In this document: one piece after another, positions 1 through 64,000 of the stretch
Layout of the letters: each line of letters opens with the position of its first letter
Position numbering within the stretch: the stretch's first letter is position 1
Position numbers and translations under genes: made by a program
NCBI RefSeq assembly: GCF_902833145.1
Contig: NZ_CADFEN010000007.1
Span: forward strand, 1 to 64,000
DNA: 64,000 nucleotides
Direction: 5' to 3'
DNA from: Burkholderia sp. BCC0506
GTDB lineage: Bacteria > Pseudomonadota > Gammaproteobacteria > Burkholderiales > Burkholderiaceae
Notes under the pieces: generated by a model
Databases searched by the model: none
What the model was told of the DNA's origin: nothing
The model's input: only the letters and a program-made list of their open reading frames with translations

Positions 1-24
1 CAGTGCCTGAAGTGCCTTGCGATC

Positions 25-80
25 GAGCAATTGCCTCTCCTGACGTCCTTAAAGTCAGGCGTCAGGTTACGCAATTGCTC
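25..80. repeat. Nested inverted repeat
   Basis: Outer arms GAGCAATTGC (25-34) and GCAATTGCTC (71-80) are perfect reverse complements. Inner arms CCTGACG (39-45) and CGTCAGG (60-66) are also complementary. The 8-base palindrome GCAATTGC therefore occurs twice, 44 bases apart. It could be a paired operator, a cruciform or the terminator of a gene outside the window. There is no T-tract and no gene is clearly assigned to it. Confidence 0.55.
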
Positions 81-164
81 TCAAACCCTCCACGGTTTCC
101 TGCGATGAACCTTTTTTTCGTCTTCGGCAGGGAAATGGGGCGCGATGCGCGGCGGCGCTGCCCG

Positions 165-405
165 TTATTCGAACACCGGCCGGAAGAGGCTGCGCTCGTA
201 GCTGACGATGCACCGCGTTTCTTCCGCATAGCGGAACGCGGCCTGGCAGGCCGGATCGTCCTTCGCGCGTTCGCGGTAGCGAGCGCTCGTATTCGGCGAG
301 GCCCGGGAACGAGAACATCGCGAGCGCGATGTTGCTCGCGCCTTCCGACGGCAGGACGTAGCCGCGATGCATGCCGCCGAACTGCTCGACGAGCGGAATC
401 CACAT
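165..405 (-). pseudogene. NIPSNAP-family protein remnant, frameshifted and 5'-truncated
   Basis: The minus strand reads WIPLVEQFGGMHRGYVLPSE and then ALAMFSFPGLAEYER, typical of small NIPSNAP-family proteins. Around 278-288 the frame shifts by one base. The other frame continues with ERAKDDPACQAAFRYAEE and ends in FRPVFE and a stop at 165-167. Upstream the frame soon meets a stop and the usual 20 to 25 N-terminal residues are missing, so two independent lesions mark it as decayed. A sequencing error could explain the frameshift but not the lost start. Confidence 0.7.
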
Positions 406-517
406 CTCGCCGCAGGTCCCGCCCGCCGCGCTACCCCGGCATTTTTACGACATTTTTTCTTGCGACGGCGACCGGCGCGCTCCTAGACTCCGTGCATCTT
501 CACCACGGAGCATGGCC

Positions 518-1306
518 ATGTCGATACCCCGGAACGCGATCGCCGACCGCACCCCTGCCGCGCCGCCTTCGGCGTGCGCCGATCGGGTGATCGTCCGGCG
601 TTTCGATCCGGCAATCGACAGCTATGCAGAACTCACGCCGCTGCTGCACCGCGCGTTCGCGCGGCTCGGTGCGATGGGGCTCAACTGCACGTGCGTGGAT
701 CAGGACGAAGCCGTCACGCGCCGCCGCGCGGAAGCGGGCGAGTGCTATGTCGCCGTGTGCGGCGGGCGTGTCGTCGGCACGGCCACGCTGTATGCGACCG
801 ATCCGTCGTCGGCCTGCCCGCTGTACCGGCGCGAAGGCGTCGCGAGCGTGCGCCAGGTAGCGGTGGACCCGGCTTGCCAGAGTCGCGGGATCGGCGCGTT
901 GCTGCTGTCGTTCGCCGAGCAGTGGGCCGCGTTGCGCGGCTATGCGTTGCTCGCGCTGGATACCCCGCGGCCTGCCGCGCATCTGCTCGCATTCTATGGC
1001 GCGCAGGGTTTCGAGGTGGTCGACGTGATGCGCTTCGCCGGCAAGCGCTACGACAGCGCGATTCTGTGCAAACGGCCCGTTGCACGTCCCGCGCGCCGCG
1101 TATCGCCGGCGTCGCGGCTGGCGGCCCGCGTGGCGGCCGTACGGCGTGCCATGCATGCATGGGCGCCGCGCATCGTCGCGATGGCCCGGCACGACATGGG
1201 CGTGCGTCGTGCCGGCCGTTTCGCGGCGCGTCGCGCGGCCGGCGCAGCCAGTTGCCGGTCGTCGCCGTGGCGGCCGCGTCAGCACGGCCGCTTCGCGGCC
1301 CGATAG
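518..1306 (+). CDS. GNAT family N-acetyltransferase with an Arg/Ala-rich tail
   Basis: The 262-residue protein has a GNAT acyl-CoA-dependent acetyltransferase fold over about residues 20-180. The beta4-alpha3 region reads VRQVAVDPACQSRGIGALLL, and QSRGIG is the R/Q-x-x-G-x-G/A acetyl-CoA loop. The substrate is unknown. The ATG at 518 follows GGAG (507-510) at 7 bases; the in-frame ATG at 512 is too close to that site. After about residue 190 the sequence becomes a 70-residue stretch of Arg and Ala with no recognisable domain. That tail may be disordered, or the result of an ancient frameshift past the domain. Confidence 0.8.
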   Translation: MSIPRNAIADRTPAAPPSACADRVIVRRFDPAIDSYAELTPLLHRAFARLGAMGLNCTCVDQDEAVTRRRAEAGECYVAVCGGRVVGTATLYATDPSSACPLYRREGVASVRQVAVDPACQSRGIGALLLSFAEQWAALRGYALLALDTPRPAAHLLAFYGAQGFEVVDVMRFAGKRYDSAILCKRPVARPARRVSPASRLAARVAAVRRAMHAWAPRIVAMARHDMGVRRAGRFAARRAAGAASCRSSPWRPRQHGRFAAR

Positions 1307-1473
1307 CGACGGGCGGGTGCCGGCTCTCGTGCCGCTCGCGCGTCGCGTGGCCTGCGCGGCAGGCCGGGGCACGGACCATTCGATGACGCCGTGCGGTCGC
1401 GCATGGCGATGATCCAAAGAACGGCCGCGCTCGATGAATGGCGCGTCAGGCGGCGTGCAAAGGCGTGTGGGCG

Positions 1474-2832
1474 TCACTCGTCGCGGTGGCGCGTCTCGCC
1501 GCCGCCCCTCGCGAGGCGCCATGCGATCGTGCCGAGCACGCCGACGGCCACCACCAGCGCACCCCACAGCACGTAGCGGCGCCCGGCGTCCGCATCGGTG
1601 GCGGCCATCGGCGCGACCGCCGACACCGGCAGCGCCGCGCCGACGCGTGCGGGCCGCACTTCGGGCGCCATGCCGACCAGCAGTGCGTCGCGGCTCACGG
1701 CCGACGGCACGAGCGATGCGTCGCCCACGCCGAGCGTAAACGGCGGCATGCCGCGCGCGACGAAGGTCAGCGCGGCCGGATGCCAGCCGATCGCGACGCC
1801 CGGCTGGCAGCCGCCGAGCCCGCCGTTGCGCATGTCGACGACGATTCGCCACGCATGGTCCGTATTCGCCGAGAACCCGAGCGGCGGATTGCGCTGCTCG
1901 CCGCCCTTGGCTTGCAGCCGGAATAACACGGCGCTCGCGACGTCGCGCCACGGCGCTTGCTCATCGGCGCGGCTTTGCAGCATCGCGCGCGCGACGGTGT
2001 TCGGCTGCGGCAGGTCGATGCGCACGCGGTCGACGGGGTATGCGCCGTCGGTGTCGAACAGATACTCGCCCGGTGCGCCACCGGCACGTACCCGCACGGC
2101 GTCGCGCCACTGGCGCGGCACGGACGCCGTATCGGTGCCGCGTGCGTCGCGCGGATGCGTCTCGACGTCGATCGACGCGATCGACGGCGCGCCGTCGAGC
2201 CAGTCCAGCCGCAGGTAGCGCGGCGCCGCGCCGTCGAGCGCGATGCGTTCCTGCACGAGCACGTCGTTGCCGCGGCCGACCTTCAGCAACTGCGTGCTGC
2301 CGAGCGGCCGCCAACTGCGCAGGTCGTCGCTGGCTTCGACGGACACGCGCCCCTGGTAGCTGTCGTCGTCCACGTGCACGAGCAGCGCATCGATGCTGCC
2401 GTCGGTATGCGACAGGTCGACGAGGTCCGCGCCGCGCCGGGTGCGCGAAGGCGTCGCGACGGCCGCGCGCAGCGCGCCGTCCGGGTCGACCGTCACGCCG
2501 AGCGGCGCGCTGCCGTTCTCGGCCCGGGCGGGCGGCAGCGGGAACCAGTGCACCGGCGTGCGGGACGGCGGCACGGCGGGCCCGGCCGCGGCGGGCGCGT
2601 CGAGCGAGTATGGCACCGGCTCGCCCGAGCCGTTGAAGATGCGCACGTCGCCGAGATCGTCGCGTCGGCTCGCCGCATACACCGGCTGCGGCACGGTGAG
2701 CTGGTAATACGCGGCGCTGCCGTCGAGGTCGAGCGCGAAGCGCTGCGTGACGCGTCCGGCGTTCGGTGCGCCGTCGGCTGCGGCGAACGACGTGAGCAGG
2801 CTCAGCCCGAGCAGGGCGGCGAGTCGTTTCAT
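1474..2832 (-). CDS. DUF3999 family exported/membrane protein
   Basis: The 452-residue protein starts MKRLAALLGLSLLTSFAAAD, a clear signal peptide. A long beta-rich periplasmic part contains sialidase-like segments such as VRIFNGSGEPVPYSL. Near the C-terminus a single membrane helix (YVLWGALVVAVGVLGTIAW) is followed by a short basic tail. The start overlaps the stop of the upstream DUF2339 gene as ATGA, so the two are translationally coupled. DUF3999 and DUF2339 genes commonly occur as neighbours, which suggests one envelope complex of unknown role. No catalytic motif is visible. Confidence 0.85.
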   Translation of the reverse strand: MKRLAALLGLSLLTSFAAADGAPNAGRVTQRFALDLDGSAAYYQLTVPQPVYAASRRDDLGDVRIFNGSGEPVPYSLDAPAAAGPAVPPSRTPVHWFPLPPARAENGSAPLGVTVDPDGALRAAVATPSRTRRGADLVDLSHTDGSIDALLVHVDDDSYQGRVSVEASDDLRSWRPLGSTQLLKVGRGNDVLVQERIALDGAAPRYLRLDWLDGAPSIASIDVETHPRDARGTDTASVPRQWRDAVRVRAGGAPGEYLFDTDGAYPVDRVRIDLPQPNTVARAMLQSRADEQAPWRDVASAVLFRLQAKGGEQRNPPLGFSANTDHAWRIVVDMRNGGLGGCQPGVAIGWHPAALTFVARGMPPFTLGVGDASLVPSAVSRDALLVGMAPEVRPARVGAALPVSAVAPMAATDADAGRRYVLWGALVVAVGVLGTIAWRLARGGGETRHRDE

Positions 2833-5750
2833 GGCCGCTCGTCCCGTTGCACGGCGGCCCTCGGCGGCAGCGGCGAGAAATAGCCGATCAACAACAGCAG
2901 CACGCCGATGCCGATGAACGACACGATGCGCTCGATGCCGGTGACGTGCGACAGGTCGAACAGGAACAGCTTGACGACCGTGAGCGCGAGCAGCGCGGCG
3001 CCGACGAACCACAGCGGTCGCAGCCCGCGGCGCGTGGCCCAGATCGTGATCGCGAGCGCGCAGACCGTCCAGTACACGGATACCGACGCCTGCACGAGCG
3101 TCGATTCGGCCATCGCGTCGAATTCGTACGGCACGCCGGTCCAGTGATGCAGCGTGCGCAGCATCAGCGCGTTGAACCACAGGAACACGGTACCGATCGC
3201 CATATAGCCGACGACGCGCGGGTGCCATGCGATGCCGAGCGCTCTCAAGCGGCGCCGCCACGCGGCGAAGGCGACGAAGACGAGGCCCTGCGCGATGTCG
3301 AGCGGATTGAGCAGCGGCAGCCAGAAGAGCGGAGATGCGTCGCCGTCGCTCACCGTGCTGGCGAGGGTCCACAGCCACAGCAACGCGGCGAGCGGCGCGG
3401 CGCCCCACACCTGGTACGCGCGCGGGAACGCCGCGACGGGCCAGCGCAGGCGCGAGCCGGGGCCCGACACGACGAGGAGCAGCGCCCCGAAGCCGTACGC
3501 CCATGCGCTCCAGCTCCACGCGCCTTCCGGGACGAATGCGCGCAGGCGCCAGAAACCTTCGAGCGACAGCAGCCCGCACAGGGTCCAGAACGCCAGCGTA
3601 TGCAGCGGCGCGAGGATGGCTGTCGAAACGGAGGGCACGGTTCCGTTCGCCGCAGCGGCGCCGGTCGTGCCGCGCGACTGGCGCCACAGCAGCGCAAGCC
3701 CCGCGCCGACGGCCACCGGCCACGCGAACGCGCCCATGCCCGACAGCGGCGCTTCGTGTGCCTCGAACGCGCGCAATGCGAGCAGCGCCAGTACCGGCGT
3801 GAGCGCGAGCGCGGGCCATTCGGCGAGCGGCCACGCGAGCCGGCGGCGTGCGACGTGCGCGAGCCACGCGGTGCCGGCCGCGAACAGCGCGGTCGTATCG
3901 ATAACGAAGCGATCGGCATGCAGGTCGACGTGGCGGCTCGCATGGACGAGGATCTCGTGCAGCCCGCCGCTGATCCACCACAGCAGCCCCCACGCGGCAG
4001 CCGCGACACCGATCTCGGGCATCCATGCGTGCCATGCGCGCGCTTCGCCGCGCCCGTGCAGCCACCAGCCGGTGAACAGGCCGGCGAGCGCGATCAGCAG
4101 CATCGCGATAGTCGGGCCGTTGAGCACCGGCAGCGCAGCGGTGTCGGCCGGCCCCAGCAGGCTCGTGAAGAACGCGCCGGCCGCGGCGACCTGCATCACC
4201 AACCCGAAGCCGAACGCGAGCAGGCGTTTCTGCCGCACGCCAAGCCACACGACGGCCGCGCCTTCGATGGCCCACGCGGCGCTGGTCGTCGGCCCCGAGA
4301 ACGCGAACGGCACCGCGAGCGTCGCGAAGATGACCGCGAGCGCGAGCATCGATTCGAACAGCAGCCCGAGGCGGTCGCGGCGCCGCGCGAGCCACGCGGC
4401 GACCGCGACGTAGAACGCCGACAGCGCGACCGCGCTCCACGCGAGCCCGAACGGCATGCCTTTCACGAGCGACGCCTGCAGCGCGGTCGCGACGATCGGC
4501 GTGCCGAACACGAGCGTGCCGTCCACATAGTGCCGCAGCGCGAGTTCGCGTTTCACCGCATACAGCAGCGCGATGCCGACATACATCAGGAAGAACAGGA
4601 TCAGGAACGGCTCGGTGCTCGCGAACAGCGCGGGGCGATAGGCCGCCACGCCCCACGCGGAGCCGATCGTGAACGTGAACACGAAGCCGAGCAGGTTCAG
4701 CGGGCGCCAGGCCTTGAACCACGCGATCGCGAAAATGCCCGCGTTCAGCAGTGCGTAGTAGCTGAACAGCGCGACGTGATTGCCCCGGCCGGTCGACAGC
4801 AGGATCGGTGCGAGGAAGCCGCCCGCGCTGCCCATGAACGCGAGCGGCAGCGCGTTCTGCCGCACCGCGAGGAACGCGCTCAGCGCGCAGACCGCGACCA
4901 TCAGCGGGAACGCGGCGCCGACGGGCAGCAGCGCATAGAGCTTGGTCGCGGCGAAGATCGTCAGGTACAGGATGCCGACGCCGCCGCCTTGCAGCACGAG
5001 GCCGTAGGCGGCGCGGCGCGCCCGCACGCGCCAGCCGATCGCGAGCAGCGCGGCCGCGGCGAGCGCCGTGCCCGCGAGGCGGAATTCGATCGGCAGCATG
5101 TCGTTGTCGGCCGCGTACTTGAGCAGGAACGCGACGCCGAAGAACAGCACGATGATCCCGACACGCACGACCGTGTTGCCGCCGAGCAGCCAGTCGCGTG
5201 CGGCGCGGAACAGGCGATCGGTGATGCCGGGTTCGCGTGGCGCCGGGGCTTCGTGCGTGTTGCGCGTGCCGGTTGTCGCCGAGGCCGCGGCGGCGGGCGG
5301 TGCGATCGGTCCGGCAGGCGGCGCGGATGCCGCCGCTCGGGGCATGGATGCGGGGACGGCGCTCGTTGGGGGGATCGCGTACGCATCGCGCGTGGCGACG
5401 GGTTGTGCCGGCTGCTGCTGCGGCTCGGGCTGCGGCTGCGCCGGGAATGCGGGTGGCGGGTTGGTTGTCGATACGTTCGCGGACTGGCCCCGCAGTCGGG
5501 CGACTTCCTGCGTGAGTGTTTCGACCGCCGCTTCGAGTCGCGCGACACGCTCGGCCAGCGTGCCGGGCGGCTCGTCGCGAAGGGCTGCGGGCGCCTGTGT
5601 CCCGGCAGGGCGCTTGCCGCGGTGCAGCCTGCGGCCGATCAGGAACCCGAGCGTCCAGCCCAGCAACGCGCCATACACGGGGGAAAAGTCATGCATCAGG
5701 CCGGCGATGCCGCCTGCGATGAAGCCGATCGCGCTCAAGACCCACATCAT
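2829..5750 (-). CDS. DUF2339 family polytopic membrane protein
   Basis: This 973-residue protein begins with a hydrophobic helix (MMWVLSAIGFIAGGIAGL). A coiled-coil-like stretch at about residues 65-85 (LAERVARLEAAVETLTQEVA) and a Pro/Ala/Gln-rich linker to about residue 170 follow. The rest is an almost unbroken series of membrane helices, more than twenty. Length and layout fit DUF2339, whose function is unknown. It is the first gene of a two-gene unit with DUF3999. Two ATG codons in tandem (5750 and 5747) make the exact start uncertain by one residue. Confidence 0.88.
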   Translation of the reverse strand: MMWVLSAIGFIAGGIAGLMHDFSPVYGALLGWTLGFLIGRRLHRGKRPAGTQAPAALRDEPPGTLAERVARLEAAVETLTQEVARLRGQSANVSTTNPPPAFPAQPQPEPQQQPAQPVATRDAYAIPPTSAVPASMPRAAASAPPAGPIAPPAAAASATTGTRNTHEAPAPREPGITDRLFRAARDWLLGGNTVVRVGIIVLFFGVAFLLKYAADNDMLPIEFRLAGTALAAAALLAIGWRVRARRAAYGLVLQGGGVGILYLTIFAATKLYALLPVGAAFPLMVAVCALSAFLAVRQNALPLAFMGSAGGFLAPILLSTGRGNHVALFSYYALLNAGIFAIAWFKAWRPLNLLGFVFTFTIGSAWGVAAYRPALFASTEPFLILFFLMYVGIALLYAVKRELALRHYVDGTLVFGTPIVATALQASLVKGMPFGLAWSAVALSAFYVAVAAWLARRRDRLGLLFESMLALAVIFATLAVPFAFSGPTTSAAWAIEGAAVVWLGVRQKRLLAFGFGLVMQVAAAGAFFTSLLGPADTAALPVLNGPTIAMLLIALAGLFTGWWLHGRGEARAWHAWMPEIGVAAAAWGLLWWISGGLHEILVHASRHVDLHADRFVIDTTALFAAGTAWLAHVARRRLAWPLAEWPALALTPVLALLALRAFEAHEAPLSGMGAFAWPVAVGAGLALLWRQSRGTTGAAAANGTVPSVSTAILAPLHTLAFWTLCGLLSLEGFWRLRAFVPEGAWSWSAWAYGFGALLLVVSGPGSRLRWPVAAFPRAYQVWGAAPLAALLWLWTLASTVSDGDASPLFWLPLLNPLDIAQGLVFVAFAAWRRRLRALGIAWHPRVVGYMAIGTVFLWFNALMLRTLHHWTGVPYEFDAMAESTLVQASVSVYWTVCALAITIWATRRGLRPLWFVGAALLALTVVKLFLFDLSHVTGIERIVSFIGIGVLLLLIGYFSPLPPRAAVQRDERP

Positions 5751-6366
5751 GGAGTGCGTTCCCTCTTCTTATGGATTTTCGGATCCCACGCGATTAAAAA
5801 AGCAGAGGCGCAGTTCATTCACTATGGCCCGTTTTGTCAGGCACATGTCTCGAGAATATCGCCGGCGCAGAGTAGCCGGGAATCTCATCCGTGAATCTAG
5901 CATAGCCGGTCGATCGCGCCGTTCGCTTCCCGGGTTTCGTCATCCGACAGGCCGATCCGGTGCGCTTCGTCGCGTCGTCTCGATGCACGGAGGCCAAGGT
6001 CGGTCGGCCGACGGACAGATCCGGGATGGGACCACGGAAACGTGGAAACGGGATCGTGTAGCCAGGCCGGTAGTCGACGATTAATTTCGGTATGCTGATT
6101 TGAAGTGCGAGTCATCGCGACGAGGGGATGATCGAGTTTTAAATGGAATGAAAAGAAGTGTAAAAGACAGGGCGATTTTACAGTCGGGTATTTATTGAGA
6201 TGAATTTGGCGGATACCATTTGACGTCATGGGGTCGATTTTCTCGAGAACGACGCGGTCCCGCCGGAAGGGTGTGCAGATCGCCGCAATGGCATACGACG
6301 CCTGGGTGATGAGGGGCGCGCATCGCCGTTTGCACCTGACTCCGATAAACCACATTGGGAAATCAC
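5751..6366. other. Intergenic region with an AT-rich core
   Basis: No convincing gene is present in this 616-base gap. Bases 6080-6230 are clearly poorer in GC than the surroundings, with runs such as GTTTTAAATGGAATGAAAAG. This probably holds the promoter of the DcrB-like gene at 6367 and of the divergent DUF2339 gene. I could not place a reliable -35/-10 pair. The open frames here have no start context and unlikely composition. Confidence 0.5.
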
Positions 6367-6804
6367 ATGGATTCACGCTACACCATCGAGGAAGGCAGCG
6401 TTGCGCTGCCCAATGGATTCGAAGATCGCTCGACGACCGTTTTCGTGCTGAGCGATGCCAATCTGCCGCCAATCAACTTCAATATCACCCGCGACACGCT
6501 GTTGTCGAACGAGACGCTGACGGCATATCTCGATCGTCAGCTCGTGTTGCTCCGGAAGAACCTGCCGGGCTATACGCTGACGCGGCGCGAGCCTGTCACG
6601 CTGGGCGGTGAGATCGCCGGTGAACAGTTCAGTGCGATGCAGAAGCACGGTGCCCAGACGATTCACCAGCGACAAGCCGCGTTCATTCATCGGCCCGGCC
6701 GCGTGCTGGTTTTTTCCTGCACCGGCGTTCGCCCGTTCGGCGAGACGCAAGATGCGATGTGGCACGACTGGCTCGCGAGTTTCCGCGCGTCGTCGGCACG
6801 CTGA
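6367..6804 (+). CDS. DcrB-related (DUF1795) protein
   Basis: The 145-residue protein has no signal peptide. Its N-terminal IEEGSVALPNGFEDRSTTVF and middle INFNITRDTLLSNETLTAYL match the DcrB/DUF1795 alpha-beta fold. In Proteobacteria this cytosolic form is often found beside type VI secretion spike genes and may act as an effector chaperone or adaptor. No such genes lie nearby, so the role is open. The ATG at 6367 follows GGGA (6357-6360) at 6 bases. It stands alone after an AT-rich leader. Confidence 0.75.
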   Translation: MDSRYTIEEGSVALPNGFEDRSTTVFVLSDANLPPINFNITRDTLLSNETLTAYLDRQLVLLRKNLPGYTLTRREPVTLGGEIAGEQFSAMQKHGAQTIHQRQAAFIHRPGRVLVFSCTGVRPFGETQDAMWHDWLASFRASSAR

Positions 6805-7246
6805 CGCGAAGGGGCGAGCATGCGGTCATGGCGCGGATGCGGCATGCCCGCATGCTCGTACCCCCGAAGGCGCGCCTCTACACTCGCCATCCTCGCTTCG
6901 CGCCGCGCGCGTGTATGAGAGATTTCCCGAACGGACGCTGATTTGTCCGAAAGCGACGCACCCTCCACGCATTCTTCTGCCTTTTGCCGTACCGATGCGG
7001 CCACCTCGCACCGCACAACGATCGGCTGCAACCCTCTCCGCTGTTGGCCGCACGCCTGATGCACCGCCGCAAGCCGCGCGCATGGTGCGCACAGTCCCGC
7101 CCGCCGGAGCCACCGGCCGCCATCCGCCCATGTCGTATTTGCGCAAGCGTTTGTCGTAATTCGTCGGCAGGCCGGGGTTTTTTCTGGCAACTATGTAGGC
7201 ACGCTATGACAAGCGCGAGTCCCCGCTACACGAGGAGAAGGTTTCG
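6805..7246 (+). other. Intergenic region upstream of the choline ABC operon
   Basis: There is no supported gene in these 442 bases. The segment must carry the control region of the transporter genes starting at 7247. It contains the 8-base palindrome TTGCGCAA within ATTTGCGCAAGCG (around 7137-7149) and a near-direct repeat of GTCGTATTTGCG and GTCGTAATTCGT. These are possible regulator sites; I could not assign them. The last bases give a good ribosome site, AGGAG at 7233-7237. Confidence 0.4.
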
Positions 7247-8416
7247 ATGGATGCCCCCAAGGTTGTGGTCGAAGGTCTGTGCAAGGTGTTTGGAAGCAAT
7301 CCGCAGCAGGCGCTCGACATGCTCGCCGCCGGTGCGACGAAGGACGAAGTGCTCAAGCGCACCGGTCAGGTCGTCGGCGTGCACAACGTCTCCTTCGATG
7401 TGCAGGAAGGCGAAATTTTCGTGCTGATGGGCCTGTCGGGTTCCGGCAAGTCCACGCTGATCCGCCTCGTGAACCGGCTGGTCGATCCGAGCGCCGGCAA
7501 GGTGCTGATCGACGGGCTCGACGTCGCGTCCGCACGCCGCTCGGCGCTGACCGCGCTGCGCCGCAAGGACATGAGCATGGTGTTCCAGTCGTTCGCGCTC
7601 ATGCCGCATCGCACCGTCGTGTCGAATGCCGCGTTCGGACTCGAAGTCGCGGGCATGGGCAAGAAGGAGCGCGAGCGCCGTGCGATGGAAGTGCTCGAGC
7701 AGGTTGGCCTCGCGCCGTTCTCGCACAAGCTGCCGTCCGAGCTGTCGGGCGGCATGCAGCAGCGCGTCGGCCTCGCCCGCGCGCTCGCCGTCAACCCGTC
7801 GCTGATGATCATGGACGAGGCGTTCTCCGCGCTCGATCCGCTCAAGCGCCGCGAAATGCAGGATGTGCTGCTGCAACTGCAGAAGGAGCAGCGCCGCACG
7901 ATCATGTTCGTGTCGCACGATCTGGAGGAAGCGCTGCGCATCGGCAACCGCATCGCGATCATGGAGGGCGGGCGCCTCGTGCAGGTCGGCACGCCGCAGG
8001 ACATCATCGCGAATCCGGCCGACGATTACGTGCGCGCATTCTTCGACGGTATCGACACCAGCCGCTACCTCACCGCCGGCGACCTGATGCAGACGGGCGC
8101 CGTGCCGCTCGTCTCGAAGTGCGATGCCGCGAACGTCGCGGCTTCGCTGAACGGCAGCGCCGAATACGCGTTCGTGCTCGATGCCCAGCGCAAGATCCGC
8201 GGCTTCGTCACGCGCGACGCGATCGGTCAGGACACGCCGTCCGTGCGGCCGATCGAAAGCATCCGGCGCGATGCGTCGCTCGAACATGTCGTCGCGCGCG
8301 TCGTCGCGAGCCCGAATGCACTGCCCGTCGTCGACGACGACGGCTGCTACTGCGGCTCGGTCGATCGTGCGCTCATCCTGAAGGCCATCACGCGTTCGCG
8401 AGGCTCCCATGTCTGA
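7247..8416 (+). CDS. Choline/glycine betaine ABC transporter ATP-binding subunit
   Basis: This 389-residue ProV/ChoV-type ATPase energises uptake of quaternary amines. Walker A (GLSGSGKST), signature (LSGGMQQR) and Walker B (LMIMDEAFSALD) are intact and followed by the H-loop region (MFVSHDLEE). The N-terminus carries the roughly 50-residue ProV-type insertion before Walker A. The C-terminal 110 residues form a CBS-like pair that could sense osmolarity or ligand. The stop overlaps the permease start by 8 bases. Membership of the QAT family is certain; choline rather than betaine as substrate is inferred from the binding protein and the GlxA regulator. Confidence 0.9.
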   Translation: MDAPKVVVEGLCKVFGSNPQQALDMLAAGATKDEVLKRTGQVVGVHNVSFDVQEGEIFVLMGLSGSGKSTLIRLVNRLVDPSAGKVLIDGLDVASARRSALTALRRKDMSMVFQSFALMPHRTVVSNAAFGLEVAGMGKKERERRAMEVLEQVGLAPFSHKLPSELSGGMQQRVGLARALAVNPSLMIMDEAFSALDPLKRREMQDVLLQLQKEQRRTIMFVSHDLEEALRIGNRIAIMEGGRLVQVGTPQDIIANPADDYVRAFFDGIDTSRYLTAGDLMQTGAVPLVSKCDAANVAASLNGSAEYAFVLDAQRKIRGFVTRDAIGQDTPSVRPIESIRRDASLEHVVARVVASPNALPVVDDDGCYCGSVDRALILKAITRSRGSHV

Positions 8417-9305
8417 AATGATTCCGCTCGGCAGCTGGGTCGACCAGTCCGTTCACTACCTGCTCGACCACGACGCGAAGACGTTCGACGCGATCGGTCA
8501 AGCGATCGAAGGGCTCGCGGCATTCGTCGAGCACGGCCTGCAGGCGATCCCGATGTGGCTGATGATGGCGATCTTCATCGGCGTCGGGCTGTGGCGGGTG
8601 GGCTGGCGCTTCGCGCTGTTCACCGCCGCGTCGCTGCTGCTGATCTTCGCGACCGGCTTCTGGGATCAAACGGTCATCACGCTCGGCCTCACGCTGTCGT
8701 CGACGATCATCAGCCTCGTGCTCGGCATTCCGCTCGGCATCTGGGCCGCGAAGAGCAAGTGGGTCGCCGCGATCGTACGCCCGATCCTCGACCTGATGCA
8801 GACGATGCCGGCCTTCGTCTACCTGATTCCGGCCGCGATGCTGTTCGGTCTCGGCCGCGTGCCGGGGATCCTGTCGACGGTGATCTTCGCGATGCCGCCC
8901 GCGGTGCGCCTCACGAGCCTCGGCATCCGCCACGTGAACCGCGAGATCGTCGAAGCCGGCCAGGCATTCGGCTGCACGCCGTGGCAGTTGCTGTACAAGG
9001 TCCAGTTCCCGAACGCACTGCCGTCGATCATGCAGGGCGTGAACCAGACGATCATGATGGCGCTGTCGATGGTGATCATCGCGTCGATGGTCGGCGCGGG
9101 CGGTCTCGGCAACGACGTGCTCGCGAGTATCCAGCGCCTCGATATCGGCCTCGGTTTCGAAAGCGGTCTGTCGGTCGTGCTGCTCGCGATCATTCTCGAC
9201 CGCATCACCGAAAGCTTCGGCCGCGCGCCCGGCACCGTGAAGGCGCCGCTGTTCTCGGGCCTCAAGCAGCTCTTTCGCGTGAAGGCCGCGCCCGCGCAGG
9301 CCTGA
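8409..9305 (+). CDS. Choline/glycine betaine ABC transporter permease
   Basis: The 298-residue integral membrane subunit has at least six helices. The permease coupling loop is visible as EAGQAFGCTPWQLLYKVQFP, the EAA motif that contacts the ATPase. The conserved QTMPAFVYLIPAAMLFG segment precedes it. It resembles ProW/ChoW proteins. Its start lies inside the end of the ATPase gene (8-base overlap), so both are co-translated. The binding protein is encoded separately at 10515, after a regulator gene. Confidence 0.9.
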   Translation: MSEMIPLGSWVDQSVHYLLDHDAKTFDAIGQAIEGLAAFVEHGLQAIPMWLMMAIFIGVGLWRVGWRFALFTAASLLLIFATGFWDQTVITLGLTLSSTIISLVLGIPLGIWAAKSKWVAAIVRPILDLMQTMPAFVYLIPAAMLFGLGRVPGILSTVIFAMPPAVRLTSLGIRHVNREIVEAGQAFGCTPWQLLYKVQFPNALPSIMQGVNQTIMMALSMVIIASMVGAGGLGNDVLASIQRLDIGLGFESGLSVVLLAIILDRITESFGRAPGTVKAPLFSGLKQLFRVKAAPAQA

Positions 9306-9412
9306 TCTCCGGCGGCTGGCCATGCGCTGGCCGCTCACCCTGAATGGATAACGGCTCCTGCGGCTTCGGCCGCGGAGCTGACCTTCTGCAACCTCCTCGC
9401 CAGGAGACCGAT

Positions 9413-10411
9413 GTGACGTCCGCCGTCGCTGTCGCGCCCGCCGCCTGCGTTTCACCGGTTTCGTCCCTCGCCCATTTCGGCTTCCTGACGCTGCCGAACT
9501 TCTCGATGATCGCGTTCTCGAGCGCGGTCGAAGTGCTTCGGATGGCGAACTACGTCGGACGGGCGGATCACTACCAGTGGTCGATCTACTCGCTCGACGG
9601 CGCGCCCGCGCATGCCAGCAACGGCATCGCGGTGCGGCCCACGCAGGCGCTCGACTACGACAACCTGCCCGACGTGATGATCGTGTGCGGCGGCATCCGC
9701 ATCCGCGACGTGGTCGACGAGCGCGCGAGAGAGACGCTCGCGGCGCTCGCCGAACGCGGACTGCCGCTCGGCGGCATCTGCACGGGCGCCTATGCGCTGA
9801 TGTCGAGCGGGCTGCTCGACGGCTATCGCTGCACCGTGCACTGGGAGAACCTGTCCGCGCTGCATTCCGAATTTCCGCAGGTGGGCTTCGCCGACGAGCT
9901 GTTCGTCGTCGATCGCGACCGGCTGACCTGCACCGGCGGCACCGCGCCGCTCGACCTGATGCTGAACCTCGTCGGCATGCGGTTCGGCCAGCAACTGGCC
10001 GCGCAGGTCTCCGAGCAGTTCATCCTGGAGCGCATCCGCAGTTCGACCGATACGCAGCCGATTCCGGTCGACGCGCGAGTCGGCTTCTCGCGCGCGGAGC
10101 TGATCGAGGTCGTGCGGCTGATGGAGGCGAACATCGAGGAGCCGCTGTCGCTCGAGGAACTCGCGCGGCTCGTGCGGCTGTCGCAGCGGCATCTGCAGCG
10201 CATGTTCAAGGTGTACCTGAACGTATCGCCGACCCACTACTACCTGACGCTGCGCCTGAAACGCGCGCGCGACCTGCTGCGCACGACCGACGCATCGATC
10301 GCGCGTGTCACGACGGTCTGCGGGTTTCATTCGCCGTGTCATTTCAGCAAGGCATACCGCGCGCAGTTCGGCCATGCGCCGAGCTACGAGCGCCGGCTGC
10401 CGGGGCGCTGA
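9413..10411 (+). CDS. GlxA-family AraC transcriptional regulator (GbdR-like)
   Basis: The 332-residue regulator has an N-terminal DJ-1/class I amidotransferase-like domain (about 20-190, with GICTGAYAL at the nucleophile-elbow position) and a C-terminal double HTH of AraC type (about 230-325, RLSQRHLQRMFKVYLNVSP and CGFHSPCHFSKAYRAQFG). The GTG at 9413 follows AGGAG (9402-9406) at 6 bases; the ATG at 9344 has no comparable site. It sits between the transporter genes and the binding-protein gene. By analogy with GbdR/CdhR it likely activates quaternary-amine uptake or breakdown. Confidence 0.88.
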   Translation: MTSAVAVAPAACVSPVSSLAHFGFLTLPNFSMIAFSSAVEVLRMANYVGRADHYQWSIYSLDGAPAHASNGIAVRPTQALDYDNLPDVMIVCGGIRIRDVVDERARETLAALAERGLPLGGICTGAYALMSSGLLDGYRCTVHWENLSALHSEFPQVGFADELFVVDRDRLTCTGGTAPLDLMLNLVGMRFGQQLAAQVSEQFILERIRSSTDTQPIPVDARVGFSRAELIEVVRLMEANIEEPLSLEELARLVRLSQRHLQRMFKVYLNVSPTHYYLTLRLKRARDLLRTTDASIARVTTVCGFHSPCHFSKAYRAQFGHAPSYERRLPGR

Positions 10412-10514
10412 CCGCGGCAATCATTCGGTCCGCGACGCCGCCGGGATCGCGGCGCGCGGCTTCAACAAGCGATCCCGCATTCAAGCAAACGACATCACTT
10501 TGAGGAGAAGCAAG

Positions 10515-11462
10515 ATGAAGCGCCTATTGATCGCAGCGGTGTGCGGGATCGGGATGACCGCACCGATGTCGGCCGTGTATGCGGCCGACCCGCCCGTGTG
10601 CAAGAACGTGCGCTTCGCCGACGTCGGCTGGTCCGACATCGCCGCGACCACGGGCCTCGCGTCGACGATGCTGCAGGGCCTCGGCTACAACCCGACGAAG
10701 ACGATCGCGTCGGTGCCGATCACGTTCGCGGGGATCAAGAGCAAGCAGATCGACGTGTTCCTCGGCTACTGGTCGCCGACGATGGACCCGATCATCCAGC
10801 CGTTCACGAAGGCCGGCACGATCAAGGTGCTCGCGACGCCGAACCTGACCGGCGCGAAATACACGCTCGCGGTGCCCGACTACGTGTACCAGGGCGGCCT
10901 GAAGTCGTTCGCGGACATCCAGAAATACGCGGACAAGCTCAACGGCAAGATCTACGGGATCGAGCCGGGCAACGACGGCAATGCGCTGATCAAGAAGATG
11001 ATCGACGGCAACCAGTTCGGCCTCGGCAAGTTCAAGCTGGTCGAGTCGAGCGAGGCGGGGATGCTGGTCGAGGTGAATCGCGCGATCCGCGACAAGCAGT
11101 GGATCGTGTTCCTCGGCTGGGAACCGCATCCGATGAACGTGCAGATGAAGATCGACTACCTGACCGGCGGCGACGACGTGTTCGGCCCGAACTACGGCGA
11201 GGCGAAGGTGCTGACGGCGACGCCGCCCGACTATTCGCAGCGCTGCCCGAACGTCGCGAAGTTCGTGTCGAACCTGCAGTTCACGACGGCGATCGAGAAC
11301 CACGTGATGGTGCCGATCATGAACAAGCAGGATCCGAACAAGGCCGCCGCCGAATGGCTGAAGGCGAACCCGCAAGCGCTCGACAAGTGGCTGGCCGGCG
11401 TGACGACGCTCGACGGCAAGCCGGGGCTGCCGGCGGTGAAGGCGTACCTCGGCGTGCATTGA
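10515..11462 (+). CDS. Choline/glycine betaine ABC transporter substrate-binding protein
   Basis: This 315-residue periplasmic protein has a signal peptide (MKRLLIAAVCGIGMTAPMSA, cleaved near AYAAD) and the two-lobed OpuAC fold of ChoX/CbcX proteins. Aromatic residues that usually cage the trimethylammonium group are present in VGWSD, LGYWSPTMD and LGWEPHPMN. Ribosome site GAGGAG at 10502-10507 is strong. It completes the importer encoded at 7247-9305, being separated from it only by the regulator gene. A terminator follows 50 bases after the stop. Confidence 0.9.
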   Translation: MKRLLIAAVCGIGMTAPMSAVYAADPPVCKNVRFADVGWSDIAATTGLASTMLQGLGYNPTKTIASVPITFAGIKSKQIDVFLGYWSPTMDPIIQPFTKAGTIKVLATPNLTGAKYTLAVPDYVYQGGLKSFADIQKYADKLNGKIYGIEPGNDGNALIKKMIDGNQFGLGKFKLVESSEAGMLVEVNRAIRDKQWIVFLGWEPHPMNVQMKIDYLTGGDDVFGPNYGEAKVLTATPPDYSQRCPNVAKFVSNLQFTTAIENHVMVPIMNKQDPNKAAAEWLKANPQALDKWLAGVTTLDGKPGLPAVKAYLGVH

Positions 11463-11512
11463 GCGACGCGTCGGGCCGTGCGGCGGCGACCCGAAACCTG
11501 ACGTGCATGACG

Positions 11513-11552
11513 AGCCGGCGCAAGCAGGGTGCCCTGCTGGCGCCGGCTTTTT
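11513..11552 (+). terminator. Rho-independent terminator after the choline importer
   Basis: AGCCGGCGC (11513-11521) pairs with GCGCCGGCT (11540-11548). A second stem, AGCAGGG with CCCTGCT, closes the same hairpin on a two-base loop. A run of five T follows directly (11548-11552). This is among the best intrinsic terminators in the window. Confidence 0.88.
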
Positions 11553-11628
11553 GCTGCCCGCTTCGCGCTTGGCCCGACCGCCGGCCGGCGATGCGCTAGA
11601 CTGCTCGATCCCGATCGAGGAGACGGCA

Positions 11629-11757
11629 ATGACCCGCAGCACGCTCGATGCATCCGGATGGCAACCGGCAGCCGCCACGCGGCCGAATGGCGCGACCGTT
11701 TCGGCCGGCACCCGCTGCGACGGGGCGATGCCGCACCGCGGCCATCCACGCGCATGA
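11629..11757 (+). CDS. Short upstream reading frame coupled to the TRIC-like gene
   Basis: This 42-codon frame has a better ribosome site (GAGGAGAC at 11617-11624) than the gene it precedes. It ends in TGA overlapping the ATG of the next gene as ATGA. The peptide (MTRSTLDASGWQPAAATRPN and onward) has no recognised domain. The strong initiation signal and stop/start overlap suggest that translation of this frame drives the downstream channel gene. It could also be a leader peptide, or the original 5' end of that gene after a frameshift. Confidence 0.4.
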   Translation: MTRSTLDASGWQPAAATRPNGATVSAGTRCDGAMPHRGHPRA

Positions 11758-12380
11758 AGCGCATCGACCAGGTCGTGCTCGCCGCCGATCTCGCGGGCAC
11801 GGCGGTGTTCGCGATCGAGGGCGCCAATGCGGCGATCGGCGCCGGTCTCGACCTGTTCGGGGTGATGGTGCTGTCGCTCGTCGTCGCGCTCGGCGGCGGC
11901 GTGATTCGCGACCTGCTGATCGGCGCCCGCCCGCCGAGCGCCGTGAGCGACTGGCGTTATCCGGCGCTCGCGTTCGCGGCCGGGCTGTTCGCGTTCGTGT
12001 TCCATGCGCGGGTCGCCGCGTTCCCGCCGTCGCTGCTGACGGCGCTCGATGCGGCCGGCCTCGCGTTGTTCGCGGTCGCGGGGGCAGTGAAGGCGCTCGA
12101 TTTTCGCGTCCACCCGTTCATTGCCACGCTGATGGGCGCCGTGACCGGCTGCGGGGGCGGCGTCGTGCGCGATGTGCTGCTCGCGCGGATACCGGTCGTG
12201 CTGGTCACGGACATCTATGCGAGTGCGGCGCTGCTCGGCGCGGTCGTCGTCGTGTCGTGCCGGCGTCTCGGGTGCCCGCCCGTCGTCGCGGCCGTGCTCG
12301 GCGGCGTCGCCTGTTTTGCGCTGCGGATGGCGGCGGTGCGCTTCGGGTGGCAGTTGCCGAAAATCGCCGTGGGGGCGTAA
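11754..12380 (+). CDS. TRIC/UPF0126 family membrane channel protein (YicG-like)
   Basis: The 208-residue protein holds two internal repeats, each of three helices. The paired signatures are GGGVIRDLLIG (about residue 43) and GGGVVRDVLLA (about residue 129). This is the duplicated architecture of prokaryotic TRIC-type cation channels. The ATG at 11754 has no good ribosome site of its own and lies within ATGA of the preceding short frame, implying coupling. It converges with the PACE gene, 9 bases away. Confidence 0.85.
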   Translation: MKRIDQVVLAADLAGTAVFAIEGANAAIGAGLDLFGVMVLSLVVALGGGVIRDLLIGARPPSAVSDWRYPALAFAAGLFAFVFHARVAAFPPSLLTALDAAGLALFAVAGAVKALDFRVHPFIATLMGAVTGCGGGVVRDVLLARIPVVLVTDIYASAALLGAVVVVSCRRLGCPPVVAAVLGGVACFALRMAAVRFGWQLPKIAVGA

Positions 12381-12389
12381 GGGCCCGAC

Positions 12390-12845
12390 TCACGAGTGCT
12401 TCGTCGCCGCCGGCACGTCGAACACGCGATCGAATGCCCACTGGAACACGAACGCGTAGCAGAAGAAGAACACGAACAGCCCGATATCGACGACGAACGC
12501 GTCGAACCACGAGATGTCGAGCCACCACGACACGACCGGCACGAGGATGAAGATCAGGCCGCCCTCGAATCCGGTCGCATGCAGGATGCGCCGCCCGAGC
12601 GTACGCGTCGGCTGCCGGCGCGATGCTTCCCAACGCTCGAACAGCGCGTTGAAGATCATGTTCCACAGCATCGCGATCGCCGACATCGTCGCCGACAGCG
12701 CGCCCGAATAGACGAGGTCCTGCTTGAAGATCGCCGCGATTGCGGGCGAGATGCAGGAAATGGCGATCGCTTCGTAGAGCACCGCCTGCGTGATCCTGCG
12801 CGGTAGGCCTTGCACGGGGTTCCTCCGGTTCGACGGCGGCGTCAT
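12390..12845 (-). CDS. PACE family multidrug/biocide efflux transporter
   Basis: The 151-residue protein has four membrane helices in two tandem bacterial transmembrane-pair domains. The first contains AVLYEAIAISCISPAIAAIF and ATMSAIAMLWNMIFNALFE; the second HATGFEGGLIFILVPVVSWW and FFFCYAFVFQWAFDRVFD. Conserved acidic/Asn positions (E in the first helix, W-N in the second) match the AceI family of proton-coupled exporters of chlorhexidine-like cations and polyamines. Divergent transcription from a LysR gene is the usual PACE arrangement. The actual substrate is not predictable. Confidence 0.88.
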   Translation of the reverse strand: MTPPSNRRNPVQGLPRRITQAVLYEAIAISCISPAIAAIFKQDLVYSGALSATMSAIAMLWNMIFNALFERWEASRRQPTRTLGRRILHATGFEGGLIFILVPVVSWWLDISWFDAFVVDIGLFVFFFCYAFVFQWAFDRVFDVPAATKHS

Positions 12846-12910
12846 GCCGCGACGTCCCGCAAGGCTAGCCGCGTTGCGTAGCCGCTTCAATTCACCTAAT
12901 CTCACCCGCA

Positions 12911-12925
12911 TTGAATCGAATTCAA
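12911..12925. promoter_or_regulatory. Putative LysR-type operator
   Basis: TTGAATCGAATTCAA is a TTGAA-N5-TTCAA dyad and satisfies the T-N11-A rule for LysR-family sites. It lies in the 108-base gap between the divergent PACE gene and the LysR gene, 29 bases before the regulator start. A second, wider pair (TTCAAT near 12887, ATTGAA near 12910) overlaps it. Confidence 0.6.
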
Positions 12926-12953
12926 CCCGGCCGCATCCGGCCTGCGAGGCTCC

Positions 12954-13898
12954 GTGTTCTCGAAAATTCCCCTGACCGCGTTGCGTGTATTCGAAGCGTC
13001 GGCGCGGCTTGGCACGTTCAAGGCCGCCGCGGACGAGCTGTCCGTGACGCCGGCCGCCGTGTCGCACCAGATCAAGTCGCTCGAAAGCCGCGTCGGCGTG
13101 CTGCTGTTCGAGCGCAGCGCGGGCGGCGCGAAGCTGACGGCCGAAGGCGAGCAACTGTTTCGCGCGAGTCACGATGCATTGCTGGCACTGAGCCGCGGGC
13201 TCGACGCGGTGCGTCCCGATGCGGCCGGCGAGCGCACGCTCGTGCTGACCACCACGCCCGCGTTTGCGGCGATGTGGCTGATTCCGCGTCTCGGTGCGTT
13301 TCGCCGGGTCGATCCGCATCTGCACATCAAGGTCGAAACGGGGAACGCGCTCGTCGATCTCGAACGCGATGCACGGATCGATCTCGCGATTCGCGCGACG
13401 GCGCGCAAGTTTCCCGCGTTGCACGAGATCGCGCTGATCGACGAGTATTTCGGTGCGTATGCGGCGGCCGGGTTCGACGCGCATCGCACCGACGCGCCGC
13501 TCGACCTGATCGAGACCGTGTGGGATACGCCGCTGCCCGTGTCGGTCGACTGGGCGTCGTGGTGTCGTGCGGCGGGCCGGCAAGCGTGGCTCGAACGCGC
13601 GGTGTTTCGCCATTACGACGACGAGCATTACGCATTGCAGGCCGTGCTGCACGGGCAGGGTATCGCGCTGCTCAGCTCCGTGCTGGCCGCCGAGCATGTC
13701 GAGCGCGGTGCATTGCTGCCGGTCGACCCCGCGGTGCGGCTCGACGGCGCGCGCTTCGTCGCGCTGTGCCGGCCGGGGCGCGAGCGCGAGCCGCAGGTCA
13801 GGCGGTTTCTCGACTGGCTCGAAGCGGAAATCGCGCACACGCGCGACGCGGTGGCGCGGATGGCGGCCGATGACCGCCGCGCCGCTACCCGAAGCTGA
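12954..13898 (+). CDS. LysR family transcriptional regulator (GcvA-like)
   Basis: The 314-residue LysR regulator carries a winged HTH at about residues 7-65 (LTALRVFEASARLGTFKAAA, then SVTPAAVSHQIKSLE). The effector domain that follows has the GcvA-subgroup pattern (PRLGAFRRVDPHLHIKV, then DLAIRATA). The start is GTG at 12954. It is divergent from the PACE efflux gene and a LysR-type dyad lies between them, so control of efflux by an efflux substrate is likely. Its last 14 bases overlap the 3' end of the convergent gene on the other strand. Confidence 0.88.
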   Translation: MFSKIPLTALRVFEASARLGTFKAAADELSVTPAAVSHQIKSLESRVGVLLFERSAGGAKLTAEGEQLFRASHDALLALSRGLDAVRPDAAGERTLVLTTTPAFAAMWLIPRLGAFRRVDPHLHIKVETGNALVDLERDARIDLAIRATARKFPALHEIALIDEYFGAYAAAGFDAHRTDAPLDLIETVWDTPLPVSVDWASWCRAAGRQAWLERAVFRHYDDEHYALQAVLHGQGIALLSSVLAAEHVERGALLPVDPAVRLDGARFVALCRPGREREPQVRRFLDWLEAEIAHTRDAVARMAADDRRAATRS

Positions 13899-15033
13899 CG
13901 CAATACACCGGCGGCAAGTGTGCCGATATCTGTTGCCAGTGCTCGCCGCCATCGGCGGACGTCCATAACCCGCCGGTCGTCGACGCCATCGCGAGGCGCG
14001 TGCCGGAATCGTCCACCGCGAGCCCGTGCCGGTACACGAGGTCGTACGCGGGCGCGGCCGGCAATCCGTTCGACAGGCTTTCGAAACTGCGGCCGCCGTC
14101 GCGTGTGCGTGTGACGACGAATCGGCCATTTACCGGGATCCGGCACGCATCCTTCACGGCCGGCACGAACCACGCGGTATCCGGTTCGTGCGGATGCACG
14201 GCCACCGCGAAGCCGAAGCTCGACGGTTGCGCTTCGATCCGCCGCCAGTGTTCGCCGCCGTCGGTCGAGCGGAAGATCGCGCAGTGATGCTGCGTCCACA
14301 GTACGTCGGGGTTGGCCGCGCACTGCACGACGCGGTGCGGATCCTGCATGTTCGGTTCGCCGCGCCGTTCGGGCGGCATATAGTCGGCTTCCATGCCTTC
14401 GGCGGTCACGCGCCATGTCGCGCCGCCGTCCGCGGTCTGCCAGACGCCGCCGCACGAGATGCCGACGGTGACGTGCCGGCTGTCGCGCGGATCGACCATC
14501 ACCGAATGGATGCCCGGCGCGTCGTACCCGCCGCCGCCCCATTCGGCGCGTTCCGGGCGATCCCACAGCGGGCGGTTAAGGACCCACGAATCGCCGTGGT
14601 CGTCCGAGCGGAACAGGCCGCCGGGAATCGTGCCGGCCCACAGCACGCCCGGTTCGTCCGTGCCGCCGGCTTCGAGCGACCAGATTTGCTGAAGGGACCA
14701 TGGCGGTTGCGGCGATCCGGCCGGCTCGTGGTCGGTGTCGCTGCCGCCTGCGCGCGTGTCGGCACGGACAGGCGACACATCGGCCGGCTGCGGCGGATAG
14801 ACCGGAACGGCACATTCTTCCCAGTCGGTGGCGCCGGCGCGCAGACGATGCAGCTTCACGCCGAAATGGCCGAGGTTGAGCGCCGCATACAGCGTGCCGT
14901 CGCGCGGATCGGCGAGCGCCATGCTGACGGGCTCGCCGACGAAATGCGGTTCGCCGAGCGTCCAGCCGCCGTTACCGTCGGGTGACAGGACGAACAGGCC
15001 CTTGCGGGTGGCGACGAGCAGTCGATCGTTCAT
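13885..15033 (-). CDS. BNR/sialidase-like repeat protein (beta-propeller)
   Basis: The 382-residue protein is made of repeated beta-propeller blades with Asp-box motifs of the S-x-D-x-G-x-x-W type (SDDHGDSW, TADGGATWR, STDGGEHWR, TRDGGRSF, SADGGEHWQ). There is no signal peptide, so it is cytosolic. Catalytic residues of true sialidases are not evident. It is the last of three same-strand genes after a hydroxylase and a MoaD/ThiS-like protein, spaced 73-101 bases apart. The molecular role is unknown. Its 3' end overlaps the LysR gene by 14 bases. Confidence 0.82.
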   Translation of the reverse strand: MNDRLLVATRKGLFVLSPDGNGGWTLGEPHFVGEPVSMALADPRDGTLYAALNLGHFGVKLHRLRAGATDWEECAVPVYPPQPADVSPVRADTRAGGSDTDHEPAGSPQPPWSLQQIWSLEAGGTDEPGVLWAGTIPGGLFRSDDHGDSWVLNRPLWDRPERAEWGGGGYDAPGIHSVMVDPRDSRHVTVGISCGGVWQTADGGATWRVTAEGMEADYMPPERRGEPNMQDPHRVVQCAANPDVLWTQHHCAIFRSTDGGEHWRRIEAQPSSFGFAVAVHPHEPDTAWFVPAVKDACRIPVNGRFVVTRTRDGGRSFESLSNGLPAAPAYDLVYRHGLAVDDSGTRLAMASTTGGLWTSADGGEHWQQISAHLPPVYCVSFG

Positions 15034-15106
15034 TTGCGATGTCTCCGGATGGTCCGCCTCGGTACGACGGCACTGGGTATGGGGATGCGCCCGTGCATCG
15101 GTCCCT

Positions 15107-15376
15107 TTATCCGCCGGTGAGCGCCTGCACGACATACACGCGGCTGGTGTCGCCAAGCGCGTCGGACAGGTGTTGCCGGTCGCGGATCGGCTGGCCGTCG
15201 ATGAACACCGACAGGTGCTTTCGCAGTGCGCCCTGGTCGTCGACGATGTAGCCGCGCAGCCGCGGCTGTTCGCTGAAAATGGTGTCGAATGCTTCGCCGA
15301 CCGTGTGCGCGTCGATGTCGCGCTCGGGTGTTTCGACATGCCGCTGGATCGACGCGGCGAAGAAGAGGTGCGCCAT
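15107..15376 (-). CDS. MoaD/ThiS family ubiquitin-like protein
   Basis: The 89-residue beta-grasp protein (MAHLFFAASIQRHV and RGYIVDDQGALRKHLSVFID) ends in ALTGG. A C-terminal Gly-Gly is the feature that lets MoaD, ThiS and related carriers be adenylated and thiocarboxylated. No molybdopterin or thiamin synthesis gene and no E1-like enzyme lies nearby. It could be a sulfur carrier for an unrecognised pathway or a protein-modifying tag. The genomic link is to the BNR protein downstream and the hydroxylase upstream. Confidence 0.82.
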   Translation of the reverse strand: MAHLFFAASIQRHVETPERDIDAHTVGEAFDTIFSEQPRLRGYIVDDQGALRKHLSVFIDGQPIRDRQHLSDALGDTSRVYVVQALTGG

Positions 15377-15477
15377 GGCGGTAGCTGGCAGGAGCCGCAC
15401 GAAGGGACGGCTTGTAGTGTAGGCGATCCGGTGCATGCCGATAGGTGCATTGAAGGCGCCGTGCAGGGTGGCGGCGG

Positions 15478-16167
15478 CTACACCGGAATCGACCGCCCCC
15501 TGATCCGGATCCCGAGCCGCACGACGCCGATCACCGCATTGGACAGCCACATGAGCCAGCGCGGCATCCCGCGCCGGCGAATGTCGAGCAGCAGCACGAT
15601 CCGCACTTCGTCGCTGTCGTTCCATACCTCGTGCGTGAACGTGTCGTCCCACAGCAGGAAGCGGCCTTCGTCGAGCCGGTATTCGTGGCCGTCGACCTTC
15701 AGCACGGCGGCCGGCGTGCCGTCCGCGCGCTTCGGCATCGACAGCACGAGATAGCCGCGCAGGATGCCGCGAAACGGCCCGCGATGCGGCGGGATGTGCT
15801 TGCCGGGCGCGAGGAACGACAGCGATGCGGACAGCACGTCCGGCGACGCCGCGACGAGCGACGCGACGGTCGGGCAGCGCGACAGGTTGCGCGCAAACGG
15901 CTGGCCGTACGCCTGCATGATGAACATGCGCCAGTCGCGGGCGTCGTTGGCCGAGATGTCGTACTGCTCGCGCATGATTTCGTGAAAGCGCGGGATGCGC
16001 GGCATGTCGCGTGCGACGTCGAGCGCCTCCGCGCGGATCGCGGGCCACGCACGCACGAAACGCTCGGCATCCGGGAATGCGGTCGCGTCGAGCACCGCGC
16101 CGCTGTCGATATGGCGGTCGTACAGCGTGCGCAGCAGGGCGGCTGCATGGTCGTAGGCGGCGGACAT
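15478..16167 (-). CDS. Aspartyl/asparaginyl beta-hydroxylase family dioxygenase (LpxO-like)
   Basis: The 229-residue Fe(II)/2-oxoglutarate oxygenase has the AspH/LpxO cupin core. Key residues are His128 in HIPPHRGPFRG, His179 in DDTFTHEVWN and Arg189 in VRIVLLLD, which would bind iron and 2-oxoglutarate. It lacks an N-terminal membrane helix, unlike classical LpxO, so a soluble substrate is possible. It is first in a same-strand run with the ubiquitin-like and BNR genes. Family assignment is firm, the substrate is not. Confidence 0.85.
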   Translation of the reverse strand: MSAAYDHAAALLRTLYDRHIDSGAVLDATAFPDAERFVRAWPAIRAEALDVARDMPRIPRFHEIMREQYDISANDARDWRMFIMQAYGQPFARNLSRCPTVASLVAASPDVLSASLSFLAPGKHIPPHRGPFRGILRGYLVLSMPKRADGTPAAVLKVDGHEYRLDEGRFLLWDDTFTHEVWNDSDEVRIVLLLDIRRRGMPRWLMWLSNAVIGVVRLGIRIRGRSIPV

Positions 16168-16378
16168 GGGCGATCGATGGGCGGTCCGGATGAAGTGCTG
16201 GTCAGTCTGCCCGAAGCGCGACGGGCATTGCGTTACGTCAGGTTACGCCGGCTGACGAATGAATGACAGTTCGATGAAGGTCCGGCAGGCGCGAATGGAC
16301 AAGCCGGGAATAAACACAGCCCCTCCGTCGTCATACGGGTGTAGCACGTCGTCTCGTTGACTGATGAAGGAGTGGAAC

Positions 16379-16723
16379 ATGAAAACCCAATGGCTGGTAG
16401 CCGCCACGGTGGCGGTGGTGTCTCTCGCAGGTGTCGCGACGCAAGCGTCGGCACAGGCGCTCACGCGCGAGCAGGTCCGGCAGGAACTGATCGATGCGGA
16501 AAACAACGGGCTGCGCTTCGTGACCGATACGTCGTATCCGGACGTGAGTCCGCTGTTCCAGCAGCAGGCCGGGCGGATGCCGCAGCGGCAGGCCAGCACG
16601 GCGGTCGGCAGCGATCCGGCCATGTCGTCCGAAGCCGGCAAGCCGGCGACGATGTCGCCGCATCCGGGTACCGCCGCCTGCGTCGGCCCCGCCAGCTTCT
16701 GCACGATCTATTTCGGCAGCTGA
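16379..16723 (+). CDS. DUF4148 exported protein (first of pair)
   Basis: The 114-residue protein has a signal peptide with likely cleavage after ASAQA, then the DUF4148 signature ALTREQVRQELIDAENNG. DUF4148 proteins are small secreted or periplasmic Burkholderiales proteins of unknown function. The C-terminal half is Gly/Pro/Ala-rich with two cysteines (ACVGPASFC) that could form a disulfide. AAGGAG precedes the ATG at 16379. A paralogue follows 71 bases downstream. Confidence 0.85.
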   Translation: MKTQWLVAATVAVVSLAGVATQASAQALTREQVRQELIDAENNGLRFVTDTSYPDVSPLFQQQAGRMPQRQASTAVGSDPAMSSEAGKPATMSPHPGTAACVGPASFCTIYFGS

Positions 16724-16794
16724 TCCACCCGCCTGCATGTGCAGGTCATGCTTGTCCCGTGGTTGATCGGTACATCACATTGAAGGAGTTCATG

Positions 16795-17070
16795 ATGAAA
16801 ACATATATCGCACTACTGACGATGATCGGTACGCTCGTCGGTCAGTCGGCATTCGCCCAATCGACCGCGCCGCTCACGCGTGCGCAGGTTCGCGACGAAC
16901 TGATGCGCCTCGAAGCGGCCGGGTACGACCCGGCGAAGGGCGACGACGGCGAGTATCCGGCCGACATCCAGGCCGCGGAAGCGAAGCTCGCCGAGCAGGA
17001 TCGGGCGCGCATGGCGGCGTCGGCCGCGCCGGCGGACGCGCCCGGCATGCCGGCGCCGGTCGGCAACTAG
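16795..17070 (+). CDS. DUF4148 exported protein (second of pair)
   Basis: The 91-residue paralogue has a signal peptide (MKTYIALLTMIGTLVGQSAF) and the motif PLTRAQVRDELMRLEAAGYD, followed by DDGEYPADIQAAEAKLAEQD. It matches the canonical DUF4148 better than its upstream neighbour and lacks the cysteine tail. AAGGAG at 16783-16788 favours the second of two ATG codons (16795, 6 bases away). The pair probably arose by tandem duplication and later divergence. Confidence 0.85.
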   Translation: MKTYIALLTMIGTLVGQSAFAQSTAPLTRAQVRDELMRLEAAGYDPAKGDDGEYPADIQAAEAKLAEQDRARMAASAAPADAPGMPAPVGN

Positions 17071-17287
17071 GGGCCGACATGTACCCGTGTTGCGAGAGGC
17101 CGTCGGCATCGCGACAGAGCGAGGCACGCGCGCTGCGGGTCGCGCGGATACGAATCGTGTGGAGCGGCGGCGCGGTGTCGTCCCGGCGCCGATGCGCGCT
17201 TCATGCCGGCGCGCGCGCTCGACGTGAAGCGTCCGGGTAGGCAGGCGGGCGGGACGCGACGCGCGCCGTGGCGCGTCGGAACAGCGA

Positions 17288-17311
17288 TCGGGCCGCGGCG
17301 AGGCGGCCCGA
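17288..17311. repeat. GC-rich inverted repeat at the end of the tetronate operon
   Basis: TCGGGCCGC (17288-17296) and GCGGCCCGA (17303-17311) form a perfect 9-base stem with a 6-base loop. It lies 12 bases beyond the stop of denD, so it may end that transcript. No T-run follows on either strand, so factor-independent termination is doubtful. The 250-base gap 17071-17322 otherwise shows nothing. Confidence 0.5.
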
Positions 17312-17322
17312 CCCGGCCCAAA

Positions 17323-18294
17323 TCAGCGCCGTTCGTCCGCGATATGGCTGCGGATCACGTCCGCGAACGACGTGTCGCCTTTCAGCCCGAGCGCTTGCGC
17401 GCGCGACGTATCCCAGCGGCCCGGCCAGCTGCCGACGATCTTCTCGACGCGTTCGTCGGGTATATGGCGGATCAGCTTGACGACCTCGTCGCCCGCGACT
17501 TCACGCAGCGCCGCGATCATCTCGTCGACCGATACCGACAGCCCCGGCAGGTTGATCACGCGCCGGTCGCCGAGCTTCGCGCCGTCGATCTCGCACCCGG
17601 CGACGAGCGCGTCGATCGCGCCGCGCGGCGACAGCAGCCACAGCCGCGTCGAGCCCGGAACCGGGCACACGCTTTCCTCGCCGTTCAGCGGCTCGCGGAT
17701 GATGCCGCTCGCGAACGACGACGCGGCTGCGTTCGGGCGGCCGGGCCGTACGCTGATGGTCGGCAGCCGCAGCACGCGGCCGTCGACGAAGCCGCGCCGC
17801 GCGTAGTCGCACAGCAGCAGCTCGGCGATCGCCTTCTCCGCGCCGTACGACGATTGCGGATTCAGCGCGGTGTCGTCCTGCACGACGTCGGGCAGCGCGC
17901 CGCCGTACACCGCGACGGAGCTCGTGAACACGACGCGCGGCCGGTGGCCGCGCGCGCGGCACACTTCGAGCAGCGTGCGCGACGCGTCGAGGTTGATCCG
18001 CATGCCGAGATCGAAATCGGCTTCGGCCTGCCCGCTGACGATCGCCGCGAGGTGGAAGATCGCGCCCGTCTGCGTGTCGATCGCGCTGTCGAGCACCACG
18101 CGATCGGCGATGTCGCCGACGATCGACGTCACGCGCGCATCGCCGAAATCGCTGCTCTCGACGACGTCGAGCAGCACCAGCTCGTCGATCTTTTCGCTGC
18201 GACCGTCGGGGCCGGTCAGTTCGCCGCGCTCGAGAAGCTTGCGCGCGAGACGCTGGCCGAGAAAGCCGGCGCCGCCGGTGATCAGTACTTTCAT
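17323..18294 (-). CDS. denD: D-erythronate dehydrogenase
   Basis: This 323-residue NAD-dependent extended SDR oxidises D-erythronate to 2-oxo-tetronate. The nucleotide site GGAGFLGQRL is at residues 7-16; the catalytic Tyr and Lys are in SSYGAEKA, with the preceding Ser in VVFTSSVAVYG. The length and the conserved SVRPGRPNAAASSFASGII block are typical of DenD. It is the distal gene of the tetronate operon, 28 bases after otnI. Its product feeds the isomerase, kinase and decarboxylase encoded in the same unit. Confidence 0.9.
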   Translation of the reverse strand: MKVLITGGAGFLGQRLARKLLERGELTGPDGRSEKIDELVLLDVVESSDFGDARVTSIVGDIADRVVLDSAIDTQTGAIFHLAAIVSGQAEADFDLGMRINLDASRTLLEVCRARGHRPRVVFTSSVAVYGGALPDVVQDDTALNPQSSYGAEKAIAELLLCDYARRGFVDGRVLRLPTISVRPGRPNAAASSFASGIIREPLNGEESVCPVPGSTRLWLLSPRGAIDALVAGCEIDGAKLGDRRVINLPGLSVSVDEMIAALREVAGDEVVKLIRHIPDERVEKIVGSWPGRWDTSRAQALGLKGDTSFADVIRSHIADERR

Positions 18295-18322
18295 GTTCGT
18301 TGCCCTGGGTGGAATACGGAAA

Positions 18323-19099
18323 TTACAGGTAAGGCCTGAGCCAGCCGAGGCCTTCCGACGTGCCGGCCTTCGGCCGATATTCGCAGCCGATCCAGCCGTC
18401 GTAGCCGAGCGCGTCGATCAGCGCGAACAGGTACGGGTAGTTGAGTTCGCCCACGTCCGGCTCGTGGCGTTCCGGCACGCCCGCGATCTGGATATGGCCG
18501 ATGCCCGCGAAATCGCGCTTGAGCTTCATCGCGAGATCGCCTTCGACGATCTGGCAGTGGTAGCAGTCGAACTGCACCTTCAGGTTCGGCGCGCCGATTT
18601 CCGCGCGGATCGCTTGCGCGTCGTCCTGGCGGCTCAGGAAATAGCCCGGCATGTCGCGTTGGTTGATCGGCTCGATCAGGATCGTGACGCCGTGCGCGGC
18701 GGCAGCCTGCGCCGCATGGCGCAGGTTCGCCAGGTAGGTGTCGCGATGGCGTGCGCGGTCGGCGCCCGGCGCGACCATGCCGGCCATCACGTGCAGCTTC
18801 CTGTTGCCGATCACGCGCGCATAGTCGAGCGCTTGGTCGATGCCGCGGCGGAATTCGTCCTCGCGGCCCGGCAGCGATGCAATGCCGCGTTCGCCCGCGG
18901 CCCAGTCGCCCGGCGGCGCGTTGAACAGCGCCTGTTCGAGGCCGTGCGCGTCGAGGCGCGCGCGGATGTCCTCGGCGGCGAAGTCGTACGGGAACAGGTA
19001 CTCGACGGCCTTGAAGCCGTCGTGGGCGGCAGCGGCGAAGCGTTCGAGGAACGCATGCTCGGTGTACATCATCGAGAGGTTGGCGGCGAAGCGTGGCAT
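18323..19099 (-). CDS. otnI: 2-oxo-tetronate isomerase
   Basis: The 258-residue TIM-barrel protein of the hydroxypyruvate isomerase-like family interconverts 2-oxo- and 3-oxo-tetronate. Metal-ligand regions are visible: E in [11 protein letters not shown] and H in [11 protein letters not shown], and E in [12 protein letters not shown] near the C-terminus. The N-terminus [20 protein letters not shown] is characteristic. It lies between denD and the transporter gene. Context makes OtnI far more likely than a true hydroxypyruvate isomerase. Confidence 0.9.
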
Positions 19100-19166
19100 G
19101 GCAGCGGGTCCTGTGAATGTATGGGGCGGGGCGCCGCGCGCCCCGCGTCGAATGACGGCGGCCGGA

Positions 19167-20492
19167 TCAGCGGTTCACGAGTTTGGCGGGCGTGAGCCAC
19201 ACGGCGATCGCGCCGATCACGAGCATGCCGGCCAGCACGTACATGCCGGACGACGTGCTGTGCGTGACGTCCTTCAGGTAGCCGATCACGTACGGGCTCG
19301 CGAAGCCGGCGAGGTTGCCGACCGAGTTGATGATCGCGATCCCGGCCGCGGCCGCGGAGCCCGCGAGGAACGCGGTCGGCAGCGACCAGAACAGCGGGGC
19401 GCAGGTCAGCACGCCGCCTGCCGCGAGCGACAGGAACACGATCGACACCGCCGTATTGTGCGAGTACGACGCGGCGACCGCAAACCCGATCGCGCCCATC
19501 AGCGCCGGCACGATCAGGTGCCAGCGGCGTTCGCGGCGCTTGTCCGCGCTGTGGCCGAACAGGTTCATCACGACGATCGCGACGACGAACGGAATCGCCG
19601 ACAGCAGGCCGATCTGCAGCGTGTCGGTGATGCCGGTCGATTTCACGAGCGTCGGCATCCAGAACGTGAGCCCGTACTGGCCGGTGACGAACGCGAAGTA
19701 GATCAGCGACATCCACCACATGCGCGGGTCCGCGAACACGGCCTTCAACGAATGGCCGTGCTGCTGCTGTTCCTGCGGTTGCGCGGCGATTTCGTCCTCG
19801 AGCAGCTGCTTCTCGCGCTCGTCGAGCCACTTCGCGCCGCGGATGCTGTTGTCGAGATACAGGATCGTCGCGATGCCGACGAGCACGGCCGGCACGGCCT
19901 CGATCATGAACATCCACTGCCAGCCGTGGAAACCCGAGCCGCCGTGAAAGCGCTCCATGATCCAGCCCGACAGCGGGTTGCCGAAGATGCCCGACACCGG
20001 AATCGCGGACATGAACACCGCGATGATCTTCGCGCGGCGATGCGACGGGAACCAGTACGTGAGGTACAGGATCACGCCCGGATAGAAGCCGGCTTCCGCG
20101 AGGCCGAGCAGGAAGCGCAGCACGTAGAACTGCGTCGGCGTTTTCACGAATGCGAACAGCGCGGACAGCAGCCCCCACGTGATCATGATCCGCGCGATCC
20201 AGATGCGCGCGCCGATGCGGTGCATCAGCAGGTTGCTCGGCAGCTCGAACAGGAAGTAGCCGAGGAAGAAGATGCCGGCGCCGAGCCCGAACACGGTTTC
20301 GCTGAACGCGAGATCCTGAGACATCTGCAGCTTGGCGAAGCCGACGTTCACGCGGTCGAGATACGCGACCACGTAGCAGAGCATCAGGAACGGCACGATG
20401 CGCCAGAACACTTTCTTGTAGGTGCGGTCGAGTTCGCCCGAGTGGGCAGCCGCGGCGGGCGAGCGGCTTGCGGCCGCGTCGAGAGCAGTCAT
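19167..20492 (-). CDS. MFS transporter, anion:cation symporter type (probable tetronate importer)
   Basis: The 441-residue protein has twelve predicted helices. The ACS-family signature is visible in [20 protein letters not shown], and the conserved [20 protein letters not shown] lies in helices 4-5. AGGAG precedes the ATG at 20492. The position inside the tetronate operon indicates uptake of erythronate or threonate. The cytosolic loop around residues 220-245 is rich in Glu/Gln (EEQQQHG-type), which is common for the family. Confidence 0.88.
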
Positions 20493-20621
20493 CGTCGTCT
20501 CCTGGACTATCGTGTGCCGGCGGCGCGTACGCCGCCGGATCGTATGTGTGTGCTGACGGAAGGGCCCGCGCACACGGCGGGCATGGAAGTCGGTACTACT
20601 GTGCGATCGGGATGAGGCGCG

Positions 20622-21260
20622 TTACCACCGCGCGCCGAAGGTCTGGCGCAGCTCGTCGAGCGCCGCGTCGGACAACGGCTCGGGCTTCGGCTGCGTCATC
20701 AGCCACAGCCGCGCCGTTTCCTCGAGCTCCTCCAGCGCATACGACGCGTGCGATACCGACGGCCCCCACATCACCGGGCCGAGTCGGTCGAGCAGCACGC
20801 CGCGCACCCGGTCGGCCAGCGCCGCGACTTCGGCCGCGACGGCCGGGTCGCCGGGGCGGCGGTAGCGGATCAGCGGAACGTGGCCGACCTTCATCACGTA
20901 GTACGGCGTGATCGGCGGCAGCACGTCGGTGTCGCGCCACACGCCCGTGAGCGTCAAGGCGACGAGGTGCGTCGAGTGCGTGTGGACGACGCCGTTCGCT
21001 TCGGCGTTGCGCGCATAGATGCCGCGATGCAGCGCGAGCGTCTTCGACGGCTTGCCGCCCGATACGGGCTGGCCGTCCGCGCCGACCTTCGCGATGTCGT
21101 TCGGGTCGAGCCGGCCGAGGCACGCATCGGTCGGCGTGATCAGCCATCCGTCATTCAGACGTGCGCTGATGTTGCCGGCGCTGCCGACCGCATGACCGCG
21201 CGCATACAGGCTCGCGCCGATCACGCAGATCTCTTCGCGCAGTTTCGCTTCGTCGCTCAT
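20622..21260 (-). CDS. otnC: 3-oxo-tetronate 4-phosphate decarboxylase
   Basis: The 212-residue class II aldolase/adducin-fold enzyme converts 3-oxo-tetronate 4-phosphate to dihydroxyacetone phosphate and CO2. Metal-binding His residues are seen in GVVHTHSTHLVAL and a third in GPSVSHASYALEE. The phosphate-binding region SAGNISARLNDGWLITPT is intact. The start overlaps the otnK stop by 4 bases (ATGA), so kinase and decarboxylase are translated together. Confidence 0.9.
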   Translation of the reverse strand: MSDEAKLREEICVIGASLYARGHAVGSAGNISARLNDGWLITPTDACLGRLDPNDIAKVGADGQPVSGGKPSKTLALHRGIYARNAEANGVVHTHSTHLVALTLTGVWRDTDVLPPITPYYVMKVGHVPLIRYRRPGDPAVAAEVAALADRVRGVLLDRLGPVMWGPSVSHASYALEELEETARLWLMTQPKPEPLSDAALDELRQTFGARW

Positions 21261-22558
21261 CGTGCGGCTCCGTCCAGCGCGCGCAGCGCCTTGTCGAAAA
21301 AGTCCACCGTGCCGAAGTTGCCGGATTTCAGCGCGAGGCCGAGCGGCTGCGCGTCGATGGTGGCCGTGGCCGGCACGCCCGGATCGATCTGCGCGCCGAT
21401 CTGCAGCGCCTTCACGTCGAGCGCCTGCACGACCGCGCCGGACGTCTCGCCGCCCGCGACGACGAACTTGCGCACGCCGAGTTCTCGGAGCCCGCGCGCG
21501 ATCGCCGCGAGCGTGCTTTCGACGAGATGGCCGGCCGCGTCGACGCCGAGCGCCTGCTGCACGGCCTTCACTTCGTCGGGCGTGGCCGTCGCGTAGATCA
21601 GCACGGGCTGCGGCAGGTGCGAGCGCGCAAACGCGAGCGCCTGCTCGGCGACGGGCTCGCCGCGCGAGGCCGCGAGCGGATCGAGACGGAAGCTCGGCCG
21701 CGTCGCGCGCCACGCGCCGACCTGCGCGTTGGTGGCCTTCGATGCGCTGCCGGCGAGCACCGCCGACAGTCCGTCGATGCGCGGCAGCGACGCCGCATTG
21801 TCGCGCTCGGGCAGTTGCGCCGCGCGGCGGAAATTCGCCGGCAGGCCGAGCGCGATGCCCGAGCCGCCGGTCACGAGCGGCAGGCCCGCGCACGCTTCGC
21901 CGAGGACGTAGAGATCGCGGTCCGACAGTGCGTCGGCGATCGCGAAGCGCGCGCCTTCGGCGCGCAGCTGGTCGATCCGCGCACGCACGGCGGCCGCACC
22001 GAGTGCGATCGTGTCGTAGCGGATCAGGCCGACCGGCGACTTCGTCTGCCGTTGCAGCACGCGCACGAGGTTCGCGTCCTGCATCGGCGTGAGCGGATGG
22101 TTCTCCATCCCCGATTCGTTCAGCAGCACGTCGCCGACGAACAGGTGGCCGCGATAGATCGTGCGGCCGTTCTCGGGAAACGCCGGGCACGCGATCGTGA
22201 AGTCGCCGCCGGCCGCATCGAGCAGCGCGTCGGCCACCGGTCCGATGTTGCCCGCGTCGGTCGAATCGAACGTCGAGCAGTACTTGAAGAAGAACTGCCG
22301 GCATCCTTGCGCGCGCAACCATTCGTACGCGGCGAGCGATTGCGCGACGGCGTCTGCGGCGGGGATCGTGCGCGACTTCAGCGCGACGACGATCGCGTCG
22401 GCGTCGACGATCGTGTCGGCAGCCGCGCCGTCGGCGGGCACGCCGATCGTCTGCACCGTGCGCATGCCGCTCTTGACGAGCATGTTCGCGAGATCGGTCG
22501 CGCCGGTGAAATCGTCGGCGATGCAGCCGAGCAGGGGACGGGAAGCGGAAGCGGTCAT
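21257..22558 (-). CDS. otnK: 3-oxo-tetronate kinase
   Basis: The 433-residue DUF1537-family (four-carbon acid sugar) kinase phosphorylates 3-oxo-tetronate with ATP. The N-terminal substrate domain starts LLGCIADDFTGATDLANMLV. The C-terminal nucleotide domain contains FVVAGGETSGAVVQALDV. Length and motifs match OtnK. It sits 19 bases after ltnD and overlaps otnC. Confidence 0.92.
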   Translation of the reverse strand: MTASASRPLLGCIADDFTGATDLANMLVKSGMRTVQTIGVPADGAAADTIVDADAIVVALKSRTIPAADAVAQSLAAYEWLRAQGCRQFFFKYCSTFDSTDAGNIGPVADALLDAAGGDFTIACPAFPENGRTIYRGHLFVGDVLLNESGMENHPLTPMQDANLVRVLQRQTKSPVGLIRYDTIALGAAAVRARIDQLRAEGARFAIADALSDRDLYVLGEACAGLPLVTGGSGIALGLPANFRRAAQLPERDNAASLPRIDGLSAVLAGSASKATNAQVGAWRATRPSFRLDPLAASRGEPVAEQALAFARSHLPQPVLIYATATPDEVKAVQQALGVDAAGHLVESTLAAIARGLRELGVRKFVVAGGETSGAVVQALDVKALQIGAQIDPGVPATATIDAQPLGLALKSGNFGTVDFFDKALRALDGAAR

Positions 22559-22577
22559 GGCGGGAACGTCGTTCGAA

Positions 22578-23468
22578 TCAGCGGGCGGGCGGCAGCGTGA
22601 TGCCGGGGAAGGTCTTGATCACGGCGGAATCGTCCTCGCCGCCGTGGCCGGCGCTCGACGCGCTCATGAACATCTGGTGCGCGGTGGCCGACAGCGGCAG
22701 CGGGAACTTGCTGCGGCGCGCGGTATCGAGCACGAGGCCGAGATCCTTCACGAAGATGTCGACGGCCGACAGCGGCGTGTAGTCGCCGTTCAGGATGTGC
22801 GGCACGCGGTTCTCGAACATCCACGAATTGCCCGCGCTGTGCGTGATCACGTCGTACAGCGCGTCGGCATCGACGCCTTCGCGCAGGCCGAGCGCCATCG
22901 CTTCGGCCGCCGCCGCGATATGCACGCCGGCCAGCAGCTGGTTGATGATCTTCACTTTCGAGCCGATGCCGTGCGCGTCGCCGAGGCGATAGACCTTGCC
23001 GGCGATCGCGGCGAGCACGTCCTCGCAGCCGGCATACGCGGCGGCCGGCCCCGACGTCATCATCGTCATCTCGCCGGAGGCCGCGCGCGCGGCGCCGCCC
23101 GACACGGGCGCGTCGAGCATCTGCAGCCCGGCCGCTTCGATGCGCGCGCCGAGCGCGACCGCGAATTCGGGCGCGACGGTCGCGCTCGCGATCACGACGC
23201 CGCCCGGCTTCATTGCCGCGACCGCGCCGTGTTCGCCGAACAGCACCGTTTCCGTTTGCGCGGCATTGACGACGAGCGTGACGACGACGTCGCACTGCGC
23301 GCCGAGTTCGGCCGGCGTCGCGCAGGCGATGCCGCCTTCGGCGGCGAACGCCTGCAGCACGGTGTCGCGCACGTCGCATGCGTGGACGCGCAGGCCGGCG
23401 CGCAGCAGCGAGCGTGCGACGCCGAGGCCCATCGCGCCGAGGCCGATGACTCCAACATTTCGTGACAT
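22578..23468 (-). CDS. ltnD: L-threonate dehydrogenase
   Basis: The 296-residue beta-hydroxyacid dehydrogenase is NAD-linked. The Rossmann motif is VIGLGAMGLGVA at residues 7-18. The substrate motif DAPVSGGAARAASGEMTMM and the catalytic Lys region SKVKIINQLLAGVH are intact. Within a tetronate operon LtnD oxidises L-threonate to 2-oxo-tetronate, giving the cell a second entry besides erythronate. It is the first catabolic gene after the GntR regulator, 67 bases away. Confidence 0.9.
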   Translation of the reverse strand: MSRNVGVIGLGAMGLGVARSLLRAGLRVHACDVRDTVLQAFAAEGGIACATPAELGAQCDVVVTLVVNAAQTETVLFGEHGAVAAMKPGGVVIASATVAPEFAVALGARIEAAGLQMLDAPVSGGAARAASGEMTMMTSGPAAAYAGCEDVLAAIAGKVYRLGDAHGIGSKVKIINQLLAGVHIAAAAEAMALGLREGVDADALYDVITHSAGNSWMFENRVPHILNGDYTPLSAVDIFVKDLGLVLDTARRSKFPLPLSATAHQMFMSASSAGHGGEDDSAVIKTFPGITLPPAR

Positions 23469-23535
23469 GGTCAACCTTGATCGATTCGGGAGAGGTTCGT
23501 GGCGGCGCGGCCGGGAACGGCCGCGGCCACCGGCT

Positions 23536-24240
23536 TCAGCAGATGCCGGCTTCCGCGAGACGGCGGGCGGCGTTGTACATGTGCGTGCGCGCCGCGTTGC
23601 GGGCGGCCATCGGGTCGCGTGCGCGGATCGCATCGGCGATCGCCGCGTGTTCGTCGCGCACCTGGCGCGAGAAATCCTCGCGCGTCGCCTCGTTGCGCCG
23701 CGTGACCTTCACGCCGGCTTCGAGGTACTGGTTCAGGAACTGCAGCGTCTTCAGGAAATACGGATTGCCGGTGACGGCGGCGATCGTGCGGTGGAACGCG
23801 ACGTCTTCCGCGACGCCGTCGCGCCCTTCGGCCACCGCTTCGTCGATCTTGCGCAGCGCGTCGTCGATGTCGGCCATGTCGTCGTCGGTGTGGTGCAGCG
23901 CGGCTTCGGCCGCGACTTCAGCCTCGATCGCGCGGCGCACCGCGAGCAGGTGCGGCAGCGAGCTGGCCTCGACGGCCTCCGCATAGTCGATCCGCAGCGG
24001 CCGGATCGCGCCGTGCTGGTTCACGAACACGCCGCTGCCCTGGCGCGGCTCGACCACGCCTTCGTTCTTCAGCCGCGAGATCGCCTCGCGGATCACGGTG
24101 CGGCTCACGCCGAATTCCTGCGCGAGCACGGCCTCGGTCGGCAGCTTGCCGGTGGCCGAGAAGCTGCCCACTTCGATCTGCTTGAGCAGCTGCTGCGCGA
24201 CGTGGTCGCTCATCGCGCGGGCGGGAATTTTCTCGAACAT
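23536..24240 (-). CDS. GntR/FadR-family regulator of the tetronate operon
   Basis: The 234-residue regulator has a winged HTH in residues 10-75 (LPTEAVLAQEFGVSRTVIRE) and an all-helical FCD effector domain. Likely metal-ligand residues are DVAFHRTIAAVTGN and later His residues (DEHAAIADAI, ARTHMYNAARR). It is the first gene of the transcript that continues into ltnD-denD. An imperfect dyad just upstream of its start is a plausible autoregulatory operator. The inducer is presumably a tetronate or its 2-oxo form. Confidence 0.88.
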   Translation of the reverse strand: MFEKIPARAMSDHVAQQLLKQIEVGSFSATGKLPTEAVLAQEFGVSRTVIREAISRLKNEGVVEPRQGSGVFVNQHGAIRPLRIDYAEAVEASSLPHLLAVRRAIEAEVAAEAALHHTDDDMADIDDALRKIDEAVAEGRDGVAEDVAFHRTIAAVTGNPYFLKTLQFLNQYLEAGVKVTRRNEATREDFSRQVRDEHAAIADAIRARDPMAARNAARTHMYNAARRLAEAGIC

Positions 24241-24250
24241 GATGCTCAGG

Positions 24251-24279
24251 TTTGTAAGGTGATGTGGTCATCATACAAA
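24251..24279. promoter_or_regulatory. Putative GntR operator
   Basis: The outer arms TTTGTA (24251-24256) and TACAAA (24274-24279) are perfect complements, and inside them GATG (24261-24264) pairs with CATC. Ten of fourteen positions are symmetric about base 24265. The site begins 11 bases upstream of the regulator's ATG in an AT-richer patch, as expected for an autoregulatory FadR-type operator. Confidence 0.6.
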
Positions 24280-24430
24280 TTTGAGCGTGCATCGGCATCC
24301 GGAATAACCCTCGTTTATCTCCGCCAACGTCGGTCAACTTGACTGGAACCGGTTCCAAAAAGAGCCTAAACCGATGCGAACGTGTGCCGTGCCTGCAATT
24401 GGCCAGCGAAGGCGCAAGCGCCCGGGGCCG

Positions 24431-25492
24431 TCAGTCTGCGATGTCCTCGACCGCGTCGGGCGTCGCGTCGATTTCGGCCACGTCGCCGCCGCGCTCGCGA
24501 TAGGTCGCCGGCGGCACGCCGAACTGCTTGCGGAATTCGCGCCCGAGGTGCGACGCGTCGGCGAATCCGCAGCTCGACGCGATATCGGCGACCGTGCGGT
24601 CGGAACTCGTCAGCAGCCAGGCGGCCGTGCGCAGCCGCACCTGTTTCGCGAATGCCTGCGGGCTCTTGCCGGTCTCGGCCTTGAACAGCCGTTCGAGCTG
24701 CCGCGTCGACAGGTCGAGCTTGCACGCCAGTTCCTCGAGCGGCAGCGCCCGCCCGACGTGCTGTTCCATCAGAAGAATCGCGCGCTTGACCTTCGGGTGC
24801 GTCGCGGGCTCGAGGCCCGGCGGATGCGGCTGCGGCGCATTGCCTTTCTGCATTTCGCCGACAAGCAGGATGCGCAGCGCCTTCTGCACGGTGGCGTGAT
24901 CGAAGTGGCGCAGCAGGATCGCGGCGGCGACGTCGATCGACGCGCGGCCGCCCGAACACGTGATCCGGCGCCGGTCGATCACGAACAGGCGGTCGGCGAT
25001 CAGCAGGTCGGGATCGGCGGCCGGAAAGCGCTCGATGAAATCCCAGTAATGGAACCAGCTCACACAGGTGCGGTAGCCGTCGAGCACGCCGGCGCGCATC
25101 AGCGCGAACACGCCGGTGCAGATGCCGACGACGGTCGCGCCGCCCGTCGCCGCGCGGCGGATGAAATCGAGCGTTTCAGGGCCGGCCTGCGGCCCCGAAT
25201 GCAGCAGCCCGCCGACCACTACCACGTAGTCGAACGGCTCGGCCGCGTCGAACGTCTCCCACGGCGTGATCTGGATCCCGCAGCTCGCGCGCACCGGCGC
25301 GAGCGTCTCGCCGATCACGCTCCATGCGCAGCGCACGGGCTTGCTGTAGTCGCCGTCGTCGGCCGACAGCCGCAGCATGTCGACGAAGCCGGAAAAGGCC
25401 GTCAGCGTGAAGTTCGGCAGCAGCACGATGCCGAAGCGGATGCGCCGCGGCGCGGGTTCTGCGAGGGGGGAGGCGGGTACGTCGGGGGTCAT
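24431..25492 (-). CDS. GlxA-family AraC regulator (SouR-like candidate)
   Basis: The 353-residue regulator has an N-terminal DJ-1-like domain ([19 protein letters not shown], with [10 protein letters not shown] at the nucleophile elbow) and a C-terminal AraC HTH ([20 protein letters not shown], then [20 protein letters not shown]). I chose the ATG at 25492; a GTG at 25510 is also in frame. It is divergent from sdaA-soxBDAG. GlxA-type proteins such as SouR in Pseudomonas control sarcosine breakdown, so it is the probable local activator. A Glu/Asp-rich tail ends the protein. Confidence 0.85.
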
Positions 25493-25707
25493 CGCGGCCA
25501 ATCTTGTCACGCCGGGCAGGCGGTCTCACTCGTTTCACTCTGTTTGCGGGTTGCGGCTGCCGGAGGCGGCGCGGATGCAGCCAGCGTCGCCGATCGGCCG
25601 CGGCCGGACTTGTGGTTTTCCGTCGCGAACCATCGCCAAAACGCACTTTCCGGGCGGCCGGCGCGGCGCTTGGCGGCGCTATCCCACGCCGATGCCGTTT
25701 TTGTTCT

Positions 25708-25717
25708 ATCGGCCGAT
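25708..25717. promoter_or_regulatory. Palindrome in the sox/sdaA control region
   Basis: ATCGGCCGAT is a perfect 10-base palindrome 61 bases before the sdaA start, within the 286-base divergent gap between the GlxA gene and sdaA. It could be part of the activator's site. Nothing else in the gap was convincing. Confidence 0.35.
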
Positions 25718-25778
25718 TTTACGCTTTGATGTACTGGGGCCCAACGACATTTCACGCATGCAACCCAGAGGAAGCCAG

Positions 25779-27164
<1,386 letters not shown>

Positions 27165-27178
27165 CGAAGGATCCAAAC

Positions 27179-28423
27179 ATGAGCCGCTACTCGATATTCA
27201 GCCTGTTCCGCAACGGCCTCTCGTATCACGAGAACTGGGAGAAGCAGTGGAAGAGCCCGGAGCCGAAGAAGGAATACGACGTCGTGATCGTCGGCGGCGG
27301 CGGCCACGGCCTCGCGACCGCGTACTACCTCGCGAAGGAGCACGGGATCACGAACGTCGCGATCCTCGAGAAGGGCTGGATCGGCGGCGGCAACACTGCC
27401 CGCAACACCACGATCGTGCGCTCGAACTACCTGTGGGACGAATCGGCCGCGCTGTACGAGAAGGCGATGAAGCTGTGGGAAGGGCTGTCGCAGGACCTGA
27501 ACTACAACGTGATGTTCAGCCAGCGCGGCGTGATGAACCTGGCCCACACGCTGCAGGACGTGCGCGACACCGAGCGCCGCGTGAACGCGAACCGGCTGAA
27601 CGGCGTCGACGCCGAATTCCTGACGCCCGCGCAGGTGAAGGAAATCGAGCCGACGATCAACCTGAACAGCCGCTATCCGGTGCTCGGCGCATCGATCCAG
27701 CGCCGTGCGGGTGTCGCACGCCATGACGCGGTGGCCTGGGGCTTCGCGCGCGGCGCGGACCGCGCCGGCGTCGACATCATCCAGAACTGCCAGGTGACGG
27801 GCATTCGCCGCGACGGCGGCGCGGTGGTCGGCGTCGATACGGTGAAGGGTTTCATCAAGGCGAAGAAAGTCGCGGTGGTCGCGGCCGGCAACACGACGAC
27901 GCTCGCCGACATGGCCGGCGTGCGCCTGCCGATCGAAAGCCACCCGCTGCAGGCGCTGGTGTCCGAGCCGATCAAGCCGGTCGTCAACTCGGTGATCATG
28001 TCGAACGCGGTGCATGCGTACATCAGCCAGTCCGACAAGGGCGACCTCGTGATCGGCGCCGGTATCGACCAGTACACGGGCTTCGGCCAGCGCGGCAGCT
28101 TCCACATCATCGAAGGCACGCTGCAGGCGATCGTCGAGATGTTCCCGGTGTTCTCGCGCGTGCGGATGAACCGCCAGTGGGGCGGCATCGTCGACGTGTC
28201 GCCGGACGCGTGCCCGATCATCAGCAAGACCGACGTGAAGGGCCTCTATTTCAACTGCGGCTGGGGCACCGGCGGCTTCAAGGCGACGCCGGGCTCGGGC
28301 TGGGTGTTCGCGCACACGATCGCCCGCGACGAACCGCATCCGCTGAACGCGCCGTTCGCGCTCGACCGCTTCTACACGGGCCACCTGATCGACGAGCACG
28401 GCGCTGCCGCCGTCGCGCACTAA
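27179..28423 (+). CDS. soxB: Sarcosine oxidase beta subunit
   Basis: The 414-residue FAD-dependent subunit belongs to heterotetrameric sarcosine oxidase. The Rossmann motif is [16 protein letters not shown]. His182 in [10 protein letters not shown] is at the position of the covalent FMN attachment of the Corynebacterium enzyme, after allowing for the longer N-terminus. It oxidises sarcosine to glycine with transfer of the methyl group toward tetrahydrofolate. It lies 14 bases after sdaA and heads the BDAG block. Confidence 0.94.
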
Positions 28424-28444
28424 CCGCACTGAGGAGAAAGAAAC

Positions 28445-28744
28445 ATGTTGCTGATCGAATGTCCGTGGTGCGGGCCGCGCGCCGAATCCGAGTTCACGTG
28501 CGGCGGTGAAGCCGACATCGTGCGCCCGGTGGCGAACGAGACGATGACCGACCGTGAATGGGGCGAATACGTGTTCATGCGCGAGAACAAGCGCGGGCTG
28601 CACAAGGAGCAATGGCTGCACACGCAGGGTTGCCGCCGCTGGTTCAAGGTGACGCGCGATACGGTCACCTACGATATCAAGGGCTACGAAAAGTTCGGCG
28701 GAGCATCCGCCGGCAACGCACACGAAGAGGGCACGAGCAAATGA
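28445..28744 (+). CDS. soxD: Sarcosine oxidase delta subunit
   Basis: The 99-residue subunit binds structural zinc through Cys6, Cys9 (IECPWCGPR), His59 and Cys63 (WLHTQGCRRWF), all present at the classical positions. The AGGAGA site precedes the ATG at 28445. Its stop overlaps the soxA start as ATGA. It forms part of the heterotetramer with the beta, alpha and gamma subunits. Confidence 0.94.
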   Translation: MLLIECPWCGPRAESEFTCGGEADIVRPVANETMTDREWGEYVFMRENKRGLHKEQWLHTQGCRRWFKVTRDTVTYDIKGYEKFGGASAGNAHEEGTSK

Positions 28745-31700
28745 GCCAGAAAGACCGCCTCGGCACCGGTGGCCGGATCAATCGCGCGATTCCGTTGACG
28801 TTCACGTTCAACGGCCGTACGTACCAGGGCTTCCAGGGCGACACGCTCGCGTCCGCGCTGCTCGCGAACGGCGTGCATTTCGTCGCGCGCAGTTTCAAGT
28901 ACCACCGTCCGCGCGGGATCGTGACGGCCGACGTCGCGGAACCGAATGCCGTCGTGCAGCTCGAGACCGGCCCGTACACGGTGCCGAACGCGCGCGCGAC
29001 CGAGATCGAGCTGTACCAGGGTCTCGTCGCGACGAGCGTGAACGCGGAGCCGTCGCTCGAGAACGACAAGTACGCGATCAACCAGAAGCTGTCGCGTTTC
29101 ATGCCGGCCGGCTTCTACTACAAGACGTTCATGTGGCCGCGCAACATGTGGCCGAAGTACGAGGAGAAGATCCGCGAAGCGGCCGGCCTCGGCAAGGCAC
29201 CCGAGGTGCTCGACGCCGACCGCTACGACAAGTGCTACGCGCACTGCGACGTGCTCGTGGTCGGCGGTGGCCCGTCGGGCCTCGCCGCCGCGTATGCGGC
29301 CGCCACGGCCGGCGCGCGCGTGATCCTCGTCGACGACCAGCGCGAACTCGGCGGCAGCCTGCTGTCGTGCCGCGCGGAGATCGACGCGAAGCCCGCGCTG
29401 CAATGGGTCGAGAAGATCGAGGCCGAGCTGCGCAAGCTGCCCGACGTGACGATCCTGTCGCGCAGCACCGCGTTCGGCTACCAGGACCACAACCTCGTGA
29501 CGGTCACGCAGCGCCTGACCGACCACCTGCCGGTGTCGATGCGCAAGGGCACGCGCGAGCTGCTGTGGAAGATCCGCGCGAAGCGCGTGATCCTCGCGAC
29601 CGGTGCGCACGAGCGGCCGATCGTATTCGGCAACAACGACCTGCCGGGCGTGATGCTGGCGGGTGCGGTGTCCACCTACGTGCATCGCTTCGGCGTGCTG
29701 CCGGGCCGCAACGCGGTCGTGTTCACGAACAACGACCGCGCCTACCAGACCGCGCTCGACCTGAAGGCGTGCGGCGCGAAGGTGACGGTCGTGGATTCGC
29801 GCGCGTCGTCGAACGGCGCGCTGCCGGCCGCGGCCAAGCGGCAGGGCGTGACGGTGATGAGCGGCGCGGTCGTCACGGCGGCTTCGGGCAAGTGGCGCGT
29901 ATCGTCGGTCGACGTCGCGTCCTACTCGAACGGCCAGACGGGCGGCAAGCTGCAGACGCTGCCGTGCGACCTCGTCGCGATGTCGGGCGGCTTCAGTCCG
30001 GTGCTGCACCTGTTCGCGCAATCGGGCGGCAAGGCATGCTGGAACGACGAGAAGGCGTGCTTTCTGCCGGGCAAGCCCGTGCAGGCGGAAGCGAGCGTCG
30101 GCGCGGCGGCCGGCGAATTCGGGCTTGCCCGTGCGCTGCGGCTCGCGGTCGACGCAGGCGTGGAAGCGGCGAAGGCCGCCGGCTTCACGGCGGCGCAGCG
30201 CCCGGTCGTACCGCAGGTCGCCGAAACCGTCGAAGGCGCGCTGCAGCCGTTGTGGCTCGTCGGCAGCCGCGAGGCGGCCGCGCGCGGGCCGAAGCAGTTC
30301 GTCGATTTCCAGAACGACGTGGCGGCCGCCGACATCCTGCTCGCCGCGCGCGAGGGCTTCGAATCGGTCGAGCACGTGAAGCGCTATACCGCGATGGGCT
30401 TCGGCACCGATCAAGGCAAGCTCGGCAACATCAACGGGATGGCGATCCTCGCGCAGGCGCTGGGCAAGACGATTCCGGAAACGGGCACGACGACGTTCCG
30501 CCCGAACTACACGCCCGTGTCGTTCGGCACGTTCGCCGGCCGCGAGACGGGCGATTTCCTCGACCCGATCCGCAAGACCTGCGTGCACGAATGGCACGTC
30601 GAGCACGGCGCGATGTTCGAGGACGTCGGCAACTGGAAGCGGCCGTGGTATTTCCCGAAGAAGGGCGAGGATCTCCATGCGGCCGTGAAGCGCGAATGCC
30701 TCGCGGTGCGCAACGGCGTCGGCATCCTCGACGCGTCGACGCTCGGCAAGATCGACATCCAGGGGCCGGACGCGGTGAAGCTGCTGAACTGGATGTACAC
30801 GAACCCGTGGAACAAGCTCGAGATCGGCAAGTGCCGCTACGGGCTGATGCTCGACGAGAACGGGATGGTGTTCGACGACGGCGTGACCGTGCGCCTCGCC
30901 GACCAGCATTTCATGATGACGACCACCACCGGCGGCGCGGCACGCGTGCTGACGTGGCTCGAGCGCTGGCTGCAGACCGAATGGCCCGACATGAAGGTGC
31001 GCCTCGCGTCCGTCACCGATCACTGGGCGACATTCGCGGTGGTCGGCCCGAAGAGCCGCAAGGTCGTGCAGAAGGTGTGCCAGGACATCGACTTCGGCAA
31101 CGAAGCGTTTCCGTTCATGAGCTACCGCAACGGCACCGTCGCCGGCGCGAAGGCGCGCGTGATGCGGATCAGCTTCTCGGGCGAGCTGGCCTACGAAGTA
31201 AACGTGCCGGCGAACGCGGGCCGCGCGGTGTGGGAAGCGCTGATGGCGGCCGGTGCCGAATTCGACATCACGCCGTACGGCACCGAGACGATGCACGTGC
31301 TGCGTGCGGAGAAGGGCTACATCATCGTCGGGCAGGACACCGACGGCTCGATCACGCCGTACGACCTCGGGATGGGCGGGCTCGTCGCGAAGTCGAAGGA
31401 CTTCCTCGGCAAGCGCTCGCTGTCGCGCTCGGATACCGCGAAGGAGGGCCGCAAGCAGTTCGTCGGCCTGCTGACCGAAGACGAACAGTTCGTGCTGCCC
31501 GAAGGCGCGCAGATCATCGCGAAGGACACGCAGGTGTCGGCGGTCGATCCGACGCCGATGATCGGCCACGTGACGTCGAGCTACTACAGCCCGATCCTGC
31601 AGCGCTCGATCGCGCTCGCGGTGGTGAAGGGCGGCCTGAACAAGATGGGCGAGAGCGTCGTGATTCAGCTGGCTAACGGCAAGCGCATCACCGCGAAGAT

Positions 31701-31752
31701 TTCGAGCCCGGTTTTCTACGATACCGAAGGGGTGCGTCAGCATGTGGAATGA
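28741..31752 (+). CDS. soxA: Sarcosine oxidase alpha subunit
   Basis: The 1003-residue large subunit has three parts. An N-terminal ferredoxin-like domain (FTFNGRTYQGFQGDTLASAL) is followed by an NAD(P)-binding disulfide-oxidoreductase-like core (VVGGGPSGLAAAYAAATAGA, about residue 175). The C-terminal GcvT-like folate-binding domain begins near residue 610 (KRECLAVRNGVGILDASTLG) and receives the methylene group to form 5,10-methylene-THF. Full length for the family. The stop overlaps soxG by 11 bases. Confidence 0.94.
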   Translation: MSQKDRLGTGGRINRAIPLTFTFNGRTYQGFQGDTLASALLANGVHFVARSFKYHRPRGIVTADVAEPNAVVQLETGPYTVPNARATEIELYQGLVATSVNAEPSLENDKYAINQKLSRFMPAGFYYKTFMWPRNMWPKYEEKIREAAGLGKAPEVLDADRYDKCYAHCDVLVVGGGPSGLAAAYAAATAGARVILVDDQRELGGSLLSCRAEIDAKPALQWVEKIEAELRKLPDVTILSRSTAFGYQDHNLVTVTQRLTDHLPVSMRKGTRELLWKIRAKRVILATGAHERPIVFGNNDLPGVMLAGAVSTYVHRFGVLPGRNAVVFTNNDRAYQTALDLKACGAKVTVVDSRASSNGALPAAAKRQGVTVMSGAVVTAASGKWRVSSVDVASYSNGQTGGKLQTLPCDLVAMSGGFSPVLHLFAQSGGKACWNDEKACFLPGKPVQAEASVGAAAGEFGLARALRLAVDAGVEAAKAAGFTAAQRPVVPQVAETVEGALQPLWLVGSREAAARGPKQFVDFQNDVAAADILLAAREGFESVEHVKRYTAMGFGTDQGKLGNINGMAILAQALGKTIPETGTTTFRPNYTPVSFGTFAGRETGDFLDPIRKTCVHEWHVEHGAMFEDVGNWKRPWYFPKKGEDLHAAVKRECLAVRNGVGILDASTLGKIDIQGPDAVKLLNWMYTNPWNKLEIGKCRYGLMLDENGMVFDDGVTVRLADQHFMMTTTTGGAARVLTWLERWLQTEWPDMKVRLASVTDHWATFAVVGPKSRKVVQKVCQDIDFGNEAFPFMSYRNGTVAGAKARVMRISFSGELAYEVNVPANAGRAVWEALMAAGAEFDITPYGTETMHVLRAEKGYIIVGQDTDGSITPYDLGMGGLVAKSKDFLGKRSLSRSDTAKEGRKQFVGLLTEDEQFVLPEGAQIIAKDTQVSAVDPTPMIGHVTSSYYSPILQRSIALAVVKGGLNKMGESVVIQLANGKRITAKISSPVFYDTEGVRQHVE

Positions 31753-32374
31753 AACGAGAAACCAGACGCCGGTGGCGGGTGCGGGCGGCGTGACGCTTGA
31801 ATCGCCGTTCGTCGGCGCGGCCGACGTGCTGAAGGCGCACCAGGCGCGGGCATCGAAGAAGTTCACGCTGCGCGAGCGGCCGTTCCTCGATCTCGTCAAC
31901 GTGCGCGGCGAGTCGAGCGATCCGGCATTCGTCGCCGCGTTCGAGCGCGTGGTCGGGTGCCGGCCGCCCGCGACGCCGAACACGGTGGCGCGCGGCGCCG
32001 AGTACGACGTGCTGTGGCTCGGCCCCGACGAATGGCTCGTGCGGTCGAACGGGCCGGTTCAGGCCGGCGTGCTCGAAGCGAAGCTGGCGGAGGCCGTGCA
32101 GGGCCTGTACGCGGCGGCCGTCGACGTCGGCAGCGGCTACACCGTGGTCGAAATCAGCGGCGAACGCGTGCGCGACGTGATCGCGCGTGGCTGCCCGCTC
32201 GATCTGCATCCGCGCGTGTTCAAGCCGGGCCAGTGCGCGCAGTCGCACTACTTCAAGTCGCCGATCACGCTGATCCCGACCGGCGACGACACGTTCGAGA
32301 TCGTCCTGCGTCGCAGCTTCGCCGACTATTTCGTGCGGATCATGCTCGACGCCGCGGCGCCGCTCGCATCATGA
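31742..32374 (+). CDS. soxG: Sarcosine oxidase gamma subunit
   Basis: The 210-residue subunit has a GcvT-like fold (FTLRERPFLDLVNVRGESSD; EYDVLWLGPDEWLVRS; GCPLDLHPRVFKPGQCAQSH). It completes the tetramer by binding the alpha subunit. Start and stop both overlap neighbours (11 bases with soxA, ATGA with the next gene), so the whole block is one translationally coupled operon. Confidence 0.93.
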   Translation: MWNETRNQTPVAGAGGVTLESPFVGAADVLKAHQARASKKFTLRERPFLDLVNVRGESSDPAFVAAFERVVGCRPPATPNTVARGAEYDVLWLGPDEWLVRSNGPVQAGVLEAKLAEAVQGLYAAAVDVGSGYTVVEISGERVRDVIARGCPLDLHPRVFKPGQCAQSHYFKSPITLIPTGDDTFEIVLRRSFADYFVRIMLDAAAPLAS

Positions 32375-32811
32375 AGCCGTTCGACGAACCGTTCGTGGCG
32401 ATCGACGCGCCGTGCCTGCGCGGGCGCGGCTGGAGCGTGTTCGTCGACGAACTGAAGGTGCCCGCGCGGATCGGCATTCACGCGCACGAGCACGAGGCGC
32501 CGCAGCCGATCGTGATCGATGCGCGGCTCGGGTATCGCTGCGAGCCGAGCGAACAGGGCGAGTGGATCGATTACGACGGGTACTGCGCACGCGTTGCGTC
32601 GTTTCTGGCGCACAAGCCGCATACGCGGCTGCTGGAGACGCTCGTCGCCGATCTCGCGGTGCTGTCGTTCCGCGAATGGCCGGCGCTGGAGTCGCTGACG
32701 CTGTCGATGTACAAGCCGAAGATCCGGCCGGGGACGAAGCGCGTCGGCGTGTCGCTCGACTGGACGCGCGGGGATTACCTGCGGTGGACGGGGGCGGCGG
32801 GGCAGCTTTGA
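32371..32811 (+). CDS. Dihydroneopterin aldolase family protein (FolB-like)
   Basis: The 146-residue tunnel-fold protein is of the FolB/FolX type. The N-terminal VPARIGIHAHEHEAPQPIVI aligns with the FolB segment that carries the catalytic Glu. Lys in LSMYKPKIRPGTKRVGV corresponds to the active-site lysine. Coupling to soxG by ATGA suggests that it supports the folate supply needed by sarcosine oxidase, rather than being the housekeeping folB. A dedicated enzyme or an altered specificity cannot be told from sequence. Confidence 0.82.
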   Translation: MKPFDEPFVAIDAPCLRGRGWSVFVDELKVPARIGIHAHEHEAPQPIVIDARLGYRCEPSEQGEWIDYDGYCARVASFLAHKPHTRLLETLVADLAVLSFREWPALESLTLSMYKPKIRPGTKRVGVSLDWTRGDYLRWTGAAGQL

Positions 32812-32918
32812 CCGGAAGGGGCCGGATCGAGGCACGAGGGAGGTGATCCGGCGATTCCATGGGGCGGCGGCGCGAAGGCGCAGCCGTACTCGTTTATAGT
32901 TCCTGAAATGTCAGAATA

Positions 32919-33059
32919 ATGGGCCGCCGCCAGCTACTGGACGGCTTCGGCCTCAATCCGCTCGTCGTACCGAAACGCGAAGTACCGGTCGCGCGCAACG
33001 CATTGCGCGATCACGCCACGGCGCGCACCTCTGCTCCGGAGCCGCATCAGGGCGCGTGA
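32919..33059 (+). CDS. Short open frame after the sox operon, doubtful
   Basis: A 46-codon frame (MGRRQLLDGFGLNPLVVPKR and onward) starts just after an AT-rich patch (GTTTATAGTTCCTGAAATG). It has no clear ribosome site and no recognised domain. It may be a remnant of a larger gene or chance. It lies in the 300-base gap between the folB-like gene and the convergent transglycosylase. Confidence 0.2.
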   Translation: MGRRQLLDGFGLNPLVVPKREVPVARNALRDHATARTSAPEPHQGA

Positions 33060-33108
33060 GCGTACCCGAGATCAGCGTTGAACTTTGCCGGTATCGGCCT
33101 GCATGCAC

Positions 33109-33813
33109 TTATTTCGCGGTGCGGTTCGCGGCGGGCGCCGGGCCGGACGGATCGCTGACCGGCACCATGTGCGCCTTCCCGTTGTTCGCATCGTTCGCGG
33201 TATTCGGGGTATTCGCGCTTTTCGCATCGTCCTCGGGTTCGAGCACGAACCGGAACGCGTCGACGCGCTGCATCACCTTCGCCGCATACGCGCTGGATCC
33301 GCCGCTGTAGCTCTTCAGCCCGGCCTGCACGTTGCCGCCGGCTGCTTTGACATAGCCCGACAGGATCCGGGAGCCGGCCTCGACGTTCGCATTCGGCTCG
33401 GTGAGATCCTTCACGTTGCGCAGCATGCCGCGGTGCGCGGACGGCACGACCTGCATCAGCCCGGTCGCGCCATGCTGGCCGCGCGCCTTTTCCTGGAAGC
33501 GCGATTCGATCGAAATGATCGCGTAAACGAGTGCCGGCGGCAGTGAATATTTCGTCGCAGTGACGCTCACGATGTCGGCGAGCTTCGCGGCCTTTTCTCT
33601 TGCGACGCCGAATTTCTTCGTGAGGTAGGTGGTGATGCGGCGGTTTGCTTCGTTCGGCTGATCGTTGGCGTTCGCGAGCGGCGCGGAGGCGACCGTCGGC
33701 GCCGATGCCAGTGCGTCGGGCGCGGATGCGGGCGCCGCGGGCGTTTGCTGTGCCGCGGCCTGTTGCGCAATGCCGAGCGAGAGCACGATCAGCCAGAAAA
33801 ACCGTCGTCGCAT
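33109..33813 (-). CDS. Exported lytic transglycosylase (SLT family)
   Basis: The 234-residue protein has a signal peptide (MRRRFFWLIVLSLGIAQQAA), an Ala/Pro-rich linker and an SLT lysozyme-like domain at about residues 85-195. The catalytic glutamate is Glu103 in IISIESRFQ, followed by GATGLMQVVP and later SYSGGSSAYAAKV. It would cleave peptidoglycan in the periplasm with anhydro-muramyl formation. Such small transglycosylases often serve secretion or pilus assembly, but no such genes adjoin. The C-terminus carries a short Asn/Thr/Ala-rich low-complexity run. Confidence 0.88.
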   Translation of the reverse strand: MRRRFFWLIVLSLGIAQQAAAQQTPAAPASAPDALASAPTVASAPLANANDQPNEANRRITTYLTKKFGVAREKAAKLADIVSVTATKYSLPPALVYAIISIESRFQEKARGQHGATGLMQVVPSAHRGMLRNVKDLTEPNANVEAGSRILSGYVKAAGGNVQAGLKSYSGGSSAYAAKVMQRVDAFRFVLEPEDDAKSANTPNTANDANNGKAHMVPVSDPSGPAPAANRTAK

Positions 33814-33970
33814 GGTCGAGTGCGGGGAAATGGGAGGCGCATAGTATATCGGCCAATCGCGGTGGACGGTCGAGCGCCCGCTCGAATGAAAGCCACGTGT
33901 AGGTTTGTGACGTTCGCGATGCCCGGCGAGCCGATCGTTGCACGGACACGCATCGGAGTCCGGATGAACG

Positions 33971-34366
33971 CTAGTTGATGATCTCGCCCATGCCGGTTTC
34001 GATGCGGCTTCTGAGCTGCGCGATGAACGCCGGATCGTAGGGTTCCCAGCTCTCGAGTTCGCCGACGATCTTCAAAGGCGACGTGCTTCGATACGAGCGC
34101 GTCGGATTGCCGGGGAATTTCTTGTCCGTGACGTTCGGGTCGTTTTCGAATTCGCCGGTGGGCTCGACGATGTAGACGCGCGGCCGGCCGTCGCCCTTGG
34201 CCATTTCCGCGGCCAGGCCGGCACCTTTGGGCAGGGCCGTGAAGTAAACGTGATTCATCACGACGTCATCGCGATAATTCGATCTGAAGCCTGCCGTCAG
34301 CAAGTCGCCGATCCGCAAATCCGCTTTCGTGCCATGAAAAAACGGGCCGGCGTCGAGGACGGACAT
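33971..34366 (-). CDS. arr: Arr-family NAD(+)--rifampin ADP-ribosyltransferase
   Basis: The 131-residue enzyme would inactivate rifamycins by ADP-ribosylation. Residues aligning with the active site of mycobacterial Arr (His19, Tyr49, Asp84) are His11 (FFHGTK), Tyr41 (HVYFTA) and Asp76 (FENDPNVTDKKFPGNPTRSY), with identical 30 and 35 residue spacing. GAAGGAG precedes the ATG at 34366. It lies 32 bases after the last osmoprotectant permease gene on the same strand and probably shares its transcript. Whether it confers resistance or has an endogenous role is open. Confidence 0.88.
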   Translation of the reverse strand: MSVLDAGPFFHGTKADLRIGDLLTAGFRSNYRDDVVMNHVYFTALPKGAGLAAEMAKGDGRPRVYIVEPTGEFENDPNVTDKKFPGNPTRSYRSTSPLKIVGELESWEPYDPAFIAQLRSRIETGMGEIIN

Positions 34367-34398
34367 GGTTGCTCCTTCGAAAAATTGCGTGACGGCTT

Positions 34399-35166
34399 CT
34401 ACGCGCGCCGCGCGCTCGCCACGCGCGCTATCGTGCCGATCGCATCGCTGACGAGCACCGCCAGCAAGCCGACGATCACGCCGCCCTGCAGCACGAACGC
34501 GGTGTTCGACGTTTGCAGGCCGGCGATGATCACGTCGCCGAGCCCGCGCGCGGCGACCGTCGAGCCGATCGTCGCGGTGCCGAGATTGATCACGACCGCG
34601 AGGCGGATGCCGTTGACGATCACCGGGAACGCGAGCGGCAACTCGACGGATATCAGTTGCTGCCAGCCGCTCATGCCCATCCCGCGCGCGGCGTCGACGA
34701 CGTCGCGCGGCACGTCCTCGAGCCCCGCGATCGTGCTTTCGAAAATCGGCAGGAGCCCGTACAGCACGAGCGCGATCAGCACGGGCTTCAAGCCGAAGCC
34801 GACGGCCGGCACGGCCAGCGCGAGCACCGCGACCGGCGGGAAGGTCTGGCCGATATCGACGACGCTGCGCGCGACCGGCAGGAAATCCGCGCCGAACGGC
34901 CGCGTGACCGCGATGCCGGCCGCGACCGCGACGATCGTGCCGATCAGGCTCGACAACGCGACCGTGCCGAGATGCGCGAGCGTGAGATCGAGCAGGCTCG
35001 CGCGATCGTAGATCACCGGCGCGCCGTTGTCCGCGAACGGCGCGAACAGGCCCTGCAGCCAGGCCGGGCGCAACAGCAGCACGAGCAGCAGCGCGAGGGC
35101 GACTGCACGGGCGACGTACGCGGGAAGCGAGGACTGCGTGGGCCGCATGCGGCTGCGCGTCGTCAT
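34399..35166 (-). CDS. Osmoprotectant ABC transporter permease (second)
   Basis: The 255-residue permease is of the OpuCB/YehW type with about six helices. The coupling loop reads DVVDAARGMGMSGWQQLISV and the conserved block before it DIGQTFPPVAVLALAVPAVG. The start overlaps the ATPase stop by 4 bases. With the other permease it forms the membrane pore of a binding-protein-dependent importer for betaine-like solutes. Confidence 0.9.
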   Translation of the reverse strand: MTTRSRMRPTQSSLPAYVARAVALALLLVLLLRPAWLQGLFAPFADNGAPVIYDRASLLDLTLAHLGTVALSSLIGTIVAVAAGIAVTRPFGADFLPVARSVVDIGQTFPPVAVLALAVPAVGFGLKPVLIALVLYGLLPIFESTIAGLEDVPRDVVDAARGMGMSGWQQLISVELPLAFPVIVNGIRLAVVINLGTATIGSTVAARGLGDVIIAGLQTSNTAFVLQGGVIVGLLAVLVSDAIGTIARVASARRA

Positions 35167-36116
35167 GCGGGCTTCCTCGCGTGCGAGCGGATCGCGTCGA
35201 GCGTGATGCGGCGGGGGGCGTGCGTGTCGCGGTTGCCGTCGGCCGTGTCGTCCACGGGCAGCGCATCGACACCGCGCCACAACAATTCGGACACCGCATC
35301 GCGCAGCGTGCGCGTCGCGGCGATCGGTTCGCCGTCGGCATGGCCGGCTTCGGCCACGGCGTCGATCGGCGTGAGCGCGAGCAGGCGCAGCGGCCGGTCG
35401 ACGCCCGCGACGAGCTGTTCGACGACACCCGGTGCCGGCTCGCCGAGAATCTCGGCCGGCGACGCGACCTGCAGCAGCCGTCCGCCGTCCATCACCGCGA
35501 TCGTGTCGCCGAGCTTCAGCGCTTCCTCGATATCGTGCGTGACGATCACGACCGTGATGCCGAGGCGGCGTTGCAGCGCGAACAGGTCGTCCTGCGCCTT
35601 GTTGCGGATGATCGGATCGAGCGCGCCGAACGGCTCGTCCATCAGCAGCATCGCGGGCTCGGCGGCGAGCGCGCGTGCGACGCCGACACGCTGCTGCTGG
35701 CCGCCCGACAGTTCGTGCGGCAGCTTGCCCGCGAACTCGGCCGGCGCGAGATGGAACAGGTCGAGCAGTTCGTTCACGCGCGCGTCGATGCGCTCGGCCG
35801 GCCAGCCGAGCAGGCGCGGCACGGTCGCGATGTTGCGCGCGACGCTCCAGTGCGGAAACAGTCCGTGCCCCTGGATCGCATAGCCGATGCCGCGCCGCAG
35901 CTGCTCCGGCGCGACGGTCGCGGTATCGACGCCGTCGATGCAGATCGTGCCGCTGGTCGGCGCGATCAGCCGGTTGATCATGCGCAGGAGCGTCGACTTG
36001 CCGCTGCCCGATGCGCCGACGAGCGCCGTGATCGTGCCGCGTTGTATCGTCAGCGAGACGTCGTCGACGGCGACCACGTCGCCGAAGCGTTTGCCGACCC
36101 GTTCGATCTCGATCAT
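35163..36116 (-). CDS. Osmoprotectant ABC transporter ATP-binding protein
   Basis: The 317-residue OpuCA-like ATPase has Walker A (GASGSGKST), Q-loop (YAIQGHGLFPHW), signature (LSGGQQQR), Walker B (LLMDEPFGALD) and H-loop (VTHDIEEA). A CBS-like segment follows in shortened form, so osmotic gating through CBS domains may be reduced. It overlaps the genes on both sides by 4 bases, giving strict coupling across the four transporter genes. Confidence 0.92.
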   Translation of the reverse strand: MIEIERVGKRFGDVVAVDDVSLTIQRGTITALVGASGSGKSTLLRMINRLIAPTSGTICIDGVDTATVAPEQLRRGIGYAIQGHGLFPHWSVARNIATVPRLLGWPAERIDARVNELLDLFHLAPAEFAGKLPHELSGGQQQRVGVARALAAEPAMLLMDEPFGALDPIIRNKAQDDLFALQRRLGITVVIVTHDIEEALKLGDTIAVMDGGRLLQVASPAEILGEPAPGVVEQLVAGVDRPLRLLALTPIDAVAEAGHADGEPIAATRTLRDAVSELLWRGVDALPVDDTADGNRDTHAPRRITLDAIRSHARKPA

Positions 36117-37291
36117 CCTGCACGCCCCTTCGCGAGCGACGTCGCGGCTTCGAACACGACGGCGGCCGCCAGTGCGAGCGCGATCGTCGGGATCGCGCCG
36201 AGCAGCACGAGATCGGCGGCCGATTGCCCGATCCCCTGGAAGATGAAGGTGCCGAATCCGCCGCCGCCGATCAGCGCGGCCACGGCGGTCAGGCCGATGT
36301 TCTGCACGAGCACGATGCGCACGCCGCTCAGGATCACCGGCAGCGCGAGCACGAGATCGACGCGCAGCAGCCGCTGCGCGCGTGTCATGCCCATCGCGCG
36401 GGCCGCTTCGGTCACGTGCGGCGGCACCTGTTCGAGCCCGACCACGACGCTCGATGCGATCGGCAGCAGCGAGTAAAGGAACAACGCGAGCACGGCCGGC
36501 GCGACGCCGATGCCGCGGATGCCGAGCGCGGCCGCGAGCGGCACGTGCGCGGCGAGCAGGCCGAGCGGCGCCATCATCAGCCCGTACATCGCGATGCTGG
36601 GGATCGTCTGCACGATATTGAGCACGGGCATCGCGACGGTGCGCACCGCCGCGACGCGCGCGCAGACGATGCCGAGCGGCACGCCCGCGACGAGCGCGGC
36701 GGCGACCGAGCCACCCGCGAGCGACACGTGGCGGGCCGCTTCGCGCCAGAAATCGTCGCTGCGCACCGCGTATTCGCGCATCACGGAGAGGCCGTCCCAC
36801 CAGCCGCTCGCAAGCGGCACCGAAACCGCTGCGATCGCGACGGCGAGCGCGGCGAGGCGTCGCCACGGGCCGAACGCGAGGCGGGCGAGCGCGTCGGCGA
36901 TGAGCACCGCCCACGCGAACAGCAGCAACCAGACGCCCGCGTCGGGCGATACGCGGGCCAGCATGTCGTCGGGCGCGACGACATGCCGCGCGGCCGCGCC
37001 GACCGCATACGCGAGGGTCGCGAGCCCCGCGCAGCCGGCCGCGAGCCGCCACGCGGGACGGCGCACCGTCATTGCCCACAGCGCGCCGGCGGTCCACAGC
37101 GCGGCGAGCGCGGCGCCTTGCATCGGCGGCAGCGCGGCGAACACCGTCAGCCCGGTGCCGGCCGCGATCCGGTTCGGCCGCAGCACCGCGAACGACAGGC
37201 CGAACACCGCGACGATCGTCAGTACACCGATCAGGATGCCGACCTTGTCGAGCGTGACGCGCCGCGCGGACGCCGCCGCGCGATCCGTCAT
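36113..37291 (-). CDS. Osmoprotectant ABC transporter permease (first, extended)
   Basis: The 392-residue permease is longer than typical OpuC permeases, with four extra N-terminal helices before the conserved core, as in YehY. The core has NIVQTIPSIAMYGLMMAPLG and the coupling loop HVTEAARAMGMTRAQRLLRV. The start overlaps the binding-protein stop by 4 bases. Together with the C-terminal partner gene it should make a heterodimeric channel. Confidence 0.9.
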   Translation of the reverse strand: MTDRAAASARRVTLDKVGILIGVLTIVAVFGLSFAVLRPNRIAAGTGLTVFAALPPMQGAALAALWTAGALWAMTVRRPAWRLAAGCAGLATLAYAVGAAARHVVAPDDMLARVSPDAGVWLLLFAWAVLIADALARLAFGPWRRLAALAVAIAAVSVPLASGWWDGLSVMREYAVRSDDFWREAARHVSLAGGSVAAALVAGVPLGIVCARVAAVRTVAMPVLNIVQTIPSIAMYGLMMAPLGLLAAHVPLAAALGIRGIGVAPAVLALFLYSLLPIASSVVVGLEQVPPHVTEAARAMGMTRAQRLLRVDLVLALPVILSGVRIVLVQNIGLTAVAALIGGGGFGTFIFQGIGQSAADLVLLGAIPTIALALAAAVVFEAATSLAKGRAG

Positions 37292-38211
37292 TTCACGAAA
37301 CCCTTCGCTTTCAGGTAGCTTTTCGCGACGCCGGCCGCCGGCTCGCCGTTGAGCTGGATGCGCGCGTTCAGCGATTGCAGCGTCTTCAGGTCGAGGCTCG
37401 CGAACACGGGCTTCAGCAAGTCGGCGATCTGCGGATGCGCTTTCAGCACCGCTTCGCGGATCACCGGCGCCGGTGCGTAGACGGGCTGCACGTGCTTGTC
37501 GTCGTCGAGCACCGCGAGGCCGCTCGATGCGATGCCGCCGTCGGTGCCGTAGACCATCGCGGCGTTCACGCCGTCGGTCTGGTTCGCGGCGGCCTTGATC
37601 GTCGCGGCCGTGTCGCCGCCGGACAGCACGACGAGCTGCTCGGGCTTCAGCTTGAAGCCGTACGCTTTCTCGAACGACGGCAGCGCGGACGCGCTGTTCA
37701 CGAATTCGGCCGAGGCCGCGAGCTTGACCTTGCCGCCGCCGGTCACCCACTTGCCGAAATCGGAGAAGGTCTTCAGGTGCTGCGATTGCGCGACGGGCGC
37801 GAGCAGCGCGACGCCCCACGTGTTGTTCGCGGGCGCCGGTGCGAGCCACACGAGATGGTTCGCCGCGTAGTCGAGCTGCCTGGCGGTGTCGTAGCCTTGG
37901 CTCGCGTTCTTCCAGACCGGGTCGTCGGCCTTGTTGAAGAAGAACGCGGCGTTGCCCGTGTATTCGGGGTAGACGTCGATCTCGCCGCTCGTGAGCGCCT
38001 TGCGCACGATCGGCGTCGTGCCGAGCGCGATCTTTTCGGTGACGGGAATGCCGTGAGCCTTCAGCACCTGTGCAATGAGGTTGCCGAGCAGGTTGCCTTC
38101 GGTGTCGATCTTCGACGACACCACGACGGGTGCGTCGGCATGCGCGCCGGGCGCGACGATGGCGGCGGCGAACGCGAGGCCCAGGATCCGGGCGGGCAGG
38201 GCGAGCTTCAT
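37288..38211 (-). CDS. Osmoprotectant ABC transporter substrate-binding protein (OsmF/YehZ-like)
   Basis: The 307-residue periplasmic protein has a signal peptide (cleavage near GAHADAP) and the OpuAC-type fold. VYPEYTGNAAFFF and AMVYGTDGGIASSGLAVLDD are typical of the OsmF/OpuCC lineage. It is the first gene of the four-gene transporter plus arr, with about 166 bases of upstream region shared with a divergent dehydrogenase. Substrates in this family include glycine betaine at low affinity; the actual one is not known. Confidence 0.9.
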   Translation of the reverse strand: MKLALPARILGLAFAAAIVAPGAHADAPVVVSSKIDTEGNLLGNLIAQVLKAHGIPVTEKIALGTTPIVRKALTSGEIDVYPEYTGNAAFFFNKADDPVWKNASQGYDTARQLDYAANHLVWLAPAPANNTWGVALLAPVAQSQHLKTFSDFGKWVTGGGKVKLAASAEFVNSASALPSFEKAYGFKLKPEQLVVLSGGDTAATIKAAANQTDGVNAAMVYGTDGGIASSGLAVLDDDKHVQPVYAPAPVIREAVLKAHPQIADLLKPVFASLDLKTLQSLNARIQLNGEPAAGVAKSYLKAKGFVK

Positions 38212-38377
38212 CGGGGCCAATCTCCAGGACGGGGGCGTACGCCGAAAGTTACTTGACTGAGCCGGCTTTGGCAAACCGCGTGCGGCGGCGCGCCCACAAC
38301 CGGTGTGGGGATAACCCGCATCCGTCGCGCGGGCTTGTTACACTCGGATTCATTCCCGCCTGCGGACATTTGCTGAC

Positions 38378-39307
38378 ATGAAGCCCGAGCTGCTGGTCCT
38401 CATCGCGCTGCGCGGCGACGCGCATCGCGAGATCGCCGCGTCGTTCGACGTGCGTTATGCCCCCACTCCGGATGCGCGCGAACGCGCGATCGCCGAACAC
38501 GGCAGCACGATTCGCGCGGTGCTGACCAACGGCAGCACGGGCCTGACCGGCGCCGAGATCGACCGGTTGCCGCAACTCTCGTTCGTCAGCGCGCTCGGTG
38601 CGGGCTACGAGCACATCGACGTCGCGCATGCGAAGGCGCGCGGCATCACCGTGGTCACGGGCGCCGGCACCAACGACGATTGCGTCGCCGACCACGCGTT
38701 CGCGCTGCTGCTCGCGGCGGTGCGCAACGTCGTGCAGCTCGATGCGAAAACCCGCGCGGGCGTGTGGCGCGACGGGCTGTCGATGCCGCCGAACGTGTCG
38801 GGCAAGAAGCTCGGCATCGTCGGGCTCGGCAAGATCGGCGAGAAGTGCGCGCGCCGCGCGGCCGGCTTCGACATCGAGATCGGGTATCACAACCGCTCGG
38901 AGAAGCCGGTGCCGTACCGCTATTTCGACCGGGTCGACGCGCTCGCGCAGTGGGCCGATTTCCTGATCGTCGCGACGCCGGGCGGCGCGGGCACGCGGCA
39001 CCTGATCGATCGCACCGTGCTCGACGCGCTCGGCCCCGGCGGTTTTCTCGTCAACGTGTCGCGCGGCAGCGTTGTCGATACCGCTGCTTTGGCAGACGCG
39101 CTGCGCGAGCGGCGCATCGCGGGCGCGGGGCTCGACGTGTACGAAGGCGAACCGGAGCCGCCTCGCGTGCTGACGGAGCTCGACAGTGTCGTGCTCACGC
39201 CGCACATGGGCGGCTGGTCGCCCGAGGCGCTCGATCGTTCGGTGCGGCAGTTTCTCGACAACGCGGCGCGGCATTTCGCGGGGCAGCCGGTGTTGACGCC
39301 GGTGTGA
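38378..39307 (+). CDS. D-2-hydroxyacid dehydrogenase (GhrB/hydroxypyruvate reductase-like)
   Basis: The 309-residue NAD(P)-dependent dehydrogenase has the Rossmann motif GIVGLGKIGEKCARRA. The catalytic triad appears as Arg in NVSRGSVVD, Glu in GLDVYEGEPEPP and His in VVLTPHMGGWSPE. It reduces glyoxylate or hydroxypyruvate-like 2-oxoacids, or works in reverse. It is divergent from the osmoprotectant operon and otherwise stands alone. Confidence 0.88.
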   Translation: MKPELLVLIALRGDAHREIAASFDVRYAPTPDARERAIAEHGSTIRAVLTNGSTGLTGAEIDRLPQLSFVSALGAGYEHIDVAHAKARGITVVTGAGTNDDCVADHAFALLLAAVRNVVQLDAKTRAGVWRDGLSMPPNVSGKKLGIVGLGKIGEKCARRAAGFDIEIGYHNRSEKPVPYRYFDRVDALAQWADFLIVATPGGAGTRHLIDRTVLDALGPGGFLVNVSRGSVVDTAALADALRERRIAGAGLDVYEGEPEPPRVLTELDSVVLTPHMGGWSPEALDRSVRQFLDNAARHFAGQPVLTPV

Positions 39308-39328
39308 TCGACCGGAGGCGGCGTCGAA

Positions 39329-39433
39329 TCAGTCCGCCTGTCTGCGGAATGCCCGGTAGAAATCCGGCAGGTTCGCCGGCTTGACGGCATCGAGACCGAT
39401 CCAGGCGAACTGGTTGCGCTCGTGGCTCCGCAC
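39329..39433 (-). pseudogene. C-terminal gene remnant
   Basis: The minus strand encodes 34 residues with coding-like composition, RSHERNQFAWIGLDAVKPAN followed by LPDFYRAFRRQAD and a stop. The frame runs up to a stop just upstream, with GTG as the only start and no ribosome site. It looks like the tail of a larger protein whose body has been lost. I do not recognise the family. Confidence 0.4.
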
Positions 39434-39543
39434 GATTTCACGGCGATCGACCGCGCACTCCCTTCATGCAGAGATCCCCCGCCCGCATCGACGGACATGC
39501 AGGCGGGGGAGGCGGTGCCGTTACACCGGCAGCCGGTGCACGA

Positions 39544-41514
39544 TTACACGCCCGCCGACGGCGAAACCAGCGGTACCGTCACCGACGTGCCGGCCGGATC
39601 GAGCGTCAGGCCCGTGCCCGGCGTCGGCCGCAGCGTCGCCTCGTAGTCGCTGGAGAGGACGACGAGCCCCAGCCGGTGGCCGGCTTCCAGCTTGTAGTCG
39701 CGCGGCATGAACGTCAGCTTCAGGTCGTACGGCATGCCGGGCAGCACGGGTTGCTGCACCCACTCGGACAACCGGTTGCGCGGGTCGGTCCACGCGCGCG
39801 TGACGATCGTCGCCGTGCCGTCCGGCGCGCGGTCGACCAGCAGCGCCGTCACGTTCGCGACACCCGTGAAGGTCAGCCTGACGCGTGCGGTCGCCGCGCC
39901 GGAGAGGCGCGTCGCGGCGGTCAGCGGGGCCGTCTCGAAGCGGCTGCGGTTTTCGCCGGTCGGCGTGTTCGCCAGCGTGAGCGCGGGAATGCGCGCATCG
40001 TCGGTGAAGCGCGCGAGCGGGCCGCCGCTCGGCAGCCGCAGCAGCGTGCCGGTGGTCGCGCCGTCGCCGCCCGCGAAGTACGTGACCGGCGTGGCGCGAC
40101 GCGCGGCCCAGTCGGCTTCCTTCAGCAGCGTGCCGTCCGCCTGCGCGATCACCGCGCGCGGATCGCGCTCGACGCCGTTGTCATAGCCGATCAGGTAGCG
40201 CGTGAACCACCGGTTCACCTCCGCCGTCCATGCGTCGGCCATCGCGGGCACGCGGGTCGGATCGGTGTGCTTCAGGCGGTGCAGCCACAGCTGGGTCGGC
40301 ACACCCTGGCGTCGCATCGCCAGATACCACGACGTCGACTGGTCGACACGCACGTTGTCGTCGGTGAGCCCCTGCGCGACGAGCGCCGGTGCGACCGCGA
40401 GCGCGGTCGGAATGTCGCGGGCGGCCCAGAACGGCGAATAGTCGCCGGTCTTGCGATCTTCCTGTTGCAGCGCTTCGTCGATCAGGTGCGTGCAGCGCTC
40501 CGGATGCGCATTCGTCAGCAGCGCCTTGATGTACACGTCGACATCCTCGCCCTGATAGCCTTCCGGCGCGCGCACGAGGCCGCCCGAGCGGTAGTAGCCG
40601 TACATGTTCGACAGCCCGGCGATCGGCACGATCGCGTCGAGCCCGCGCGTGCGCAGGCTCGCGACCATCTTCGGCAGCGTGCCGTCGTACGACACGCCGT
40701 ACATGCCGACGTGGCCGGTCGACCAGTTCGCGACGACCGGCTTGCCGTTCGCGTCCTTCGCGGTCGCGTCGCGGCCGAGCCAGTGGATCACCGACGCCAT
40801 CGCGACCGATTCGTCGCGCGTCAGGATCGTCGGGCAGCCGTCCGAGCCGGCGGTGCCGAGCGAATCCGCGTAGACGATCGTGAAGCCGCGCGGCACGAAG
40901 TAGCCTTCGATCCACGAGCGGCCGGCGGCGGCCGCCTCGACCTGCTGCAGCATCCGCGACTGAGGCGCGGCGGCCAGGATGCGCGTGGACGCCGAAGCCG
41001 CGGCGCTGGCGGCCGCGGCCGGATGCGGTGTGCCGTCGAGTTCGACGTCGACGTCGTGGTTGGGGCTGTCGGCGAGCCCCGCGTAATACGGGCTCGCGAG
41101 CACGATGACGGGCGTGCGTGCGCCGTTCGCCGTTTCGGACGGCCGCACGATGCGCACGTGGATGCGGTCGCGCGTGCCGTCGCCGTCGGAATCGACCGGC
41201 GTGTCGACCCACGCGTGCTCTTCGATCGTGCCGCCCGACAGCGACGGCTGCACCTGGCCGTTGCTGATCACCGGCTGGTAGCGTCCGCCGCTCGCCGGAT
41301 TCGCGTACGGCACGCCGGACGGCGAAAAGCGCGCCGCGAGCGATCGCGTATCGGATGTGTCGGCCGCGGCGGCGGCTCCCTCCTGTTGGCCTTGCGCGAG
41401 CGCTGACGCGCCCGCCACGCTGCCGCCGTCGTCGCCGCCGCACGCGGCGAGCGTCGCGGCCGCCACGAGCGCGGGCAGCCATGCGCGCCGCACTCCGGTT
41501 CGATGAATGTTCAT
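39544..41514 (-). CDS. CocE/NonD-type X-Pro dipeptidyl-peptidase family lipoprotein
   Basis: The 656-residue protein carries a lipoprotein signal with lipobox LAAC (Cys25), so it should be membrane anchored. The S15/CocE alpha/beta-hydrolase core has the nucleophile Ser275 in YGVSYDGTL and the upstream YADSLGTAGSDGCP block. A C-terminal jelly-roll domain follows from about residue 480. Members cleave X-Pro dipeptides or acyl esters, and the substrate cannot be told. An Ala/Ser-rich insertion near residues 165-185 is unusual. No partner genes adjoin. Confidence 0.85.
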   Translation of the reverse strand: MNIHRTGVRRAWLPALVAAATLAACGGDDGGSVAGASALAQGQQEGAAAAADTSDTRSLAARFSPSGVPYANPASGGRYQPVISNGQVQPSLSGGTIEEHAWVDTPVDSDGDGTRDRIHVRIVRPSETANGARTPVIVLASPYYAGLADSPNHDVDVELDGTPHPAAAASAAASASTRILAAAPQSRMLQQVEAAAAGRSWIEGYFVPRGFTIVYADSLGTAGSDGCPTILTRDESVAMASVIHWLGRDATAKDANGKPVVANWSTGHVGMYGVSYDGTLPKMVASLRTRGLDAIVPIAGLSNMYGYYRSGGLVRAPEGYQGEDVDVYIKALLTNAHPERCTHLIDEALQQEDRKTGDYSPFWAARDIPTALAVAPALVAQGLTDDNVRVDQSTSWYLAMRRQGVPTQLWLHRLKHTDPTRVPAMADAWTAEVNRWFTRYLIGYDNGVERDPRAVIAQADGTLLKEADWAARRATPVTYFAGGDGATTGTLLRLPSGGPLARFTDDARIPALTLANTPTGENRSRFETAPLTAATRLSGAATARVRLTFTGVANVTALLVDRAPDGTATIVTRAWTDPRNRLSEWVQQPVLPGMPYDLKLTFMPRDYKLEAGHRLGLVVLSSDYEATLRPTPGTGLTLDPAGTSVTVPLVSPSAGV

Positions 41515-42198
41515 GGAATCGACCTCGTCTCTTGTGATTGTGTGGAACCGGCCGGCTCGCGATACGCCCCCTGCGGCCTGGCCGGGTACTGCGTCGGGTG
41601 AAGCGGAACTGCACCATCAGAAACGGCGGGCGAGACGCCGGCGAGTCTCGCCCGGTGCCGGCGCGCGTCAGGCGACGCGCCTCCGGCCGGCGTCGAGGCG
41701 AGTGCATCGCCCCGCGCGGAACGCGTCAGTGCGGCGGCTTGCCACGAATGCAGGAGTGCGAATCAAATCTGGGCATGCCCGGGCTTCCTTCAGGTTTCGG
41801 ATGAAACGGAACGGCACGATGCGGTGAGGCGGGAATGTTGCGAACGGCGGTGCTGCAACGGCAGGAAAGCGCGACGCGAGTCGGCACGCTGGCCGGATTG
41901 CTTTCCGGAAGCTTGCGCAGAAGTTATCTCAGTGAAATGCCCGTGTCAAACTTTTTTAGTTTGTATCAAACAAAGTTTCTGTGTGCCTGCGGCAGGCGGC
42001 CTTTTCGCTCGCGCGACTGAACGTTGCGCGCCCGCTATCGTCGGGCGGGGCGATTGTCGTCGACCCGTCCGGCAAGACGTCCCGCGGCATGCGTCCGGAA
42101 CGCGTCGGCGTCGGCTTCGACGGGTTCGCCGACTACGCGCCGGGCGGCAGCAACAGCGCCGGTTTTCACGAGACCGCGTCACGCCGCGCCGATCGCGT
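41515..42198. other. Intergenic region with hairpins and an AT-rich patch
   Basis: No intact gene is supported in these 684 bases. Two GC-rich hairpins lie at 41628-41690. An AT-rich patch at 41940-41985 has dyads, with CAAACT (41947-41952) pairing AGTTTG (41958-41963) and AAACTTT pairing AAAGTTT (about 41973). The plus strand at 42048-42197 has coding-like third-position GC (IVVDPSGKTSRGMRPERVGV) but no start or stop of its own, and may be a fragment of a lost gene. Confidence 0.45.
41628..41690. repeat. Tandem GC-rich hairpins
   Basis: GGGCGAGAC (41628-41636) pairs perfectly with GTCTCGCCC (41645-41653) over an 8-base loop. A second stem, GCGCGTC with GACGCGC over a 4-base loop, follows shortly. 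They lie upstream of the CocE-like gene and have no T-run. They might be REP-like elements or transcript-stability structures. Confidence 0.45.
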
Positions 42199-43482
42199 CT
42201 ACTCGTCGCGCAGCGCCTCGGCCGGCCGCACCCGTGCGGCGCGCCAGCTCGGGTACAGCGTCGCGACGCACGACATCAGGAACGCGGCCGACGCGATCCC
42301 GATCACGTCGACGGCCGAGAGCTTCGACGGTAGTGCGCTGAGGAAATACACGGACGGCGTCAGGAAGCGGATGCCGAGCAACTGCTCGACCGCCGGCAGC
42401 ACCACCGGGATGCTGACCGCGATCGCGCAGCCGAGCGCGACGCCCGCCAGCGTGCCGGCAAGACCGATCGTCATCCCTTGCACCGCGAAGATCTTCATGA
42501 TCGAGCGGGGCGGCGCGCCGAGCGTGCGCAGGATCGCGATGTCGCCCTGCTTCTGCGTGACCGTCATCACGAGCGACGACACGAGGTTGAACGCGGCAAC
42601 GGCGACGATCAGCATCAGGATCAGCGACAGCATCCGTTTCTGCAGCCGCTCGGCTTCGAACCACGTGCGGTTCTGTTGCGTCCAGTCGCGGAGATACAGG
42701 TTGCCCGACAGCGTGCGCGACAGCGCCAGCGCGATCTCCGGCGCGCGCTGCAGATCGTCGACGCGCAGCCGGATGCCGGTCGGCGCGGGCACGTTGAACA
42801 ATTGCTGCGCGTCGCGGATGTGGATGTACGCGAGCGCGCTGTCGTACTGGTAGTGGCCCGACTCGAACGTGCCGACCACGTTGAACTGGCGGAACCGCGG
42901 CAGCGCGTCGCCGACGCGCGCGGTGTTGCCGGGCGCGAAGAACGTGATGCGGTCGCCGATCTTCACGTGCAGCGCATCGGCAAGCGCCGCGCCGAGCACG
43001 ATGCCCATTTCGCCCGGTACGAGCGCGTCGAGGCGCCCGGTCTTCAGCTTGCGGGCGATGTCGGACACGCGCGGCTCGAGCACGGGATCGATGCCGCGCA
43101 GCGCGACGCCCGTCACGTTGCCCGCGTTCGTCAGCAGCGCCTGGGCGTCGACATAGGGTGCGACGGCGCGCACCGCGGGATGCTGCAACGATTCGTGCGC
43201 GGTCAGCCGCCAGTCGGGCATCGAGCCGGACGGCGCGAAGATTTCGACGTGCGCGAGCACCGACAGCATCCGGTCGCGCACCTCGGTGCGAAACCCGTTC
43301 ATCACCGACAGCACGACGATCAGCGCGGCCACGCCGAGCGCGATGCCGGCCATCGCGGCGCCGGCGATGAACGACACGAAGCCGTCGCCGGCCGAGCGCC
43401 GGCCGCCGCGCGCGTAGCGCAGCCCGATCTGCCATTCGAACGGGAGTTTCAAGCGGTTTCCTTTCATGTCGATTCGACCCAT
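42199..43482 (-). CDS. LolC/LolE family lipoprotein-releasing permease, orphan
   Basis: The 427-residue protein has an N-terminal helix (MAGIALGVAALIVVLSVMNG), a large periplasmic MacB-like domain (about 70-275) and three C-terminal helices with the FtsX-like core (KQGDIAILRTLGAPPRSIMK). It closely follows the LolC pattern, which exports lipoproteins from the inner membrane. No lolD ATPase gene adjoins, so it may be a second copy that borrows the housekeeping ATPase. The start may instead be the ATG at 43467 (MKGNRLKLPFEWQ). Confidence 0.85.
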   Translation of the reverse strand: MGRIDMKGNRLKLPFEWQIGLRYARGGRRSAGDGFVSFIAGAAMAGIALGVAALIVVLSVMNGFRTEVRDRMLSVLAHVEIFAPSGSMPDWRLTAHESLQHPAVRAVAPYVDAQALLTNAGNVTGVALRGIDPVLEPRVSDIARKLKTGRLDALVPGEMGIVLGAALADALHVKIGDRITFFAPGNTARVGDALPRFRQFNVVGTFESGHYQYDSALAYIHIRDAQQLFNVPAPTGIRLRVDDLQRAPEIALALSRTLSGNLYLRDWTQQNRTWFEAERLQKRMLSLILMLIVAVAAFNLVSSLVMTVTQKQGDIAILRTLGAPPRSIMKIFAVQGMTIGLAGTLAGVALGCAIAVSIPVVLPAVEQLLGIRFLTPSVYFLSALPSKLSAVDVIGIASAAFLMSCVATLYPSWRAARVRPAEALRDE

Positions 43483-43800
43483 GCCGAGCCGCGCATTCTA
43501 GCGAACGCGGCGCGACCGCGTGCGGAGGTCGTCGACGCGATGAACGTCGAGCACAGGCTGCGCGAGCCGTCGCGTGCGCTGTCGCCGCGGCTGAAGCGCG
43601 TGAGATATGCGTGGCAAGCGGCGATCTGCGGAACGAATGGTTTCCCAGCGGCGCTGGACGGGGGCATTCCGCGCACGTCGCCGCTGCTCGGGCAGCCGCG
43701 CCCGGCCGGCAGCCATACGAGGCGGGTGGTCGACGCCCACGGGCGCGGCGGCCGGTGGGCGTGTGGGGGGGCGCAGCAGGCGCGTCCCGCGTGCGCCGAT
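43483..43800. other. Intergenic region between the Lol permease and chemoreceptor genes
   Basis: These 318 bases hold no supported gene. Frames on both strands are open because of high GC but lack start signals. They must contain the promoter of the Lol-type gene; I saw no clear element. Confidence 0.4.
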
Positions 43801-45207
43801 TCAGACGCTGTAGCCGATCCGCAGGACGCCCCACGGCCGTCCGCCGACGACGATCGGCGCGGACACGTCCTTCATCAGCGCGAACTGGCCGTTGCCCATG
43901 TCGCGGCGATAGGTCTGCAACAGGAACGGCTTGTCGTGCGATACCGACATGCGCGCCGTCCGGTCCGTATAGATCCGCCGGTTCCGCGCGTTCGCCGCGT
44001 TCCAGGCGGCGTCCGCGCGCTGGGGCAGCGAGAATTTCCGGTTGTGGGTCGGCAGGTAGCACTGCCGGTCGAAGCTCGCGCAGTAGACGATGCGTTCGTC
44101 GAGATCGAGCACCGGCTCCTGGATGGCCGGCAGCACGCGATCGGTGAAAGCCGTGAAGCGCGTCATGAACTGCTGCGGGTCGGTGCCCGGAATCGGTTCG
44201 TAGTGCGTGTCGAAGAGCGCGTCGAGCGCGATATCGCCGCGGCCGACTGCGTCCTCGAACAATTTGCTGATCGCGGCGGCCGTGCTCCGTGCGGTATCGA
44301 TCAGGCGCGTGTCGGGCGATTCGATGCCGGTCGCGGCCGTGAGCTCGATGAGCGTCTCGGAGACGGACAGCAGGTTGCCGAGCCGGTCCTTGGCTTGCGC
44401 GAAATTGTCGGCCGAGTTCTCGACGCCGGACGCCATCTCGCCCACCTGCTCGTCGAGGCGGTGGCACTGCGCCTCGATCTCGTCCGTCAGCGACGCGATT
44501 TGCTCGGCCTCGCCGGCCAGCTCGGTGATCGCGTGGCCGGTCGCGTGCACGACCTCGCCGATCGTGCGCGTGCCCTCGCGCACGCGATGCGCGCGGGCGG
44601 CGTTGTCGGTGCCTTCCGCGAGCAGGTGCTCGGTCTGCTCGGCGAGCCGCGCGAGGGTCGTCTCGATCTGGGCCGTCGCCTGCCCGGTCTTCGCGGACAG
44701 GTTCTTGACCTCGGCCGCGACGACCGCGAAGCTGCGCCCGGACTCGCCGGCGCGCGCGGCCTCGATCGCGGCGTTCAGCGCGAGCAGGTGGGTCTGGCGC
44801 GCGATGACGGAGATTTCCTCCGACACGGCCCGCACGTGATCGAGCGCGTCGCGCAGCGCGCCCATCTGGTCGCTGATCGTGGTGACGCCCTCGACGAGGC
44901 CGTGAATGTCCGCGAGCGACGCCTCGATCGTCTGCTGCGACTGCCGGACCGCATTCGACGCGTTGGCGCTCACGTCGCGCACCTGCTGCGCGGCTTCGGC
45001 GATCCGGTGGTTGCCGCGCAGCGTGAGGGCAGCCGATTCGCGCAACGTATGGCAGACCTCCGCCTGCCGGGCGACGCGGGCCGCGACTTCCTCGACGTGG
45101 CCCGACACGTCGCAGATCTCGATGCCGAGCCGGCCGGCCTGCTCGGCGATGTCACCGACGAGCGCGCGCGATGCGCGGCGGCCGCGGCCGATTCCGAAGA
45201 AGTTCAC
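43801..45207 (-). CDS. Cytosolic methyl-accepting chemotaxis protein with C-terminal sensor
   Basis: The 468-residue chemoreceptor has no membrane helix. The signalling hairpin spans about residues 60-270, with the tip SVIARQTHLLALNAAIEAAR. The C-terminal 120 residues form a PAS/Cache-like module seen in a class of soluble MCPs (LPTHNRKFSLPQRAD and SAPIVVGGRPWGVLRIGYSV). The start is GTG at 45207, with AAGGAG upstream. It lies on the same strand as the porin and dehydrogenase genes, so taxis linked to alcohol or redox state is conceivable. Confidence 0.88.
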   Translation of the reverse strand: MNFFGIGRGRRASRALVGDIAEQAGRLGIEICDVSGHVEEVAARVARQAEVCHTLRESAALTLRGNHRIAEAAQQVRDVSANASNAVRQSQQTIEASLADIHGLVEGVTTISDQMGALRDALDHVRAVSEEISVIARQTHLLALNAAIEAARAGESGRSFAVVAAEVKNLSAKTGQATAQIETTLARLAEQTEHLLAEGTDNAARAHRVREGTRTIGEVVHATGHAITELAGEAEQIASLTDEIEAQCHRLDEQVGEMASGVENSADNFAQAKDRLGNLLSVSETLIELTAATGIESPDTRLIDTARSTAAAISKLFEDAVGRGDIALDALFDTHYEPIPGTDPQQFMTRFTAFTDRVLPAIQEPVLDLDERIVYCASFDRQCYLPTHNRKFSLPQRADAAWNAANARNRRIYTDRTARMSVSHDKPFLLQTYRRDMGNGQFALMKDVSAPIVVGGRPWGVLRIGYSV

Positions 45208-45330
45208 GTTGGCGGGTCTCCTTGATGGCTCGCGCGCCGGCTTCCCGGTGGAGGTCGGGCGTGCGTTCCTGACTTGACGGCCGCCCGGCCGCGGACTTGA
45301 GGTCGGGTAAACCATCGAGGTCGGCCTGCC

Positions 45331-45360
45331 GGACGGGCGGCGCGTGTCGGCCGCCCGTCC
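45331..45360 (-). terminator. Stem-loop downstream of the porin gene
   Basis: GACGGGCGGC (45332-45341) pairs with GCCGCCCGTC (45350-45359), a 10-base GC-rich stem over an 8-base loop, beginning 18 bases after the porin stop. There is no T-run on the minus strand, so termination would be weak or factor-assisted. It may also stabilise the 3' end of the porin transcript. Confidence 0.5.
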
Positions 45361-45377
45361 GTCGGCATGACGCCGCG

Positions 45378-46448
45378 TCAGAACACGTGGTGGATGCCGG
45401 CGTTCACGCCGACCGTCGTGCCCGGCAACCCGTACAACGCACCGCCCGTGATGCCGAGGCCGGTATTCATCGCGCCATGGTTGTTGACGACGCCGACCTG
45501 CGCATACAGGCCGGTTCGCTTCGACAGGCTGTAGTCGGCACCGATCGCGGCCAGCAGCGAATGATTGTGCGAATCGTTGCGGTCGGTCGTGTACCACGCG
45601 CCGGTGTTCAGGTCGAGCGCCGGCGTGACGCGATAGTCGAGGCCGGCGCTATACACGTTGTTGCTGAACGAGCCGGCGACCTTGTAGCTCGTGAACGACG
45701 CCTTGCCGGTCAGCGGCCCGAACGTATAGGCGGCGCCGATCGTGCGGCCGACGAACGCGACCGTGCTCGGCACCGGCGTCGGGGACGTGCCGCCGTTGCC
45801 GTCATAGAGCGCCGCGTTGAGCATGAAGCCGCCGTTCGTATAGGTGAGGCTGCCGGAATACTGGCGTCCCGCCTGGAAGTCGCCGGCCTTTCCGCCGAAG
45901 CCGAACATCGCGCTGGCCGTCAGCCCGGCGATCGTCGGGCTCGTGTACGAAATCGCGTTCGGGTTGAAGAGGCCCGTGACGAGCACGTTGTCGACGTACG
46001 GAACCAGCGCGGCGCCGAAGTGCGAGACGTTGCGCGGATCCGATCCGAGTATCGCGAGCACGAACGGCGAGAACTGCAGGCCGACCTTCGTTTCGCCGAA
46101 GCCGCCGTCGATCCCGACCCACGCCTGGCGGCCGAAGAAGTTGCCGTTCGAATGGCCGAACGCGCCGTCCGTGATGTTGAAGCCGCTTTCCAGCTTGAAT
46201 CTCGCATGCAGCCCGCCGCCGAGATCCTCGGTGCCGGTGATGCCGAAATTGGTCGGCGTCATGCCCGTGTCGGTCAGCGCGAACTGGCGTCCGGCGTTGC
46301 CGCCGGTCGCCGAGTCCAGCGATCGGCTCGTATAGAGCAACGCGGCATCGAGATCGCCGTACAGCGTGACGCTGCTCTGCGCGAAACTGCTCGTGCTTGC
46401 CGTCGCGCCGACTAACGCCGCGCAAATCGTCCATGTCCTGCTCTTCAT
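45378..46448 (-). CDS. Gram-negative porin (OmpC-like, Burkholderia type)
   Basis: The 356-residue outer-membrane porin has a signal peptide ending SSFAQS and the first strand SSVTLYGDLDAALLYT. The conserved FGITGTEDLGGGLHARFKLE and FFGRQAWVGIDGGFGETKVG blocks follow. The C-terminus ends in phenylalanine (NAGIHHVF), the outer-membrane assembly signal. The gene lies downstream of the HiPIP gene on the same strand, 229 bases away, and may serve entry of the alcohol substrate. Confidence 0.9.
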   Translation of the reverse strand: MKSRTWTICAALVGATASTSSFAQSSVTLYGDLDAALLYTSRSLDSATGGNAGRQFALTDTGMTPTNFGITGTEDLGGGLHARFKLESGFNITDGAFGHSNGNFFGRQAWVGIDGGFGETKVGLQFSPFVLAILGSDPRNVSHFGAALVPYVDNVLVTGLFNPNAISYTSPTIAGLTASAMFGFGGKAGDFQAGRQYSGSLTYTNGGFMLNAALYDGNGGTSPTPVPSTVAFVGRTIGAAYTFGPLTGKASFTSYKVAGSFSNNVYSAGLDYRVTPALDLNTGAWYTTDRNDSHNHSLLAAIGADYSLSKRTGLYAQVGVVNNHGAMNTGLGITGGALYGLPGTTVGVNAGIHHVF

Positions 46449-46677
46449 CGTCTGTCTCCGTCTTGTGAGTGTTGTAATACGTACGACTAATTGAAACGTC
46501 GGCGGCGCAAGAGAGCGAGCCGCCTGCATGCCGTGCCGTCGGCAACGCATCGGCGATTTCGCCGTGCGTCACGTATCGCGATCGATGCCCAGCGCGATCA
46601 GCACATGCAGATGCGCGGCGCGATCGGCATCCGCGCCGCGACGCGGCGTGCCGTCGCGCTCGCGAGCCGGCCCGGCG

Positions 46678-46992
46678 TCAGGCGAGCTTGGCATAGACGT
46701 TGCACCAGCCTTCGGCGGCCACCGTCTTGCCCGCGAACATCGGGCACGACCCGACCGATTCGCCCGCGGCAGCCTTGTAGAAGCGGCAGTTCGAACACGT
46801 CTGGCCGGCCTGGTATTTCGGGAACTTGCCTGCGTCGACGGTCGTGGCCCTGGCGCGATAGCCGAGCGTCTTCGCCGCGGCATCGTTTTCGTCGACGGGC
46901 GGTGCCGCGGCGAAGGCGCGCGTGCCGGCCGCGAGCGCGGCGCACAGGCCGGCGGCCTGCACGAAGAAGGTTCTGCGATGGCGGGAGATCAT
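46678..46992 (-). CDS. High-potential iron-sulfur protein (HiPIP)
   Basis: The 104-residue protein carries a Tat-type signal (SRHRRTFFVQAAG) and a small mature domain with four cysteines, in TCSNCRFY, GSCPMF and GWCNVY, in the spacing that binds the 4Fe-4S cluster of HiPIPs. It is a periplasmic one-electron carrier. It lies 98 bases downstream of the cytochrome fusion gene on the same strand. It is therefore a good candidate for the electron shuttle between the quinoprotein/cytochrome and a terminal oxidase. Confidence 0.92.
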   Translation of the reverse strand: MISRHRRTFFVQAAGLCAALAAGTRAFAAAPPVDENDAAAKTLGYRARATTVDAGKFPKYQAGQTCSNCRFYKAAAGESVGSCPMFAGKTVAAEGWCNVYAKLA

Positions 46993-47090
46993 GGTGTCGT
47001 CCTGAATGAAGTGACAAGAAAAAGTCCGGCCCGCGCGCCGGGCTGGCTGCCCGGCGCGGCGGCGGATCGAAACGAAAGCGGGGGGAAGCG

Positions 47091-48296
47091 TTACTTGCGC
47101 GGTCCGGCGACGAGCGGCGCCTTCGATGCGTTGGCGATATCGGCGGTCAGCTTGCTTTTCGACGCGTCGTAGCCGTTCGAATAAAGCAGGAACGCCATCA
47201 GGTCCTCGTACTCTTCCGCGGTCATCTTGCCGGGGCGATCGGCCGGCATGTTGCTCGACATGTACAGGAAGATGCCGCCGACCGTGATGTGCGACTTGCC
47301 TTCGGGCGCGAACGATTCACCGCTCAGTGCGGGTGCGGTATTGCCCTCGAGCTGGTCGCCGTGGCATTTCGCGCACGCATCGCCGTAGAGCTTCTTGCCG
47401 TGCTGCACCTGTGCCTGGTCGAACGACGGGACGCCGCTGCCTTCGCTCGTCGACACCTTGATGAAGCCGCTTCTTGCCGGCCGCTGCGCGGACGCGACCG
47501 CACCGTCGAGAAACCGGCCGGGCGCGCGTGGGGCCGCGGCTTGCGCGATGTCGTCGGGAAGCGTCCAGCCGCGCGTGAGCGATGCGAGCCGGCCGTTGCC
47601 GCTCATCCGCGACAGCGTGGCGTCGATGCGCTTTTGCAGCGCGTCCTTGCCCGGTCCGAATGCGAACGACAGTTGCCAGTCGGAGTACGGCGACGACGTC
47701 GCCGCCACCCGGAACCGTTGTTTCGGATGGGCACGCGCGTAGGCGACGACGCTCGGATACCAGACGATCGCGCGCTGCGCGCGGCCCGCGGCGAGCGCGC
47801 CGATCGTTTTCTCGCTCGTGTTCTCGAGGTCGAAGCGGGCGTTCGCCTGCTGCGCGGCGATCAATTGCGACGGGCTGCCGTACGTGGCCGCGATCGTTTC
47901 CTTCGCGCCGGACGGCGCGGGCGCGTCGCGCAGCGACACGCTGACGTAGCCCGAGCGCAGATAGCCCTGCGAGAACGTCAGTTTCGATCCCGACGCATCG
48001 GCGACAGCCGAGCGCGGGAAGCCGGCGATCACGTCGCAGTCGCGTTCGAGCGATTTCGTCAGCTCGCTGGCGGAGATGCCGTCGTCGTCGCCGTTGTCGT
48101 CGACGCCGCGTGCGTTGAAGGTCGCGGCGATGCCCGCGGCGCGGAACACTTCGCGCGCAACGGAGCGGTCGAGCGCGGTGGTCGGGCTGCCGGGCAGCGT
48201 GCAGACGCGCACGCCGGCCGACGCGGCTGCCGGTGTCAGCGCCACGCCCACGGCGAGCAGACTGGCGACGGTAACGGAAGTGAGGCGAGTATTCAT
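47091..48296 (-). CDS. Fusion of periplasmic solute-binding-like domain and cytochrome c
   Basis: The 401-residue protein starts with a signal peptide (cleavage near AAASAGV). Residues 28-250 resemble the MoxJ/XoxJ-type binding proteins associated with quinoprotein dehydrogenases. Within them lies an acidic loop, D66-E78 (DDNGDDDGISASE), like an EF-hand. Residues 295-375 form a class I cytochrome c with heme motif CAKCH (308-312) and probable axial Met350 (SSNMPAD). In other systems the two functions are separate genes (xoxJ, xoxG). The gene is 80 bases downstream of the dehydrogenase. Confidence 0.85.
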   Translation of the reverse strand: MNTRLTSVTVASLLAVGVALTPAAASAGVRVCTLPGSPTTALDRSVAREVFRAAGIAATFNARGVDDNGDDDGISASELTKSLERDCDVIAGFPRSAVADASGSKLTFSQGYLRSGYVSVSLRDAPAPSGAKETIAATYGSPSQLIAAQQANARFDLENTSEKTIGALAAGRAQRAIVWYPSVVAYARAHPKQRFRVAATSSPYSDWQLSFAFGPGKDALQKRIDATLSRMSGNGRLASLTRGWTLPDDIAQAAAPRAPGRFLDGAVASAQRPARSGFIKVSTSEGSGVPSFDQAQVQHGKKLYGDACAKCHGDQLEGNTAPALSGESFAPEGKSHITVGGIFLYMSSNMPADRPGKMTAEEYEDLMAFLLYSNGYDASKSKLTADIANASKAPLVAGPRK

Positions 48297-48376
48297 GGTC
48301 GTGTGTCCGGTGAAAGCGGGTGGGGCGTCGCGCCCGCATCGGGCGCATGCGGGCGCGACTCGGGCATGGCGCGTGT

Positions 48377-50098
48377 TCAGTTCAGCGCGAACACGTAGAG
48401 CGTGCCGCCGCGCGGAACGTCCTTCGCGATGTCGGCCATCGGGCCGCCCCAGATCGGGTTCGCGCCGCCATAGCCGGCGAGCACCGCGACATACTCCTTG
48501 CCGTCGACTTCATAGACCGACGGTTGCGAGATGATGCCGCTCGCCAGTTGCGGGCTTTCCCACAGCACCTTGCCGGTCTTCGTGTCGAACGCGTACAGGT
48601 GGCCGTCGAGCGAGCCGCTGAACGCGAGGCCGCTCGCGGTGGTCGCGACGCCGCCGTTCCACGGCTTCTTCGACCAGTGGCTCCACAGCTTCTTGCCGGT
48701 GTTCACGTCGATGGCCGTCAGCTCCCCATAGCCTTCGCTGCCCGGTTCGGGTTTGATCTCGAAGCCTTCGCCGAGATACGGCAGGCCTTCCATGTAGCTG
48801 ACCGACTTGCCGGTCAGGCTCATGCACGCATGCAGCGCCGGCACGACCGCGATGTTGCGTTCCTGGTCGTACGAGATCGACCACCAGTTCTTGCCGCCGA
48901 GGAAGCTCGGGCACGTTTCGATCGTCGTGCCGGCCTTCGGGAACTTCGATGCGTCCTGGATCGGCTTGCCGTCGGCCGTGTAGCCGGTGACCGACAACGC
49001 CTTCACGAACGGCGTCGCGTAGATCAGCTTGCCGGTCGTGCGGTCGATCGCGTGGAAGAAGCCGTTGCGGTCGGCGTGGATGATCGCGTCGTAGTCCTTG
49101 CCCTGGTACTTGATGTCCGCGAGGACGGCCGCGTTCACGCCGTCGTAGTCCCACGTGTCGTTGTTCGTGTACTGGTAGTGCCACTTCAGGTTGCCGTTCT
49201 TCGCGTCGAGCGCGAGCAGCGAGTCGGAATACAGGTTGTCGCCGGGGCGCAGCGCCGCGAGCCACGGGCCGGGGTTGCCGACGCCCCAGTACAGCGTGCG
49301 GGACGCGGCGTCGTACGTGCCGGTGAGCCACGCGGCGCCGCCGCCATGGCTCTGCATGCCGTCGGGCCAGGTTTCCGCGCCCTTTTCGCCGGCGGCCGGG
49401 ATCGTGTAGCGTTTCCAGACCTGCGAGCCGTCCTCCGGGTTCAGCGCGGCGATGTAGCCGCGAATGCCGTATTCGCCGCCTGACGTGCCGACGACGATCG
49501 CGCCGTCGATCGCGAGCGGCGCGAGCGAGAACGCGTAGCCGAGGCCCGGCTCGAACATCTGTTTCTTCCACACGAGATTGCCGGTCTGCGCGTCGAGCGC
49601 GGCGACTTCGCCGTTCAGCATCGCGATGTAGACGTTCTTGCCGTACAGCGCGACGCCGCGGTTCACGACGTCGCAGCACGCGGTCTTGAACGAGGCCGCG
49701 CCGAGCTTCGGCTCGTATTTCCACAGCTGCTTGCCGGTCTTCGCATCGAACGCGTAGACGTTGTCCTTCGGCGTCGTCACGAACAGGTAGTTGCCGTTGA
49801 CGATCGGCGTGGCCTCGAAACCCTGCTTCAGGTCGGCCGGGAACTTGTACGCCCACACCTGCTTGAGATCCTTCGCGTTCGACGGGTCGATCTGCTTGAG
49901 CGGCGAATGCGAGCGGCCGTCGTAGGTGCGGTAGTAGGTCAGCCAGCCCGGGTCGCCGTGTGCATCGGTCAGGCGCTGGTAGGTCACGGCCGGGTAGTCC
50001 GCGGCCGCTTCGACGAAGCCGGGGTTCAGCGCGACGGCGGCCGCCACCGCGATTCCGATCGTCGCCAGCCGGCTCGCTGAAGCCGAGAGTTTCTTCAT
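48377..50098 (-). CDS. PQQ-dependent alcohol dehydrogenase, probable lanthanide type
   Basis: The 573-residue periplasmic quinoprotein has a signal peptide and an eight-bladed propeller with repeated tryptophan-docking motifs. It has the vicinal disulfide Cys141-Cys142 (TACCD), metal ligands Glu209 (GGEYGIRG) and Asn275 (GNPGPW), and catalytic Asp317. Asp319 two residues further on (WDYDG) is the extra ligand typical of lanthanide-dependent XoxF/ExaF enzymes, where calcium enzymes carry a non-acidic residue. No cytochrome domain, so electrons pass to a separate carrier. CAGGAG precedes the ATG. The alcohol substrate is unknown. Confidence 0.9.
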   Translation of the reverse strand: MKKLSASASRLATIGIAVAAAVALNPGFVEAAADYPAVTYQRLTDAHGDPGWLTYYRTYDGRSHSPLKQIDPSNAKDLKQVWAYKFPADLKQGFEATPIVNGNYLFVTTPKDNVYAFDAKTGKQLWKYEPKLGAASFKTACCDVVNRGVALYGKNVYIAMLNGEVAALDAQTGNLVWKKQMFEPGLGYAFSLAPLAIDGAIVVGTSGGEYGIRGYIAALNPEDGSQVWKRYTIPAAGEKGAETWPDGMQSHGGGAAWLTGTYDAASRTLYWGVGNPGPWLAALRPGDNLYSDSLLALDAKNGNLKWHYQYTNNDTWDYDGVNAAVLADIKYQGKDYDAIIHADRNGFFHAIDRTTGKLIYATPFVKALSVTGYTADGKPIQDASKFPKAGTTIETCPSFLGGKNWWSISYDQERNIAVVPALHACMSLTGKSVSYMEGLPYLGEGFEIKPEPGSEGYGELTAIDVNTGKKLWSHWSKKPWNGGVATTASGLAFSGSLDGHLYAFDTKTGKVLWESPQLASGIISQPSVYEVDGKEYVAVLAGYGGANPIWGGPMADIAKDVPRGGTLYVFALN

Positions 50099-50191
50099 GG
50101 TTGTCTCCTGGGTCATTGTGGTCGCACCGCCGCGAACGTTGCGTCGCGCCGGCACGGTTTGGGGTTTCCGGGCCGAGTGCACTGCCCGTCA

Positions 50192-50207
50192 CGCAAGTCG
50201 CATGCCA
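50192..50207 (-). promoter_or_regulatory. Putative sigma54 promoter of the PQQ dehydrogenase operon
   Basis: On the minus strand TGGCAT-GCGAC-TTGC fits the -24/-12 consensus with exact 10-base spacing between GG and GC. It lies about 95 bases before the dehydrogenase start, giving a leader of about 80 bases. GTGTTG elements are placed 88-125 bases further upstream, a normal enhancer distance. Confidence 0.6.
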
Positions 50208-50294
50208 TCGCGGCGGGAAGCCGGTGCGGCGCGGCAGACCGGCGTATCGCCAGTGATGCGTCGATCCACGGCGCGCGTGACGACGTCGGCGCAG

Positions 50295-50332
50295 GTGTTG
50301 CATTCAGGTACACCGCCGTGCGCGAAGTGTTG
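50295..50332. promoter_or_regulatory. Putative shared activator sites (UAS)
   Basis: Two copies of GTGTTG (50295-50300 and 50327-50332) are 32 bases, about three helical turns, apart. They sit between two outward-facing sigma54-type promoters. The same hexamer, as CAACAC, is repeated 21 bases apart upstream of pqqA. They are candidate binding sites for the AcoR-like activator. The rest of the 434-base gap (50099-50532) shows nothing further. Confidence 0.45.
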
Positions 50333-50439
50333 CCAAACATGACAGGCGGGGCAGTCCGCGGGACTACGGCGAGTCGGTCGCACGCATGCCGTCCCGAAGC
50401 GATGTGCGGCGCAGCGTGCGCCGCGCGTGCTCGCGGCAC

Positions 50440-50455
50440 TGGCACGGTTTTCGCA
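50440..50455 (+). promoter_or_regulatory. Putative sigma54 promoter of the TonB receptor gene
   Basis: TGGCAC-GGTTT-TCGCA matches the sigma54 consensus at all but one key base (TCGC for TTGC), with correct spacing. It lies 78 bases before the TonB receptor start, with the GTGTTG pair 108-145 bases upstream. Confidence 0.55.
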
Positions 50456-50532
50456 CACCGGCTTCGCGACAATCGATCGCCGCGCGGTGCGTCGCGCAGG
50501 CCGGCGCAATACATGTTCGGAGACGAAGGGAA

Positions 50533-52863
50533 ATGATCAGGAGACCAAAGGCAGCCGGGCGCGACGGTGCGATGCGGCGCGGCCGGCGTGCGCGATGCGT
50601 CGGCGCGGCCGTCGGCACGCTGGCGTTGTTCGGATTGGCGCCGGGTAGCGTGCGCGCGCAGCAACAGGCGGACGGCGCCGCGATCGATCCGCCCGAGTCG
50701 TCCGTCATGCTGCCTGCGGTAGTGGTGGTCGGCACGACGCCGCTGCTCGGGATCGGCACGCCGCTGTCGAACGTGCCGGCGAACGTGCAGACGGTGCGCG
50801 CGGCGGAACTCGACGCGCAGCACCGCGCGACGCTCGCCGATTTCTTCGCCGCGAACCTGCAGAGCGTGACGATCTCGGACGCGCAGGGCAACCCGTACCA
50901 GACGGACGTCAACTATCGCGGCTTCACCGCGTCGCCGCTGCTCGGCACGCCGCAGGGGTTGTCGGTGTTCGTCGACGGCGTGCGCGTGAACGAGCCGTTC
51001 GGCGACGTCGTGAACTGGGACATCCTGCCCACGCAGGCGATCGATCGCGTGCAGCTGATTCCGGGCTCCAACCCGGTATACGGACGCAACACGCTCGGCG
51101 GTGCGCTCGCGATCACGACGAAGAACGGCAGGTCGAACCCGGGCGGCGAAGCGGAGATATCGGGCGGCGCATGGGGCCGCAAGGCCGCCGGCATCGAGCA
51201 GGGCGGCACGATCGGCCCGCACCTCGACTATTACGCGACCGCGCACGTCGCGAACGACGGCGGTTGGGCCGACCATAACGCGAGCCGCGTGCGGCAGGCG
51301 TTCGGCAAGCTGCGCTACACCGATGCGGACACGACGCTGTCGCTCGCCGCGGGCGGCGCGGACAACACGCTGTCCGGCACCCAGACGATCCCGCGCTCGT
51401 TCCTCGACAACCGGAAGCAGGCGTATACGTATCCGGACCGCAACCGTAACAGTGCCGGCTACCTGACGCTGTCGGGCGACCGTTTTTTCGGCGAGCACGT
51501 CGAGCTGAGCGGCAATGCGTACTACCGGCACCTGCGCAACACGAACACGAGCAGCAACAACAATACGGACTACGGATCGGTGGACGAGGACGGCACGGTC
51601 GACACGGTGCAGGGCAGCAATGCGCGATCGACGATCGTCACCGACAGCTACGGCGGCAGCCTGCAGCTCACGCTGCTCGGCACGCTCGGCGGCATGGCGA
51701 ACCAGCTGGTCGCGGGCGTCTCGGCCGATGTCGCGAATTCCACCTACGTCGCGTCGTCGCAGGACGCGTCTTTCACCGATGCGCGCGCGGCGATCGGCAT
51801 CGGCGATTTCGTGCAGCAGACCCGTGCGAAGACCCGCAACGCGAACGTCGGCGTGTACTTGAGCGATGCGCTGTCGCTGACGCCGCACTGGACCTTGACG
51901 CTGTCGGGCCGCTACGACTGGTCGAAAGCGCAGATCGGCGACGAGAGCGGCGGGCAGCCGCTGCTCGACGGCAACCATGCGTTCTCGCGCTTCAACCCGG
52001 CGGTCGGGCTCAACTGGAATCCGGTCGCGGGGTTCACCGCGTATGCGACGTACAACGAAGGCATGCGTTCGCCGACCGCGATCGAACTCGCGTGCGCGGA
52101 CCCGGCCGCGCCGTGTTCGCTGCCGAACGACTTCATCGCCGACCCGGCGCTCGAGCCCGTGATCTCGAAGACATTCGAAGCCGGCGTGCGCGGCCGCATC
52201 GGCGCGGCGACGACCTGGAGCGCCGCGGCCTACCGCACGACGCTGACCGACGACATCCAGTTCATCAGCAGCCCGGCCAGCACGCAGGGTTACTTCCGCA
52301 ACGTGGGCGATACGCGGCGGCAGGGTATCGAGCTCGCCGGCCGCGCGCGGCTCGGCCCGCTCGGTGTCGGGCTGTCGTACAGCCATGTCGATGCGACGTA
52401 CCGGTCGTCGTGGACCGAACACAGCCCGGCGAATTCGGCGGCCGACGCGCACGGCAACGTGACGGTCAAGCCGGGCGACCGCATGCCCGGCATTCCCGCG
52501 CATACGGTGAAGCTGCGGCTCGACTACGCGGCGACGCCTGCGTGGGACCTCGGCGCGAACGTTACGTGGCGCAGCGGCGTGTATGCGCGCGGCGACGAGA
52601 ACAACGGGGACGTGAACGGCCGGATCGCGAGCTACGTGCTGGTCGATCTCGACATGCGTTACCGGATCACGAAGCGGTTCGAGGTGTTCGCGAGCGTGAC
52701 GAACCTGTTCGACAAGCGCTACGCGAGCTTCGGCGCACTGGGCCGGAATTTCTTCAATGGTCCGAACCACACGTTCGACGGCGGCCATCCGGTGGACGAG
52801 CAGTTCGTCGGGCCCGGCGCGCCGCGCGGCGCGTGGGTCGGCGCGCGCTATGCGTGGGATTGA
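50533..52863 (+). CDS. TonB-dependent outer-membrane receptor
   Basis: The 776-residue receptor has a signal peptide after a basic N-terminus (cleavage near VRAQQQ) and a TonB-box-like MLPAVVVVGT. A plug domain (about 75-185, FVDGVRVNEPFGDVVNWDIL and IPGSNPVYGRNTLGGALAI) is followed by a 22-strand barrel. It starts at the ATG with GAAGGGA upstream. It is divergent from the PQQ dehydrogenase with shared control elements. Likely cargo is PQQ, as for PqqU, or a metal-lanthanide chelate, as for LutH; sequence alone cannot decide. Confidence 0.88.
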   Translation: MIRRPKAAGRDGAMRRGRRARCVGAAVGTLALFGLAPGSVRAQQQADGAAIDPPESSVMLPAVVVVGTTPLLGIGTPLSNVPANVQTVRAAELDAQHRATLADFFAANLQSVTISDAQGNPYQTDVNYRGFTASPLLGTPQGLSVFVDGVRVNEPFGDVVNWDILPTQAIDRVQLIPGSNPVYGRNTLGGALAITTKNGRSNPGGEAEISGGAWGRKAAGIEQGGTIGPHLDYYATAHVANDGGWADHNASRVRQAFGKLRYTDADTTLSLAAGGADNTLSGTQTIPRSFLDNRKQAYTYPDRNRNSAGYLTLSGDRFFGEHVELSGNAYYRHLRNTNTSSNNNTDYGSVDEDGTVDTVQGSNARSTIVTDSYGGSLQLTLLGTLGGMANQLVAGVSADVANSTYVASSQDASFTDARAAIGIGDFVQQTRAKTRNANVGVYLSDALSLTPHWTLTLSGRYDWSKAQIGDESGGQPLLDGNHAFSRFNPAVGLNWNPVAGFTAYATYNEGMRSPTAIELACADPAAPCSLPNDFIADPALEPVISKTFEAGVRGRIGAATTWSAAAYRTTLTDDIQFISSPASTQGYFRNVGDTRRQGIELAGRARLGPLGVGLSYSHVDATYRSSWTEHSPANSAADAHGNVTVKPGDRMPGIPAHTVKLRLDYAATPAWDLGANVTWRSGVYARGDENNGDVNGRIASYVLVDLDMRYRITKRFEVFASVTNLFDKRYASFGALGRNFFNGPNHTFDGGHPVDEQFVGPGAPRGAWVGARYAWD

Positions 52864-52917
52864 GCGGCGCGCGGTCGTGTGTGGCATCGCGTCATGGCAC
52901 GAACGAGCGCCGGGCCG

Positions 52918-53934
52918 TCACGCGAACGGCACCGTCTCGAACATCGCCTTCACGGCGCGTGCGACGCTGCGCGCCAAGGCCGGGTCGCTTGCCAGATGCC
53001 CGGCCGTCACGCGCTCGACTTCCGCTTCCGGGGCGGCTCGCGCGAGGCGCTCGACGTTGCCGACCGGGCAAACCGGATCGCGCGTTCCGTGCGCGGCGAA
53101 CAGCGGTACGTGGGCCTGTGCGGCTCGACGTGCAAGCGCGAGCACACGGCGCTCGCCGAGCCAGCAATCGCGTTGCAGGTAGTGCGCCTGGATCCGGTAT
53201 TTGTCGATCAGCCGGCCGACGGTCCGGTTCGACCGGATCGTGCGCACCGGAGCGCGGCGCGTGCGTGCCGATGCGAGGATCGCGCTTTCGTACGCGTGCC
53301 ATGCGAGCGCCACCGCGCGCTGCCGGGCTACGCTCGCGCCGTGGCGCAGCCGCTGCGCGCAGCGCGACAGCAGGCGATCCGGCCGGCCGCCGCCGGCCGC
53401 CGCATGCAGGCGCCGCCATTCGCGCGGCGCACGCGTGCGGGAAGTCGTGAAGAGCCCGCGGACTTCGCGTCGCGACGTCAGGAACAGGCCGCGCAGCACG
53501 ACGCCGGTCACCCGCTCCGGATGCGTGCCCGCATAGGCGAGCGCGAGCGCGGCGCCCCACGATCCGCCGACGACGCCCCAGCGTGCGATGCCGAGCTGCT
53601 CGCGCACGGCCTCCAGATCCGCGATCAAGCGTGCTGTGTCGTTGTGGCGCGTGCCGCCGCGCGGCGTCGACGCGCCCGCGCCGCGCTGGTCGACGAGCAC
53701 GACGCGTACGCGGCTGAGGTCGAACAGCCGCAGGATGCCGGCCTGGCTGCCGCTGCCGGGCCCGCCGTGCAGCACGACGACCGGATGGCCGTGCGCGGCG
53801 CCGGCCACGGCGAATGCGATCGATTGTGCGTCGCGGTGCAGGCGCCGGCGCACGGGCGTGGCAGGTGACGCCGGTACATCGGGCAACGCGCGCAGTGCGG
53901 GCGACGGCGTGGATCGAATCGGGCGACGCATCAT
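52918..53934 (-). CDS. Proline iminopeptidase-like alpha/beta hydrolase
   Basis: The 338-residue S33-family hydrolase has the oxyanion motif HGGPG (56-60) and nucleophile Ser125 in VVGGSWGAALAL. Acid and base are likely in HGTRDPVCPVGN and TAGHLASDP. The length is typical of proline iminopeptidases. The stretch RTVGRLIDKYRIQAHYLQRD is the cap region that binds the peptide amino end. It converges on the TonB gene and is not obviously part of the alcohol locus. Confidence 0.85.
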   Translation of the reverse strand: MMRRPIRSTPSPALRALPDVPASPATPVRRRLHRDAQSIAFAVAGAAHGHPVVVLHGGPGSGSQAGILRLFDLSRVRVVLVDQRGAGASTPRGGTRHNDTARLIADLEAVREQLGIARWGVVGGSWGAALALAYAGTHPERVTGVVLRGLFLTSRREVRGLFTTSRTRAPREWRRLHAAAGGGRPDRLLSRCAQRLRHGASVARQRAVALAWHAYESAILASARTRRAPVRTIRSNRTVGRLIDKYRIQAHYLQRDCWLGERRVLALARRAAQAHVPLFAAHGTRDPVCPVGNVERLARAAPEAEVERVTAGHLASDPALARSVARAVKAMFETVPFA

Positions 53935-54167
53935 GTCGATAGGGTTCGGGCGGAAGCGGGACAGTCATCGTTGTCCGCGGCGGGGCGGTCGCCGGCGTGC
54001 CCTGCGACCAAGCGAGAAGCGCGCCAGCCGCGACGATCCGGATTCGCACGGGTAGTCACGCGTCGGGAAATCGCGGTATCACGCACGCAGGCCGTCGCCC
54101 GGCGCGACCCGCCGTGTGAGGACGATTCATTACATTGTCCTTTCGATTGTGTTGCGCGGCGCCGGCG

Positions 54168-54183
54168 TGGCCCGATGCTTGCT
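54168..54183 (+). promoter_or_regulatory. Putative sigma54 promoter of the activator gene
   Basis: TGGCCC-GATGC-TTGCT has the GG and GC pairs at the required 10-base spacing and matches the -12 element exactly. It lies 56 bases before the ATG of the AcoR-like gene. If real, the regulator is transcribed by the same sigma factor it serves. The remainder of the 304-base gap (53935-54238) shows no other clear element. Confidence 0.45.
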
Positions 54184-54238
54184 TGCAATGACGGCAAAGA
54201 GTCCGGCAGTTGACCGGCAGGATCCCCCGGAGGAGACA

Positions 54239-56278
<2,040 letters not shown>

Positions 56279-56304
56279 CGCGCAGTCGTCGCGCGGGGCG
56301 CGAC

Positions 56305-56360
56305 TGTCACAGCCGGTGTGTCAAGTTGCAACACCGGTGTTCAACGATTCAACACCTGTC
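56305..56360. promoter_or_regulatory. Putative activator sites upstream of pqqA
   Basis: The segment holds the perfect 12-base palindrome AACACCGGTGTT (56330-56341) and CAACAC at 56329-56334 and 56350-56355, 21 bases (two helical turns) apart. A further TGTCAC/GTGTCA-like pair lies at 56305-56323. They lie 130-190 bases before the -24/-12 promoter, a usual enhancer distance. Confidence 0.5.
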
Positions 56361-56492
56361 ACCACTCGCGGACATCGTGCCGCCGGGGTGGCGGACCGCA
56401 TTCGCGCGAATCGTGTCGGCCATTCGTAAGGATTGCGCCGCGATGCCCTGATGATGGCCGTCTATCGCCGCCGCGTCGCCGAACGACGAGTT

Positions 56493-56508
56493 CGGCACGC
56501 TCCTTGCT
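56493..56508 (+). promoter_or_regulatory. Putative sigma54 promoter of the pqq operon
   Basis: CGGCAC-GCTCC-TTGCT matches the -24/-12 consensus except for the first base and has exact GG-N10-GC spacing. Transcription would start near 56519, giving a leader of about 80 bases before pqqA. It is the best match among the four sigma54-like sites in this locus. Confidence 0.65.
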
Positions 56509-56543
56509 GAAGTTGAGTCGACCGCTCGATTGCCGCGGTCGTT

Positions 56544-56586
56544 CGATTCACCAAGCAACGCATCGACTCATCAACGCATCGATTCA
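56544..56586 (+). repeat. Repeated motif in the pqqA leader
   Basis: AACGCATCGACTCA (56557-56570) and AACGCATCGATTCA (56573-56586) are a tandem repeat with one mismatch and a 2-base spacer. A third CGATTCA lies at 56544-56550. They fall in the predicted untranslated leader, just before the ribosome site. Confidence 0.6.
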
Positions 56587-56600
56587 ACAGGAGACACACC

Positions 56601-56675
56601 ATGCAGTGGACGACACCGTCTTACACCGACCTGCGCTTCGGCTTCGAAATCACGATGTACATCGCCAACCGCTGA
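56601..56675 (+). CDS. pqqA: PQQ precursor peptide PqqA
   Basis: The 24-residue peptide [20 protein letters not shown] plus IANR carries Glu16 and Tyr20 in the E-x3-Y motif. These are the two residues that PqqE cross-links and that become the PQQ skeleton. A strong CAGGAGA site precedes the ATG. It is the first gene of pqqABCDE and lies 322 bases after the activator gene. Confidence 0.96.
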
Positions 56676-56736
56676 TCGCCGTGCCTGCCGCCCGTTTCGC
56701 CGTGATCGGCGCGGGCGGCCTCGGGAGCTGACGCCC

Positions 56737-57660
56737 ATGAAGATCAAGATACTCGGCTCGGGAGCCGGCGGCGGGCTGCCGCAATGGAACTGCAATTGCG
56801 CGAACTGCCGCCGCGCGCGCAGCGGAAGCGGCCACGTGCTGCCGCGCACGCAGTCGTCGATCGCGGTCAGCGACGACGGCATCGACTGGGTACTCGTCAA
56901 TGCGTCGCCCGACATTCTTTCCCAGTTGCGCGCGGATCCGGACCTGCAACCGGCGCGTGCGATCCGAGACAGCGGCATCGCCGCCGTCGTGCTGTGCGAC
57001 GCGCAGATCGATCACGTGACGGGCCTGCTGATGCTGCGCGAGCGTTCGACGCCGCTGCCGCTCTACGCGAGCGCGCCGGTGCTCGACGACCTGTCGAGCG
57101 GCTTGCCGCTCGTGCCGCTGCTCGGCCATTACTGCGGCGTCGCCGCGCACACGATCGTGCCCGGCGAGCCGTTTGCGGTGCCGGCGGCGAGCGGGATCCG
57201 TTTCACCGCGATCGCCGTCGACAGCAAGCCGCCGCCGTATTCGCCGCGACGCGCGTCGGCCGTGCCCGGCGACAACATCGCGCTGTCGATCGAGGACGTC
57301 GCGAGCGGGCGGCGCGCGTTCTACGCGCCGGGGCTCGCGTCGGTCACCGACGACGTGCGCGCGGCAATGGACGGCGTCGATCTCGTGCTGGTGGACGGCA
57401 CGTTCTGGACCGGCACCGAGATGATCGATCTCGGCCTGTCGGGCAAGCACGCGGCCGACATGGGGCATCTCGCGCAGTGCGCGGAACACGGGCGGCCCGG
57501 CATGATCGACTGGCTCGATACGTTGCCCGCGCGCACGCGCAAGGTGCTCACGCATATCAACAACACGAACCCGATTCTCGACCCGCATTCCGTCGAACAC
57601 GCGCACCTGCGCGCGCACGGCATCGACGTCGCACACGACGGCATGCAATTCCAGGTCTGA
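56737..57660 (+). CDS. pqqB: PQQ biosynthesis protein PqqB
   Basis: The 307-residue metallo-beta-lactamase-fold protein begins [20 protein letters not shown], a hallmark of PqqB. It is now regarded as an iron-dependent hydroxylase acting on the tyrosine-derived intermediate. Metal-site regions are [14 protein letters not shown] and [11 protein letters not shown]. It follows pqqA after 61 bases and precedes pqqC by 2 bases. Confidence 0.95.
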
Positions 57661-57662
57661 CG

Positions 57663-58379
57663 ATGAACGCACCGATTTCCGCTACGGCGTTGCACGCGAC
57701 GCCTTGGACCGCGACCGAATTCGAGGCGCGCCTGCGTGCGCTCGAAGCGCGCTATCACATCCATCATCCGTTCAACCGGCGGCTCAACAGCGGCGCCTGT
57801 TCGCCCGCGCAGATCCGCGGCTGGGTCGCGAACCGCTTCTACTATCAGATCTGCATCCCGCTCAAGGATGCGGCGATCCTGTCGAACTGCCCGGACCGCG
57901 ATACGCGGCGCCGCTGGATCCAGCGGCTGATCGACCACGACGGCCAGGGCGACAACGAAGGCGGCATCGAGGCGTGGGTGCGGCTCGGCGAAGCGTGCGG
58001 TCTGACGCGCGACGAACTGTGGTCGCTCGAGCACGTGCTGCCCGGCGTGCGCTTCGCGGTGGATGCGTACGTGAACTTCGCGCGGCGCGCGCCCTGGCAG
58101 GAAGCCGTGTGCTCGTCGCTGACCGAGATGTTCGCGCCGCAGATCCATCTCGACCGGCTCGCGGGCTGGCCGTCGCATTACCCGTGGATCGAGCCGGCCG
58201 GGCTGCATTATTTCCGCAGCCGCGTGCCGCTCGCGCAGCGCGACGTCGAGCATGGGCTCGCGGTCACACTGCAGCATTTCACGACACCGGACGCGCAGCA
58301 ACGCGCGCTCGGCATTCTGCAATTCAAGCTCGACATCCTGTGGTCGATGCTCGACGCCGTCGAAAAGGCCTACCCGTAA
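57663..58379 (+). CDS. pqqC: Pyrroloquinoline-quinone synthase PqqC
   Basis: The 238-residue all-helical oxidase catalyses the final ring closure and eight-electron oxidation to PQQ. Characteristic segments are [39 protein letters not shown] and [20 protein letters not shown]. The length is typical of free-standing PqqC. The stop TAA overlaps the pqqD start by one base (TAATG). Confidence 0.96.
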
Positions 58380-58660
58380 TGAACGCGATCGAAGCCGCCA
58401 GCGGCGTGCCGCTGCGCCCCTGCCTCAGGGGCATGTACCGCCTGCAATGGGAGGCGGCCCAGGATGCATACGTGCTCCTCTATCCGGAGGGCATGGTCAA
58501 GCTGAACCCGAGCGCGGGCGAGATTCTCGCGCGCTGCGACGGCACGCGCGAACTGGACGACATCATCGGCGAGCTCGAACGCCTGTTCATGCAGTCGGAT
58601 CTCGCGACCGACGTCTATCGCTTTCTCGATCATGCGCGACTGCGCGGCTGGCTGGACTGA
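58379..58660 (+). CDS. pqqD: PqqA-binding chaperone PqqD
   Basis: The 93-residue winged-helix RiPP recognition element binds PqqA and presents it to PqqE. LLYPEGMVKLNPSAGEILAR followed by CDGTRELDDIIGELE is the typical core. It overlaps pqqC by one base and precedes pqqE by one base, so equal translation is likely. The N-terminus is slightly longer than in some relatives. Confidence 0.95.
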   Translation: MNAIEAASGVPLRPCLRGMYRLQWEAAQDAYVLLYPEGMVKLNPSAGEILARCDGTRELDDIIGELERLFMQSDLATDVYRFLDHARLRGWLD

Positions 58661-58661
58661 C

Positions 58662-59801
58662 ATGGCGCCCGACACTTCCCGTCCGTCCGCGCCGCTGTGG
58701 CTGCTCGCGGAACTCACGTACCGCTGCCCGCTGCACTGCGCGTTCTGCTACAACCCGGTCGATTTCGCGACGCACGGCGCGGAACTCGACACCGACGCGT
58801 GGCGCACGGTCATCGGCGATGCGCGCGCGCTCGGCGCCGCGCAGATCGGCTTCTCGGGCGGCGAGCCGCTGCAGCGCGGCGACCTCGAGACGCTCGTCGC
58901 GCATGCGCGGGGGCTCGGCTTCTATACGAACCTGATCACGTCGGGCATCGGGCTGAACGTCGCGCGCATCGAGCGGCTCAAGGCCGCCGGGCTCGACCAC
59001 ATCCAGTTGTCGCTGCAGGATTCGACGCGCGAGCTGAACGATTTCCTGACCAGCACGCGCACGTTCGAACTGAAGCGCGACGTGGCGCGGCTGATCAAGG
59101 CGCACGGCTACCCGATGGTGCTCAACTGCGTGCTGCATCGCTACAACCTGCCGCACGTGGGGCAGATCATCGAGATGGCGCTCGATCTCGGCGCGGATTA
59201 CCTCGAACTCGCGAACACGCAGTACTACGGCTGGGCGATGCTCAATCGCGACCAGTTGATGCCGACCATCGAGCAGGTGCGCGAGGCCGAGGAAACGGTC
59301 AACCGCTATCGGAAGCTGATCGGCGAGCGTTGCAAGATCCTGTTCGTCGTGCCCGACTATTTCGAGCGCCGCCCGAAGGCCTGCATGAACGGCTGGGGCT
59401 CGGTGTTTCTCGGCGTCGCGCCGGACGGCACCGCGTTGCCGTGTCATGCCGCGCGGTCGCTGCCGGGGCTCGCGCTGCCGAACGTACGCGACCGGTCGTT
59501 GCGGGACATCTGGTACGACAGCGATGCGTTCAACGCGTTTCGCGGCGACGACTGGATGCGCGAGCCGTGTCGCACCTGCGACGAGCGGCATGCGGATCAC
59601 GGCGGTTGCCGATGCCAGGCCTACTTGCTGGCCGGCGACCCGAAGGAAGCCGATCCGGTGTGCGCGAAGTCTGCCCATCACGGCCAGGTCGAACAGGCCG
59701 TGCAGTTCGCGCGGCGTCATGCGCCGCGCGACGAACGGCCGCTGGTGTTTCGCAGCAAGGAGAATTCGCTCGCGCAATGCGGCGCGGCGTGCGACGGCTG
59801 A
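58662..59801 (+). CDS. pqqE: PqqA peptide cyclase PqqE (radical SAM)
   Basis: The 379-residue radical SAM enzyme joins Glu and Tyr of PqqA. The SAM cluster motif is Cys22-x3-Cys26-x2-Cys29 (CPLHCAFC), followed by GFSGGEPLQRGDLE. The C-terminal SPASM domain supplies auxiliary cluster cysteines (KACMNGWGS, LPCHAARSLPGL, EPCRTCDERH, GGCRCQAYLL). It ends the pqq operon. No pqqF protease gene follows, as in many Burkholderia-like genomes where it lies elsewhere. Confidence 0.96.
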   Translation: MAPDTSRPSAPLWLLAELTYRCPLHCAFCYNPVDFATHGAELDTDAWRTVIGDARALGAAQIGFSGGEPLQRGDLETLVAHARGLGFYTNLITSGIGLNVARIERLKAAGLDHIQLSLQDSTRELNDFLTSTRTFELKRDVARLIKAHGYPMVLNCVLHRYNLPHVGQIIEMALDLGADYLELANTQYYGWAMLNRDQLMPTIEQVREAEETVNRYRKLIGERCKILFVVPDYFERRPKACMNGWGSVFLGVAPDGTALPCHAARSLPGLALPNVRDRSLRDIWYDSDAFNAFRGDDWMREPCRTCDERHADHGGCRCQAYLLAGDPKEADPVCAKSAHHGQVEQAVQFARRHAPRDERPLVFRSKENSLAQCGAACDG

Positions 59802-59903
59802 CAGGACGCCGTGCGCCGCATGTGGAAAACGGTGCGCCGCCGCCGATGCGCGCGCGTACCGTTCACGTTCGATTTCGATGAATGACCGCGCAGTTGCGCG
59901 GCA

Positions 59904-60242
59904 TCACCCGTCATCCGCCTTCGCCTGCAAATCCTTCAGCCCCTGAATCACGACCAGCAGCGCGCGCCCGTGCTCGTCCGAGCCGTCCCACGCGTCGACG
60001 ATCGCGTCGCGCAGCAGGTCGTTGTACCGTCGGCGCGACGGTTGTGTCTCGACACCATAGAAACTGCATAGCTTGTTGAATGGCGCGCTGCGGCGCAGCC
60101 GGCGCCCGTTCGACAGCCGAAGGCGCGACACGGTGGGCTGGCTGACCCCGGAAAGTCGCGCGATTTCGCTAGACGAGCGTGTATCTGCCATCAGGCGGCG
60201 CAACAGGTCTTGAACGGGAAAATCGTGGTCCGGGGCTTCCAT
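59904..60242 (-). CDS. Small HTH DNA-binding protein
   Basis: The 112-residue protein has a Cro/Xre-like helix-turn-helix at about residues 22-45 (SSEIARLSGVSQPTVSRL), a basic stretch and a helical C-terminus. I take the ATG at 60242, because the ATG at 60251 falls inside an apparent -10 box. There is no ribosome site, so the message may be leaderless. It is divergent from the unrecognised 299-residue gene and may repress both. A toxin-antitoxin or defence regulator role is conceivable but not shown. Confidence 0.75.
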   Translation of the reverse strand: MEAPDHDFPVQDLLRRLMADTRSSSEIARLSGVSQPTVSRLRLSNGRRLRRSAPFNKLCSFYGVETQPSRRRYNDLLRDAIVDAWDGSDEHGRALLVVIQGLKDLQAKADDG

Positions 60243-60249
60243 GCGATGC

Positions 60250-60278
60250 ATTATACCTATACAGTTACGGCTGTTGAA
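60250..60278 (-). promoter_or_regulatory. Sigma70-type promoter giving a leaderless transcript
   Basis: On the minus strand a perfect TATAAT (60255-60250) is preceded at 17 bases by TTCAAC (60278-60273). The expected start point is at about 60243, directly at the ATG (60242) of the HTH gene. TATACCTATA overlapping the -10 is a near-palindrome that could be an operator for autorepression. Confidence 0.6.
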
Positions 60279-60320
60279 TGGGCTTGCTGTCACCGGCGAG
60301 GCTGTATCGCGAGAAAGTTG

Positions 60321-61220
60321 ATGACACTGAAACACCTCCCTCCCACGTTCTGCTGGACGAAGATCGGTACCGAGTCCGGCGAGGAACTGCCGACCGTCGT
60401 GCTCCGCAAGGAATGGGAGCGCCGGCTCGGGGGCGGGCGTTTTCTGTGGGGCATCAACCAGCCGCTCGGCAGCAGCGCGCAAGTCGCCGCGCATCGCACG
60501 GGCTCGCTGCTCGCGCTGTTTTCGCCGGTCGCGTCGCGTCCGCGCACGGGCGCACGCAAGGACGCGCTGCTGTGGAATGCGTGGATCGACGCCAGCGGGC
60601 AGGTGCGGCCGTTGCCGCCGCATACGTTCATCGCCAGCCGCTCGACGTTGCCGTCGGGCCGGCGTCGCGAGCAGCACTACGCGCTCGTGTGCGCGTCGTC
60701 CACCGCGCTGACGGTCGGCACGCAATTGCGCGTGTTTCCCGATCACCTGCGCAGCGTGAGCACCGGCAAGCCGCTGGGCGCCGCGCAGGGGGCGGCCGTG
60801 GTCGACTGCATCGGGCGTGCGAAGGAGCAGACGGGCAAGAGCTACCCGCTCGCGCTGTCGGTCGAGCTCGAGGCACCGTATTTCGTGCGGCTTGCGCAGC
60901 CGTGCGTGCTGAAGGCGCGCGATCTCGCGGAAGTGAACAAGGCCACGCGCGCGGGCGATTTCGATCGCTTCGTCGAGCTGGTCGCGTGCCTGCGCGGCCG
61001 TTCTCCGACGGACGCCGTGCGCGGCGTCACGCGCGATCTGTTCGACGTGCCGCCGCTCGAAACGGCCGCCGCGTATGTGGCGCCCACGCATGTCGCGCGC
61101 CTGCGCAACCGGCCGGCGGCCGAGCATCCGCGCGATCTCACCGGCGATCTGTTCGACCTGTCGCCGGGCGAGGCGGCCGCGTTCGCGGGGCTGGCGCACC
61201 CGCGCGTCGGGCGCGCGTGA
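60321..61220 (+). CDS. Uncharacterised 299-residue protein
   Basis: I do not recognise this family. The protein is soluble and rich in Arg/Ala, with no signal peptide or membrane helix. The N-terminal 180 residues look like a compact mixed alpha/beta fold (WTKIGTESGEELPTVVLRKE; GRFLWGINQPLGSS; DALLWNAWIDASGQVRPLPP). The C-terminal part has two copies of a DLFD-containing motif (RDLFDVPP at about 237, GDLFDLSP at about 274). A weak GAGAAAG site precedes the ATG. Divergent from an HTH gene, an arrangement common for regulated accessory modules. Confidence 0.75.
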   Translation: MTLKHLPPTFCWTKIGTESGEELPTVVLRKEWERRLGGGRFLWGINQPLGSSAQVAAHRTGSLLALFSPVASRPRTGARKDALLWNAWIDASGQVRPLPPHTFIASRSTLPSGRRREQHYALVCASSTALTVGTQLRVFPDHLRSVSTGKPLGAAQGAAVVDCIGRAKEQTGKSYPLALSVELEAPYFVRLAQPCVLKARDLAEVNKATRAGDFDRFVELVACLRGRSPTDAVRGVTRDLFDVPPLETAAAYVAPTHVARLRNRPAAEHPRDLTGDLFDLSPGEAAAFAGLAHPRVGRA

Positions 61221-61427
61221 CGCCGCACGGGAAGCCGTTCGCGCAAGAATTTGTTGCAATCTCGCCGTAGCGGATCGACGAGCGCGGAGCGACAATCGGC
61301 ACGAAGCCCGCGGTGCGGCGGCCGGTGCGTCGACACGCGGCGAGCCGCGGTTCACGCCGCCGACATGCGCACCACGCACACTGAGCGTCGGCGTGCTTCA
61401 CACTGCAATCCCGAGGGAGGAGTGTCG

Positions 61428-61658
61428 ATGTCGACCCACACCTGTTCGCCGGAAGCCCGGGCCGCACAACGCTTCGTCGAAGCGACGCGCAACGTCGATC
61501 AGGCGTTTCGCGCGGTGCGCGGCGAAAGCGACGACGACGGCTCGTCGGCCGAATACGCACGCGCGATGTCGCGTCTCGATCGCGCGCTCGACGAGCTGGC
61601 GCGTGCCCAGGAATTCTTCGATCGCGTCGTCGGCGCGGACACCACGCACGGCAACTGA
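61428..61658 (+). CDS. Small acidic helical protein, unknown
   Basis: The 76-residue protein (SPEARAAQRFVEATRNVDQA and LDRALDELARAQEFFDRVVG) is predicted mostly helical and acidic, with no signal peptide. A strong GGGAGG site (61415-61420) and independent 207-base upstream gap support expression. No family recognised. It is on the same strand as the 299-residue gene but not close enough to assume coupling. Confidence 0.65.
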   Translation: MSTHTCSPEARAAQRFVEATRNVDQAFRAVRGESDDDGSSAEYARAMSRLDRALDELARAQEFFDRVVGADTTHGN

Positions 61659-61766
61659 CCGATTCGTCGCTTTCGTTTGCCGCGCGCGTCGGGCGACGCG
61701 CGTTCGTCTTCCTGCCGGGCGCGCTGCCCGGCATGCCGGTTCGTCATCCCGTTTCGATGCCCGACG

Positions 61767-62642
61767 TCAGCCCGCGCGCGTCATGCCCGGCGCGGCGGGC
61801 GCGGCACGATACGCGTAGCCGCGATGCTGGAACGACGTCGCGAAGAACCGCATCTGGTAGCGGATCGCATTCGCCCAGTAATCCCACGTATGGCCGCCCG
61901 GCCGCTCTGCATAGTCGTGCGGCACGCCGAGCGCGACGAGCCGTTCGTGCAGCGTGCGGTTCGAGTCGACGAATGCATCGTCGCGGCCGCAATCGATCGT
62001 CAGGTCGAGATGCGCGCGCACGAACGCCCGCGCGCTTTCGACGATCACGTTGCGATTCCAGAACGACGGATGGCGGTCGGGATCGCCGAACACGTGGGCG
62101 ATTCCCGGCTCGTCCGTGCAGCAGCGCGGATCGACCGCGCCGCTGATGCTGCCGACCGCGCCGAACGTGTCGGGCCGGTCGAGCGCGATGCGCAGCGCGC
62201 CGAAGCCGCCCATGCTGAGCCCCGTGATCGCGCGCGCGTGCTGGGCCGCGATCGTGCGGAAATGCAGGTCGACGTAGGACACGACTTCATCGCCGATGAA
62301 AGTTTCGTAGCGGCTGCCCGAATCGAACGGGCTGTCGATGTACCAGCTTTCGTGTCCGCCGTCGGGCATCACGAGGATCACGCGGTAGCGGTCGGCCAGC
62401 GCGGCGATGTGCGTGTTCGATGTCCAGTCGGTATGGTCGCCGCCGGAGCCGTGCAGCAGATAGACGACCGGGTAGCGTTCGCCGTGGTTGTCGCGCGCGT
62501 AATCGTCGGGCAGCACGATGGTGGCCTTCAGCGTCTCGCTCATCGCCGCGCTCGGAATCGCGACGACCCGCGCATGGAACGCGAGGGCGGGGCTCGTGAC
62601 CGCGAGCAGCAGGAGTAGCCAGAAGGTACGTGCCAGGTTCAT
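61767..62642 (-). CDS. Exported esterase (S-formylglutathione hydrolase/antigen 85-like)
   Basis: The 291-residue protein has a signal peptide (MNLARTFWLLLLLAVTSPAL) and an Esterase_D-type alpha/beta hydrolase fold. The nucleophile is in GLSMGGFGALRIAL and the catalytic His in PGGHTWDYWANAI. VVYLLHGSGGDHTDWTS forms the oxyanion region. The ATG at 62642 has AAGGA at a suitable distance. The periplasmic location and family suggest cleavage of an ester or acyl group; substrate unknown. Confidence 0.85.
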   Translation of the reverse strand: MNLARTFWLLLLLAVTSPALAFHARVVAIPSAAMSETLKATIVLPDDYARDNHGERYPVVYLLHGSGGDHTDWTSNTHIAALADRYRVILVMPDGGHESWYIDSPFDSGSRYETFIGDEVVSYVDLHFRTIAAQHARAITGLSMGGFGALRIALDRPDTFGAVGSISGAVDPRCCTDEPGIAHVFGDPDRHPSFWNRNVIVESARAFVRAHLDLTIDCGRDDAFVDSNRTLHERLVALGVPHDYAERPGGHTWDYWANAIRYQMRFFATSFQHRGYAYRAAPAAPGMTRAG

Positions 62643-62752
62643 CGATCCTTGCATGTGTCGGTCCAGTCCGGCGCGGGACACCGGGAAAACCCTGTTCCGG
62701 CGACTCTAGCAACCGCGCCTTTCAACCATATTTCGGCGAATCCTACGAGTTG

Positions 62753-63493
62753 TCAGCCGGACGGCTTGCATACGATGCGCGCGATGGCCGCGCGCAACGC
62801 ATCGGGCCGCTCGGCCGCGATCAGGTGCCCGCAGCCCGCGATCGTGTCGAAGCCGGCGCAGCGTGCGAGCGCGTGCTCGGGCACGTGCCAGCCCGTGCGC
62901 GAGCGTTCGCCGGCGATCAGCCAGACGGGATGACGCTCGAACACCTGCGCGAGCGCCGGCAGGTAGCCCGCGGCGCCGGTCGTCTCGACCACCGAGCGGC
63001 CCATCGCGCGCAGCGTCGATGCCGGTTGATGCGCGAGCCAGCGGCGTGCGTCGGCGAGCTGGCCCGGCGACGGTGCGTCGATCGCGCCGCGCAGCCAGTC
63101 GAGCGGGGCCGCGCGCAGGCCGTCGAGCATCGCGTCGGCCTCGTCGGGCGTCATGCGGCCGACCGATGCGGACCAGAACGCGTCGTCGAGCGTGAAATTG
63201 CCTTCGACGTTGACGATGCGCCGCACGCGCTCGGGGTGCGCATGCGCGAACAGCATCGCGATCGCGCCGCCGACCGAATGGCCGACGACATCGACCGGCT
63301 GCATGCCGAAGTGCGTCTCGACGGTTTGCCGCATGTGCTCGACCTGCGCGGCAAGCGAGATCGCGTCGGGCGGCGCGGCGCGATGCACGCCGTAGCCGAG
63401 CAGGTCCGGGCAGAGCTGCGGGCCATTCCATCCGCGCACGTCGAACGTGCCGATGAAACCGTGAATGAAGACGACGGGCGTGGACGGGATCAT
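62753..63493 (-). CDS. Alpha/beta hydrolase
   Basis: The 246-residue cytosolic alpha/beta hydrolase has VVFIHGFIGTFDVRGWNGPQ at the oxyanion strand, the nucleophile in VVGHSVGGAIAMLFAH and the catalytic His in IAGCGHLIAAERP. It resembles esterase/MhpC-like enzymes. Its start overlaps the stop of the DinB-family gene by 4 bases, so the two are coupled. Confidence 0.85.
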   Translation of the reverse strand: MIPSTPVVFIHGFIGTFDVRGWNGPQLCPDLLGYGVHRAAPPDAISLAAQVEHMRQTVETHFGMQPVDVVGHSVGGAIAMLFAHAHPERVRRIVNVEGNFTLDDAFWSASVGRMTPDEADAMLDGLRAAPLDWLRGAIDAPSPGQLADARRWLAHQPASTLRAMGRSVVETTGAAGYLPALAQVFERHPVWLIAGERSRTGWHVPEHALARCAGFDTIAGCGHLIAAERPDALRAAIARIVCKPSG

Positions 63494-64000
63494 GCGGCAT
63501 GCGCTGAAGGAAGCGGCGGCAATTCGAGTTCGGCAAGCAGTTCGTCGAGTTCGAGCAGGTGCGTGCGGTCGTGGTCGAGCAGCTCGCGCACGAGCTCGTC
63601 GAGCGACATGCGACGGATGCCGTCGCGCAGCCCGCAGCGGGCGAGTTGCGCCGGTTCCAGCGCGGCCGCGGTGGCGCACAGCGCGGCGCGGCCGGTGCGG
63701 AACGCCGCGACGGCGAGATCGAGCGGCTGCGCGAGATAGTCGCGTTGCGCGGCGAGCGCGGTGCCGTCGACCGATTCGATCACGGGCAGCTCGGCGGTGC
63801 GCACGGCGTCGATGCGCGCGGCGAACACCGCGTCGAGATCGCGCAGGTGGCATGCATGTTCGACGAGCGAGAAGCCGGTGCCGGCCGGCCGGCGCGTGGC
63901 CAGCGCGGCCGGCACATGGGCCGCATACGCGGCGAGCCGGGCCGGCAGGCGCGCCAGTTCGGCGACGACGTCGGCGAACGGCAGCCGCTGCGGGTATGCG
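63490..64000 (-). CDS. DinB-superfamily protein, partial (runs off the window)
   Basis: At least 169 residues are visible; the N-terminus lies beyond base 64000. The four-helix DinB bundle shows metal-binding-type His residues in SLVEHACHLRDLD and LLDHDRTHLLELDEL. Members are metal-dependent thiol transferases or of unknown function. It is translationally coupled to the alpha/beta hydrolase gene downstream. Confidence 0.8.
   Translation of the reverse strand, partial: AYPQRLPFADVVAELARLPARLAAYAAHVPAALATRRPAGTGFSLVEHACHLRDLDAVFAARIDAVRTAELPVIESVDGTALAAQRDYLAQPLDLAVAAFRTGRAALCATAAALEPAQLARCGLRDGIRRMSLDELVRELLDHDRTHLLELDELLAELELPPLPSAHAA

Follow-up and report, generated by a model that had tools for sequence, protein, structure and literature searches.

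Genes for a quinoprotein alcohol dehydrogenase, for several putative partners of this enzyme and for synthesis of its cofactor PQQ are clustered around a gene for a sigma54 activator in the window (the whole stretch of 64,000 nucleotides analyzed here), which raises the question of whether these genes comprise a single regulon, as the first-pass annotation proposed. We consider it probable (roughly 0.8) that sigma54-dependent transcription of the dehydrogenase, the TonB-dependent receptor and pqqABCDE is driven by a single activator in Burkholderia and related bacteria, given that the same conserved sites are found before each of these genes.

Gene content of the locus

The following genes were identified:

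45378-46448 (-), porin
46678-46992 (-), HiPIP electron carrier (PF01355, 79 bits)
47091-48296 (-), periplasmic substrate-binding/cytochrome c fusion, XoxGJ-like layout
48377-50098 (-), PQQ-dependent alcohol dehydrogenase with the lanthanide-type D-x-D motif WDYDGVN (TIGR03075, 564 bits)
50533-52863 (+), TonB-dependent receptor (PF00593 and PF07715, above cut-off)
52918-53934 (-), alpha/beta hydrolase
54239-56278 (+), sigma54 activator with GAF, AAA+ (GAFTGA) and Fis-type HTH domains (PF01590, PF00158, PF02954)
56601-56675 (+), pqqA, 24-residue precursor peptide (translation)
56737-59801 (+), pqqB, pqqC, pqqD and pqqE (TIGR02108, TIGR02111, TIGR03859 and TIGR02109, each above cut-off)

Profile matches and translations confirm the claimed gene set (dehydrogenase, fusion, HiPIP, porin, receptor, activator and pqqABCDE); the hydrolase was missing from the earlier gene list.

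The best solved relative of the dehydrogenase is PedH (6zcw, E 7e-127). The WDYDG motif, which is present in all 68 aligned dehydrogenases, including the one in the window, is aligned with WDFDG of PedH and WDFSG of ExaA, so that the additional Asp two residues past the catalytic Asp (D-x-D), the mark of the PedH/ExaF type, is found here. By this motif, the enzyme is assigned to the PedH-like, lanthanide-type class, with a lanthanide as the predicted metal; a search of the genome with PF01011 detected one clear dehydrogenase. The fusion protein, which was aligned with 16 relatives, contains a cytochrome c domain at 295-371 (above the Pfam cut-off), and its residues 85-230 match TIGR03871 at 21.9 of 212 bits, which is below the cut-off and does not place the protein in the XoxJ/MoxJ-like family. 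Counting the window, 54 of 139 loci have a mapped HiPIP relative.

The receptor scores 114 of 1200 bits against the PqqU model NF041535, below the cut-off, which rules against its being PqqU. It may still be a divergent PQQ receptor, since four Burkholderiales genomes carry PqqU beside PQQ genes, according to a passage of PMC12124388. The pqq genes themselves are arranged as in a PQQ biosynthesis operon, with all five genes in order, and the genome of the window yields one PqqC and one PqqA match.

Conserved sigma54 promoters and paired dyads

The candidate regulatory sites are:

50207-50193 (-), dehydrogenase sigma54 promoter, TGGCATGCGACTTGC
50440-50454 (+), TonB receptor sigma54 promoter, -12 half weak, TGGCACGGTTTTCGC
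54168-54182 (+), activator sigma54 promoter, TGGCCCGATGCTTGC
56493-56507 (+), pqqA sigma54 promoter, CGGCACGCTCCTTGC
50296-50312 (.), dyad nearer the dehydrogenase, TGTTGCATTCAGGTACA
50328-50344 (.), second dyad, common to the divergent receptor promoter, 32 bp from the first, TGTTGCCAAACATGACA
56317-56333 (+), dyad before pqqA, TGTGTCAAGTTGCAACA
56338-56354 (+), second dyad before pqqA, 21 bp from the first, TGTTCAACGATTCAACA

Four -24/-12 promoters had been claimed. When mismatches are counted in this one genome, such sites are unremarkable (57 matches in the window vs 66.4 expected, that is, not above chance), so it is conservation in relatives, rather than the mismatch count, that settles the reality of these predicted promoters. 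Sites were scored with approximate weights based on the published consensus, and the threshold was set at the level exceeded by 1% of the pooled shuffles of upstream regions. All four sites in the window exceed this level, and the comparison of orthologous upstream regions recommended by the first-pass annotation bears the claim out: the -24/-12 boxes, with GG at -24, GC at -12 and fixed spacing, are conserved before each of the four genes. The dehydrogenase promoter is above 99% of shuffles in 67 of 68 loci (in the single miss, L148, the site sits farther upstream), the activator promoter is above the threshold in 68 of 81, and the receptor promoter exceeds 99% of shuffles in 14 of 22; among the eight receptor misses, L099 keeps a site at 9.4 bits and seven lack a start codon at the position to which the start was mapped. 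At pqqA, the site can be seen in all 44 loci, and in 34 of them it scores above 99% of shuffles. The same scan detected no promoter before the cytochrome fusion (0/67 loci), HiPIP (0/32) or pqqC (0/45).

The candidate activator sites are 17-bp dyads of the form TGT-N11-ACA, with the right half mostly GCAACA. A perfect dyad is present within 250 bp before the -24 element in 67 of 67 dehydrogenase and 43 of 44 pqqA upstream regions, compared to 2.2% and 1.5% of the respective shuffles. Nearly all of these dyads are paired (66/67 and 42/44), with a spacing of 30-33 bp, about three helical turns, at the dehydrogenase/receptor (63 of 66) and of 20-22 bp, about two turns, at pqqA (38 of 42). The pair pattern is rare: across the 7.29-Mb genome, it has three matches, two of which are the dehydrogenase/receptor and pqqA regions (none for the reversed control). 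Among 61 Burkholderia genomes, the pair combined with a sigma54 site was found in 35 of the 36 that encode the dehydrogenase and in none of the 25 that do not; this combination occurs in 42 places, at the dehydrogenase in 36 cases and at an aldehyde dehydrogenase in the other 6, with none in the control.

The GTGTTG/CAACAC pairs claimed earlier are present in two of three intergenic regions (50296-50344 and 56317-56354), whereas the GTGTTG upstream of the activator (~54148) is not conserved. Near the activator promoter, no dyad is present in the window, and one scores above threshold in 14 of 74 loci; none is conserved there. Upstream scans also detected no dyads for HiPIP (0/32 loci) and the cytochrome fusion (0/61), so that these two genes, having no sites of their own, would be controlled only as genes downstream of the dehydrogenase. 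The porin does not qualify as a conserved member of the regulon: it was mapped (at least 60%) in 6 of 139 loci, window included, with several stretches ending 2-3 kb past HiPIP, and its upstream regions contain a sigma54 site above threshold in one of seven cases and a dyad in none of six. Thus, of the common control originally proposed, the part comprising the dehydrogenase, the receptor and pqqABCDE finds strong sequence support in the promoters, the rare dyad pair and the matched helix change described below, whereas the porin drops out and the activator's own promoter has no dyad in the window.

The aldehyde dehydrogenase of contig C12, whose promoter also matches the pair pattern, was compared across 20 genomes drawn from the 25 that lack the main dehydrogenase and a further 20 from the 35 others that encode it. 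A forward sigma54 site of at least 13 bits is present in 15/20 and 20/20 of these, respectively, and a reverse one in 15/20 and 17/20. Its dyads (TGTGGAAATTCCGAACA and TGTTCAGAATCGGCACA in this genome) have the same geometry but, judged by eye, other half-sites. With differing half-sites and a presence that does not depend on the main cluster, this gene was rejected as a regulon member and is likelier to represent a sister sigma54 system.

The activator and alternative explanations

The activator combines GAF, AAA+ and Fis-type HTH domains, as in AcoR-type activators, with GAFTGA read in the translation and the recognition helix SRNTIYRK. Loci whose activator has the SRN-T helix carry CAACA dyads in 92 cases, CGACA dyads in none and neither in 5; with the SRA-T helix, CGACA dyads are found in 13 loci, CAACA dyads in none and neither in 2. 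In the CGACA loci, the change affects both promoters in 10 cases and the dehydrogenase promoter only in 3. Because this change is limited to one clade, it amounts to one or two events, not 13. Nevertheless, that the dyads changed along with the recognition helix points to direct binding of the dyads by the local activator.

The main activator might instead be a related protein encoded elsewhere, or several related activators might use the same sites. The genome encodes such relatives, 53% and 41% identical to the local activator, and the former (C7:191301) has a similar helix, ARNTVYRY, so that paralogs could bind similar sites; furthermore, the promoter pair of the aldehyde dehydrogenase has dyads that match in geometry but differ in their half-sites, whether or not the genome contains the cluster. 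We nevertheless consider this unlikely because it is the local helix that changes together with the dyads, the pair with its sigma54 pattern is missing from all 25 genomes without the dehydrogenase, and the activator and dehydrogenase share a stretch in 111 of the 126 loci with a dehydrogenase match, a count that is biased because named loci were fetched via the activator. A point that weakens the one-activator reading is that genomic linkage alone makes shared conservation likelier.

Separate control, with each promoter conserved singly under different inputs and the dyads serving the dehydrogenase and receptor only, could account for the activator promoter without a dyad and for the unequal dyad spacing at the dehydrogenase and pqqA. 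Such a scenario appears quite improbable given that pqqA is preceded by the same dyad class in all but one of its loci and that its half-site is changed like that of the dehydrogenase in 10 of 13 A-helix loci. That the conserved sites serve something else, with the main transcription driven by sigma70, can hardly be entertained, with no supporting point found: a simple scan of 45200-60200 detected one sigma70-like site, the chance expectation, and the promoters and dyads keep near-fixed distances through rearranged gene orders.

Under control by one local activator, the GAF domain would sense a small molecule, presumably an alcohol or its oxidation product, and the activator would bind the paired dyads, which lie some 90-180 bp before the -24 element, turning on three sigma54 promoters, namely those of the dehydrogenase and fusion (with HiPIP downstream), the divergent receptor and pqqABCDE. 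Enzyme, cofactor and receptor would then rise together. Binding, induction, ligand, metal and receptor cargo are all features that we infer from sequence.

The second pqq set

The pqq genes are reduced to pqqA and pqqD in 28 of the 139 loci mapped. The idea that pqqA is confined to the main locus in relatives was rejected because at least two pqqA matches were obtained in 17 of 18 relatives (a single one in G068), the extra copies often lying ~10 kb from a second pqqB; the absence of pqqA from the 12 stretches fetched around the second set had prompted this idea. Neither a sigma54 site nor a dyad was detected in the 750-bp upstream regions of 18 unlinked, 57-62% identical pqqB genes, whose pqqA is located elsewhere. 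In all five cases examined, the second-set pqqA is preceded, ~100 bp upstream, by a sigma54-like GGCA-N6-TTGC (scores 8.8 to 15.4) and by no TGT-N11-ACA dyad, so that dyad control of the unlinked pqq set was not seen. A relative of the GAF-type activator (40-42%) is encoded in each of the five widened second-set neighborhoods. In addition, a 72-73% pqqB preceded by a sigma54 site and by dyads of the GGAACA type is present in G075 and G171.

Of the 12 stretches around the second pqq set, 10 contain a receptor relative (truncated in L293, where the stretch ends), and a dehydrogenase relative (33-35%) is present in three of the five widened neighborhoods; the one in L301 has the motif WDYDGVN and the one in L303 has WDLDAV, whereas the motif was not matched in L297. 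This association hints at a lanthanide or PQQ as the receptor cargo. The L288 second-set stretch is surrounded by formylmethanofuran-pathway genes.

A broader scenario, which we put forward tentatively and as somewhat less probable than not, is a lanthanide alcohol-oxidation regulon under the GAF sigma54 activator, with a single class of operator linking the enzyme, a receptor for uptake of lanthanide or PQQ, and the PQQ precursor peptide. The regulated part would have shrunk to pqqA and pqqD where a second pqq set exists; the second-set pqqA would again be sigma54-like, without the operator and beside another GAF activator; and activator and operators would have been re-matched once, in a clade made up mainly of Trinickia. 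If so, sigma54-driven peptide supply would be a recurrent control point for PQQ. The loci that retain just pqqA and pqqD hint at the step in cofactor supply that merits regulation.

Comparison with known systems

Sigma54 activators with GAF, AAA+ and Fis-type domains, the layout computed for the present one, are called AcoR-type. AcoR-type activators share with the present one the domain order and the dependence on -24/-12 promoters but differ in their targets, the predicted ones in the window being the genes for a quinoprotein dehydrogenase, a TonB receptor and PQQ synthesis; the dyad operator was derived de novo from the upstream regions compared here.

In Azospirillum brasilense, according to the passages considered, exaA encodes a sigma54-dependent PQQ alcohol dehydrogenase, and exaA and pqqA fusions are both induced by fructose and glycerol (PMC6115532, PMC12826043). 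There, a LuxR-type response regulator acts with sigma54, and RpoE6 affects both genes, whereas the regulator predicted here is a GAF activator that has dyads of its own. PedH of Pseudomonas putida, the nearest solved relative of the dehydrogenase, shares the extra Asp; the PedE/PedH lanthanide switch is, however, described in a passage of PMC6115532 as controlled by the two-component system PedS2/PedR2, and the present genome has no second clear PF01011 dehydrogenase. Methylacidiphilum XoxGJ, as presented in part of PMC8498564, likewise combines a substrate-binding protein with cytochrome c in a single chain, next to a dehydrogenase of the lanthanide type; the likeness concerns the presence of both parts in one protein, and here the MoxJ-like model is matched at a score far under its cut-off. 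The legend of a xox/mxa gene map (PMC11845868) places a GAF sigma54 regulator, of the same class, beside methanol dehydrogenase genes, with no operator or pqq link given in that passage.

According to passages in PMC11845868 and PMC6115532, lanthanide-type dehydrogenases have so far been described as regulated mainly via two-component systems, and no comparable GAF/sigma54 regulon of Burkholderia was found among the open-licence literature matches listed, as far as their excerpts go. If the one-activator reading is correct, these systems would be joined by a circuit that is simple and open to test, in a bacterial family of large size, in which a sigma54 activator with defined operators also drives PQQ synthesis, and by a natural example of a Fis-type recognition helix and its operator changing in step.

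Composition of the cluster

The gene list of the first-pass annotation, which had placed positions 45378-59801 under a single sigma54 regulon for quinoprotein alcohol oxidation, was borne out, with an alpha/beta hydrolase gene being added. The main features are:

48377-50098, minus strand, PQQ-dependent alcohol dehydrogenase
50533-52863, plus strand, divergent TonB receptor
52918-53934, alpha/beta hydrolase
54239-56278, plus strand, GAF/sigma54 activator
56601-59801, plus strand, pqqA followed by pqqB-E

The closest solved structure to the dehydrogenase is PedH, and a lanthanide-type motif is present in all 68 aligned dehydrogenases; metal dependence is predicted from sequence. The genome of the window encodes a single PqqC, a single PqqA and a single clear PF01011 dehydrogenase (a further, weak PF01011 match on contig C5 is, from its appearance, presumably BamB-like), so that PQQ synthesis may serve mainly this dehydrogenase. 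Among the Burkholderia genomes, PqqC of at least 84% identity was found in 36/36 genomes with the dehydrogenase and PqqC of 66-70% in 5/25 without it.

Of 200 genomes searched in the family, 77 have a relative of the dehydrogenase; in the genus the count is 17 of 23. The cluster was mapped in 139 loci, namely 58 genomic stretches, 80 loci retrieved with the activator (the best 80 of 563 confirmed relatives) and the window; the two locus sets overlap in part, certain genomes being present in both. Gene order varies among lineages. Unless indicated otherwise, counts refer to the window and the 80 activator-retrieved loci, and a gene was counted only if its start could be mapped.

Conservation of sigma54 promoters and candidate operators

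All four claimed -24/-12 sites are present in the window, where mismatch counting yields 57 such sites against 66.4 expected; given the lack of excess, one genome alone is insufficient to decide. For each gene, the highest-scoring -24/-12 match in the upstream region was therefore set against shuffled upstream sequence at the 99% level. The proposed sites are kept in relatives: this level was exceeded at the dehydrogenase in 67/68 loci (in the remaining one, L148, the site lies farther upstream), at the activator in 68/81, at the receptor in 14/22 and at pqqA in 34/44, where all 44 regions show the same GGCA-N6-TTGC. Of the 13 activator loci below this level, 10 are copies whose stretch lacks a dehydrogenase and one (L115) retains the site with a single change; no sigma54 site was seen upstream of the activator in L123 and L127. 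The level was exceeded in 0/67 regions upstream of the cytochrome fusion, 0/32 of HiPIP, 0/45 of pqqC, 1/26 of the hydrolase and 6/66 of pqqD, some of the latter extending into the pqqA promoter.

Two 17-bp dyads stand 5' of the dehydrogenase -24 element. In regions preselected for carrying a sigma54 site, perfect TGT-N11-ACA matches occur in 67/67 at the dehydrogenase, 43/44 at pqqA and 7/69 at the activator (2.2%, 1.5% and 2.8% in the respective shuffles). The GTGTTG/CAACAC pairs proposed initially are likewise retained, with dyad pairs in 66/67 dehydrogenase and 42/44 pqqA regions, and their spacing clusters at 30-33 bp (63/66) and 20-22 bp (38/42), respectively. A weight matrix trained on the dehydrogenase dyads was scored against shuffles after exclusion of seven loci with an SRA-T recognition helix, because their half-sites differ. 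It scored above shuffles at the dehydrogenase itself (58/61), pqqA (38/38) and the receptor (16/21), which has the dehydrogenase dyads in common, as well as in 14/74 activator and 1/39 pqqC regions, and in none for the cytochrome fusion (0/61), hydrolase (0/25), HiPIP (0/32) and pqqE (0/40).

Genome-wide, the pair pattern gave three matches, the dehydrogenase/receptor region, pqqA and an aldehyde dehydrogenase promoter; the reversed control gave none. Combined with a sigma54 site, it was found in 35/36 Burkholderia genomes with the dehydrogenase (the exception being G221) and 0/25 without, although these 61 genomes are related and do not amount to 61 independent tests; pqqA is not among these matches because the gap in the pattern is too short for its promoter. 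On contig C12 (L180:11351-13669), two divergent genes, which we take to be an aldehyde dehydrogenase and a flavin-type gene, share a region in which sigma54 sites face either way and the dyads match those above in geometry and differ from them in half-sites; presumably ethanolamine ammonia-lyase-like genes are located nearby.

Covariation of the recognition helix with the candidate operator

The recognition helix is SRN-T in most activators. Across both locus sets, SRN-T loci have CAACA half-sites in 92 cases, CGACA in none and neither in 5; SRA-T loci have CGACA in 13, CAACA in none and neither in 2; and the two SRT-T loci have neither. The non-redundant counts are 78 SRN-T/CAACA, 5 SRN-T/neither, 7 SRA-T/CGACA, 1 SRA-T/neither and 2 SRT-T/neither. 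Most telling, two promoters are altered together with the helix: CGACA is found at both the dehydrogenase and pqqA in 10 of the 13 loci, and at the dehydrogenase only in 3. Of the seven SRA-T loci in the activator-retrieved set, six belong to Trinickia and the seventh to a metagenome bin labelled Paraburkholderia; the N helix and GCAACA are retained in Trinickia terrae (L164). Further helix differences (RN for RK, L for I) occur in some SRA-T loci. In a quick tree of the activators, the A and T forms group as a single clade, so the helix changes number one or two.

Taken together, these data indicate that one activator probably controls the dehydrogenase, receptor and cofactor genes. This core of the proposed common control stands; the porin was dropped as a member (sigma54 level exceeded in 1/7, matrix 0/6).

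A second activator clade has the same helix (L150, L151, L154, L157, L158, L160, L163, L167), with no dehydrogenase or pqq match in the fetched stretch and no above-threshold sigma54 score upstream. In L140, the activator is preceded by TTGAT-N4-ATCAA, presumably an FNR/Anr-type box, which could add oxygen control of the activator.

Reduced and second pqq sets

In 28 of the 139 mapped loci, pqqA and pqqD lie in the cluster with no pqqB, pqqC or pqqE mapped; a separate pqqB was found in 9/9 checked genomes of this type. Among 19 activator-retrieved loci with a usable pqqA site and no mapped pqqB, a dyad pair is present in 12, always spaced by 21 bp, and absent in 7. The second pqq set found in relatives comes with a separate pqqA, which in several lies about 10 kb off. 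Given that this pqqA is preceded by a sigma54-like site in 5/5 examined cases with no TGT-N11-ACA dyad in these five, and that a GAF activator relative lies near the set in 5/5 widened neighbourhoods, sigma54 control of pqqA may have a sister form. A TonB receptor relative lies near the second set in 10/12 stretches (within L283-L304), and in L288 the set sits among formylmethanofuran-pathway genes. A relative of the hydrolase (62-63%) is encoded immediately upstream of the second pqqB in 3/12 fetched stretches (L285-L287), and hence the hydrolase may contribute to PQQ supply, for instance by peptide trimming.

Comparison with known systems

The combination described here, including the candidate operators, was absent among the matches listed in our literature search. 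A PQQ dehydrogenase of Azospirillum is reported as sigma54-dependent (PMC6115532, PMC12826043), the legend to a methanol dehydrogenase gene map names a GAF sigma54 regulator (PMC11845868), and a XoxG-XoxJ fusion is known from Methylacidiphilum (PMC8498564).
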